From: Sulfuricurvum sp.
GTDB taxonomy: Bacteria > Campylobacterota > Campylobacteria > Campylobacterales > Sulfurimonadaceae
Length of the DNA: 42,394 bases
Assembly: GCF_023250475.1 (NCBI RefSeq)
Contig: NZ_JAHFAQ010000003.1
Coordinates: 1-42,394, forward strand
Reading direction: 5' to 3'
A model generated the notes under the pieces. The model was not told where the DNA came from. It made no database searches and saw only the letters and a list, made by a program, of their open reading frames with translations. The translations under genes were made by a program, and so were the position numbers. Of this stretch, positions 1 to 42,394 are shown piece after piece (position 1 is the stretch's first letter; the number at the start of each line of letters is the position of its first letter).

Positions 1-380
1 AAGTCGGTATGTTTTCCCCCGCTGTAGTAATAGCGCAGCGCTTTATCTCCGATCAATACTGCTCCGCGAATATCGAGGATTTGGGCTAGGAGATTGGACG
101 TCGCCGAGTCGGCATCAGCTTTATCGGGGGCAGGGAGAGAGATGACACTTAAAACTTCGCGTTGTGCCACAATTCCGACACCGAAATGGCGGCAATTTTT
201 GGCGGTAATACTGGAGATAAACGCCGCATCGATCCGACGCATGGCAAATTCGCGGTTCAGTGCCGAGGGGACCCCTTTATGGTAATGGAGGCTTTGGTGA
301 AATCGGGTGCTTCGGGCATAGCGTTTGATAAAGACGTGAAACGGGAGGAGATTTAAAAAATCTATTTTTCCGAAAATCAA
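1..380 (-). CDS. mqnA: MqnA/MqnD-family menaquinone biosynthesis protein, 3' end outside window
   Basis: Reading the minus strand from a TTG at 380, an open frame of 126 codons runs off the left edge. The N-terminus reads LIFGKIDFLNLLPFHVF (first residue Met in the cell), the typical opening of the VitK2_biosynth family (chorismate dehydratase MqnA, futalosine pathway). Further on come the segments AFISSITAKNCRHFGVGIVA and KALRYYYSGG. The family removes water from chorismate to give 3-enolpyruvylbenzoate, the first step of futalosine-dependent menaquinone synthesis in the cytoplasm. The TTG start is supported by an AGGAG eight bases upstream and a TATAAT at 413-408. The gene is divergent from moaD. 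MqnD, the related later enzyme, cannot be fully excluded from the N-terminal part alone. Confidence 0.8.
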   Translation of the reverse strand, partial: MIFGKIDFLNLLPFHVFIKRYARSTRFHQSLHYHKGVPSALNREFAMRRIDAAFISSITAKNCRHFGVGIVAQREVLSVISLPAPDKADADSATSNLLAQILDIRGAVLIGDKALRYYYSGGKHTD

Positions 381-407
381 AACTTCTCCTCTTTAAAAAT
401 AAAAGTC

Positions 408-413
408 ATTATA
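408..413 (-). promoter_or_regulatory. -10 box of the mqnA promoter
   Basis: The minus strand reads TATAAT here, 27 bases upstream of the TTG start of mqnA. Campylobacterota sigma-70 promoters often depend mainly on the -10 box. Confidence 0.55.
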
Positions 414-453
414 CTAATTGATCCCTGACAAGGGACTGTTAGTTCTCTTTCGC

Positions 454-459
454 TATAAT
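454..459 (+). promoter_or_regulatory. -10 box of the moaD-moaE-moeA promoter
   Basis: A perfect TATAAT preceded by a T-rich stretch lies 36 bases before the moaD ATG. A small TCCCT/AGGGA inverted repeat (422-435) lies between this promoter and the divergent mqnA promoter. The moaD ribosome site is AAGGGGAA. Confidence 0.6.
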
Positions 460-495
460 TTTCTCCAATAAAACTACCCAATAAGGGGAATTGTC

Positions 496-717
496 ATGGT
501 GACAATCGAATTTTTAGGACCGATTCAAAAGGCTCCGTTAACGTTGGAAGCATCATCTTTGCGGGATGTTGCCGAAGTATTGAAACAAGACAGCGAAATG
601 GCGCAGTGGCTTGAGAATTGTGCGGTTGCACTCAATGACACATTGGTTTCATCCCTTGACACACCGCTTAAAAGCGGGGATAAAGTATCCTTGCTTCCTC
701 CGGTATGCGGTGGATGA
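496..717 (+). CDS. moaD: Molybdopterin synthase sulfur-carrier subunit MoaD
   Basis: A 73-residue ubiquitin-fold protein ending in the PPVCGG tail. Its terminal Gly-Gly is adenylated by MoeB-type enzymes and converted to a thiocarboxylate that donates sulfur to precursor Z (cPMP). Size and C-terminus match MoaD (family length about 75-85). It overlaps moaE by the ATGA at 714-717, so the two molybdopterin synthase subunits are translationally coupled. A ThiS-like carrier is less likely given moaE directly downstream. Confidence 0.92.
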   Translation: MVTIEFLGPIQKAPLTLEASSLRDVAEVLKQDSEMAQWLENCAVALNDTLVSSLDTPLKSGDKVSLLPPVCGG

Positions 718-1166
718 ATATGTTGGAACTCTATGATGGCGCATTGAATGTTCCTGAAATCATAACCCGTTGGTATTCAGAGGAAACTGATTATAACTAC
801 GGTGCCTATATCCCTTTTATCGGTACGGTGCGTGAGGAAGACGGGATTGAGGGGTTGAGCTTCGATGTATACGAGCCGATACTGACTGCATGGTTTCAAG
901 CGTGGCAGGCTAAAGCAGAACCGCTAGGGGCAAAACTCAAAATGGCACACAGCCGCGGTGACGTGCTGGTGCATGAATCCTCCTACATCGCGGCGGTATT
1001 TTCTCCGAAACGGCGTGTCGCCTTGGAGATGATTGAGCAGTTTGTCGAGGACTTCAAAGCCTCCGCTCCGATTTGGAAATACGATCTCAAAAATGGTGAG
1101 CGTCTTTACGCACGTGATAGATCGACCCCGATTGGCGGTGCGGGTATTTTGGGAGGAAAGCAATGA
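714..1166 (+). CDS. moaE: Molybdopterin synthase catalytic subunit MoaE
   Basis: About 150 residues of the MoaE family. With MoaD it inserts two dithiolene sulfurs into cPMP to form molybdopterin. Visible family features include GAYIPFIGTVREEDG, the segment RGDVLVHESSYIAAVFSPKR, and a C-terminal KYDLKNGERLYAR resembling the conserved W-K-x-E region. In-frame ATGs lie at 705, 714 and 720. I chose 714 because its ATGA overlaps the moaD stop, but 720 is possible. The stop overlaps the moeA start by ATGA. Confidence 0.9.
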   Translation: MNMLELYDGALNVPEIITRWYSEETDYNYGAYIPFIGTVREEDGIEGLSFDVYEPILTAWFQAWQAKAEPLGAKLKMAHSRGDVLVHESSYIAAVFSPKRRVALEMIEQFVEDFKASAPIWKYDLKNGERLYARDRSTPIGGAGILGGKQ

Positions 1167-2362
1167 TTTCATACGAAACCTCTCAAAATATGATTAGTCT
1201 CCTCAGTATCGGGAATGTCCGAAGCGAGCGTATTTTTCTCTCCTCAGCGTTGGGGCGGATTTTGGCGGAAGATATTGTTGCTGATAGTGACTATCCGAGC
1301 TATCCGACTTCGGCAATGGACGGTTATGCGATACTCCATAGTGATTTGAAAGAGTGCGATACATTGGAAATTTTGGGAGATAATCCTGCAGGCGCTGAAG
1401 AAATCGGCGGGGTTATGAGCGGAACGTGCATTAAAACATTTACCGGTTCGTTGATGCCGAAAGGATCCGATACCCTGATTCCGATCGAAAATGTCCGCGT
1501 CGATGGATCAAACATTGTAATTGAGAAACCGGTTCCCTTTGGATTTGCCGTCCGTCCGGTAGGAGAGAGTTACCGTGAGGGAGAAATTCTCATCGCAAAA
1601 GGGACAAAACTCGGGTTTGCCGAAATCGGTGTATTGGCAGGGATCAATCGTGTGATGATTCGCATCGCACAGCGTCCCCGCGTTGCGATCATCGCTACCG
1701 GAAGCGAGATCCTCGATATCGGCGAATCTGCGCGCCATGCCGGACAAATCCGAAGCTCTAACAGCTACACGCTCCAAGTCCTTGTTGATTCTCTCGGAGG
1801 CGAGGGGATTCAGATGGGGATCGTCGGAGATGATAAAACGGCGATTATGGAGCGGTTTGAAGAGGCGATCAGTTCGTGCGATATCGTAGTGAGTACGGGT
1901 GGAGTGAGTGTCGGCGATTACGATTTCGTCAAACATATCGTCCCAAAACTCGGTGCCGAAGTGATCTTCAAGGGGGTCAATATCAAACCGGGACAGCACG
2001 TGATGGTGGCTCAGCGGGGATCAAAATTTATTGTCTCTTTGCCGGGCTTCGCCTACTCCTCAACGGTTACCTTTATCCTGTATGCCGCACCGCTGATCGC
2101 TCGTATGTTGGGAGTTGAAAATCCCTACGACGTAATCGAAGCAACCCTCAAAGTGCCGTTTGCCAAACGCTCGAATAAAAGCGAATTTACCGCATGCAAT
2201 CTCTCTTTTGAGGAGGGACGTTACTGGGTTGATTTCGAGGGGAAAAAGACAGGGAGTTCGGCGATTTTGACCAATCTTCTCGGTAATACCGGGCTTATGA
2301 TCTGCGGTGAAGAGGATGGGGATCTGGAAGCGGGAACGCTCGTTAGAGTGATAAAGTTATAA
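1163..2362 (+). CDS. moeA: Molybdopterin molybdenumtransferase MoeA
   Basis: A 399-residue protein of the MoeA/gephyrin-E family, which uses adenylated molybdopterin and molybdate to make the molybdenum cofactor. Visible motifs are SAMDGYAI (residues 50-57), the MoCF-binding region ATGSEIL, RSSNSYTL, STGGVSVGDYDF with the conserved Asp, and KPGQHV followed by LPGFAYSS, a variant of the usual LPGNPVS. Family length is about 400, so the gene is complete. It is third in moaD-moaE-moeA, starting inside the moaE stop (ATGA). Campylobacterota often carry more than one moeA copy, so another may exist outside the window. Confidence 0.92.
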   Translation: MISYETSQNMISLLSIGNVRSERIFLSSALGRILAEDIVADSDYPSYPTSAMDGYAILHSDLKECDTLEILGDNPAGAEEIGGVMSGTCIKTFTGSLMPKGSDTLIPIENVRVDGSNIVIEKPVPFGFAVRPVGESYREGEILIAKGTKLGFAEIGVLAGINRVMIRIAQRPRVAIIATGSEILDIGESARHAGQIRSSNSYTLQVLVDSLGGEGIQMGIVGDDKTAIMERFEEAISSCDIVVSTGGVSVGDYDFVKHIVPKLGAEVIFKGVNIKPGQHVMVAQRGSKFIVSLPGFAYSSTVTFILYAAPLIARMLGVENPYDVIEATLKVPFAKRSNKSEFTACNLSFEEGRYWVDFEGKKTGSSAILTNLLGNTGLMICGEEDGDLEAGTLVRVIKL

Positions 2363-2373
2363 ACAGCTTGTCA

Positions 2374-2420
2374 TCCTGAACGTCATTCAGGAATTTGGAT
2401 TGCGGATCAAGCCCGCAATC
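2374..2420. repeat. Tandem pair of hairpins between convergent moeA and MFS genes
   Basis: Two perfect inverted repeats stand side by side. TCCTGAA-cgtca-TTCAGGA occupies 2374-2392 and GATTGCGG-N7-CCGCAATC occupies 2398-2420. They fill the gap between two convergent genes and could act as a bidirectional terminator. The two-hairpin layout also resembles bacterial REP-type elements. No second copy was noticed in this window. Confidence 0.6.
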
Positions 2421-2425
2421 ACCAA

Positions 2426-3748
2426 TTATTTAACAATCTTCGCTTTAATCGCCTCTTCTTCGATCAACTCTTTACGGTATTTCACTGCAACGATATTTTC
2501 GGTCTCATTGATAAACCACTCCGCGATATGTTCATGCTCTAAGCCGTTTAATTTTTCCATATCGACATGATCCATTGAAATATAGAGATGAGAATAGCGG
2601 TGCGGATTTTGCATTTTAAATGTCCACAATAGCCATATCGTACTGATAACGATTAAAGTGATGGTGAATACTTCACGGCTCGAGTACTGCAGTGCGATTC
2701 CGGCGGCCGCTCCCCCGACAAAGGTCATGAAATAGGCAAACCCGTTCGCGATCCCCAAAGCCGCACCTTTTTGGTGCACTTTGGCATATTTGGAGATCAT
2801 CGACTGTACGAGCGGCTCCATCATGTTAAATGCCATAAAAAAGCTGACCACTCCGGCAACAAATTCCCAACTCTTTGTCGCAAATCCCATCAGGGTAAAA
2901 GCTACAATAAAGAGAATAATCGAGAGTAAAAATATTTCTCGAGGCTTATTGTATTTTTCACCGAATACGGCAGCCGGTCCCATCGCTAAAAGCCCCATGA
3001 CCATTGCGGGAATAAACGCTTGCCAAAGATCCTTTTTATCCCATAAAAAACCGTATTCGGGTTTGATAAGAAAGATAGGGATAAGGACAAATGAAACGGT
3101 CATAAGCCCTTTTTGCATTCCGTTGGTGATAATCATACTAAGGAGATTCGGATCTTTGAGAATATCTTTGGTGGTAGTCGTTGAATGGTAGATGTGACGA
3201 ATACGCGGAGGATTCGGGACATTGGTGAAGAGGACGACCATGGATAGGATCGACAAGACGGCAGCAATCCAAAAGAGTGACGAAAATCCAAATCCGGCGG
3301 CAATAACCGGCCCTAATGCCATCGCAGCGGCGAAGCTGATAGCAATGGTTCCCCCCATAAGTGCCATCGCTTTGCCGCGTGATTCTTCATTGACCAAATC
3401 GCTGATCATGGCAGGGATGACCGCACCGATAGCTCCCGCACCTTGTAAAAAACGCCCCGCCATCAAGGTGTAGATATCGGTGCTCACCGCACAAATGATC
3501 GATCCGACCAAAAAGATGACGAGTCCGAGTAACAGTGTCGGCTTGCGACCGATTTTATCGCTCATCACTCCAAAAGGAATTTGGAAAATAGCTTGTGTCA
3601 GAGCATATCCGCCGACGATAACACCGATTAGAAGGGGTGTAGCACCTTCGAGGTTAAGTGCATAGGCTGAAAGCACCGGAAGTACGAGAAAAAGACCAAA
3701 AAAGCGGAGCGATAAAATCGCAGAGAGGGGGAGAACCGTTTTAAACAC
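2426..3748 (-). CDS. MFS transporter with hydrophilic C-terminal extension (YajR-like)
   Basis: A 440-residue major facilitator protein with about 12 hydrophobic segments. Loop 2-3 carries the MFS motif A as GVMSDKIGRKP (residues 60-70), and a drug-efflux-like GxLxGP-type segment (AMALGPVIAAGFGF) follows around residue 140. After the last membrane helix (near residue 375) comes a soluble tail of about 60 residues containing HIAEWFINETENIVAVKYRK. This is reminiscent of the YAM domain of E. coli YajR, though that is only a resemblance. The start is GTG with AAGG upstream, and a TATAAT lies at 3786-3781. Substrate unknown, presumably proton-coupled efflux at the inner membrane. Confidence 0.8.
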   Translation of the reverse strand: MFKTVLPLSAILSLRFFGLFLVLPVLSAYALNLEGATPLLIGVIVGGYALTQAIFQIPFGVMSDKIGRKPTLLLGLVIFLVGSIICAVSTDIYTLMAGRFLQGAGAIGAVIPAMISDLVNEESRGKAMALMGGTIAISFAAAMALGPVIAAGFGFSSLFWIAAVLSILSMVVLFTNVPNPPRIRHIYHSTTTTKDILKDPNLLSMIITNGMQKGLMTVSFVLIPIFLIKPEYGFLWDKKDLWQAFIPAMVMGLLAMGPAAVFGEKYNKPREIFLLSIILFIVAFTLMGFATKSWEFVAGVVSFFMAFNMMEPLVQSMISKYAKVHQKGAALGIANGFAYFMTFVGGAAAGIALQYSSREVFTITLIVISTIWLLWTFKMQNPHRYSHLYISMDHVDMEKLNGLEHEHIAEWFINETENIVAVKYRKELIEEEAIKAKIVK

Positions 3749-3780
3749 CGTGCAACCTTAGATACGTTAAAATTTTCAGC

Positions 3781-3788
3781 ATTATAAT
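3781..3788. promoter_or_regulatory. Symmetric ATTATAAT, possible -10 box in both directions
   Basis: The 8-base palindrome contains TATAAT on both strands. It lies 33 bases upstream of the minus-strand MFS start and 60 bases upstream of rdgB on the plus strand, so it could serve one or both divergent genes. Confidence 0.4.
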
Positions 3789-3848
3789 ACACCCTTAGAT
3801 GAAACATCGGGTAAACACCGATAGTTAAAGTCTATTGTAAGGAATGAA

Positions 3849-4475
3849 ATGAAAATCGTCTTGGCAACGTCAAACAAAGGGAAAGTACGAGAGATCATTG
3901 AACTCCTCCACGATCGGGAAGTCTTTCCCTATACCGATTTGATCGAGGGATTTGAGATCGTTGAAGACGGTGAGAGCTTTAAAGAAAATGCGCTGATCAA
4001 AGCCCGCGCCGTGTACGCCGCATTGGGAGATGAAAATGCGATCGTTATCGCCGATGACAGCGGTATCAGCGTTGACGCGTTGGACGGTGCTCCGGGGATT
4101 TACAGCGCCCGTTACGGCGGAGAGGGGGCGAGTGATCGGGATAATCTCCTCAAGCTCGTAGAAGCGCTAAAAGAAAAAGGGTTAAATATTTCTCCCGCTC
4201 ACTATACGGCGGCGATAGCGATTGTTTCTCTCGAGGGGGAAAGTTGTGTGCACGGGTGGATGCACGGAGAGGTTATCACGGAGTTACGAGGAGAAAACGG
4301 CTTCGGATACGATCCGATTTTTATTCCCGGTGGATTTGAAAAAACGCTCGGAGAATTGCCGAATGACGTAAAAAAAGGGCTTTCGCACCGCTCCAAAGCG
4401 TTGGAACTGGCGAAAATTTTGATCGATCAGATCAAATTCTTACGATCTCATGCCGGAAGCGTTGCCACGAAATAG
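3849..4475 (+). CDS. rdgB: Non-canonical purine NTP pyrophosphatase (dITP/XTP, HAM1 family)
   Basis: A 208-residue HAM1/RdgB protein. These enzymes hydrolyse dITP, ITP and XTP to monophosphates and keep deaminated purines out of nucleic acid. Motifs are ATSNKGK at the N-terminus, the metal-binding [16 protein letters not shown] (residues 68-83), [10 protein letters not shown] and SHRSKAL near the C-terminus. The start is supported by AAGGAATGAA. Its last 28 bases overlap the convergent uppP gene. Confidence 0.94.
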
Positions 4476-5227
4476 AAGAAGATAACCCCGACAACGATTC
4501 GGTAGATCGCAAACGGGGTAAAGGTGTGGCGGCTGACAAAGGTGACGAAGAGTTTGACCGTTGCGAGGGCAAATACAAATGCCGTTATAAACGCTACCGA
4601 GAGCATAAAATAATCATCTACTACCATCTCGTTACGATGTTTAAGGAGATCGTATGCGGTAGCGATAATCATCGTAGGGATAGCGAGGAGAAATGAAAAC
4701 TCCGCCGCACTTTTACGGCTGAGTCCGATTACTAATCCGCCGATGAGGGTGGCCCCTGAGCGGCTCGTTCCGGGGATCATGGAGAGGCTTTGAAAGACAC
4801 CGATAGTAAATGCCTCTTTAACAGTAAGTTCAGAGACATCTTTGCCCGAATCGATGGGTTTATCACGTCGAAGATACTCAAAAAGCAAGAATACGATCCC
4901 TCCCGCAATCAGCATAATACTGACCGTTTCAACTCCGAAGAGGGCTTTGATCTGTTTGTAAAATAAAAATCCGAGTGCTCCTGCCGGTAGAAAAGCAACC
5001 CCGATTTTAAGCCACAACATTTTGTCCTGCATCAGCCGCTTGGCATATAGGAATAAGACGGCGAGGATGCTTCCGAGTTGGATGGAGACTTCGAACGCTT
5101 TGTGGGCAGCGGTTTGTTGAAGCCCTAAAAGCTGAGAAGCTAAGATGAGATGCCCCGTCGAAGAGATAGGGAGAAATTCGGTGACTCCCTCCAGTGCTCC
5201 GAGGATCAATGCGTCAAATAAAGTCAT
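4448..5227 (-). CDS. uppP: Undecaprenyl-diphosphatase UppP (BacA)
   Basis: An integral membrane phosphatase of about 259 residues that recycles undecaprenyl pyrophosphate for peptidoglycan and other surface polymers. The two family signatures are present: [15 protein letters not shown] (residues 13-27) and PGTSRSGAT (about residue 152), with several hydrophobic helices. I start at the ATG giving [10 protein letters not shown], since the upstream extension is hydrophilic and atypical. A TACAAT -10 candidate lies 26 bases upstream of that start. The 3' end overlaps rdgB. Confidence 0.93.
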
Positions 5228-5252
5228 AGAGTAAGCTCTTTTTTTGGTGTAA

Positions 5253-5258
5253 TTGTAC
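5253..5258 (-). promoter_or_regulatory. -10 box of the uppP promoter
   Basis: The minus strand reads TATGGTACAAT, with a TG just upstream of TACAAT. The rplM promoter has almost the same context (CTGGTACAAT). Confidence 0.45.
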
Positions 5259-5299
5259 CATAGCCTCACCCCTTAAACCTCCCCTAACCTCACATAGGA

Positions 5300-5305
5300 T
5301 AAAAT
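5300..5305 (+). promoter_or_regulatory. -10 candidate for the aminotransferase-hisZ-purA block
   Basis: GGATAAAATGC upstream of the aminotransferase gives TAAAAT, about 39 bases before the ATG. AAGGAA follows as ribosome site. Confidence 0.4.
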
Positions 5306-5343
5306 GCGCGGATTTATGACACTTTCCCTCAAGGAATTTTTGA

Positions 5344-6447
5344 ATGTTACTTTTTACCCCCGGACCAACCCCGGTACCTGAATCGGTACGTATCGCTATG
5401 GCTGGTGAGACGCTGCACCACCGTACCCCTGAGTTCGAAGCGATTTTTGAACGCACACGCGCACTATTGTTTGAGTTGCTTGGAATGGATGAGGTACTGA
5501 TGCTCGCTTCATCGGGAACCGGCGCTATGGAAGGGGCGGTGATCAATCTTGCCCACTCCAAACTCCTCTCAATCAATTCGGGAAAATTCGGTGAGCGTTT
5601 CGGCAAGATCGCCGTTGCTCACGGGATTGCCAACGTTGAGATTAAGCACGAATGGGATACGCCCGCTACGGTAGAAGAGGTTCAAGCAGCATTGAACGCT
5701 AACCCCGATGTCGATGCGATCACAATTCAAATCTGCGAAAGTGCGGGTGGATTGCGCCACAGTGTTGAAGCGATTGCAGCAGCGGTAAAAGCGCATAACC
5801 CAGCCATCATGGTGATTGCGGACGGTATCACAGCGGTGGGTGTTGAGAAAATCGACATCACCAATATCGACTGTTTGATCTCAGGGAGCCAAAAAGCGTT
5901 GATGCTCCCTCCGGGACTTGCGATTATGGGGCTCTCTAATGCGGCGATTGAAAAAATCGGAAGCGGCAAAGGGTATTATTTTAACCTTGCTACGGAGATT
6001 AAAAATCAGCGTAAAAATACGACGGCATGGACGGCGGCAACGACGATTACCATCGGTTTAGAATCCATTTTGAATCGCATCAAAGCCGAAGGCGGTTTGG
6101 ATAAATTGTACGCCGATACGGCGCGCCGTGCGAAAGCGACCCGTGAAGCCATGACAGCGATCGGCCTCTCTATTTATCCGATCACTCCGGCTGACTCGAT
6201 GACGACGGTAGGAGATCCTGAAGCGAAAAAAATTCGCTCAACTCTCAAAGCGTTCGATGTGAACGTCGCCGGCGGACAAGACCATATCAAAGATTCGATT
6301 TTCCGTATCAACCACATGGGTCTGATTGCTCCGTATGAAGCGTGCTGGGCAGCGAATGCGGTGGAATTGGCTCTCGATAAAATGGGACGACGTTCTTATG
6401 ACGGAACCGCGAATCGCGTGTTTAATACCGTCTATTTCGGACTCTAA
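5344..6447 (+). CDS. Class V PLP-dependent aminotransferase (alanine-glyoxylate/serine-pyruvate type)
   Basis: A 367-residue fold-type I PLP enzyme. The N-terminal LLFTPGPTPVPESV and HHRTPEFEAIF are typical of the alanine-glyoxylate/serine-pyruvate aminotransferase branch of class V. LASSGTGAMEGAVINL forms the phosphate-cup region, VIADGITAVGVEKID holds the cofactor Asp, and SGSQKALMLPPG carries the Schiff-base lysine near residue 185. The likely role is transamination between small amino and keto acids in the cytosol. The substrate cannot be read from sequence. hisZ follows after 4 bases, so they are probably cotranscribed. Phosphoserine aminotransferase is a less likely alternative. Confidence 0.85.
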   Translation: MLLFTPGPTPVPESVRIAMAGETLHHRTPEFEAIFERTRALLFELLGMDEVLMLASSGTGAMEGAVINLAHSKLLSINSGKFGERFGKIAVAHGIANVEIKHEWDTPATVEEVQAALNANPDVDAITIQICESAGGLRHSVEAIAAAVKAHNPAIMVIADGITAVGVEKIDITNIDCLISGSQKALMLPPGLAIMGLSNAAIEKIGSGKGYYFNLATEIKNQRKNTTAWTAATTITIGLESILNRIKAEGGLDKLYADTARRAKATREAMTAIGLSIYPITPADSMTTVGDPEAKKIRSTLKAFDVNVAGGQDHIKDSIFRINHMGLIAPYEACWAANAVELALDKMGRRSYDGTANRVFNTVYFGL

Positions 6448-6451
6448 ACCA

Positions 6452-8562
<2,111 letters not shown>

Positions 8563-8580
8563 TCATCTTGAGGAGCGTTT

Positions 8581-9003
8581 ATGAGCAAATCGCGTTACGA
8601 GCCTTTGGTCAAACTCAAAAAAAAGAGTTTAGACACTGCCGAACGCGCCCTCATCAATGCGAATAACGAGCTTACTTTTGCTTCCGATACCTTAAAACGC
8701 TCGTATGAAGAACTCTCTCAAATGACTCTCCCTACACACGGCTCTGTCGGCGAATTTACCCAAGCAACAACCATGATTCATGCACAGCATCAGACCATCG
8801 AGCACTCTCAAAACAGAGTGCAAAGGGCACAGCATCTACAGCATCAGATGCGGGAACGTTTTAAGGCGGCAATGATGGATTTTGAAAAGTTTAAATATTT
8901 GGAAGTCCAAGAGATGAATGCACGGCTAAAACATCTCAAAGCTCAAGAGGCTAAAATGCTTGACGAGATCGGTACAATGACCTACAAAAGAGAGGAACTA
9001 TGA
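8581..9003 (+). CDS. fliJ: Flagellar export protein FliJ-like coiled-coil protein
   Basis: A 140-residue, strongly helical and charged protein without membrane segment. Its N-terminal SRYEPLVKLKKKSLDTAERAL matches the start of FliJ proteins (K-F-x-x-L-x-x-L-x-x-x-K). FliJ is a central stalk-like chaperone of the flagellar type III export ATPase. It follows purA by 18 bases with GAGGAGCG upstream, and its stop overlaps the ATG of the next gene (ATGA). The downstream MotE-like gene supports a motility role. Coiled-coil proteins are easily confused, so the assignment rests partly on context. Confidence 0.72.
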   Translation: MSKSRYEPLVKLKKKSLDTAERALINANNELTFASDTLKRSYEELSQMTLPTHGSVGEFTQATTMIHAQHQTIEHSQNRVQRAQHLQHQMRERFKAAMMDFEKFKYLEVQEMNARLKHLKAQEAKMLDEIGTMTYKREEL

Positions 9004-9527
9004 AAATAATCTGGAGTTTAGCCGTAGTGATGATCGGCGGATTGTACGGGGCGCCCGCTACAAAATAGTATGAGTGTACCAAAATTTTTGAAGACCGTAA
9101 AAACGAGCTTTTGGTCGAACTTGAACGAATTGACGAGCAGAAACAATCGCTCGATTCCCTCAAACGGGCAACGGAAGATCTTTTACGCAAAAAAGAGGCG
9201 ATGGTACAGGGAAAAGATGTCAAAGTCGATCAAAAGCTGAATGAGATCAAAGCCAAAGAAGCATCGGTCAAAAAAATGTTGGACGATAACAAAAAAGTTT
9301 TGGATGAAATCAAACAGCTAAAAGCAGACAAAGTGTCCCAAACTTTTGCGAAAATGAAGCCTGCCGCATCGGCACAGATCCTTGCTCAGATGCCCTCATC
9401 CGATGCTGCGGATATCATGAGTACCCTTAACAGCAAAGTCGTCGGACAAATATTGGCGAAGATGGACCCGAAAAAAGGCTCAGAAATTACCGACAAGCTG
9501 CGAAAACTTCCTGAACCTACTAAATAA
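9000..9527 (+). pseudogene. MotE-like flagellar accessory protein gene interrupted by an in-frame amber codon
   Basis: An ATG overlapping the fliJ stop, with AGAGGAA in front, opens a frame that encodes a 22-residue signal or anchor segment (MKIIWSLAVVMIGGLYGA..) and then meets TAG at 9066-9068. The same frame continues without further stops to 9527 with YECTKIFEDRKNELLVELERID, a long coiled coil, and a C-terminal MgtE_N-like domain (FAKMKPAASAQILAQM, ADIMSTLNSKVVGQILAKMD). That architecture matches MotE-type proteins, periplasmic partners of the motor usually encoded after fliJ. A single base change (for example CAG to TAG) would explain it. Otherwise, only an unexported form from an internal TTG (9111) could be made. 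A sequencing error, a real null mutation or amber read-through are all possible. Confidence 0.75.
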
Positions 9528-9528
9528 C

Positions 9529-9552
9529 GCTTCATTTCTCCTAAGCGATTTT
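9529..9552 (+). terminator. Weak hairpin after the motE-like gene
   Basis: CGCTT and AAGCG flank a 10-base loop and are followed by ATTTT. The stem is only five pairs, so termination here is uncertain. Confidence 0.25.
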
Positions 9553-9567
9553 AGAGGTATTTTAGGC

Positions 9568-9573
9568 TAAAAT
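9568..9573 (+). promoter_or_regulatory. -10 candidate for DUF507-carA
   Basis: GGCTAAAATGC places TAAAAT 27 bases before the DUF507 ATG, in the only sizeable gap between the fliJ-motE pair and carA. Confidence 0.35.
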
Positions 9574-9599
9574 GCAGAAAATTTCACTCAGGGCTGGCA

Positions 9600-10151
9600 A
9601 TGAAGGTTTCACTGACACACGTACCCCATATCGCGACACGAATTGCTGTCGATCTCAGCCGAAGCGGCTTGGTTACTATGACCAAAGGGCTTGAGAGCAC
9701 TGCTAAAGAAGCCGAAAAGGTTTTGGCTGCCAACATCAAAAAAGAGATTGCTCTTGAAGAAAAGGTCAAAGAGATCGTTAATGCCAATGAAGAGCAGATC
9801 GATTTCTATCTTGCCGATGAGCGACAACTCTTTTTCATGATCAAAAAGAAATTGGCACCGCAATTCGGTGTTGTCCTCTCCTATGAAGATCGCTATTCAG
9901 ACATTGCGCATCAGATTCTCAACGAACTGTATGAAGAAGATTTGATCAATTACGACGTGAGTGAAAACCGAATTAAAAATATTATTTATGATGCGATTAC
10001 AGGCTCTATTGCCGATTCAACTGAAATCGAATCGGCTGTTTATGAAAAGATCAGAAGCTATAAACGCAATTTGATTCCGGGTACGGATGAGTATGAGATC
10101 GTTTATGAAAAACTCTATAAAGATGAATTGGTTCGACGGGGGATGGCATAA
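9600..10151 (+). CDS. DUF507 family protein
   Basis: A 183-residue soluble protein with the DUF507 pattern: MKVSLTHVPHIATRIAVDL at the N-terminus and a second half with DIAHQILNELYEEDLINYDVSE and the basic C-terminal IVYEKLYKDELVRRGMA. Function is unknown for the family, which occurs in Campylobacterota and Aquificota. Two similar halves (residues 1-90 and 91-183) may reflect a duplication. Its stop overlaps the carA start as TAATG, so the two are translationally coupled. Confidence 0.85.
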   Translation: MKVSLTHVPHIATRIAVDLSRSGLVTMTKGLESTAKEAEKVLAANIKKEIALEEKVKEIVNANEEQIDFYLADERQLFFMIKKKLAPQFGVVLSYEDRYSDIAHQILNELYEEDLINYDVSENRIKNIIYDAITGSIADSTEIESAVYEKIRSYKRNLIPGTDEYEIVYEKLYKDELVRRGMA

Positions 10152-11281
10152 TGTTACGCGATGCATGGATTTATCTCGAAAACGGCACCTATATAAGTGC
10201 CAAAAGTTTTGGTGCGGATACCACAGCGGTAGGTGAGATTGTTTTTAATACCTCTATGAGCGGGTATCAGGAGATTATTACCGATCCCTCGTACGCAGGT
10301 CAGTTTGTCACTTTTACGATGCCTGAGATTGGGAACGTCGGTGTAAACAGCGAAGACATGGAAAGCTCTCGTGCCCACTGTAAAGGGATTATCGTCCGCC
10401 AATATCAGCCGGAGCACTCATCGTTTCGTGCCGAAGAAGCGCTGCACACTTTTTTGGAAAAACACGGCATCATCGGTATCTGTGATATCGACACTCGGTT
10501 CATAACCAAAATGCTCCGAACGCAGGGGGCAATGATGATGATTGCTTCGACTCAGGTCAGCGATAAAGAAGAACTCAAAAAGCTCCTAGAAGCATCTCCT
10601 CGGATTGAAGAGATCAACTATATCGAGGAAGTCAGTACCAAAACATCGTATGTACACCGTAACGGCATCTACGACCCGTTCAACTTCCGTTACAACGATG
10701 CACCGGCGCCGAAGGCACGCATTGCGGCGATCGATTTCGGAGTAAAACGCAACATTCTAAATGAATTGACCGAAGCAGGACTGGAAGTCGAAGTCCTTCC
10801 GAATTCATTCAGTGCGGATGAGTTGATAGCACGATACGACGCCAAAGAGATTGACGGTGTATTTTTATCCAACGGCCCGGGAGATCCCCTTGTTCTGAAA
10901 GTAGAGCAAGAAGAGATTAAAAAGCTGATCGCACGTAAAATTCCACTATTTGGAATCTGCCTAGGGCATCAGCTTCTTAGTATTGCACACGGGTACGACA
11001 CCCATAAACTAAAATTCGGTCATCACGGCGGAAATCATCCGGTTAAAAATGTGAAAACGGGGATGGTCGAAATTACGGCACAAAACCACAATTATAATGT
11101 TCCTGAATCGGTTCGTGAGATTGCTGAAGTGACCCATATCAATCTTTTTGACAACACGATTGAAGGGTTGCGCTATAACAGCGGACATGTCTTCTCGGTT
11201 CAACATCACCCCGAATCAAGTCCGGGACCGAAAGAGAGCCGATACATTTTCAGCGAATTTCTTCAACTTCTTCAACGCTAA
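10151..11281 (+). CDS. carA: Carbamoyl-phosphate synthase small (glutaminase) subunit
   Basis: A 376-residue CarA that releases ammonia from glutamine for the CarB subunit, feeding arginine and pyrimidine synthesis. The N-terminal CPSase domain has FNTSMSGYQEIITDPSYAGQ. The C-terminal class I amidotransferase domain has SNGPGDP, the nucleophile motif GICLGHQ (Cys near residue 276) and the catalytic HHPE close to the end. Length is normal. carB is not adjacent. A hairpin follows the stop. Confidence 0.97.
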   Translation: MLRDAWIYLENGTYISAKSFGADTTAVGEIVFNTSMSGYQEIITDPSYAGQFVTFTMPEIGNVGVNSEDMESSRAHCKGIIVRQYQPEHSSFRAEEALHTFLEKHGIIGICDIDTRFITKMLRTQGAMMMIASTQVSDKEELKKLLEASPRIEEINYIEEVSTKTSYVHRNGIYDPFNFRYNDAPAPKARIAAIDFGVKRNILNELTEAGLEVEVLPNSFSADELIARYDAKEIDGVFLSNGPGDPLVLKVEQEEIKKLIARKIPLFGICLGHQLLSIAHGYDTHKLKFGHHGGNHPVKNVKTGMVEITAQNHNYNVPESVREIAEVTHINLFDNTIEGLRYNSGHVFSVQHHPESSPGPKESRYIFSEFLQLLQR

Positions 11282-11291
11282 CCTAAAAACA

Positions 11292-11308
11292 GGGGGGATT
11301 CTCCTCCC
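11292..11308 (+). terminator. Probable carA terminator hairpin
   Basis: GGGGGGA-ttc-TCCTCCC forms a seven-pair stem (one G-T pair) followed by TTTCTT, 10 bases after the carA stop. Confidence 0.55.
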
Positions 11309-11366
11309 TTTCTTACCATAAAAAATCTTCAACATGTTACTTTTCTACCCCTATTTCTGTAATTAA

Positions 11367-11386
11367 ACTTAAATATATCGTTAAGT
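11367..11386. promoter_or_regulatory. Inverted repeat ACTTAA-N8-TTAAGT upstream of ccoN
   Basis: Perfect 6-base arms with an 8-base spacer, about 200 bases before ccoN. The half-site TTAAG recurs in the next palindrome. It could be an operator or simply reflect TTTAAGT-type -35 sequences of this phylum. Confidence 0.35.
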
Positions 11387-11412
11387 ATGAATAGTGTGAA
11401 AAATATTTAATA

Positions 11413-11430
11413 ATTTAAGATTCCTTAAAT
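11413..11430. promoter_or_regulatory. Perfect palindrome ATTTAAG-N4-CTTAAAT upstream of ccoN
   Basis: An 18-base inverted repeat (ATTTAAGATTCCTTAAAT). Its left arm contains TTTAAG, which stands 18 bases before a TATCAT (11442-11447), so it may double as a -35 region or be a repressor/activator site. Confidence 0.45.
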
Positions 11431-11433
11431 AGT

Positions 11434-11447
11434 GTGATTGCTATCAT
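11434..11447. promoter_or_regulatory. FNR/CRP-type operator candidate in the cco promoter
   Basis: GTGATTGCTATCAT keeps the TGAT-N4-ATCA core of the FNR family box (TTGAT-N4-ATCAA). It sits 123 bases before ccoN. Low-oxygen control of cbb3 oxidase by Crp/Fnr regulators is common, which makes the match plausible. No binding data are implied. Confidence 0.5.
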
Positions 11448-11465
11448 TAGAGTGTCTAATAGCCT

Positions 11466-11482
11466 ACTTTTGTTACAAAAGT
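11466..11482. promoter_or_regulatory. Perfect inverted repeat ACTTTTGTTACAAAAGT
   Basis: Seven-base arms around TTA, lying between the FNR-like site and the leader hairpin. It may be an operator or part of the ccoN leader structure. TACAAA inside it could be the -10 box of an FNR-activated promoter. Confidence 0.4.
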
Positions 11483-11486
11483 GTTA

Positions 11487-11530
11487 AGGGCATCTTTGAT
11501 TTCACAGCTTTGCGAAGTCAGAGGTGCCCT
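11487..11530 (+). promoter_or_regulatory. Long hairpin in the ccoN 5' leader
   Basis: AGGGCATCTTTGA pairs with TCAGAGGTGCCCT over 13 positions (11 Watson-Crick, 2 G-T), with an 18-base loop that itself contains CTT-TGCG-AAG. It ends 39 bases before the ccoN ATG, whose ribosome site is a near-perfect AAGGAGGT. It could be an attenuator, an RNA-stability element or a protein-binding leader. Confidence 0.55.
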
Positions 11531-11569
11531 AATAGGCTCTTATGCTTTGAATCTTTAAGGAGGTCGTAA

Positions 11570-13051
11570 ATGGAGAATCGTCCATTGGAGTATGATTACA
11601 CGGTTGCGAAATGGTTTATGCTAGCAACTGTTGTTCTCGGTATTGTCGGGATGCTTGTCGGCGTTATTTTGGCGTGGCAAATGGCGTTTCCAGGTGTAAA
11701 TTTAATGGCGGGAGAGGGCTTGGCTGAGTATACAAACTTTAGTCGTCTTCGTCCGTTGCATACTGACTCAGTAATCTTCGGATTTACCCTTAGCGGTATC
11801 TGGGCTACTTGGTATTATGTCGGTCAACGTGTATTGAAAGTGTCAATGGCGGAATCAAAATTTTTGATGTTTCTTGCTAAATTGCATTTTGCTATTTACA
11901 TGGTAGTAGTAGTTGCCGTTGTCGGTTCATTATTACTCGGTATTTCTACTGGTAAAGAGTATGCAGATTTTGAATGGCCGATTGATATCGCGGTAGTAGT
12001 GGTATGGGTTATTTGGGGTATGTCTATTTTCGGTTTGATCGGTATTCGCCGTGAAAAATCACTCTATATTTCTATCTGGTATTACATTGCTACTTTCTTG
12101 GGTATCGCTATGTTGTATCTTTTCAACAATATGGAAATTCCAACGTATTTTGCTTCAGGCGGAATCGGCAACTGGTATCACTCGGTTTCTATGTACTCTG
12201 GTACAAATGATGCGTTGGTACAATGGTGGTATGGACACAATGCAGTTGCATTCGGTTTCACAGTACCTATCGTTGCAATGATCTACTACTTCCTTCCAAA
12301 AGAATCAGGCCAAGCGGTTTATTCATATAAATTGTCTCTTCTTGCGTTCTGGGGATTGATGTTTGTTTACCTTTGGGCAGGCGGACACCACTTGATCTAC
12401 TCTACAGTACCGGATTGGATGCAGACAATGGGTTCAGTTTTCTCCGTTGTATTGATTCTCCCATCATGGGGTTCTGCGATCAATATGCTTCTTACTATGA
12501 AGGGTGAATGGCAACAAGTAGCGGCAAGCCCGTTGATCAAATTCATGATCTTGGCTTCTACGTTTTACATGTTCTCTACACTTGAGGGTCCAATTCAAGC
12601 GATCAAATCGGTCAATGCTTTGGCTCACTTTACAGACTGGATCGTCGGTCACGTACATGATGGTGTTCTCGGTTGGGTTGCATTCATGATTATGGCTGCA
12701 TTGTTCCATATGGCTCCGCGTGTATTCAAACGTGAGATTTATTCTAAATCATTGATGAATACTCAATTCTGGATCCAAACTCTCGGGGTTGTATTGTATT
12801 TCACATCAATGTGGATTGCAGGTATTACACAAGGTATGATGTGGCGTGCACACGATGAATTCGGTAACTTAGCGTACTCATTCATCGATACTGTTGCCGT
12901 ATTGCACCCTTACTTCACAATCCGTGCGGTTGGTGGTACGTTGTATCTCGTAGGTATGTTCTTGTTCGCGTACAATATGTACAAAACAATGACAAGCTCT
13001 CGCCGTGTTGAAGAGAGTGAACTTCAAAACGCATCGCCTATGGGCGCATAA
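11570..13051 (+). CDS. ccoN: cbb3-type cytochrome c oxidase subunit I
   Basis: A 493-residue heme-copper oxidase catalytic subunit with about 12 membrane helices. Expected ligands are visible: His in RLRPLHTDSVIFGF (residue 64) for low-spin heme b; WWYGHNAVAFGFTVP and GGHHLIYS for CuB; and DWIVGHVHDGVLGW with the heme ligand histidines. It reduces oxygen at low concentrations and pumps protons. It is first in ccoNOQP, preceded by AAGGAGGTCGTAA. C-type oxidases of this kind are the usual high-affinity terminal oxidase of microaerophilic Campylobacterota. Confidence 0.97.
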   Translation: MENRPLEYDYTVAKWFMLATVVLGIVGMLVGVILAWQMAFPGVNLMAGEGLAEYTNFSRLRPLHTDSVIFGFTLSGIWATWYYVGQRVLKVSMAESKFLMFLAKLHFAIYMVVVVAVVGSLLLGISTGKEYADFEWPIDIAVVVVWVIWGMSIFGLIGIRREKSLYISIWYYIATFLGIAMLYLFNNMEIPTYFASGGIGNWYHSVSMYSGTNDALVQWWYGHNAVAFGFTVPIVAMIYYFLPKESGQAVYSYKLSLLAFWGLMFVYLWAGGHHLIYSTVPDWMQTMGSVFSVVLILPSWGSAINMLLTMKGEWQQVAASPLIKFMILASTFYMFSTLEGPIQAIKSVNALAHFTDWIVGHVHDGVLGWVAFMIMAALFHMAPRVFKREIYSKSLMNTQFWIQTLGVVLYFTSMWIAGITQGMMWRAHDEFGNLAYSFIDTVAVLHPYFTIRAVGGTLYLVGMFLFAYNMYKTMTSSRRVEESELQNASPMGA

Positions 13052-13065
13052 TAAGGAGGGGAAAA

Positions 13066-13758
13066 ATGTTTCACTGGTTAGAAAAACACCCGTTCTTTTT
13101 CGCGGTAGCGGTGTTCTTAACAATCGCGTTTGCAGGTCTTATCGAGATCCTGCCAAACTTTGCGCAAGCATCTCAACCGGTTGTAGGGACTAAACCTTAC
13201 AGCACGTTGGAACTTGCAGGTCGTCATATTTATATTAAAAACAACTGTATGGGATGTCACTCTCAATTGGTTCGTCCGTTTAAATCAGAAACTGACCGTT
13301 ACGGTCACTACTCTTTGAGCGGTGAATATGCGTATGACCGTCCATTCCTTTGGGGTTCAAAACGTACCGGTCCGGACTTGATGCGTGTAGGTAACTACCG
13401 TACAACGGATTGGCACGAAAACCACATGAAAGATCCTGCAGCGGTTGTTCCGGGTTCAATCATGCCGGCATACCGCTGGATGTTCAAAAATGCTGCGGAC
13501 ATCGATACAGCGTATGCTGAACAAATTACCGTTAATAAAGTGTTCAAAACACCTTATAACACTGAAATTCCAATGGCAGACGGTACAAAAGCGACTGTTG
13601 CATTGGCAGCAACATTGGATGAAGCAAAAACTGCAGCTCTCGAAGAGGCTAAAGTTATTGCCGCAGACATGAAAGATCAAGACGTTAAAGATGCGGTTGC
13701 AGCGGGTCAAATCCCTGAAATCGTTGCGGTAATCGCATATCTTAACTGCTTAAAATAA
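13066..13758 (+). CDS. ccoO: cbb3-type cytochrome c oxidase monoheme subunit II
   Basis: A 230-residue membrane-anchored c-type cytochrome. A single N-terminal helix (residues 9-32) is followed by the heme motif CMGCHSQLVRPF (61-72). Conserved CcoO segments RTGPDLMRVG and PGSIMPAYRWMF supply the distal Met. It passes electrons from CcoP to CcoN. An insert of about 45 residues rich in Ala, Lys and Asp (roughly 170-215) precedes IPEIVAVIAYLNCLK. It lies 14 bases after ccoN with AAGGAGGGG as ribosome site. Confidence 0.96.
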   Translation: MFHWLEKHPFFFAVAVFLTIAFAGLIEILPNFAQASQPVVGTKPYSTLELAGRHIYIKNNCMGCHSQLVRPFKSETDRYGHYSLSGEYAYDRPFLWGSKRTGPDLMRVGNYRTTDWHENHMKDPAAVVPGSIMPAYRWMFKNAADIDTAYAEQITVNKVFKTPYNTEIPMADGTKATVALAATLDEAKTAALEEAKVIAADMKDQDVKDAVAAGQIPEIVAVIAYLNCLK

Positions 13759-13768
13759 GGATGTGAGC

Positions 13769-13990
13769 GTGGATATAGGTACACTTCAAGCGTATGCTTA
13801 CTTTTTCTTCGTTGCGTTTTTGGTGGTGGTATTGTATTCATACATTTATCACCTCTACAGCTCGCAGTGGAAAGGGAAGCGCGATTATGAAAAGTACGGC
13901 AATATCGCGCTGAATGACGAGATCACCGATCAACCGATCGAAGAGATCTCGAAAAACGATGATAAAAAAGTAGGAGGCATAAATGAATAA
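13769..13990 (+). CDS. ccoQ: cbb3 oxidase small subunit CcoQ
   Basis: A 73-residue protein with one N-terminal membrane helix (AYFFFVAFLVVVLYSYIYHLY) and an acidic cytoplasmic tail with KRDYEKYGNIALND, as in CcoQ of this phylum. CcoQ helps stabilise the CcoNOP complex. Two GTG starts are possible (13763, 13769); AAGGA stands at better distance from 13769. It overlaps ccoP by eight bases. Confidence 0.85.
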   Translation: MDIGTLQAYAYFFFVAFLVVVLYSYIYHLYSSQWKGKRDYEKYGNIALNDEITDQPIEEISKNDDKKVGGINE

Positions 13991-14912
13991 GACAGTACTT
14001 GCTGCTATCATAGTTGTAATTGCGATGCTTGGCTTCACCTACATTGCTGTCGGCGGAGCCGGCGGTATGGGTGGTGAAGGTGACTGGGTTAACAAACTCG
14101 CCGTACTCGGTGCAGTTGTCCTTGTCATCGTAACAGCATTTGTAGTTACCAAATATGTTCGTCAAATGCAATTTGATAAAGCGAGCGGTAAACTTGCTGA
14201 TGAAAATTGGGACGGTATCGGAGAATATAAAAACGAACTTCCTTTCGGATGGGCGATTATTTTTCTTGGTCTTGTAATTTGGGCAATTTGGTATTTCCTT
14301 GCGGGATATCCAGTTAGTTCGTACTCACAAATCGGTGAATACAACGAAGCCGTTGCAGAGCACGATGCTAAGTTTGAAGCGCAATACGCTAATATGGATG
14401 ATGCTACTCTCAAAGAGATGGGCGGATCGGTGTTTATCGTACAATGTGCTCCGTGTCATGGTCTTCAAGCGGACGGTATCGATGGTAAAGCGGCTAACTT
14501 GAATCACCGTTTGGAAGAGAAATCAATCAAACACGTTATTCAAAACGGTTCAAATAACCAACTTCTCGGAATCGAAATGCCGATGCCGGATCGTAACGGT
14601 CTTATGAACGCTAATACCGGTGCTTTGATTAGTGATGCTGAAATGGATGCGGTAGCTAAATATGTTGCCGGCGGAATGAAAGGCACTGTTGGTGCTGATG
14701 TATTCGCTGGTACATGTGCTGCTTGTCATGCTGCTGACGGTAAAGGTACTGATATGGTTGCTCCAAGTATCGCTGAATTCAATCCTACGCTTATCGCGAA
14801 TGTATTGAAACACGGTAAAAAAGGTGCAATCGGTCAAATGCCGGCATTCAACAACTTGACAGATGTTCAAGTAAAAGCGCTTGGTGCTTATGTCACCGGC
14901 CTTAGCAAATAA
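13983..14912 (+). CDS. ccoP: cbb3-type cytochrome c oxidase diheme subunit III
   Basis: A 309-residue diheme cytochrome. Two membrane helices (residues 5-25 and 38-57) come first, a third hydrophobic stretch follows near 88-107, and two cytochrome c domains carry CAPCH (155-159) and CAACH (245-249) with distal Met candidates in MPMPDRNG and IGQMPAFN. The N-terminal two-helix extension is typical of Campylobacterota CcoP. It starts inside ccoQ after a perfect AGGAGG. Confidence 0.96.
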   Translation: MNKTVLAAIIVVIAMLGFTYIAVGGAGGMGGEGDWVNKLAVLGAVVLVIVTAFVVTKYVRQMQFDKASGKLADENWDGIGEYKNELPFGWAIIFLGLVIWAIWYFLAGYPVSSYSQIGEYNEAVAEHDAKFEAQYANMDDATLKEMGGSVFIVQCAPCHGLQADGIDGKAANLNHRLEEKSIKHVIQNGSNNQLLGIEMPMPDRNGLMNANTGALISDAEMDAVAKYVAGGMKGTVGADVFAGTCAACHAADGKGTDMVAPSIAEFNPTLIANVLKHGKKGAIGQMPAFNNLTDVQVKALGAYVTGLSK

Positions 14913-14923
14913 GGAGAGTCATA

Positions 14924-15130
14924 ATGGAAAATCGTAGCGTTTTTGCATTGGACGGGATTAGCGGTATGTTGATCGCAACCGTGTTGCTTCTCTCTATCCT
15001 CGCGGGTTTAACCGTGTGGGGATTGGGCGTTCAACAAGGAAGTGCAACTAATTATTACCAAATTGAAAATGAAAAAGACATCAAGATGTTTAGCACCGAT
15101 AACGCTACGCATCGTGTTGATGTTAAATAA
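14924..15130 (+). CDS. DUF4006 small membrane protein of the cco operon
   Basis: A 68-residue protein with one long hydrophobic helix (GMLIATVLLLSILAGLTVWG) and a short polar tail, matching the DUF4006 family found after ccoP in this phylum. It probably associates with or helps assemble the oxidase; the role is unproven. It follows ccoP by 11 bases with AAGGAG. Confidence 0.75.
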   Translation: MENRSVFALDGISGMLIATVLLLSILAGLTVWGLGVQQGSATNYYQIENEKDIKMFSTDNATHRVDVK

Positions 15131-15140
15131 GGAGTTTTAG

Positions 15141-15242
15141 ATGGCAAGTATCATGGATAAACTCATCACAATTACATTGGTGGTTTCTGCAGCGGTAACG
15201 TTGTGGGCGGTGGTAACACCGAATCACCTTTACGTCGGTTAA
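15141..15242 (+). CDS. 33-residue membrane peptide in the cco operon
   Basis: An ATG 10 bases after the DUF4006 stop, preceded by AAGGAG, opens a 33-codon frame: MASIMDKLITITLVVSAAVT followed by LWAVVTPNHLYVG. It is one hydrophobic helix with short ends. Spacing and ribosome site are as good as those of the neighbouring oxidase genes, so I call it a real gene. Small single-helix subunits (CcoM/CcoH-like) are known in other cbb3 oxidases, but no homology is claimed. Confidence 0.65.
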   Translation: MASIMDKLITITLVVSAAVTLWAVVTPNHLYVG

Positions 15243-15251
15243 GGGTAACTT

Positions 15252-15956
15252 TTGTTACTCTCGCGAGGGCTAGCGGCCCTCACCCTCTCATTCTTATTTA
15301 CCCTTTCTCTCCATGCGGAATATTTATATAAAGATGATGTTGTTAACAATCCAAAATTCGCGGAACAAATTAATTCGATCGGCGCTGAGCTAAAAGCCAA
15401 AACAGGTGTTTCTCTCTATTTGGTAATGGTGCGTGATTTGGATGAAAATCAAAGTGTCGCTGATTTTGAAAAAAAGGTGTCGGCAGAAGTAGGTGAACCG
15501 TCTGTGATTATGACGTTTATAGAGCTTCAACAGCAAATCGACATTTTAGCTCGTCCCGTCTCTTTATATGAGCATTTTAACAAAGCGCAGATACTCAGTC
15601 CGAATGCAACTTTTATCGGTTCCGTTGTAAGCGCTGTAATGTTCGCCCGCAGTTACGATGAAGCCAAAGAGCTTATTGTTAACCGCGGAGGTACTATTTT
15701 ACCTATTTTGGCAGAAAGTACAAAAGGGGGCGAAACGGTTCAAAAGTATTCGGTAGCCATGTATAACGGCTACAGTGACACTGCGGATCAAATTGCAGCG
15801 GCTCAAGGGGTAACCCTCAGTTCGTCTGCCGGAAACGGCAGTAAAAACTTTATCGATATTATTCGGTTAATTTTTTACGGTATCATTCTGTACGGTCTTT
15901 CACGATACGTATACGGACGATTTTTTCGTCGTCGCAAGAAGGATGATAATGTTTAA
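15252..15956 (+). CDS. Membrane-anchored periplasmic protein, TPM-domain-like, in the cco operon
   Basis: A 234-residue protein starting at TTG with AAGGG upstream. It has a signal peptide (residues 1-22, LSFLFTLSLHA), a periplasmic domain containing INSIGAELKAKTGVSLYLVMV that resembles the TPM domain, a helix near residues 207-225 and a very basic end (RFFRRRKK). Function is unknown. Its position between the oxidase genes and fixH suggests a role in cbb3 oxidase assembly or envelope quality control. The TPM match is by eye and tentative. Confidence 0.6.
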   Translation: MLLSRGLAALTLSFLFTLSLHAEYLYKDDVVNNPKFAEQINSIGAELKAKTGVSLYLVMVRDLDENQSVADFEKKVSAEVGEPSVIMTFIELQQQIDILARPVSLYEHFNKAQILSPNATFIGSVVSAVMFARSYDEAKELIVNRGGTILPILAESTKGGETVQKYSVAMYNGYSDTADQIAAAQGVTLSSSAGNGSKNFIDIIRLIFYGIILYGLSRYVYGRFFRRRKKDDNV

Positions 15957-16455
15957 AAACCCCGGGACTAAATGGCCGATTATCATTGCTGTATCAACAG
16001 TAATAGTAATTATTTTTGGTGTACTAACTATTAAGGCGGCTATTAACAATCCGGTGGAGATGTCGGATTATGGAATGCAAAATTACCATGAATACGACAG
16101 AGACGCGAATGATATTATTGAAGCAAAGATTGCTTTTGATCAAAAGTACAGTATTGCTTTTCTGACATCGCAGATTACCGAAAAAGGGTCCGTTATTGAG
16201 TATAAAATAACGGATAAAGCAGGTAAAGCCGTTAATAACGCTTCGCTCAATGTAATCCTTACCCGTCCTGATATGAATAAATACGATATCAATCTCTCCA
16301 ATCCAACCGTGAGTGAAGGGAAATATACTTTTGCTCCGGTAGATCTTCCAAAAGTGGGTCGATGGGACATTATGTCAAAAGTTTCTGTAGGAACCGATCA
16401 GCGTTACTATAATCTTAAAGCCGATACCCGCGAACCGAAAACAGCTGAGTTTTAA
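15949..16455 (+). CDS. fixH: FixH-family protein
   Basis: About 168 residues with an N-terminal membrane helix (WPIIIAVSTVIVIIFGVLTI), the family-typical NNPVEMSDYGMQNYHEYDR, and a periplasmic beta-sandwich domain ending in GRWDIMSKVSVGTDQRYY. FixH/CcoG-linked proteins take part in copper delivery or assembly of cbb3 oxidase. The ATG at 15949 is chosen (AAGAAGGATGAT upstream); 15943 is an alternative. It overlaps the previous gene by eight bases. No ccoI/ccoS genes follow in the window. Confidence 0.82.
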   Translation: MFKNPGTKWPIIIAVSTVIVIIFGVLTIKAAINNPVEMSDYGMQNYHEYDRDANDIIEAKIAFDQKYSIAFLTSQITEKGSVIEYKITDKAGKAVNNASLNVILTRPDMNKYDINLSNPTVSEGKYTFAPVDLPKVGRWDIMSKVSVGTDQRYYNLKADTREPKTAEF

Positions 16456-16473
16456 ACAAACGCATCTCTTCTC

Positions 16474-16487
16474 CCCTTTAGGGGAAA
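16474..16487 (+). terminator. Short hairpin after the cco-fixH operon
   Basis: TCCCC-ttta-GGGGA follows the fixH stop by about 20 bases. The stem is short and there is no clear U-tract. Confidence 0.3.
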
Positions 16488-16556
16488 CTGACTACAATAA
16501 ACATTCATAAACTATCAAAATAATTTTTTACTTCCGCAGAAAAGTGGAATTAAGCG

Positions 16557-16576
16557 TAAAATCGAGGAAATTTCCT
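16557..16576 (+). promoter_or_regulatory. addB -10 candidate and 12-base palindrome over the ribosome site
   Basis: TAAAAT (16557-16562) is followed by AGGAAATTTCCT (16565-16576), a perfect palindrome containing the Shine-Dalgarno AGGA, two bases before the ATG. If this -10 is used, the mRNA leader would be only about 10 bases. Confidence 0.4.
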
Positions 16577-16578
16577 AA

Positions 16579-18921
16579 ATGAAAAGAGAATGTGTCGTTT
16601 ATCCGACCGCACGCTGTGTTCGCGAAGCGGTAGCGGAGTCTACGGAGAGCTTTCTTCCCCATAGAATGACAATGGGGGAGTTTCTATCACGTGCTTACGT
16701 AGCGGCCGGAAAGATTATTCCCGATGAGGATTTGCGTCTTTTGGCAATGCATGAAGCATCCAATTTTTCCGGATTTGCAGCACTTAACATCGAGCGGAAT
16801 TTTTTCAGTTTCATCCAAAATTCGGAGTATCTGTTCCGTTTTTTTGAAGAGCTCTCTTCCGAACAGGTTTCACTCGAAACCCTCCAATCGGTCGATGTGT
16901 ACGGGGAGTATGAGGAGCACATCACCATACTCAAAAGACTTCGTGAACGATACGGTGAGATATGTTCACGCGAGGGGTGGGCGGATAGAATTTTTCATTC
17001 TGAGCATACAACAATTCAGGACGATTTTTTACGCAATTTTGAAACCATAACCATTATCGTCGAGGGGTATTTAAGCCGCTATGAGATCGCACTGCTTCGG
17101 GCGTGTGCACATCAAATAGACGTAGTCCTTCACTACAATACAACAGCGTACAACCGTAAAATGACGGCACGATTTGAGGAGATGGGGTTTGAGCTGAAGG
17201 AGGGGATAGCCTATCGGCTCTCACTGAGTCAGATTCAAATCATCGACGAAAAACCGCTTCGAATCAATCGATCGATAAGCTGTGATATATTTCATACACG
17301 GCTGGCTCAAATCGGATTTATCAAAGCGTCCGTCGAGGCTTTTGTGGAAGAGGGGATGGCGCCTGAAAAAATTGCGGTGGTTCTTCCGGATGAGGATACG
17401 GCGCAGATGCTCAAAGAGTTTGATACCGAGGGGAACTTCAATTTTGCGATGGGTTCTCCCTTTAGCAATAGTCCCCTTTACCGTGACCTTGAGAGTATTA
17501 CCCTTTACTTGGATGAAGCGAGTGTTCTAAATCATGAGCGTATCCGAAATGTCAAAACCGCTACCCTTGAGTGGTTTAAGGGACATTATCCGCAAAAATT
17601 TCTATTTTCTCAGTTGGAAGAGCTGATGGGAATGCTGGAAGATGAGGATACGGAGTCGATCGAAATCGTACGTGATGAACTGCATCGATTCAGCCATCTC
17701 TCTCATGCTCTGGAACAGATGGATTTCAGAGCGGTCTTTCGGATCTTTATGAACCGTCTGCGTCAACAAAGCATTGATGATGTCCGGGGGGGAAAAGTGA
17801 CGGTTATGGGGTTGCTGGAGACTCGGGGCGTTGCGTTTGAGGGGGTGGTGATTATTGATTTCAATGAAGGATATGTCCCTCATAAGAGTGAAAAGGATCT
17901 TTTTTTAAATACAAAAACCCGTGAATATGCGGCTCTCCCAAGTGCGCATGATCGTGAATCCCTTCAAAAACACTACTACTCCATTCTCTTCAACCGAGCC
18001 AAAAAGGTAGCCATCGGATGTGTTCAAAATGCCGAATCGGTACCGTCACGTTTTTTACTTCAATTGGGGATCAAGAGCACTCCTGCCGCATACCGCTATG
18101 AGGAAGTTTTATTTCCGTCACCGCATTTTAACGAACGGCATATCGGAGCGTATGAGGGCGAATACGATTTTACGGCGCACCCTCTCTCTGCGAGCGGGAT
18201 CAAAACGTTTTTGAGCTGTAAACGAGCTTTTTATTATCGTTACATCGCCCATATCCGAGAGCATGAACTGCCGCGTGACCTCTCGCAAGAGCGTGATATC
18301 GGGAATGAACTTCACAGTGTTTTAGATAAAGTGTACACATTGCAGGATAGCTATTCAGAACCCTCTGCGATCAAAGAGACGATTAGCAGGCTGTGGGAAG
18401 TGAAAAAAACGGACGATCCTCTGGAGCGGTATATGAAACGGCTTTGGATCGATAAACTGGATGATTTCTATGCGTGTGAGGTGTCTCGATTCGCTTCGGG
18501 TGCGAGGGTTCTCTACCGTGAAAAAGAGGTGAGCGCCGAGGTCGAGGGGATACGATTAAACGGACGAATAGATCGTATCGATGAGAAGGAAAATTCCCTC
18601 GAAGTGATCGATTACAAGAGCGGCAAGTATCCTGATACCGATAAAGAGCCCAAAGAGAGCGATGTCGATTATCAGCTCAGCGTTTATGCACTGCTTGCGG
18701 GAGGACTAGGGCGTGTCGAGCGATGCGGGTACTATGATTTGGGAAAAGGAGAGGTGAAATTCGAGCAGTTCTTAGAGGCAAAAATTGTCAAACTGCGGGA
18801 AATTTTGGCTCACATGGCCTCTCAAAAACAATGGAATTGGGAGATGTGCGAGGAGTTGAGCCGATGTCGTCACTGCCCCTACACCTACCTTTGCCATCGG
18901 GAGGTGATGCGTGGAATTTGA
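16579..18921 (+). CDS. addB: AddB-type exonuclease subunit with PD-(D/E)XK nuclease and Fe-S cysteines
   Basis: A 780-residue protein. The C-terminal third is a RecB-family nuclease: SASGIKTFLSCKRAFYYRYI with the first cysteine, GNELHSVLD, LNGRIDRIDEKENSLEVIDYKSGKYP with catalytic D and D-Y-K, and YQLSVYA. It ends in CRHCPYTYLC (C-x2-C-x5-C), which with the upstream Cys matches the AddB iron-sulfur cluster. The N-terminal two thirds are a degenerate helicase fold (VMGLLETRGVAFEGVVIIDF resembling motif V) with no Walker A seen. With AddA it processes double-strand DNA ends for RecA. It is short compared with Bacillus AddB (about 1160). It overlaps addA by 11 bases. Confidence 0.88.
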   Translation: MKRECVVYPTARCVREAVAESTESFLPHRMTMGEFLSRAYVAAGKIIPDEDLRLLAMHEASNFSGFAALNIERNFFSFIQNSEYLFRFFEELSSEQVSLETLQSVDVYGEYEEHITILKRLRERYGEICSREGWADRIFHSEHTTIQDDFLRNFETITIIVEGYLSRYEIALLRACAHQIDVVLHYNTTAYNRKMTARFEEMGFELKEGIAYRLSLSQIQIIDEKPLRINRSISCDIFHTRLAQIGFIKASVEAFVEEGMAPEKIAVVLPDEDTAQMLKEFDTEGNFNFAMGSPFSNSPLYRDLESITLYLDEASVLNHERIRNVKTATLEWFKGHYPQKFLFSQLEELMGMLEDEDTESIEIVRDELHRFSHLSHALEQMDFRAVFRIFMNRLRQQSIDDVRGGKVTVMGLLETRGVAFEGVVIIDFNEGYVPHKSEKDLFLNTKTREYAALPSAHDRESLQKHYYSILFNRAKKVAIGCVQNAESVPSRFLLQLGIKSTPAAYRYEEVLFPSPHFNERHIGAYEGEYDFTAHPLSASGIKTFLSCKRAFYYRYIAHIREHELPRDLSQERDIGNELHSVLDKVYTLQDSYSEPSAIKETISRLWEVKKTDDPLERYMKRLWIDKLDDFYACEVSRFASGARVLYREKEVSAEVEGIRLNGRIDRIDEKENSLEVIDYKSGKYPDTDKEPKESDVDYQLSVYALLAGGLGRVERCGYYDLGKGEVKFEQFLEAKIVKLREILAHMASQKQWNWEMCEELSRCRHCPYTYLCHREVMRGI

Positions 18922-21613
18922 ACCGTTTTTAGCCTATGAAGCGAGTGCGGGGAGCGGCAAAACATTTAACCTTGTTGTCCGTTATCTGAGCTTGCTCTTT
19001 ATGGGGGAGAATCCATCTTCCATCGTGGCATTGACGTTTACCAATAAAGCGGCGAACGAGATGCTGGAGCGGATCATCCTCACCCTCGAAGAACTTCCGA
19101 CGCGGAGCGAACTGCCTCAAATCTCACGTCTCAGCGGGATTGATGAGGCAACTATACTGGAAGAACGCCCCAAAGTGCTCGCGCGCTTCCTCCGTTCCGA
19201 TATTCAAATTTCGACGCTGGATAAGTTTTTTGGTCGCATTTTGCGCAAATTTGCTCTCAATGCGGGGTTGATGCCGACTTTTAAAACCGTGCAGAGCCAC
19301 CATGAAAGTGCCTTATTGGAGCGATTTTTAAACGAAGTGGAGGTGTCAAATGCCTCAGGGGCATTGATCCATCTCTCCCTTTTGAGCGATAAACGGCTCA
19401 GTGATCTTTTTACGCTACTCTCTGCTCTCTATTCCAAATACAAAGAGATTGATACTCAAAGGTATGATGGGAAAAATACCCCGGAAGAGTCCGTCGGTTA
19501 TGCGATGGAGCTTGCGCACGAGCTTGCCTCATTGGTGCTCTCAAAACCGCTCAGCGATCGTGCCCGAAAAACGATGCAGTTTGAGCATTATGAGGAGCTG
19601 TTGGAGAAAACGTGGCTTTTTAAACCGAGTATGGAGTACTGGGATTTTAAAAAGGCTTATGAGCCTCGTATGGATGCGCTGCTCCATGAGATACAAAGTG
19701 CGGTTGCCTCGCAAATGCGGCGCCGCGAAGTGCTCTATTTCAAAGAACTTTTTGCCGTCCTCAAACTTTATATCAAAAGCCGCCAATCGATGGCAACGCA
19801 GAGCAATGAACTAAGTTTTGATGATATAACCCTAAACGTTCATACCCTGCTGAGGGAAAAACTGGAGAGCGAGTTTCTCTATTTTCGACTCGATTCACGG
19901 ATCAAACATCTCCTTCTCGATGAGTTTCAAGATACCAGTGTCATCCAGTTCGATATTCTCCGTCCGCTGATCGAAGAGATTCGCTCCGGTGTGGGGGTAA
20001 ATGAGGGGGGAAGCTTCTTTTTCGTCGGGGATGTAAAACAATCGATCTACCGTTTTCGCGGAGGGGTGAGCGCCTTGTTTCATGAGGTGGCGGAGCTGTT
20101 TGATGTGCGGCTCGAACCGCTTAAGGTAAACTACCGCTCTAAAAGCGAGATTGTTAATTTTGTGAATCGTGCATTTGAGGGGAAAATCAAAGGGTACATC
20201 CCCCAACAAAGCCCGCAAAGCTCATGCGGAGGGTACGTAGAGGTTCTCCTGAGCGATGATCTACTCGAATCGCTATGTGAGCGGGTCGCATTGTTGATCG
20301 AGAAAGGCTCTGCACCCGAAGAGATTGCTATTCTTACCGCGACCAACAAAGACGGAAGTGCGGTTGAGGAAGTTTTGAGCGAGCGGGGGTATGACGTCGT
20401 GACCGAGACCACCGCACGTCTCATCGCACAGCGAAGTGTCCGTGCCATCATCGAGTATCTGCGCTATTGTTATTTTGGTGAATCGATCTACCGATCCAAT
20501 TGTGCGGCACTGCTCGGTATTCAAAGTGACCAGATCGATCGTATACGAGCAGATGAGGTAGTGACAGCCGTTATCACTTTTGTCCGAAGATTCACGATTG
20601 CCGATAAAAGTGCTCTAATGTTTATCGAAGCACTGCGGGGATACCGCGATATCGAAGAGGTTGTTTTCGAGATCGATCGGTTGGAAACCTCTTCTCCCCA
20701 AAGCGATCTTAAAGGGATTCGAATTATGACCGTACACAAATCCAAAGGACTGGAGTTTGAGCACGTTATCGTACTCGATCGGCTCGGAACGGCACGGAGT
20801 CATAATGATCCGATTGTCTATGAGTACGAAGGGGTGCAGTTACGGGGGATGCATTATCGGATAAAAGGGCGTGAAGCGCTTGATATGGCTTACGCGAAAG
20901 CGCTGGAAGCAGAGAAAATGGCATCCGATGAGGATCAGCTCAATGCCCTTTACGTAGCCCTCACCCGAGCTGCCCAATCGTTGATGGTTATTGCCAAGGT
21001 TAAAAATTCATGGTTCGATCCCTTGGAGCTTGTAGCTTCAGAGCAGGGGGTGCTAGAGATCAAAGTGCAAAAAGAGAAGCCGGTGCAAACAGAGAAAGCG
21101 GTAAATTTTAAAGCACTTCATTTCGGCACACAGGAGGAGACCCTCCGACCACCGAAAGAAGCAACGCACGATTATGCCGCGGTGCAGTTTGGATTGGCAC
21201 TCCATTATACGCTGGAGATGATGGGAGAATTTAGCACCGTATCTCTGGAGATTGCATTGGAGTCAACCCGTAACCGTTTCGGATCCGTCTTGCCCATGGG
21301 AGCAATGGGAGAGATTGAAAAGAGGATCGAGCGTTTACTGAGCGATCAGACTTTTCGGCACCTGACACAGGGGGATCGGTATAAAGAGCAGATGATACGC
21401 CATAAAGGAAATCTTGGGGTGATTGATCTTTTGGTTCGCAGTGAAAAGGGATGGATTATCATCGATTACAAAAGCGGCCGTGAAGAGGAAGAGAAACATC
21501 GCGATCAGATCAATCGCTATGGCGAGGCGATCCGTTCATCCACGGGAGAGGAAACAGCGGGGTATTTATGCTATCTTCTTGAGGAGACGATTGAATGGAT
21601 AAAGTGCTTATAG
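18911..21613 (+). CDS. addA: AddA-type UvrD-like helicase/nuclease (RecB-like)
   Basis: A 900-residue SF1 helicase starting at GTG inside addB. Walker A is ASAGSGKT (residues 11-18), motif Ia ALTFTNKAANEM, Walker B LLLDEFQDTS, motif III FVGDVKQSIYRFRGG, motif V MTVHKSKGLEF and motif VI LYVALTRAAQSLMV. The C-terminal nuclease shows GVIDLLVRSEKGWIIIDYKSGR with the D and D-Y-K residues. It is the motor of the AddAB end-resection enzyme. Shorter than Bacillus AddA (about 1230) but with all motifs present. The overlapping addB supports the pairing. Confidence 0.92.
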   Translation: MEFEPFLAYEASAGSGKTFNLVVRYLSLLFMGENPSSIVALTFTNKAANEMLERIILTLEELPTRSELPQISRLSGIDEATILEERPKVLARFLRSDIQISTLDKFFGRILRKFALNAGLMPTFKTVQSHHESALLERFLNEVEVSNASGALIHLSLLSDKRLSDLFTLLSALYSKYKEIDTQRYDGKNTPEESVGYAMELAHELASLVLSKPLSDRARKTMQFEHYEELLEKTWLFKPSMEYWDFKKAYEPRMDALLHEIQSAVASQMRRREVLYFKELFAVLKLYIKSRQSMATQSNELSFDDITLNVHTLLREKLESEFLYFRLDSRIKHLLLDEFQDTSVIQFDILRPLIEEIRSGVGVNEGGSFFFVGDVKQSIYRFRGGVSALFHEVAELFDVRLEPLKVNYRSKSEIVNFVNRAFEGKIKGYIPQQSPQSSCGGYVEVLLSDDLLESLCERVALLIEKGSAPEEIAILTATNKDGSAVEEVLSERGYDVVTETTARLIAQRSVRAIIEYLRYCYFGESIYRSNCAALLGIQSDQIDRIRADEVVTAVITFVRRFTIADKSALMFIEALRGYRDIEEVVFEIDRLETSSPQSDLKGIRIMTVHKSKGLEFEHVIVLDRLGTARSHNDPIVYEYEGVQLRGMHYRIKGREALDMAYAKALEAEKMASDEDQLNALYVALTRAAQSLMVIAKVKNSWFDPLELVASEQGVLEIKVQKEKPVQTEKAVNFKALHFGTQEETLRPPKEATHDYAAVQFGLALHYTLEMMGEFSTVSLEIALESTRNRFGSVLPMGAMGEIEKRIERLLSDQTFRHLTQGDRYKEQMIRHKGNLGVIDLLVRSEKGWIIIDYKSGREEEEKHRDQINRYGEAIRSSTGEETAGYLCYLLEETIEWIKCL

Positions 21614-21616
21614 TAA

Positions 21617-21655
21617 ACTTAATTTAAGTATATTATAAGTTTATGCTGGTACAAT
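21617..21655 (+). promoter_or_regulatory. rplM-rpsI promoter
   Basis: TTTAAGTATA (21623-21632) and TACAAT (21650-21655) are 17 bases apart. TTTAAGTnTT-like -35 regions are described for Campylobacter sigma-70 promoters. The -35 lies within the palindrome ACTTAATTTAAGT (21617-21629). AAGGAG precedes the rplM ATG. Confidence 0.65.
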
Positions 21656-21694
21656 TGCGCCACTATTTATAGAGACTTTTAAAGGAGACTCAAG

Positions 21695-22117
21695 ATGAAA
21701 TTTACTAAAATTGCTTCACCTGAGCAAATCGAACGTAAATGGGTTTTAATTGATGCTGAAGGGAAAACATTCGGTCGTATGATGACTGAAATCGCTGTTA
21801 GCCTTCGCGGTAAAGATAAACCGTATTTTACCCCAAATATCGACTGTGGTGATTTTGTTATCGTCATTAACGCGTCTAAAGCGGTTATTAACGGTGGCGG
21901 TAAAACTGCTACTAAAACATATCACCGTCATACAGGTTACTTCGGTAATGTAAAAAGTGAAAAATTTACAGAACTTTTGGCTACTAATCCAGAGAAAGTT
22001 TTCAAGCTTGCTGCTCGCGGTATGCTTCCAAAAACAAAATTGGGTCGTGCAATGCTCAAAAAATTGAAAGTCTATGCAGGTGCTGAACACCCTCACTCTG
22101 CACAGATCGCTAAGTAA
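21695..22117 (+). CDS. rplM: 50S ribosomal protein L13
   Basis: A 140-residue L13 with the family landmarks KWVLIDAEGKTFGRMMTEIA, LRGKDKPYFTPNIDCGDFVIVINA, KTYHRHTGYFGN and the C-terminal AARGMLPKTKLGRAMLKKLKVY. It is an early-assembling protein of the large subunit. It is followed by rpsI after nine bases, the standard L13-S9 operon. Confidence 0.98.
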   Translation: MKFTKIASPEQIERKWVLIDAEGKTFGRMMTEIAVSLRGKDKPYFTPNIDCGDFVIVINASKAVINGGGKTATKTYHRHTGYFGNVKSEKFTELLATNPEKVFKLAARGMLPKTKLGRAMLKKLKVYAGAEHPHSAQIAK

Positions 22118-22126
22118 GGATAAACC

Positions 22127-22516
22127 ATGGCAAAAACGTATGCAACCGGAAGAAGAAAATCTTCAATCGCTAAAGTATGGCTTGCTCCGGGTACAGGTAA
22201 AATCACTGTAAACGGTCTTTCACTCGATGCATGGCTCGGTGGTCTTGAAGCAAAAAAATTGCGTGTTACCCAACCGCTCTCTTTGACTAAACAAGACACA
22301 TCCGTAGACATCACTGCTTCAACTATGGGCGGTGGTTTCTCAGGACAATCCGATGCACTTCGTCACGGTATCTCTCGTGCTCTTTGCACATTTGATCCGT
22401 CATTCCGTGCTATCTTGAAACCGTTCGGTATGCTTACTCGCGACTCACGTATTGTTGAGCGTAAGAAACCGGGTAAACGCAAAGCGCGTCGTTCTCCTCA
22501 ATTCTCAAAACGTTAA
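22127..22516 (+). CDS. rpsI: 30S ribosomal protein S9
   Basis: A 129-residue S9 starting [21 protein letters not shown], with [18 protein letters not shown] and the basic tail ending FSKR, whose last residues reach the P-site tRNA in S9 structures. A strong hairpin terminator follows. Confidence 0.98.
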
Positions 22517-22524
22517 TCGTTTTT

Positions 22525-22545
22525 CTCCTCAGATATTCTGGGGAG
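22525..22545 (+). terminator. rpsI terminator hairpin
   Basis: CTCCTCAGA-tat-TCTGGGGAG gives a nine-pair stem (one G-T pair), eight bases after the rpsI stop, followed by a pyrimidine-rich CTTCCTTCTCTTC. Confidence 0.65.
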
Positions 22546-22611
22546 CTTCCTTCTCTTCGTATTTATCACAATTATATTACAATCTAACTCTATCTATTCA
22601 TTTTTATTATA

Positions 22612-22645
22612 TTTAAGCCATTGCTTATATACTAACCACTAGAAT
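22612..22645 (+). promoter_or_regulatory. Promoter of the TlpD-like chemoreceptor gene
   Basis: TTTAAG at 22612 and TAGAAT at 22640-22645 stand at sigma-70 spacing; the ATG is at 22677 behind AAGGAA. No sigma-28 pattern was recognised. Confidence 0.45.
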
Positions 22646-22676
22646 CATCCGTGTTTTTAATATAAGGAATTTGCCA

Positions 22677-23792
22677 ATGTTTTTTGGAAGCGGTCAGCAG
22701 CGTATTGACGTAGAACCTCTCAATGCAAAAATAGCAGAGTATGAAAGAGAAAATGAGCATCTGCGATACGAGGTAGAGAGGCTGAAAGAAGAAAACAGCC
22801 GTTACAGCGAGAGTGCGGTAATGTCCGTGCTTATTCGTCATTTGACGGACGAGTTGACGAATGCGTGCCAACGCGATTTGTCGATCCTGCAAAAAGACCT
22901 TGCCGATAACGTTAAAGAGCTTGAAGAGATTGAAGTTCTAAACAAAGACAACCATTCCAATGCGCAAGAGATTAACGATGAAATCGGTGCTCTTCTTCAA
23001 ACGCAAGAGGAGTTAATCGGAAACATTACCGAAAACTACGGTTCGGTTTCTCAACTCAATGATAGTGTGGGATCGATTTCTCAGGTGATTAATCTGATTA
23101 AAGACATCTCCGATCAAACCAATCTGCTTGCGCTGAATGCGGCTATTGAAGCGGCACGTGCGGGCGAGCACGGCCGCGGGTTCGCCGTCGTCGCCGATGA
23201 AGTGCGAAAACTGGCGGAACGCACTCAAAAAGCGACTCAAGAGGTGGCTATGAGTGTTCAAAGTCTAAAGCAAAATGCGGTAGAAATCTATGAGCGTTCC
23301 AGTACAATGGAGAGTATTTCATCGGTATCGAATGAAAAATTGGAGCGGTTTCGCTCAACATTGCTCGACCTTGGAAATCGAACAGGGACAATTCATAACG
23401 ACTCTACCGATGTCCTTTATTCTGTTTTTATGGTTCTTGTTAAACTGGATCACCTGTTGTTTAAATCCAAAGGGTACAAAAGCGTCTTTAGTCTCAAAGT
23501 TGAGGGAGAGTTTGCCGATCATCACCATTGCCGTCTGGGTAAATGGGCTGAGGGGGGCAAAGGGGCTGAAATTTTCGGTTCAACGGCAAGCTTCAAAAAA
23601 TTGGAAACACCGCACAAATCGGTACATGATAATATTTTAGCCGCTATAAATTGTGTCACTTCCAATACATGTGTTCAAGAGTCGGCAAATATCCGCAAAC
23701 ATTTTGCTAATGCTGAATCGGCCAGTCAAGAGGTGATTCAAACCTTAGGTGCGATGTTAATGGAAGAGCGACAAAGCCGAGCAAGACACTAA
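22677..23792 (+). CDS. Soluble methyl-accepting chemotaxis protein with C-terminal CZB domain (TlpD-like)
   Basis: A 371-residue chemoreceptor without membrane helices. An N-terminal coiled coil (residues 15-60) leads to the signalling hairpin, whose tip reads [20 protein letters not shown] and continues into [18 protein letters not shown]. The C-terminal ~110 residues form a chemoreceptor zinc-binding domain: [20 protein letters not shown] and PHKSVHDNI supply His and Cys ligands. This layout matches Helicobacter TlpD, a cytoplasmic receptor for energy and oxidative (hypochlorite) cues. It signals to CheW-CheA. ATG 22677 is preferred over TTG 22671 by Shine-Dalgarno distance. Confidence 0.88.
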
Positions 23793-23810
23793 TCGAGTGC
23801 TCGGTCAGTG
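23787..23810. terminator. Imperfect bidirectional hairpin between convergent genes
   Basis: CACT-aat-CGAG-tg-CTCG-gtc-AGTG is symmetric over 24 bases and spans the stop codons of the chemoreceptor and the convergent sulfatase-family gene. Confidence 0.35.
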
Positions 23811-25709
23811 TTTGGTGCGATAAAGCTTTTTATTATACATATCATCCATTACCGTTACAAAAGCGAAAGCATCCCGTTCAAGTTCTTTATCATGAGGAGC
23901 AGTATGGAGATGCTCTTTCTCATAGGTAAACGTGAGCGGCTCTTTGTTCGGTTGAATAACGGCAACTTTGTTATGGTCGCGCAATGCAAACGTATCGTTG
24001 AAAAGCATGAGGGAAACTTCACGTTTTGCATCGCTGTAGATAGAGTGACCTAAAACGGGGTAGGTAAGATTGGCCCCGATCAAATCGAGGGCTGTGGCTA
24101 ACACATCGGGTTGGGTGCTTAGCGCGTCGAACTTTTGCGGTTTTACCCCATCGGAAATTATCAAAGCAGGAATATGGAACATATTCACCGGGACCAAATC
24201 GTCTCCGTAAACACGGATATTATGATCGGCAACGACGACAAAAACGGTGTCTTTATAGTAGGACTCTTTTTTGGCCAGTTCAAAAAGGCGTCCGATCGCG
24301 AAATCGGCATACTTGACTGCATTTTCAACCCCTTTTTTCGGTTTCCCGGGGATAAAATCTATTTTTCCCTCCGGCAATTCGAAAGGTGAGTGATTGGAAG
24401 ATGAGAAGATAACACTGACAAATTTTTCCCCTTTTGCCGTGTGTTCCTTGAACTTTTCATTGGCTTTAACAACCAAATCCTCATCGCTGACCCCCCACGT
24501 ACTGACGAAGCTCGGGTTCGTGTAATCTTTTTGTTCGATCACTTCATCAAAACCGTTCCCCATATACCAGCTGCGCATATTGTCAAAACGTCCTTCTCCT
24601 CCGTAAATGAAGGTCGATTTGTACCCGAGTGGCTTAAGGAGCGAGGCAACGGTGAAAAAATCACTTTGCGATTTGTTCCGCTTGACCACCTCTTCGCCGG
24701 CAAGAGGAAGCCAACCGGATGTTATTGCCGAGAGTCCGCGAATGGAACGGGTACCGTTGCTGAAGAGATTGGTAAACGCGATCCCCTCATGGGAGAGTTT
24801 TTCCATATTGGGGGTAATCGTAGCGTCCCCTCCGCTGAATCCAACGAATTGCGATCCCATCGACTCTTGGATAAAGATGACAAGATTTTTAGGTTTTTCG
24901 GATGGGAAATGGGTCGGTTCTAGGCGATTAAACGGGAATTCTCCTCCCCCTTTAAGGTTCAGTTTGTCGCCCACGCGCGTATAGGCTTCGCTCAACGCCA
25001 TTTTCTTGCCATAAGGTTTTATAAGATCTCCCTCTTTGGTGTAACTGTAAAAAGCATTCCCGATGCTGTAGAGAGAATTTTTAGCGATCTCGTTGGCCAT
25101 TCGGTTAGTACTGTACAGGGCATCGGAGATATTGGCGGGGCGATGACCGAACGACGAACGGATACCGATAAATAAAAGAGCGGCAACGATCGGAAACAGA
25201 AGCGTCCGTTTCCATAGAGGGGTACGGATCGCTTCGGCAAGACGCAGCGGAGAGAAACGGAGATAGCCCCATGCCGCTACAAGGAGCATACCCATTGCGA
25301 CGGCAAGCTGCAGCGGGTACTCTTTGAGGATCATGGAGGTGACCTCTTTGGGATATTTAAGATATTCGATGAAAAGGTAGTTTGGACGGACATCGTATTG
25401 GGCAACAAACGGAAATGTGGCATTTTCGACATAGAGAGCTATCAGTAGAAAAAAGAGAACATAGCCGTTAATAAAGCGTTCCGTATAACGTGCGAGTACT
25501 TGCGGAGTGATCGCAAGGAGGAGTGCCGGAATGATCAGTAAAATCGAAGCGGTCATTGTGTCGAGTTTCAATCCGTAAAGAAAGGATAAAAGTGACTGGG
25601 CAAACGTAATATCGCCTAAACGATCAAAGTAAAGAGCGTAAAGCCCGAGTCGGCCCAGAAAAAAAAGGACGATAAAGAGGAGATAAATTTTAAAGAGTTC
25701 TCGTAACAT
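23805..25709 (-). CDS. MdoB/LtaS-like membrane phosphoglycerol transferase family protein (sulfatase fold)
   Basis: A 634-residue protein with about five N-terminal helices (to residue ~185) and an extracytoplasmic alkaline-phosphatase/sulfatase-fold domain. The domain contains NLVIFIQESMGSQFVG (metal-binding Glu), NGTRSIRGLSAITSG with the likely nucleophile Thr, and VVVADHNIRV (Asp-His metal ligands). Relatives move glycerol-phosphate from phosphatidylglycerol onto lipoteichoic acid or periplasmic glucans; in Gram-negative Campylobacterota the acceptor is unknown. It is divergent from eptA, another member of the same fold superfamily. TATAAT on the minus strand (25743-25738) is its probable -10. 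Confidence 0.85.
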   Translation of the reverse strand: MLRELFKIYLLFIVLFFLGRLGLYALYFDRLGDITFAQSLLSFLYGLKLDTMTASILLIIPALLLAITPQVLARYTERFINGYVLFFLLIALYVENATFPFVAQYDVRPNYLFIEYLKYPKEVTSMILKEYPLQLAVAMGMLLVAAWGYLRFSPLRLAEAIRTPLWKRTLLFPIVAALLFIGIRSSFGHRPANISDALYSTNRMANEIAKNSLYSIGNAFYSYTKEGDLIKPYGKKMALSEAYTRVGDKLNLKGGGEFPFNRLEPTHFPSEKPKNLVIFIQESMGSQFVGFSGGDATITPNMEKLSHEGIAFTNLFSNGTRSIRGLSAITSGWLPLAGEEVVKRNKSQSDFFTVASLLKPLGYKSTFIYGGEGRFDNMRSWYMGNGFDEVIEQKDYTNPSFVSTWGVSDEDLVVKANEKFKEHTAKGEKFVSVIFSSSNHSPFELPEGKIDFIPGKPKKGVENAVKYADFAIGRLFELAKKESYYKDTVFVVVADHNIRVYGDDLVPVNMFHIPALIISDGVKPQKFDALSTQPDVLATALDLIGANLTYPVLGHSIYSDAKREVSLMLFNDTFALRDHNKVAVIQPNKEPLTFTYEKEHLHTAPHDKELERDAFAFVTVMDDMYNKKLYRTKH

Positions 25710-25737
25710 GTAGTGTTTATCCTAATAATGATCCGGA

Positions 25738-25743
25738 ATTATA
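25738..25743 (-). promoter_or_regulatory. -10 box of the MdoB/LtaS-like gene
   Basis: Minus-strand TATAAT, 28 bases before the ATG at 25709. The overlapping plus-strand TAGAAT (25742-25747) may serve eptA. Confidence 0.45.
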
Positions 25744-25783
25744 GAATACGAATGGATAATAAAAAATGTTTACGTCTCATTAG

Positions 25784-27427
25784 GTGTTTAAAGATTATAA
25801 TTCCGTATCTAATTTAGACGGGGACAGGGTGATATTTTCTTTATCAAAGCCTATCAAGGCTCGTACAGCGGTAATCGTTGTTGCATTATTATTGGTTGTT
25901 TTTGCGAACGGAGCATTTTTTAAACATGTCGGCGCAATATATCCCTTAGCCGGCGGGAACCTCTTTTTTGTTATCTCTTTGGGAATTGTCCTTTTCAGTG
26001 TGACGGTGATCCTTTTGAGCTTGTTAAGCGGACGCTATACTCTGAAACCTATACTGATAACCGTATTGCTGGTCACTTCGATGGTCGCCTATTTCATGGA
26101 TGCGTACGATGTCGTGATCGATTCGCACATGATCCAAAATCTTTTAGAGACCAATATCAAAGAATCGGTCGATTTATTGAGTTTTAAACAGGTGCTCTAT
26201 TTCGTGTTACTGGGGGTTATCCCCTCGGTGATCGTCTATCGGTTGAAAATCGTATCGATGACATTGACAGAGACCCTTGTGGATAAAGCCAAAGTGATTG
26301 GGATTGCATTGGCGGTTGCCGTTGTGATTATTTTTTCATTCAGCAAATATTACACCTCTTTTTTCCGAGAGCATAAACCGCTCCGTTATTATGCCAATCC
26401 GGCGTATTATCTTTACTCCGTCGGCCATTATGCCCAAGAGACATTTTCACACCCTTATTCGGGTATCGCTCCGATAGGGGAGGATGCGAAAATCATCTCC
26501 GGCAATCAGCCGCGCAAATTGATTGTTTTGGTTGTCGGTGAGGCGGTGCGATGGGATCATTTCGGTTTGAACGGATACTCTCGTGATACGACGCCGTTGC
26601 TCCGAAAAGAGGACATTATCAACTATACACAGTTTACGTCGAGCGGGACGGAGACGGCGGTATCGGTGCCGTGCATGTTCTCTTCGTTCGGACGTGAGGG
26701 GTACGACAAAGAGAAAGCGAAACATACGGAAAATGTTTTGGACGTTCTCAAACGCGCCGGTGTCAATATCCTTTGGCGTGACAACAACTCCGATTCAAAA
26801 GGGGTGGCGGACCGGGTGAGTTATGAAGATTATCAAAGTCCGAAAGTCAATACGATCTGCGATGAAGAGTGTCGTGACGAGGGGATGCTGGTCGGTTTGC
26901 AGGAGTATATCAATACCCATCCAAAAGGGGATATTCTGATCGTTTTGCATCAGATGGGGAACCACGGTCCGGCCTACTATAAACGGTATACCAAGCCGTT
27001 CGAGAAATACACGCCGGTATGCAAAACCAATCAGCTTGAGCAATGCTCCAAAGAGGAGATCACCAACGCGTATGACAATACGATTCTCTATACCGATACT
27101 TTTTTAACGCAGGTTATCGCTCTCCTCAAAGGGAATGATGAACGTTTTGCTACGGGGATGTTTTATTTGAGTGACCATGGCGAATCACTGGGGGAAAACG
27201 GTCTCTATCTGCACGGATTTCCCTACGCTATCGCTCCCGAAGCGCAAAAGCATGTTCCGGCCGTGATGTGGTTCGGTAAACAATTTAAAATTGATAAAGC
27301 CAAAATGGCCGATTCAGCTAAAGAACCTCAAACCCAAGATTCCCTTTTTCATACTCTTTTGGGGTATTTGGACGTCAATACGACTATTTATCAACCGAGA
27401 CTCGATTTACTCCATGTCGGTCGCTAA
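25784..27427 (+). CDS. eptA: Phosphoethanolamine transferase (EptA/EptC family)
   Basis: A protein of about 547 residues with five N-terminal helices and a periplasmic domain. Motifs are VGEAVRWDHFGLNGYSRDTTP, the nucleophile region SSGTETAVSVPCMFS, HQMGNHGPAYYKRY and YLSDHGESLGENGLYLHG, with several cysteines for periplasmic disulfides. The family moves phosphoethanolamine from phosphatidylethanolamine to lipid A; in Campylobacter EptC also modifies FlgG. The GTG at 25784 has no clear ribosome site; a GTG at 25829 behind GGGGACAGG is an alternative. It overlaps the PAP2 gene. The neighbouring phosphatase recalls lpxE-eptA of Helicobacter pylori, where the lipid A 1-phosphate is removed and replaced. 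Confidence 0.9.
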   Translation: MFKDYNSVSNLDGDRVIFSLSKPIKARTAVIVVALLLVVFANGAFFKHVGAIYPLAGGNLFFVISLGIVLFSVTVILLSLLSGRYTLKPILITVLLVTSMVAYFMDAYDVVIDSHMIQNLLETNIKESVDLLSFKQVLYFVLLGVIPSVIVYRLKIVSMTLTETLVDKAKVIGIALAVAVVIIFSFSKYYTSFFREHKPLRYYANPAYYLYSVGHYAQETFSHPYSGIAPIGEDAKIISGNQPRKLIVLVVGEAVRWDHFGLNGYSRDTTPLLRKEDIINYTQFTSSGTETAVSVPCMFSSFGREGYDKEKAKHTENVLDVLKRAGVNILWRDNNSDSKGVADRVSYEDYQSPKVNTICDEECRDEGMLVGLQEYINTHPKGDILIVLHQMGNHGPAYYKRYTKPFEKYTPVCKTNQLEQCSKEEITNAYDNTILYTDTFLTQVIALLKGNDERFATGMFYLSDHGESLGENGLYLHGFPYAIAPEAQKHVPAVMWFGKQFKIDKAKMADSAKEPQTQDSLFHTLLGYLDVNTTIYQPRLDLLHVGR

Positions 27428-28106
27428 ACATACGTGGATGAGTGCGGTAGCCCTCATCGCCGCAATACTCTTTTTCGGTGTGAGCGGAACCGATATCTGG
27501 ATTCAAAACCATTTTTATAATCCCGTGAGTCATCAATGGATTTTGGACCGCGAAGATCCCGTTTTAAATTTTATTTTTTATGACGGTGTTAAGCGGCTTA
27601 TTATTATCCTCAATGTGCTTGTTTTGATCGGATTGATTCTCTGGTGGAAAAAACCGTTTTTAAGCAAATATCGCAGAGGTCTGGTGATTGTTCTCCTCTC
27701 CTCTATTTTTGTTCCGGTCATTGTGGGGAGTTTGAAAGCGACCACCAATATCCCCTGTCCTAAAAATTTGGCGATTTACGGAGGGCTTTACCCCCATACC
27801 TGTGTATGGGAAAAGTATCCAAGCACTTTTTGCAACCAAAAAAAAATAAAATGTTGGCCGGCAGGTCATGCAAGCGGCGGATTTGCACTTTTGTCCCTTT
27901 ATTATCTGTTTCATAAACGCAGAGCAAAAATAATTGCCGTGAGCGGTGTCATGGTTTTGGGATGGAGCATGGGGACGTATAAGATGCTGATCGGAGACCA
28001 TTTCCTCAGCCACACAACCATTACGATGATTATGGCATGGCTCATTATTTCCGTTATCGTTGTCATCGTAAGCCGCCTGGAACGAAAGGGGATCATCACC
28101 CTGTAA
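27414..28106 (+). CDS. PAP2-family membrane phosphatase, candidate lipid A phosphatase
   Basis: About 230 residues with six hydrophobic helices. The acid-phosphatase motifs are diverged: KATTNIPCP stands for K-x6-R-P with Cys in place of Arg, PAGHASGG for PSGH, and GDHFLSHT supplies the third motif His. This variant set with a CP-type motif occurs in a PAP2 subfamily linked to phosphoethanolamine transferases. The start overlaps the eptA end by 14 bases; ATG 27438 is possible. By context it may dephosphorylate lipid A before EptA acts, or recycle undecaprenyl or phospholipid products. Substrate unproven. Confidence 0.78.
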   Translation: MSVAKHTWMSAVALIAAILFFGVSGTDIWIQNHFYNPVSHQWILDREDPVLNFIFYDGVKRLIIILNVLVLIGLILWWKKPFLSKYRRGLVIVLLSSIFVPVIVGSLKATTNIPCPKNLAIYGGLYPHTCVWEKYPSTFCNQKKIKCWPAGHASGGFALLSLYYLFHKRRAKIIAVSGVMVLGWSMGTYKMLIGDHFLSHTTITMIMAWLIISVIVVIVSRLERKGIITL

Positions 28107-28111
28107 AATGG

Positions 28112-28117
28112 TATAAT
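28112..28117 (+). promoter_or_regulatory. -10 box upstream of the peptide-binding protein gene
   Basis: A perfect TATAAT, 22 bases before the TTG start at 28140. Confidence 0.5.
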
Positions 28118-28139
28118 CTCATCAAAAAACGGGCTGAGA

Positions 28140-29639
28140 TTGAAACTTTTAGTACTTCTTTTACAGAGTGTCTGGTTGATCGCTTCGACCCTTCATCTGA
28201 GTGCCTCCTCCAACCCCGCACGGCTTAATCCCCTGATCGCTACCGATTCGGCGAGTTCGTCCATTTCCGGGTTTTTATTTAACTCTCTTGTCAAATACGA
28301 TGAGAGCGGTCAGAAAATTATCGGTGATTTGGCGCAATCGTACCGTTTCGTTACCCCCACCGTCATAGAGTTTAAACTTCGTCGCGGCGTGAAGTGGCAT
28401 GACGGGAAACCTTTCACTGCGGCTGATGTCCTATTTACCTACGATCTCATCAAATCTCCCCAAACCATTACCCCCTATGCTTCTGATTTTCGGGTGATTA
28501 AAAGTGTTCACATGATTGATGATTACACCCTCCGCGTAACCTATGAAAAACCCTATTTTAAAGCGCTGGAAGTATGGATGATGGGGATCGTTCCGCGTCA
28601 TGTGCTCGTTCATGATAAAGATATTATGAGTTCAAAATTCAATACTCACCCCATCGGGACGGGCCCTTATATCCTCAAAGAGTTAGAGTTTTCCAAACAG
28701 ATTGTTTTGGAAGCGAATCCGAATTATTATGAGCATAAACCGAAGATCGAAAAAATCGTTTTTCATGTTATCAGCGATCCGATGACCCGATTTTTAATGC
28801 TGAAATCGGGTCAAATCGATCTGGACGCCCTCGAGCCGATGCAGGTTGAACGGCAGTTGGAGAAAGGATTTCAGCAAAGTTTTGCCACATTGGAACTCCC
28901 CTCGCACAGTTATACCTATCTGGGGTTCAATTTACGGCTTAAAAAATTTCAAGATCCCCGTGTTCGTCAGGCTCTGTCATTGGCAATTGACCGCCAAAAA
29001 TTGATTGACATCTTATTTTTAAAGCACGGCAATGTCTGTACGGGCCCTTTTTTGCCCGGGAGCAAAGGGTTCAATGAAGCGCTAAAAGCACCGAAGCGCA
29101 ACCTTGTTCAGGCAAAAGCGCTTCTTAAAGCGGCCGGGTATGATAGCGCCCATCCGCTGCAGTTTGAGATTGCTACTTCGAACTCCAATGCGATCCGTCC
29201 GTATGCGGCAGAAATAATGCAGAGACAGCTTCTGGAGATTGGGGTTAAAGTAACGCTTCGGGTGATGGAGTGGCAGGCATTTTTGAACACCGTTGTCGCT
29301 CCGAGAAAATTTGATACGGTGCTGCTGGGGTGGTCGCTCTCCCTGACCCCCGATCCGTATGCACTTTGGCATTCGGAGAGTGACGTTCCGGGGGGATTTA
29401 ACCTGGTCGGATATCATTCGGCGGATACGGACAAACTGATCGAACGGATGGAAAGTTCCACCGATCCTGAAGCGATAGCTGCATTGCAGCGTCAAATATT
29501 TGAGCGCATCGTCGGGGACAATCCTTATCTTTTTTTAGTGATTCCGAATGAAATAAACGTTTACAGCCGCCGTATTAGTGGGATAAAGCCTACCATTAAC
29601 GGCATTTGGGAAGATTATATTGATTGGGAAAAAAAATGA
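28140..29639 (+). CDS. Periplasmic binding protein of the dipeptide/oligopeptide/nickel ABC family (SBP family 5)
   Basis: A 499-residue family-5 solute-binding protein starting at TTG. It has a signal peptide (MKLLVLLLQSVWLIASTLHLS) and then canonical segments: LRRGVKWHDGKPFTAADVLF, GTGPYILKE, TYLGFNLRLKKFQDPRVRQ with ALSLAID, and VLLGWSLSLTPDPYALWHS. It captures peptides or similar ligands in the periplasm. No permease or ATPase genes follow, so it would have to share a transporter elsewhere. The stop overlaps the next gene (ATGA). Confidence 0.9.
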   Translation: MKLLVLLLQSVWLIASTLHLSASSNPARLNPLIATDSASSSISGFLFNSLVKYDESGQKIIGDLAQSYRFVTPTVIEFKLRRGVKWHDGKPFTAADVLFTYDLIKSPQTITPYASDFRVIKSVHMIDDYTLRVTYEKPYFKALEVWMMGIVPRHVLVHDKDIMSSKFNTHPIGTGPYILKELEFSKQIVLEANPNYYEHKPKIEKIVFHVISDPMTRFLMLKSGQIDLDALEPMQVERQLEKGFQQSFATLELPSHSYTYLGFNLRLKKFQDPRVRQALSLAIDRQKLIDILFLKHGNVCTGPFLPGSKGFNEALKAPKRNLVQAKALLKAAGYDSAHPLQFEIATSNSNAIRPYAAEIMQRQLLEIGVKVTLRVMEWQAFLNTVVAPRKFDTVLLGWSLSLTPDPYALWHSESDVPGGFNLVGYHSADTDKLIERMESSTDPEAIAALQRQIFERIVGDNPYLFLVIPNEINVYSRRISGIKPTINGIWEDYIDWEKK

Positions 29640-30280
29640 ATAAAATTATATTGTTTGATTTGGACGGGACGCTGATCGATTCGACGGAAGCGATTTTGGA
29701 GAGTTTTCACCACTCTTTGCATCTCCATGGCGGGAAAACCGATGTTAATGATACGATGATTACGTCGCAGATCGGGCACCCATTGGAAGTGATGTTTGCG
29801 GAAGTAGGGGTTGAGAACGCTATGATAGATGCCCATGTGGCAGCTTATAAGCTCTATTATCGTGAAATCTCGCGACAAAAAACGATCCTCTTGCCCCAAG
29901 CGATTGAAGCGGTTCGGGAAGCCTCAATGTTTGCCCGATTAGGGATTGTGACTACTAAAACGGGGCTTTATTCGCAGGAGTTGATGGAGCACTTTGATTT
30001 GATGCACTATTTCGAGGTACTGGTCGGACGGGAGCATGTGGAAAATCCAAAGCCTCATCCTGAACCGATATGGACGGCACTGGAGAAAATGAGCGGAGAA
30101 AAAAGTACAGCGTGGATGATCGGGGATACACGGCTCGACATTGAGGCGGCGAAGAACGCAGGGATTGAATGGGTAGCGGTAACGTCCGGATATGATAATC
30201 AAGAACAATTGCTAACATTAACAGATATTATAAAACCCAATGTCCTTGAAGCGGTACGCTATATCGCAAAACGGGGATGA
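29636..30280 (+). CDS. HAD-superfamily phosphatase, phosphoglycolate phosphatase-like
   Basis: A 214-residue HAD subfamily IA hydrolase: FDLDGTLIDS (nucleophile Asp and acid/base Asp), VTTKTG as motif II, GREHVENPKPHPEP as motif III and MIGDTRLDIEAAKNAG as motif IV, with a four-helix cap between motifs I and II. It is close to Gph-type phosphatases that remove phosphate from 2-phosphoglycolate, but HAD substrates are hard to assign. It is coupled to the binding-protein gene by ATGA. Confidence 0.85.
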   Translation: MNKIILFDLDGTLIDSTEAILESFHHSLHLHGGKTDVNDTMITSQIGHPLEVMFAEVGVENAMIDAHVAAYKLYYREISRQKTILLPQAIEAVREASMFARLGIVTTKTGLYSQELMEHFDLMHYFEVLVGREHVENPKPHPEPIWTALEKMSGEKSTAWMIGDTRLDIEAAKNAGIEWVAVTSGYDNQEQLLTLTDIIKPNVLEAVRYIAKRG

Positions 30281-30380
30281 AAGTAACATTTTTTCTTTGG
30301 ATTTCAGTCTCTAAAATGGTGAAAAGCTACATTTAAGAGCAACTTTCATAGAATACACGTATTGATAAAATTCAACTTAA

Positions 30381-30388
30381 ACTTAAGT
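30381..30388. promoter_or_regulatory. ACTTAAGT palindrome in the por leader
   Basis: An 8-base palindrome preceded by another ACTTAA (30375-30380), between a GATAAAAT -10 candidate (30364-30371) and the porG ribosome site. The same arms occur upstream of ccoN and rplM. Confidence 0.3.
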
Positions 30389-30402
30389 CAGAGGGAGAAT
30401 TC

Positions 30403-30960
30403 ATGCTAGAGATTCGATGGCATAGTCGAGCCGGACAAGGTGCCGTAACCGGTGCAAAAGGTCTTGCCGATGTTGTATCAACCACCGGTAAGCATGTTCA
30501 GGCATTTGCATTTTACGGTTCAGCCAAGCGCGGAGCTGCTATGACAGCGTATAACCGTGTTGACGATAAAGTGGTTATGAACCACGAAAAATTTATGAGA
30601 CCTGACTATGTTTTGGTTATTGACCCGGCATTGGTATACGTCGCAGACATTACGGCAAACGAAAAAGATAACACTATTTATATCGTTACGACCCACATGA
30701 GCACTGAAGAGTTGATTGCATCTCAGCCAAAACTCGCAGGGAAAAAAGTTTACACGGTAGACTGTATTAAAATCGCACAAGAAACGATCGGAAAAGCGAT
30801 TCCGAATACCCCGATGTTGGGCGCTTTGATGAAAGTATCGGATATGTATGATATCGAGTTTTTCAAAGAGAGTATGTTTAAAGTTCTTAAAAAACTTCCC
30901 CAAAAAATTATCGATGCCAACATGATCGCGATTCAACGCGCGTATGATGAAGTGAAGTAA
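30403..30960 (+). CDS. porG: Pyruvate:ferredoxin/flavodoxin oxidoreductase gamma subunit
   Basis: A 185-residue gamma subunit/domain of the 2-oxoacid oxidoreductase family with the signature IRWHSRAGQGAVTGAKGLAD and SAKRGAAMTAYNRV. First gene of porG-D-A-B. The complex interconverts pyruvate + CoA and acetyl-CoA + CO2 with a low-potential carrier. In autotrophic Campylobacterota it works in the reductive TCA cycle in the carboxylating direction. Confidence 0.95.
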   Translation: MLEIRWHSRAGQGAVTGAKGLADVVSTTGKHVQAFAFYGSAKRGAAMTAYNRVDDKVVMNHEKFMRPDYVLVIDPALVYVADITANEKDNTIYIVTTHMSTEELIASQPKLAGKKVYTVDCIKIAQETIGKAIPNTPMLGALMKVSDMYDIEFFKESMFKVLKKLPQKIIDANMIAIQRAYDEVK

Positions 30961-30967
30961 GGAGCAC

Positions 30968-31387
30968 ATGATGGAAAAAAAAGGATGGGATGGGTTCGAA
31001 ATCGGTGCCATGCTCCGAACGTTTGATGGCGCGGTACAAGATATTGCAACGACACTCCCCGAAAATCGCCCTTATTCACAATCAAGCTCATTTACGGCAA
31101 GTGTAGCGGACTGGCGCATCGAGAAGCCTTTGTTCAACAAAGACTACTGCATTGACTGTCAGTTTTGCTGGATATATTGCCCGGATATGTCGATTATTTC
31201 ACGCGACAAAAAGATGGTCGGAATCGATTTCGACCACTGTAAAGGGTGCGGGATTTGTGTGCAGGTGTGTCCGACCAATCCGAAATCTCTTTTGATGTTC
31301 CCGGAACAAAAAGATGAAGAAGCGGCACTTGCAGAGTGGCCTAAAAAAGAGAAAAAAGACCAATCAGAAGAACCAAAGGAAGACTAA
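30968..31387 (+). CDS. porD: Pyruvate:acceptor oxidoreductase delta subunit, 2[4Fe-4S] ferredoxin type
   Basis: A 139-residue protein with two 4Fe-4S motifs: CIDCQFCWIYCPD and CKGCGICVQVCP. It is flanked by an N-terminal extension (about 55 residues) typical of PorD in this phylum and a charged Lys/Glu-rich tail. It relays electrons from PorB to ferredoxin or flavodoxin. Two adjacent ATGs follow AAGGAGCAC; I use the first. It overlaps porA by TAATG. Confidence 0.95.
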   Translation: MMEKKGWDGFEIGAMLRTFDGAVQDIATTLPENRPYSQSSSFTASVADWRIEKPLFNKDYCIDCQFCWIYCPDMSIISRDKKMVGIDFDHCKGCGICVQVCPTNPKSLLMFPEQKDEEAALAEWPKKEKKDQSEEPKED

Positions 31388-32607
31388 TGGCTGATACAAT
31401 CGAACTACGCGATATCGAGGTATGGGACGGTAATATGGCGGCAAGCCACGCGCTTCGTCAAGTACAGGTGGATGTTGTTGCGGCTTATCCGATTACCCCA
31501 TCTACCCCTATCGTTGAAGGATATGCAGGTTTCAAAGCAAACGGCTATGTGGACGGCGAATTCGTTATGACCGAATCCGAACACGGTGCAATGTCTTGTT
31601 GTATCGGTGCGGCAGCTGCCGGCGGACGGGTTGCAACGGCTACCAGTTCACAAGGTTTTGCCTTGATGTTGGAAACCCTTTATTCGGCGTCGGGAATGCG
31701 TTTACCGATCGTTCTCAATCTTGTAAACCGTGCTATCGGTGCGCCGCTTAACGTTAACGGTGACCACTCTGATATGTACATGGGACGCGACAGCGGCTGG
31801 ATTCAGTTCGGTGCATACTCTCCGCAAGAGGCATACGATTTGAATTTCATTGCTTTCAAAGTCTCTGAAGATCACGATGTCCGTTTGCCGGCAATCGTTA
31901 ACCAAGACGGGTTTATGACGTCACACACAGCGCAAGGGGTTCACACCCTAAGTGATGAAGCGGCATTCAACTTTGTCGGTGAGTATAAACCGATGAATGA
32001 TATGCTCGATTTGGATCATCCGGTAACTCACGGCGTTCAAACGGAAGAAGATTGGCATTTTGAACATAAAGCACGCCAGCAGCATGCTCTTATGACAGCG
32101 GTAATCCCGAAAATCGAAGCGGCATTTGACGAGTTTGAAAAATTGACCGGACGAAAATACAATATCGTTGAATCGTATAGTATGGATGATGCGGAAGTAG
32201 CGGTCATTTGTATGGGAACATCGGTTGAAACGGCGCGAGAAGTGGCTGAAGAGATGCGTGCTAACGGCGTTAAAGCGGGTGTTGTCGGTATCCGTGTGTT
32301 TAGACCGTGGCCGCTGGAGCAAATCGCAGCGGTATTGAAAAATGTAAAAGCTGTCGGTCTGTTGGATCGCTCAAGCCCGCACGGTGCTATGGGTGCGCTG
32401 TATAACGAAGTAGCTGGCTCATTGTTCAATACTGATACCAAAGCAGTGTTGACGAACTATATCTACGGATTGGGCGGACGTGACTTGACCAAAGCACATT
32501 TAGTGAGTATCTTTACAGAACTTAAAGCAAATGCGGATGCGGGTAAACCGACAACTCCATTGCAGCAGTATATCGGTCTTCGCGGACCGAAACTCTCTTT
32601 TTTCTAA
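31387..32607 (+). CDS. porA: Pyruvate:acceptor oxidoreductase alpha subunit
   Basis: A 406-residue alpha subunit: AAYPITPSTPIVEGYA near residues 34-49, MTESEHGAMSCCIGAAAAGGR, TSSQGFALMLE, and the C-terminal domain II with GIRVFRPWPLEQI and LLDRSSPHGAMGALYNEV. It forms the thiamine-diphosphate active site together with PorB. Family-normal length. Confidence 0.96.
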   Translation: MADTIELRDIEVWDGNMAASHALRQVQVDVVAAYPITPSTPIVEGYAGFKANGYVDGEFVMTESEHGAMSCCIGAAAAGGRVATATSSQGFALMLETLYSASGMRLPIVLNLVNRAIGAPLNVNGDHSDMYMGRDSGWIQFGAYSPQEAYDLNFIAFKVSEDHDVRLPAIVNQDGFMTSHTAQGVHTLSDEAAFNFVGEYKPMNDMLDLDHPVTHGVQTEEDWHFEHKARQQHALMTAVIPKIEAAFDEFEKLTGRKYNIVESYSMDDAEVAVICMGTSVETAREVAEEMRANGVKAGVVGIRVFRPWPLEQIAAVLKNVKAVGLLDRSSPHGAMGALYNEVAGSLFNTDTKAVLTNYIYGLGGRDLTKAHLVSIFTELKANADAGKPTTPLQQYIGLRGPKLSFF

Positions 32608-32616
32608 GGAGCCCTT

Positions 32617-33573
32617 ATGTCAGAAATTAAAAAAATTAAAAACCTCAAAGATTTTTCCACTTCGGCGGATCGCTTTGAAGGGGCTAACCTTCTTTGCCCG
32701 GGCTGTGCCCACTCGATTATCGTTCGTGAAGTTTTGAACGCTACGAATGACGATTTGATCCTTGCGGCGTCAACCGGATGTTTGGAAGTGTGTACGGCGG
32801 TTTATCCGTATACTTCTTGGGATGCATCATGGATTCATATCGGATTTGAAAACGGCTCGTCTGCGGTAGCGGGAGCTGAGGCGATGTACAAAGCGCTTAA
32901 AACCAAAGGGCGTTTGAAACAACCGGATCGTACCCCTAAATTCGTTGCGTTCGGCGGTGACGGAGCGACTTACGATATCGGTTTCCAATGGATTTCAGGC
33001 TGTTTCGAGCGCGGACATAACATGATGTACGTTTGTTTGGATAACGAAGTCTATGCCAATACCGGCGGACAGCGTTCAAGCTCTACCCCGATCGGTGCAT
33101 CGGCGACGACGACTCCTGCAGGTCGTATCAGTTACGGTGAAAAACGTAACAAAAAAGATATGATGGCGATTATGGCGGCACACGGTGCTCCGTACGTAGC
33201 CCAAGTTGCTCCGAATAAATGGAAAGACATGGTGGCAAAAATCCAAAAAGGTTTTGCGGCGGAAGGCCCCGTTTATATCAATGCGATGTCAGCGTGTACG
33301 ACCGAGTGGAAATTTGCTCCGGAAGATACCATTTCGATTTCTGATTTGGCAACCGATTCATTGGTTTTCCCATTGTATGAAATCATTGACGGTACGCAAT
33401 TAAACATTACATACCGTCCGAAAAATATTATTCCGGTACGTGATTACCTAGGTGCACAAGGGCGTTTCAAACACCTTTTCACCAAGCAAAACGAGTATCT
33501 TATCGATGAGTGGCAAACACGTATCGATGCAAAATGGGAATATCTCCAACGTCGCGAAGAGGCAAGTGTCTAA
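32617..33573 (+). CDS. porB: Pyruvate:acceptor oxidoreductase beta subunit
   Basis: A 318-residue TPP-binding subunit. LLCPGCAHSI gives the first cluster cysteines, STGCLEVCTAVYPYTSW follows, GGDGATYDIGFQWISG is the TPP/Mg motif, NEVYANTGGQRSSSTPIGA is characteristic of PFOR, and a further Cys in SACTTEWKF completes a 4Fe-4S cluster. Last gene of the operon; no strong terminator is visible behind it. Confidence 0.96.
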   Translation: MSEIKKIKNLKDFSTSADRFEGANLLCPGCAHSIIVREVLNATNDDLILAASTGCLEVCTAVYPYTSWDASWIHIGFENGSSAVAGAEAMYKALKTKGRLKQPDRTPKFVAFGGDGATYDIGFQWISGCFERGHNMMYVCLDNEVYANTGGQRSSSTPIGASATTTPAGRISYGEKRNKKDMMAIMAAHGAPYVAQVAPNKWKDMVAKIQKGFAAEGPVYINAMSACTTEWKFAPEDTISISDLATDSLVFPLYEIIDGTQLNITYRPKNIIPVRDYLGAQGRFKHLFTKQNEYLIDEWQTRIDAKWEYLQRREEASV

Positions 33574-33626
33574 GGACACCTGCTTTCCCTTTTTTCCCTC
33601 TTTATTCTTTTCAAATAATCTTTTTT

Positions 33627-33632
33627 TATACT
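33627..33632 (+). promoter_or_regulatory. -10 candidate upstream of the lsrK operon
   Basis: TATACT directly after a run of seven T, as in T-rich Campylobacterota promoters, 52 bases before the small gene at 33684. Confidence 0.4.
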
Positions 33633-33657
33633 ATTGGAACTCTCTTTGCTTCTTATA

Positions 33658-33675
33658 CCAAAATAACTATTTTGG
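33658..33675. promoter_or_regulatory. Operator-like palindrome CCAAAAT-N4-ATTTTGG
   Basis: An 18-base perfect inverted repeat placed between the -10 candidate and the first start codon of the small-gene/lsrK operon. The position would suit a repressor. No lsrR-type regulator is seen in the window. Confidence 0.5.
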
Positions 33676-33683
33676 ATTGAATC

Positions 33684-33887
33684 ATGTATCGTATGACTTA
33701 TAATCATTTAAATAATTCTGGATGTTCTGCACGCGGCATTGCAAAGCGTGAGAGCAAAGAAGAACTGCTTAAACTTGCGGAAGAGCTGAAGGGATCGATT
33801 TGCAATGTTGATATACGCCCTGTTGAGGGAATTATAGAAAAGCGTCTTCCCATGGAGCTCTTTTTAAACATGAAAGAGTTACGGTGA
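33684..33887 (+). CDS. 67-residue protein of unknown function coupled to lsrK
   Basis: A short soluble protein containing NNSGCSARGIAKRESKEELL and a C-terminal IIEKRLPMELFLNMKELR. I recognise no domain. It overlaps the lsrK start by GTGA (33884-33887), so lsrK translation probably depends on it. The ribosome site is weak (GGATTGA). It could be a small regulator of the kinase or a leader gene. Confidence 0.55.
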   Translation: MYRMTYNHLNNSGCSARGIAKRESKEELLKLAEELKGSICNVDIRPVEGIIEKRLPMELFLNMKELR

Positions 33888-35416
33888 ATCGTTACTTTCT
33901 TGTACTGGATGCAGGGACGGGAAGTATCCGTGCCATTATCTTCGATACCATAGGAAATCAAATCGCTATTTCCCAATACGAGTGGGAACATATTGCCGAA
34001 GCGGGCGTTGCGGGATCGATGGGATTTGATTTTGTGCGCGGGTGGGAACTTGCCAAGCGGTGTATCCGAGAATCCATCGCCCTATCCGGAATCAATCCTG
34101 CCGACATTGTGGCGGTATCGGCATCAAGTATGCGCGAGGGGATTGTCGTTTATGATGGCGAAAAGGGTGAGCTTTGGGGTGTAGCCAATGTCGATGGCCG
34201 ATCGGGTGAGGAAGTTTCCTATCTTAAAAAAACATTTCCCTCCCTGGAAGCGGAGCGTTACGCGATTAGCGGACAAACGTTTGCTCTCTCTGCCGCTCCG
34301 AGGCTTCTGTGGCTGAAAAATAATCGCCCCTCTCTCTACGAAAAGGCATGCTACTTCACGATGATTAGTGATTGGGTTCTTTTTAAACTCAGCGGAGAGT
34401 TAGCGTCTGAGCCTTCCAATGCGGGGACGGCAGGAGCTTTTAGTCTTAAAAGTCGTACTTGGGATAAGAGCGAGTTTCAAAAATGCGGACTTAAAGATCT
34501 CTTTGTTCCGATACGAGAGAGCGGAGAGGTGTTAGGTCATCTCAGTGCAGAAGCCTCTCGTGAGACGGGATTAAGTCGTGATACCCTCGTGGTGATGGGA
34601 GGGGGCGACGTTCAAATCGGTACGGCGGGTCTAGGAGCATCGAAATTCGGCGATGCGGTCGTACTAGGCGGGAGCTTTTGGCAGCAGGTCGTGAATATCC
34701 CTAGTGATGCGATACTCTCGAATGAGATGCTATTACGGGTCAATCCTCATGTAGTTAGCGGTATGTCTCAGGCGGAGGGGATCACCTTTTTTACGGGATT
34801 GGTGATGCGTTGGTTTCGTAACACACTTGGGTGCGGGAAAAGCTATGCGGAACTTGAAGCAATGGCTAAAGATGTACCTCTAGGCTCATATGGAATTACC
34901 CCCATCTTTAGTGATAGGATGAACTACGGTGAGTGGATACATGCCTCCCCCTCATTTATCGGTTTGGGGCTGGACGAGTCTAAATACAACGTCGCATCCA
35001 TGTTTCGTGCCCTCGAAGAGAACGCATGTATCGTGAGTGCGATTAATTTGGAGAACATCAAAGCGTTTAGCGGCGTATCTCCTGATTCCATTACCTTTGC
35101 GAGCGGAGCTTCCAACGGAGCATTATGGTCTCAGATACTCGCCGATGTGACGGGTTTGGCGGTAAATGTCCCCGTGGTTAAAGAGGCAACGGCCTTGGGT
35201 GTAGCCATGGCGTGCGGGATCGGTTCGGGTGATTATAAAAGTTTTGAAGAGGCGGGAAGTGCTATCGTTAAGATGGAACGGACCTATGAGCCGAACAGGT
35301 CAAATCATACACAGTATAAAGAGATAAAAGAGAAATGGCTCAAAGTCTACTCCAAGCAGATGGAACTAGTCAAAGAAGGTATTTTGGAGCCGATGTGGAA
35401 GGCTCCCGGAATTTAG
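33884..35416 (+). CDS. lsrK: Autoinducer-2 kinase LsrK
   Basis: A 510-residue FGGY kinase that resembles E. coli LsrK along its whole length. It opens with FLVLDAGTGSIRAIIFD, then SSMREGIVVYD, NVDGRSGEEVS, ISDWVLFKLSGELASEPSNA, GGGDVQIGTAGLG, GGSFWQQVVN, RVNPHVVSGMSQAE, FFTGLVMRWFR, ITPIFSDRMNYGEW and the C-terminal MWKAPGI (LWKAPGL in E. coli, from memory). LsrK phosphorylates AI-2 (DPD) at C5 in the cytosol, trapping it and making the inducer of lsr genes. GTG start within the previous stop. It converges on the LsrG-like gene with a four-base overlap. Confidence 0.93.
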   Translation: MNRYFLVLDAGTGSIRAIIFDTIGNQIAISQYEWEHIAEAGVAGSMGFDFVRGWELAKRCIRESIALSGINPADIVAVSASSMREGIVVYDGEKGELWGVANVDGRSGEEVSYLKKTFPSLEAERYAISGQTFALSAAPRLLWLKNNRPSLYEKACYFTMISDWVLFKLSGELASEPSNAGTAGAFSLKSRTWDKSEFQKCGLKDLFVPIRESGEVLGHLSAEASRETGLSRDTLVVMGGGDVQIGTAGLGASKFGDAVVLGGSFWQQVVNIPSDAILSNEMLLRVNPHVVSGMSQAEGITFFTGLVMRWFRNTLGCGKSYAELEAMAKDVPLGSYGITPIFSDRMNYGEWIHASPSFIGLGLDESKYNVASMFRALEENACIVSAINLENIKAFSGVSPDSITFASGASNGALWSQILADVTGLAVNVPVVKEATALGVAMACGIGSGDYKSFEEAGSAIVKMERTYEPNRSNHTQYKEIKEKWLKVYSKQMELVKEGILEPMWKAPGI

Positions 35417-35718
35417 AAACCGTAAGCTTTCTCGTCGAGAAGGTCTAACTCTTCGGTGTATTTATCATCCACAAACGGTTCATAGTGTGATTTGTAGTAG
35501 GCATAGTGTTCCGTGTGCTTATGTCCCTCTAATGACGCATCATCTGCCCACGACTCAACGGCGAAGAATTTACGTGGATTATCACGAGACTGAAAGATAT
35601 AGTAATAGAGGCATCCCGGCTCTTTGAGTGAGGGAGCCACCATATCCTCTAAGAGTTTTTTGACCGTTGCGATATGTTCCTCTTTGGCGATAAAGGTCAC
35701 TTTTTTTGTAATTTTCAT
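35413..35718 (-). CDS. Antibiotic-biosynthesis-monooxygenase-fold protein, LsrG-like
   Basis: A 101-residue single ABM domain: KKVTFIAKEEHIATVKKLLE, EPGCLYYYIFQS, FFAVESWADDASLEGHKHTE and HYAYY match the family, including the His and Trp region. LsrG, an ABM protein of about 96 residues, isomerises phospho-DPD made by LsrK. The convergent lsrK makes this function attractive, but YgiN-type quinol monooxygenases share the fold. It follows the class II aldolase by 11 bases on the same strand. Confidence 0.65.
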   Translation of the reverse strand: MKITKKVTFIAKEEHIATVKKLLEDMVAPSLKEPGCLYYYIFQSRDNPRKFFAVESWADDASLEGHKHTEHYAYYKSHYEPFVDDKYTEELDLLDEKAYGF

Positions 35719-35729
35719 CTATGTATTCC

Positions 35730-36902
35730 TTATTTTTTGAGTTTAGCTTGTTCGAGTTCCCAGTATTCCATTTCGAACATCTGAGCCAATGTGAGTGATC
35801 CCCATCCGCCGAGCTGTTCAGCAGAGAGGATAGCGGTAATTGTGTGCTTGACGATGTCGCCGATGATCCGGGACTCTTTTTCATCTTTTCCGAGTACTAC
35901 GATTCCGACCCCTTTAATCACCGCGTAGCGAGGGGCAAGATCGAGGCAGATATGCTCAAGCGAAGCGTTGGCGTCAAAATAGCTTTTATAATCCTTTGCA
36001 AACTCGGCAATTCCTGATGCGATATCATTGTCGATAATTGCAGGAAACGGTTTGATTCGAATAACGTGCTCGGGAGTCAATCCCCCTCTTTTGACGAGCG
36101 ATTCGAGATTGGGGAGGATACTGAAAAGTTGGGCACGCGGTGAATCGATGAGAAGCGGAAATACCTCACCACCGCGAACTTTGGATACCTCTGCACCGAC
36201 GGCGGGGGCCACAGAGGGGTCACCTTTTCCTTCACAATCACCGCACGCCAATGTGACGTGTTCAGCCAGATACGCTTCGGCGACGGTGACGAGTTCAATC
36301 ATCTTCTCATAGGCGCGCTGTGCATCGTTATCAAACGTAAAGACGCCGTGGTGCATCAGAATCATCCCCGTGAGGCTGTTCCAATCGATATTACGGGTCA
36401 TCTCATAGATATGTTTTGCCAGCTCAAATCCGGGCATTACATAATCGATGATGAGCATGTTTTCCCCGTAGAGCTTTTGAACCAACGCTTTGCCATTCGG
36501 GGTATTGGTGAGGGTGACGACCGCATCGGCATGGGTGTGATCGACATAATCATAGGGGATTATGGCATGGAGGATCGCCTCAATGGAGGGATTCGGGAAA
36601 CTTTGATCCGACATGGCGGCACGCTGCTCGGCTACCATTTGGGTATCGCTGAGAGTCTCCCGTGTTGCCATTTCCAGAAGGACATCGAGGTTTACGGGAG
36701 AAAACCCCGGTTTTTCGATCGTATCAAGATTCCAGCCGCTCCCCTTGACGTAGAGGGTGTTATCGATTTTTACCGAAGTGTTCCCGCCGCCGTGGAGAAC
36801 GAGCTCCTTGCTTTGACCTAAAAGCTGAGAGGTGTATACCCTCATCCCCAGAGGGTCGTTTCGGTATTGTGCAGCAACTGCGTCGTCAAAGAGACTTGTC
36901 AT
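35730..36902 (-). CDS. Class II aldolase/adducin family protein (RhaD-type, long form)
   Basis: A 390-residue protein with GGGNTSVKI (38-46), PSIEAILHA with catalytic Glu108, DHTHADAV with zinc ligands His122 and His124, and LMHHGVFTFDND with the third His. Length and the C-terminal part resemble the aldolase module of bifunctional rhamnulose-phosphate aldolase/dehydrogenases, here without the dehydrogenase. It heads a two-gene operon with the LsrG-like gene and is divergent from luxS. By context it could split a phosphorylated AI-2 product, replacing LsrF, but a role on an ordinary sugar phosphate is equally possible. AAGGATC precedes the ATG. Confidence 0.8.
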   Translation of the reverse strand: MTSLFDDAVAAQYRNDPLGMRVYTSQLLGQSKELVLHGGGNTSVKIDNTLYVKGSGWNLDTIEKPGFSPVNLDVLLEMATRETLSDTQMVAEQRAAMSDQSFPNPSIEAILHAIIPYDYVDHTHADAVVTLTNTPNGKALVQKLYGENMLIIDYVMPGFELAKHIYEMTRNIDWNSLTGMILMHHGVFTFDNDAQRAYEKMIELVTVAEAYLAEHVTLACGDCEGKGDPSVAPAVGAEVSKVRGGEVFPLLIDSPRAQLFSILPNLESLVKRGGLTPEHVIRIKPFPAIIDNDIASGIAEFAKDYKSYFDANASLEHICLDLAPRYAVIKGVGIVVLGKDEKESRIIGDIVKHTITAILSAEQLGGWGSLTLAQMFEMEYWELEQAKLKK

Positions 36903-36930
36903 AATGTTAGATCCTTCTATTAGTGATCAA

Positions 36931-36936
36931 ATTATA
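36931..36936 (-). promoter_or_regulatory. -10 box of the aldolase-lsrG-like operon
   Basis: Minus-strand GCTATAATTTG, 28 bases before the aldolase ATG. Confidence 0.5.
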
Positions 36937-36955
36937 GCGATGCAAGGATGAAATA

Positions 36956-36964
36956 TGCTAATAT
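36956..36964 (+). promoter_or_regulatory. Extended -10 candidate of the luxS operon
   Basis: TGCTAATAT has the TG-n of an extended -10 followed by TAATAT. It is 34 bases before the luxS ATG, which has AAGGATTTTC in front. It lies back to back with the aldolase promoter. Confidence 0.45.
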
Positions 36965-36998
36965 TGCTCCTATTAAATATAAAAATTGAAGGATTTTC

Positions 36999-37505
36999 AT
37001 GCCGTTACTCGATAGTTTTTGCGTAGACCACACCATTATGCCCGCTCCCGCCGTTCGCAAAGCAAAGGGGATGAAAACCCCTAAGGGAGACGATATCACC
37101 GTTTTTGATTTACGTTTTGTAAAACCGAATGAAAAGACACTCTCTCCTGAGGGTATCCATACCTTGGAACATCTGTTTGCCGGATTTATGCGCGATCATC
37201 TCAACTCAGGAAGCACGGAGATCATCGATATCTCTCCTATGGGATGCCGTACCGGATTTTATATGTCTGTGATCGGGACGCCGAGCGAAGAGATCGTTGC
37301 CGAGGCTTGGGAAGCATCTATGAAAGATATCCTCGAAGTAAAAAGCCAAAACGATATCCCTGAACTCAACATCTATCAATGCGGAACGTACAAAATGCAC
37401 TCCCTCGAAGATGCGAAAGCGATTGCGACCGAAGTGCTCCGCAAAGATATCGACATCATGGATAACGAAGCATTAGCGCTTGACCTTGCAAAGGTAGAGC
37501 AATAA
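36999..37505 (+). CDS. luxS: S-ribosylhomocysteine lyase LuxS
   Basis: A 168-residue LuxS: the metal site is HTLEH (His54, His58, with Glu57 as base) and Cys128 in YQCGTYKMH; catalytic Cys83 lies in MGCRTGFY. It cleaves S-ribosylhomocysteine to homocysteine and DPD, the AI-2 precursor, completing the activated methyl cycle. It is first of a tightly overlapping operon (stop and next start share TAATG) and next to lsrK-type genes. Confidence 0.98.
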
Positions 37506-37807
37506 TGAAGCTTTTGTTGCCGATGGACGGGGATGATGCCCAGGAGTCTGAACTCACGGGTATTCTAACCGCAACACATTGGGCAACCGTCGAAGTCGAA
37601 GAGGGGCGTGTCGTCGAGATTAATTTCTATACGGATCGTTCCGAAATCGAGGGTTGGTTGGATGCGGTTATCGTTACCAACAACTATGAACCCGTCATGG
37701 AGTTCATCGATAATCAGATGATGGTGTTGGTGGCACATACGCAGCGTAGTGTCGACGATATCGTCGAAGCCTATTTATTCAGAGAACTGCACGACTTGGC
37801 ACTATGA
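37505..37807 (+). CDS. Small NifX/NifB-domain-like protein
   Basis: A 100-residue acidic protein. The pattern [29 protein letters not shown], then DAVIVTNNYEPVMEFIDNQM and a helix VDDIVEAYL resembles the dinitrogenase Fe-Mo cofactor biosynthesis fold (NifX, NafY, MTH1175). No metal ligands are obvious. Function unknown; it is coupled to luxS upstream and to the next gene by ATGA. Confidence 0.55.
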   Translation: MKLLLPMDGDDAQESELTGILTATHWATVEVEEGRVVEINFYTDRSEIEGWLDAVIVTNNYEPVMEFIDNQMMVLVAHTQRSVDDIVEAYLFRELHDLAL

Positions 37808-38289
37808 GTTCTTTCTGCGATCTTTTGCACCCTTCGCCTCAGATGAAAATTCTGGTGGCAACCTCTCATTCTGATACCCTTGTCAAAGACATTTGCACCT
37901 ATTTGGAACCGTTTAATGCGACGGTCGATCTTTCCCTCTATCCTGGAGCGCATTCGGAGTCCTCATCCTCTCTCATCACTAAAGTCGATACGATCAAAGA
38001 TTTTAACTCCCCGATTCGTTCCGCTACCCGTGATTATGAGACGATCATCCTTCAAGATGTTTTGCATCTCCATTCCCTACCTCTGAAACTGTTACAGCTC
38101 ATCTACCGATCACTCGAAAACTCCGCTGAGGTTATCATTGTCCAAAAATGCGGGGTGATGGAGACATCGGATATCGAGACTTTATTGGAGAAAGCGGAGT
38201 TTCGTGCGGCGAATACGATTCATGAGTTGATAGAGGGATACGATGTGATAGTAGCGAAGAAGATGCATATGTGGGGAAATGGGCTATGA
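37804..38289 (+). CDS. Protein of unknown function in the luxS-mnmC operon
   Basis: 161 residues, no signal peptide. The second half (YETIILQDVLHLHSLPLKLL then LENSAEVIIVQKCGVM) looks like the C-terminal strands of class I methyltransferases, where a partner loop and a hydrophobic strand follow, but a glycine-rich SAM motif is missing. It overlaps both neighbours by ATGA. An ATG at residue 14 (MKILVATSHSD) is an alternative start. Confidence 0.6.
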   Translation: MSSFCDLLHPSPQMKILVATSHSDTLVKDICTYLEPFNATVDLSLYPGAHSESSSSLITKVDTIKDFNSPIRSATRDYETIILQDVLHLHSLPLKLLQLIYRSLENSAEVIIVQKCGVMETSDIETLLEKAEFRAANTIHELIEGYDVIVAKKMHMWGNGL

Positions 38290-39032
38290 TAGAATGGGTA
38301 CAAAGCGAGGACGGAAGTTATACGGCGTACAGCAGTGAATACGACGAACACTATCATTCGACCAAAGACGGCGCCCTCAATGAATCGCTCAAAAAACACA
38401 TCGAACCCGCTTTTAAACTCCACAGCAAGAAAGATCACCTTCGCCTCATCGATATCTGTTTCGGGTTGGGATTTAATACCCTCCTCAGCCTCTATTACCG
38501 TGATACCTATTACCCCGATACGACGCTCGAAATCTACTCACCCGAACTTGACGGCGATCTGGTCGCATCACTTGTCGATTTCCCCTATCCCGAAATCTTT
38601 GAGCCGTATCGAAATGTCATCACCGACATTGCAACGCTCGGCGGTTATGAGGATGAACGAACCCAAATTACCGTTGAGATTACTGATGCGCGCAAAGCGA
38701 TTAGAATGTTGGAGGGGGAATGGGATATCTGTTATCAAGACGCGTTCAGCCCCTCGGTCAATCCGCTACTTTGGACGAGAGAATACTTCGCCGATATCGC
38801 GCGGTTGATGGGTGAAGAGGGCATTGTGACGACCTATTCGACGGCGCTCGCCACGCGGTTGGCTCTGTATGAAAACGGATTAAATGTCTACCTGAACACG
38901 GGTGAGGGGTACCGCAATGCGACGATTGCTTCACGTAGAGATTTAGAGGATTATAAGAAAGTCGATATGGAGCATAAGATGGGGTGCAATCCCAATGCCC
39001 AAAGTCTTAGAGACGAAAATTCGGCTCTTTAA
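38286..39032 (+). CDS. mnmC: Stand-alone MnmC-type tRNA methyltransferase (MnmD-like)
   Basis: About 248 residues: EHYHSTKDGALNESLKKHIE, the SAM-binding DICFGLGFNTLLS (56-68) and YQDAFSPSVNPLLWT are the hallmarks of the MnmC methyltransferase domain, which methylates nm5(s2)U34 of tRNA to mnm5(s2)U. The FAD oxidase half of bifunctional MnmC is absent. mnmG, the enzyme that makes the precursor side chain, lies 2 kb downstream. Start chosen at the ATGA overlap with the previous gene. The 3' end overlaps the convergent gene by 26 bases. Confidence 0.88.
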   Translation: MIEWVQSEDGSYTAYSSEYDEHYHSTKDGALNESLKKHIEPAFKLHSKKDHLRLIDICFGLGFNTLLSLYYRDTYYPDTTLEIYSPELDGDLVASLVDFPYPEIFEPYRNVITDIATLGGYEDERTQITVEITDARKAIRMLEGEWDICYQDAFSPSVNPLLWTREYFADIARLMGEEGIVTTYSTALATRLALYENGLNVYLNTGEGYRNATIASRRDLEDYKKVDMEHKMGCNPNAQSLRDENSAL

Positions 39033-39318
39033 GACGATAATGTTCGATGAGGTGGCGGAGACGATTTTCATTGAAGCGCCAGAAATGTTTCGGGTCAAAA
39101 TCGTGATGTGCACTCATCAATTGAAACAGAGATTCTTCGTCTAGGTGGGCATGTGTATTGTTGCATTCGACCATAATCCGCTCCAATAGGGCGACCGATT
39201 CGGGGGTCGTGTCATCATCGGCTAGAGGCTTTTGGGGGAGAAATAGATAGACCTTGTACAGTGAGATGGCCAATCCGCCGATAAAGGCAACCATCATAAT
39301 GAGTTCAATCGTTTTCAA
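39007..39318 (-). CDS. Small single-pass membrane protein of unknown function
   Basis: About 103 residues with one N-terminal helix (LIMMVAFIGGLAISLYKVYLF) and a soluble domain rich in His and Glu (HFWRFNENRLRHLIEHYRL). The TTG at 39318 has AAAAAAGGAAAA in front and is preferred; a TTG at 39348 would add ten basic residues. It lies downstream of ribE on the same strand and overlaps mnmC at the 3' end. Confidence 0.55.
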   Translation of the reverse strand: MKTIELIMMVAFIGGLAISLYKVYLFLPQKPLADDDTTPESVALLERIMVECNNTHAHLDEESLFQLMSAHHDFDPKHFWRFNENRLRHLIEHYRLKEPNFRL

Positions 39319-39405
39319 TATTTTCCTTTTTTGCCTCGTATTAGGCAAGCTTCAGTGCCATAGCGGCTAGCGTAGTCAAAGGGATTGTGTATTCCTTTGG
39401 CGTTC

Positions 39406-40020
39406 TTAATACAATGCGCTGATATGGTCGATATCATTCCAACTGAGCTCTTTTTTGGTCGATGAGGTAAGAATATGGCGCATATAGCGGGCGAATACGT
39501 CAGTTTCGATATTGACCCGAGTCCCCTTTTTGTAGGTACCGAAGAGCGTTTCTCGCATTGTGATCGGGATGATGGTAAGGCGAAACGCATCGCCCATAAC
39601 TTCGTTGACGGTGAGACTGATCCCATCAATCGTGATGGAACCTTTGGGTGGGATGAGGGGGATGAACGCGCGCTCCACATCGACGATCACATCATAGCTG
39701 TTGCCGTTGTCGGTGATGGAACGGATGGTGCCGATGGTGTCGATATGCCCCTGGACGATGTGCCCCTCGAACCGATCCCCCATCATCATGGCAGGTTCGA
39801 TGTGCACTTGGCCGCTTAGTTTTTCGGTCGCGATATGGTTGAGTGTTTCGGGAGAGAGTTCGACACTGAAGCCGTCACTTTCAACACTGACAACGGAGAG
39901 GCAGGTGCCGTTGATAGCGACGGAGTCACCGAGTTTCGGTTTGTGTTGTGCTTTAAGTACAAGACGGTTTCCCCCAAAGCTTTTGACATGTGCCATTTCT
40001 CGAATCAATCCCGTAAACAT
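39406..40020 (-). CDS. ribE: Riboflavin synthase
   Basis: A 204-residue trimeric riboflavin synthase made of two lumazine-binding repeats. The first starts MFTGLIREMAHV with GDSVAINGTCLSV and ELSPETL; the second has GHIVQGHIDTIGTI, GSITIDGISLTVNEV and ITMRETLF. It dismutates two 6,7-dimethyl-8-ribityllumazine to riboflavin. It follows the Sel1-repeat gene by 12 bases; AAGGGGCTCT precedes the ATG. Confidence 0.95.
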   Translation of the reverse strand: MFTGLIREMAHVKSFGGNRLVLKAQHKPKLGDSVAINGTCLSVVSVESDGFSVELSPETLNHIATEKLSGQVHIEPAMMMGDRFEGHIVQGHIDTIGTIRSITDNGNSYDVIVDVERAFIPLIPPKGSITIDGISLTVNEVMGDAFRLTIIPITMRETLFGTYKKGTRVNIETDVFARYMRHILTSSTKKELSWNDIDHISALY

Positions 40021-40032
40021 AGAGCCCCTTTG

Positions 40033-40716
40033 TTAAAATACAATTTTACCCTCTTCTTGCAGCGATCTGATAATACTTTTCGCTTTTTCGTGACCGTTAT
40101 GCGCTGCTTTGCGGCACCACTCCAGCGCCGTATCATTATTCATCTCGCATCCGAGCCCCTGATCGTACATCAATCCCAGATTGTATTGCCCCTCGGAGAG
40201 GTTCATGTTGGCGGCACGGGAAAAACAGATAAAGGCTCTAGCGTAGTCTTGCGGTACGCCGTGCCCCTCTTTGTAGAGGACGCCGAGGTTGTTAAAGGCA
40301 TTGGGATTTCCCCGTTTTGCCGCCTCTTCGTACCAAAACGCCGCTTCGGAGAAATTCTGGAGACATCCCACTCCCCGCTCAAGAGATAATGCCACTTCAA
40401 ATTGCGCTTGGGGAAATTCCAATACAGCGGCACGGAGTAACAACTCGTAAGATTTAAATTGATCGCTCGGCACGACAACGCCGTCGGCATACATCAGGGC
40501 AAGATTATAAATCGCGGCAGGTTCGTTTAGCTCGGCAGCTTGGGAATACAGATGGAATGAGCGTTCTACTGAACTCTCAACCCCAAGCCCTTTTTGGTAC
40601 ATATAGCCCAAGGAAGAGAGGGCTGTCGGGTTGTTTTGCAAAGAGAGGGTTTCAAAGAGTTTGAATGCCTCTTCATAGTGTTTGGCATTAAAAGCGTCAA
40701 ATGCATCTTGCAACAT
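40033..40716 (-). CDS. Sel1-like repeat protein
   Basis: A 227-residue protein almost wholly built of about five to six Sel1 repeats of 36 residues (for example SLGYMYQKGLGVESSVERSF, NLALMYADGVVVPSDQ, NNLGVLYKEGHGVPQDYARA, NLGLMYDQGLGCEMNNDTAL). No signal peptide, so probably cytosolic, unlike the secreted cysteine-rich Helicobacter proteins. Such alpha-solenoids bind protein partners. A TATAAT on the minus strand (40750-40745) lies 29 bases upstream. Confidence 0.88.
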   Translation of the reverse strand: MLQDAFDAFNAKHYEEAFKLFETLSLQNNPTALSSLGYMYQKGLGVESSVERSFHLYSQAAELNEPAAIYNLALMYADGVVVPSDQFKSYELLLRAAVLEFPQAQFEVALSLERGVGCLQNFSEAAFWYEEAAKRGNPNAFNNLGVLYKEGHGVPQDYARAFICFSRAANMNLSEGQYNLGLMYDQGLGCEMNNDTALEWCRKAAHNGHEKAKSIIRSLQEEGKIVF

Positions 40717-40744
40717 ATACGGTAACCTCGGTTTTTTTCGGCTG

Positions 40745-40750
40745 ATTATA
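40745..40750 (-). promoter_or_regulatory. -10 box of the Sel1-ribE operon
   Basis: Minus-strand GCTATAATC, 28 bases before the Sel1-protein ATG. Confidence 0.5.
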
Positions 40751-40761
40751 GCAAGGCGCTC

Positions 40762-40959
40762 TTAACGGCGTACTTTTCTGGTCTCTCGCTGTTTTTCTTT
40801 AAGTTTGGTTACAACGTCTTTAAGACGCTCTTTCTCTTCAAGGAGCTGATCTCGGATCAAAAACTCATCCCCCCCGTCGATCTCGGGATCGTATTCGAGA
40901 GGTTCGGGCGTGTAGTTTTTGAGAAGCTCTTCTAATGTTTTGGTGTTTGCGGCATCCAT
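40762..40959 (-). CDS. Short charged protein of unknown function
   Basis: 65 residues, acidic in the first half (LEYDPEIDGGDEF) and a strongly charged helix at the end (EKERLKDVVTKLKEKQRETR). No domain recognised. AGGTGA precedes the ATG, and a minus-strand TATAAT (40996-40991) is well placed as -10. It may be a small regulatory or flagellar/ribosome-associated factor; nothing in the sequence decides. Confidence 0.55.
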   Translation of the reverse strand: MDAANTKTLEELLKNYTPEPLEYDPEIDGGDEFLIRDQLLEEKERLKDVVTKLKEKQRETRKVRR

Positions 40960-41040
40960 CTATGTCACCTGTCATCAAAATATTTTCTTAATTATAAAAG
41001 ATTTTGCCTTGGAGTTTTTATAGCTTTCAACAAGGGAAGC

Positions 41041-41046
41041 TATAAT
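41041..41046 (+). promoter_or_regulatory. -10 box of the mnmG promoter
   Basis: GCTATAATTGC contains TATAAT 32 bases before the mnmG ATG, divergent from the short charged gene. Confidence 0.5.
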
Positions 41047-41078
41047 TGCATTAATAATTTACGTAAAAAGAAGTAATA

Positions 41079-42394
41079 ATGAACTATGACGTTATCGTTG
41101 TCGGCGGAGGACACGCCGGGATCGAAGCCGCACTTGCTTCCGCTCGAATGGGTCAGAATACGCTGCTCGTCTCTATATTAGCCGAACAAGTAGGTGCGAC
41201 AAGCTGTAATCCTGCCGTCGGCGGACTGGCAAAAGGGCATTTGGTGCGTGAGCTCGATGCTCTCGGCGGTGAGATGGGGTTGCTGACCGACGAAGCGGGT
41301 ATCCAGTTTCGTATCCTCAATATCACCAAAGGCCCCGCCGTGCGCGGAAGCCGTGCGCAGATTGACATGGATCGCTACCGTGTGATCGCCCGCAATAAAA
41401 TCCTGACGACTCCCAATATGTCGTTGATTCAAGAGACGGTCAATTCCCTTATTATCGAAGACAATACCGTTGTCGGTGTCCGTACCCATCTGTTAAACGA
41501 ATATCATGCCAAGCGGGTTATTCTTACAACGGGGACCTTTCTCAACGGCGTCGTTCATATCGGTGAGATTACCCAGGAATCGGGTCGTTTCGGTGAGTTC
41601 CCCGCCAAAGGGCTTACCGATTCGCTTCGTGAGGCGGGGTTGAATGTCGGACGGCTTAAAACGGGAACGTGTCCACGTGTGGATAGCTCTTCGATCGATT
41701 TTTCGGTGATGGAGATCCAAGACGGAGATGAACTCCCCGCACCGTTTAGCTTCCGTACCGATCGAGTCGAATTTGCCCGGACGAAAAAGCAGCTTCCCTG
41801 CTTCATCGCCTATACGAATGAAGAGACCCATAGCCTGATCGAGGGAAATTTTCATCGAGCTCCCCTTTTTACAGGACAGATTGAGGGGATAGGGCCGCGC
41901 TATTGCCCGAGTATCGAAGATAAGATCAACCGTTTTCGAGACAAAGAGCGTCATCACCTCTTTGTTGAGCCGCAGAGCGCGGAGAATACCGAGTGTTATA
42001 TCAACGGGATGTCTACGTCGCTTCCGCCGGATGTTCAACGCGCTATGATCCACTCGGTGCACGGGATGGAGAATGCAAAAATCGTCCGTTACGGCTACGC
42101 TATCGAGTACGATTACGTCGATCCGACCGAACTGAAACATACGCTTGAGACCAAAAAGGTCAAAAATCTCTATTGTGCGGGACAGCTCAACGGGACGACG
42201 GGGTACGAAGAGGCTGCCGCTCAGGGGATGATGGCGGGGATTAATGCCGCACTCTCACTGCAAGGGAAAGAGCCCCTCATCTTGCGCCGTGATGAAGCCT
42301 ATATCGGCGTTTTGATCGACGATTTGGTGACCAAAGGGACGAAAGAGCCGTACCGTATGTTTACTTCCCGTGCCGAATACCGCTTGCTGCTTCG
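41079..42394 (+). CDS. mnmG: tRNA uridine-5-carboxymethylaminomethyl synthesis enzyme MnmG (GidA), 3' end outside window
   Basis: The first 438 codons of a protein usually about 620-630 residues. The FAD-binding [20 protein letters not shown] opens the frame, followed by [68 protein letters not shown]-like [15 protein letters not shown] and [17 protein letters not shown]. With MnmE it adds (carboxy)aminomethyl to U34 of several tRNAs. AAAGAAG precedes the ATG. The reading frame is open at the right edge. Confidence 0.96.

Follow-up and report, generated by a model that had tools for sequence, protein, structure and literature searches.

An LsrK-type autoinducer-2 (AI-2) kinase, a small ABM-fold protein and a long class II aldolase constitute a conserved three-gene association in the class Campylobacteria. 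The association was analysed from a Sulfuricurvum window of 42,394 nucleotides, contig C35 of a draft genome (G000; 2.17 Mb, 95% complete, 185 contigs), where the three genes adjoin luxS. The explanation that we find best is that they dispose of the LuxS product 4,5-dihydroxy-2,3-pentanedione (DPD) inside the cell and recover part of its carbon, a reading to which we assign a probability of about one half and whose purpose, disposal, we infer. The closest named relative by aldolase, among the best 80 of at least 585 loci, is likewise a Sulfuricurvum (isolate STA_65, 88% identity).

Gene content of the locus

A preliminary description of this DNA had placed four genes here, and all four are present on the strands it gave. 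The AI-2 (DPD) kinase gene lsrK, of the FGGY family (33884..35416, plus strand; 510 aa, GTG start), converges with the gene of the ABM-fold protein, a candidate phospho-DPD isomerase (35413..35718, minus strand; 101 aa; Pfam ABM, 60.4 bits), the two overlapping by 4 bases. An 11-base gap separates the latter from the aldolase gene on the same strand (35730..36902, minus strand), which encodes 390 aa with a Pfam Aldolase_II match of 76.6 bits and without a dehydrogenase half. The gene luxS (36999..37505, plus strand), encoding the S-ribosylhomocysteine lyase that produces DPD, reaches 299.6 bits on model NF002602 against a cut-off of 197 and is divergent from the aldolase gene, as described, with 96 bases between them. 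The start given earlier, 33684, is not that of lsrK, which begins at the GTG at 33884; positions 33684..33887 (plus strand) hold a separate frame of 67 codons that overlaps this GTG start by 4 bases. This frame possibly lies outside the system. It matches no Pfam or NCBIfam model and recurs at 63–81% identity in five named loci, all Sulfuricurvum, among the best 80 of at least 585, and at 66% identity in genome G133 of the class.

The kinase exceeds the cut-off of the NCBI AI-2 kinase model NF008187 by 205 bits (732.9 versus 528), and each of the 11 other FGGY models listed for it stays under its own cut-off. It shares 52% identity with Escherichia coli LsrK over 520 columns and matches the solved LsrK structure 5ya0 at E=7e-169, with a glycerol kinase as the runner-up (6e-33). 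The AI-2 kinase cut-off thus bears out the LsrK-like identity proposed earlier. In E. coli, AI-2 is reported to be phosphorylated at C5 by LsrK (PMC2728841). Judged by its sequence, the window's kinase very probably acts on DPD too, and the kinase step of the proposed route is well supported.

The ABM protein had been called LsrG-like, a label of which the ABM fold and the convergence with lsrK stand, but not the identity with LsrG. Its structural model (pLDDT 95.1) has the ABM fold; the nearest structure is PA3566, and LsrG (3qmq) follows at rank 8 (TM 0.88/0.91), below PA3566 and other ABM proteins. On the LsrG sequence model it scores 32 bits against a cut-off of 135, similar to three other ABM members of the module (29–41 bits) and to ABM controls from two genomes of the same class without LsrK (28–29 bits); E. 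coli YgiN gave no match to this model. LsrG was preferred over three other ABM proteins by 9 of 32 ABM members, the window's protein not being among these. E. coli LsrG found no tblastn match in the window at E up to 1e-3, and a two-sequence blastp with the ABM protein aligned 43 residues at 30% identity. A firm assignment as LsrG was rejected on the failed cut-off and the like scores of the controls. Since ABM proteins from genomes without lsrK score alike, an LsrG role is argued from context and not from sequence, and this genomic context tips the balance slightly towards a phospho-DPD isomerase. LsrG itself is reported to convert phospho-DPD to 3,4,4-trihydroxy-2-pentanone 5-phosphate (PMC12274486).

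Co-occurrence in the class and in named relatives

Among 150 genomes of the class, LsrK scores above its cut-off in 11; in five further genomes the FGGY kinases are all of other kinds and fall short of it. The long aldolase (E<1e-110) and the ABM homologue (E<1e-25) occur in the same 11 genomes and in no others; the sole other genome with an aldolase match is G106 (1.8e-14), and weak ABM matches of 4e-8 or worse appear in 24 others. The 11 genomes represent only 6 of 39 genera and so do not count as independent cases. In every one of them, two or more of the three genes are neighbours. The order ABM-aldolase-lsrK on one strand is found in five (G143, G009, G129, G116 and G037); lsrK lies 5–6 kb away from the ABM-aldolase pair in G122 and G134, and is inverted beside this pair, with luxS on the opposite side, in G133 and the window's own genome. 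G126 has the ABM gene and lsrK together and the aldolase gene on another contig, while in G125 the ABM and aldolase genes are together and lsrK is on another contig.

LuxS is distributed much more widely (121 of the 150 genomes). It accompanies LsrK in 11/11 genomes and is present in 110/139 genomes without LsrK, a difference that is not significant (p 0.086), and luxS was therefore rejected as a strict member of the module. Of the four genes whose joint survey the preliminary description had proposed, the kinase, ABM and aldolase genes do co-occur and luxS extends far beyond them. Were the neighbourhood a matter of chance, with each gene serving a separate pathway, the breadth of LuxS and its loose link to LsrK would be expected; the other three genes, however, coincide in 11/11 genomes versus 0/139, albeit within six genera only, and this co-occurrence disfavours chance, which we regard as highly improbable.

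Named relatives were drawn from a scan of contigs with an aldolase alignment, of which the best 80 of at least 585 loci were used. Among these 80, the aldolase is without a dehydrogenase in 27, each labelled as Campylobacterota or as one of its subgroups, and the dehydrogenase half is decayed in Sulfurimonas G18 (L154) and Shewanella hanedai (L156). LsrK was searched for in 50 of the 80 genomes: the 29 without an intact dehydrogenase, every one of the 10 fused-aldolase Campylobacterota, and 11 taken from the remaining 41. Within this sample from the best 80 of at least 585 loci, it was found in 29/29 of the first set (two partial at contig ends), in 10/10 of the second (one partial) and in 0/11 of the fused-aldolase genomes from elsewhere; the LsrK of G175 is interrupted. 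Of these 29, 20 carry an ABM gene no more than 6 kb from the aldolase, and two others (G167 and G169) have one close to lsrK; in the stretches read of the remaining seven none was seen near lsrK or the aldolase, again among the best 80 of at least 585 loci. In the fused-aldolase genomes whose lsrK region was read, ABM is found within 4 kb of lsrK in 5/9.

The gathering of these genes with luxS, a central element of the preliminary description, holds for Sulfuricurvum-like loci and three relatives, and only there: luxS adjoins the aldolase gene in ten named loci (L109–L115, L116, L117 and L119) among the best 80 of at least 585.

The aldolase, its dehydrogenase half and the DHAP shunt

On NF006197, the model of the bifunctional aldolase/dehydrogenase, the window's aldolase scores 424.8 bits, below the cut-off of 627, and neither Pfam nor NCBIfam finds a dehydrogenase domain in it. 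By sequence it is the N-terminal, aldolase portion of a larger family, that of the bifunctional aldolase/short-chain dehydrogenases (PRK08324; NF006197 and relatives). This half is common to both, with fused members among the best 80 of at least 585 loci sharing about 47–54% identity with the window's aldolase over 370–390 aa, whereas the dehydrogenase half is confined to the fused proteins. In the structural model (pLDDT 93.5), residues 1–220 match class II aldolases of the FucA/RhaD/DrdA type, and a class II DHAP-aldolase fold is accordingly predicted. The best match listed is 3m4r (Z 30.7), and the model also matches FucA 2opi (Z 19.1, 176 residues), DrdA 6btg with bound DHAP (Z 17.8, 175 residues) and RhaD 2v9i (Z 16.2, 183 residues); these matches say little on residues 221–390. 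N41, S106, E108, H122, H124 and H185, conserved at 97% or more in both aldolase groups (91 sequences), are presumably the class II aldolase site, a reading made mostly by motif. An automatic multiple alignment with FucA and RhaD brought only N41 and H185 into register with the site residues of these two enzymes, and hhalign against the single FucA and RhaD sequences gave no meaningful alignment. We know of no substrate for any member of the clade to which the window's aldolase belongs.

The state of the dehydrogenase half differs with the neighbourhood. It was compared in 77 loci with an untruncated gene, from the best 80 of at least 585: with lsrK within 6 kb it is missing or decayed in 19/19 aldolases, and with mtnA within 6 kb it is intact in 15/16. 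Fisher's test of this contrast gives 5e-9 with kinship ignored; once the tree is respected, a sign test has only some two independent pairs to draw on (p 0.5). In a tree built by a quick method and rooted at the midpoint, 37 dehydrogenase-less sequences lie on one side of a branch with SH-aLRT 99, and L154 and L156 are placed among the fused aldolases. Due to the dehydrogenase remnants that these two carry, two separate decays are shown; for the 37, loss of the dehydrogenase and its original absence are both possible. The Pfam short-chain dehydrogenase model matches only its first 77 residues in L154, nothing in L156 and its full length in G126. S. hanedai and Sulfurimonas G18 have D at position 278, where the main clade has E. 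Furthermore, a locus from Opitutales (L142, 580 aa) has no intact dehydrogenase and no lsrK nearby, and L172, L178, L185 and L187 also fail the motif rule for the dehydrogenase; as L178 and L187 are nevertheless of full length, this rule is strict.

The neighbourhood of the sister aldolases points to the DHAP shunt (MtnK, MtnA, Ald2; DrdK, DrdI, DrdA), a known series of kinase, isomerase and class II aldolase which, like the route proposed here, disposes of by-products of S-adenosylmethionine (SAM) with release of DHAP. DrdA is reported to free DHAP from 5-deoxyribulose 1-phosphate (PMC6079011), and the shunt to feed carbon metabolism in those E. coli strains that carry it (PMC10986504). The window differs in that the kinase is the FGGY-type LsrK instead of MtnK, the ABM protein occupies the place of the isomerase MtnA, the long aldolase is of a clade of its own, and its genome has no match to mtnA. 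It could be supposed that the aldolase belongs to the methylthioribose/5-deoxyribose shunt even here, and that these sugars or related 5-deoxypentoses, not AI-2, are what the LsrK-like kinase and the ABM protein act on. In favour of this, sister aldolases adjoin mtnA in 16 named loci of the best 80 of at least 585, G126 has the end of mtnK, mtnA and the fused aldolase in this order, mtnA scores above its cut-off in 11/11 fused-aldolase Campylobacterota (the named ones from the same best 80 of at least 585), and the fold matches that of DrdA. Against it, mtnA reaches its cut-off in only 5 of the 39 genomes with a dehydrogenase-less or decayed aldolase (the named ones again from the best 80 of at least 585 loci), and the kinase clears the cut-off for AI-2 kinases by 205 bits but none of those of the 11 other FGGY models listed. 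The five mtnA-bearing genomes have no second long aldolase; in the three whose mtnA regions were read (L233, L235 and L236), mtnA stands with an mtnK-like gene and with a class II aldolase gene that is separate and short (about 202 aa); in L236 one gene lies between. Two of these mtnK-like genes were scanned, and both score above the MtnK cut-off. On this evidence, we consider the shunt an unlikely assignment for the window.

For the sister clade, conversely, its presence in mtnK-mtnA operons suggests that it probably cuts 5-deoxypentulose 1-phosphates. One long aldolase per genome was found in 24/24 genomes examined (as two matched pieces in G185), and where Sulfurimonas has the fused form, the regions fetched do not show its one long aldolase beside lsrK. 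This single enzyme might therefore serve the AI-2 branch as well as that of the 5-deoxypentoses in these Sulfurimonas.

A candidate route of AI-2 disposal and the enteric Lsr system

In the reading that we prefer, disposal of the LuxS product, LuxS would split S-ribosylhomocysteine into homocysteine and DPD, and LsrK would phosphorylate DPD at C5 and thereby trap it in the cell. The ABM protein would then convert phospho-DPD to 3-hydroxy-2,4-pentanedione 5-phosphate, as LsrG does. The unhydrated isomer, CH2OP-CO-CHOH-CO-CH3, is a 5-deoxypentulose 1-phosphate oxidised at C4, and it would present to the class II aldolase the same DHAP half that DrdA frees from 5-deoxyribulose 1-phosphate. The aldolase would bind this half and cleave the C2-C3 bond, with water attacking the acetyl ketone, to yield DHAP and acetate. 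Cleavage of a beta-diketone between C2 and C3 is a retro-Claisen reaction, not the retro-aldol reaction usual in this aldolase family. With an acid rather than an aldehyde as the leaving half, the route would need neither the dehydrogenase of the sister aldolases nor LsrF, the CoA-dependent thiolase that enteric bacteria use at the position proposed for the aldolase. That the aldolase acts on a compound derived from phospho-DPD is probable, and DHAP and acetate as its products are a tentative proposal. In favour of the reading as a whole are the shared distribution of the three genes, LsrK in every genome searched that has the dehydrogenase-less or decayed aldolase, the lack of a convincing LsrF, the one long aldolase per genome examined, the dehydrogenase contrast, the conserved site residues, and luxS or metK as neighbours. 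Counting against it are the low LsrG score of the ABM protein, the seven named genomes in which no ABM gene was seen nearby, the mtnK-mtnA setting of the sister clade, the long aldolase apart from lsrK in fused-aldolase Sulfurimonas, the few independent pairs behind the dehydrogenase contrast, L142, D278 in S. hanedai and Sulfurimonas G18, and the retro-Claisen chemistry.

The comparison with the Lsr system of E. coli and Salmonella (lsrACDBFG, lsrRK) brings out likenesses and differences. Both have a kinase of the LsrK family and a small ABM-fold protein, and DHAP, released by LsrF in enteric bacteria, is also the proposed product here. The annotation of E. coli LsrF is 3-hydroxy-2,4-pentadione 5-phosphate thiolase. 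In E. coli, AI-2 is reported to end as DHAP and acetyl-CoA (PMC7828210). In contrast, no tblastn match to E. coli LsrA, B, C, D, F or R was obtained in the window at E up to 1e-3, which agrees with the absence of LsrABCD, LsrR and LsrF described before, and LsrB, LsrF and LsrR have no match to the E. coli queries in the whole genome either. With E. coli proteins as queries, nothing convincing was found for these three in any of 50 LsrK-bearing genomes (11 of the class and 39 named): seven genomes had LsrF matches, which spanned half the protein at about 30% identity and did not exceed 27 bits, LsrB gave two weak matches of 28% identity (35.5 and 32 bits) in S. hanedai (G172), and LsrR one of 21 bits in G159. 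The locus would resemble the intracellular half of Lsr, with a class II aldolase at the LsrF step, but without the defining features of Lsr. The earlier suggestion that the aldolase takes the place of LsrF agrees with the co-occurrence, with the lack of a convincing LsrF in 50/50 genomes and with the DHAP-aldolase fold; its substrate is the part that we infer.

An account in terms of signalling would have AI-2 imported by an importer other than LsrB, for example of the TRAP type, phospho-AI-2 acting as the cue, and the aldolase and ABM protein ending the signal. In S. hanedai, lsrK and the aldolase with the decayed dehydrogenase do adjoin a cupin gene and, further on, TRAP transporter-like genes; yet the 50 genomes yielded no convincing LsrR or LsrB, and the ORF lists read show neither regulators nor transporters as recurrent neighbours, so that we hold signalling to be quite unlikely. 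That the LuxS product is detoxified or salvaged, and not used for quorum sensing, as first suggested, is the better candidate reading. Helicobacter and Campylobacter are reported to have no lsrB (PMC2561040), and the available text of PMC6302742 makes no mention of LsrK. Within the open-licence literature, no paper linking LsrK with Sulfurimonas or 'autoinducer-2 kinase' with Campylobacterota was found, and the portions accessible contained no module of LsrK, aldolase and ABM protein.

Taken further, the data would fit a branch of AI-2 breakdown not described before, in which the LsrG-type product is hydrolysed to DHAP and acetate by a class II aldolase related to the bifunctional enzymes of the DHAP shunt. 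Coupling to LsrK would have led to decay of the dehydrogenase (two decays and one large group without it), and in some Sulfurimonas the fused aldolase would serve both branches, channelling SAM by-products to DHAP. As a whole, this larger scheme is speculative and rather doubtful. The module offers a candidate enzyme and test genomes for AI-2 disposal in bacteria without LsrF, and would back the view that LuxS/AI-2 chemistry is metabolic housekeeping in many bacteria.

Unlike in the enteric system, luxS or metK is found nearby in some of the genomes considered here. The gene adjoining lsrK in Sulfurimonas was named metK by reading; both of these neighbours, luxS and metK, are genes of SAM turnover.

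A cupin gene adjoining lsrK

In nine distinct genomes, the gene for the AI-2 (DPD) kinase, lsrK, is adjoined by a gene for a Cupin_2 protein of approximately 124 aa, which is at least 67% identical between Shewanella hanedai and Campylobacterota. The gene lies at 13468–13842 of the S. hanedai locus (L156), at 10241–10615 of locus L026 and at 6876–7340 of locus L246, and further lsrK-adjacent copies are found in loci L116, L125, L150, L166, L249, and L252. Within the stretches read, no gene for the small ABM-fold protein (ABM), a candidate phospho-DPD isomerase, was seen in four of these nine genomes (G163, G166, G172, and G188). The cupin is possibly an alternative isomerase to the ABM protein. 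Following lsrK and the cupin gene in S. hanedai are three TRAP-transporter-like genes (L156:16275–19258; named by reading), which represent a candidate AI-2 importer.

SAM-turnover and nucleosidase-like genes

In Sulfurimonas and its kin (L028, L154, L238–L245), two genes named by reading come after lsrK, a metK and a radical SAM gene resembling mqnE, and this arrangement ties the kinase to SAM turnover. The class II aldolase gene of the Sulfurimonas locus L154 sits between these two genes. In G125, where aldolase and ABM genes form a pair, a 171-aa nucleosidase-like frame (L074:138–653) lies two genes upstream on the opposite strand and scores weakly as both futalosine hydrolase and MTA/SAH nucleosidase.

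Small frames and gene copies

A 67-codon frame without known family (33684–33887 in the window) overlaps the lsrK start by four bases; it is common to five of the best 80 named loci, all from Sulfuricurvum, and to G133, a Campylobacteria genome with a similar layout. The Sulfurovaceae genome G169 carries two full lsrK genes (contigs C92 and C43), and an ABM gene converges with one of these. In addition to the full ABM match, short second matches occur at L110:5456–5533 and L113:4629–4682, as if these loci held a partial copy or an insertion.
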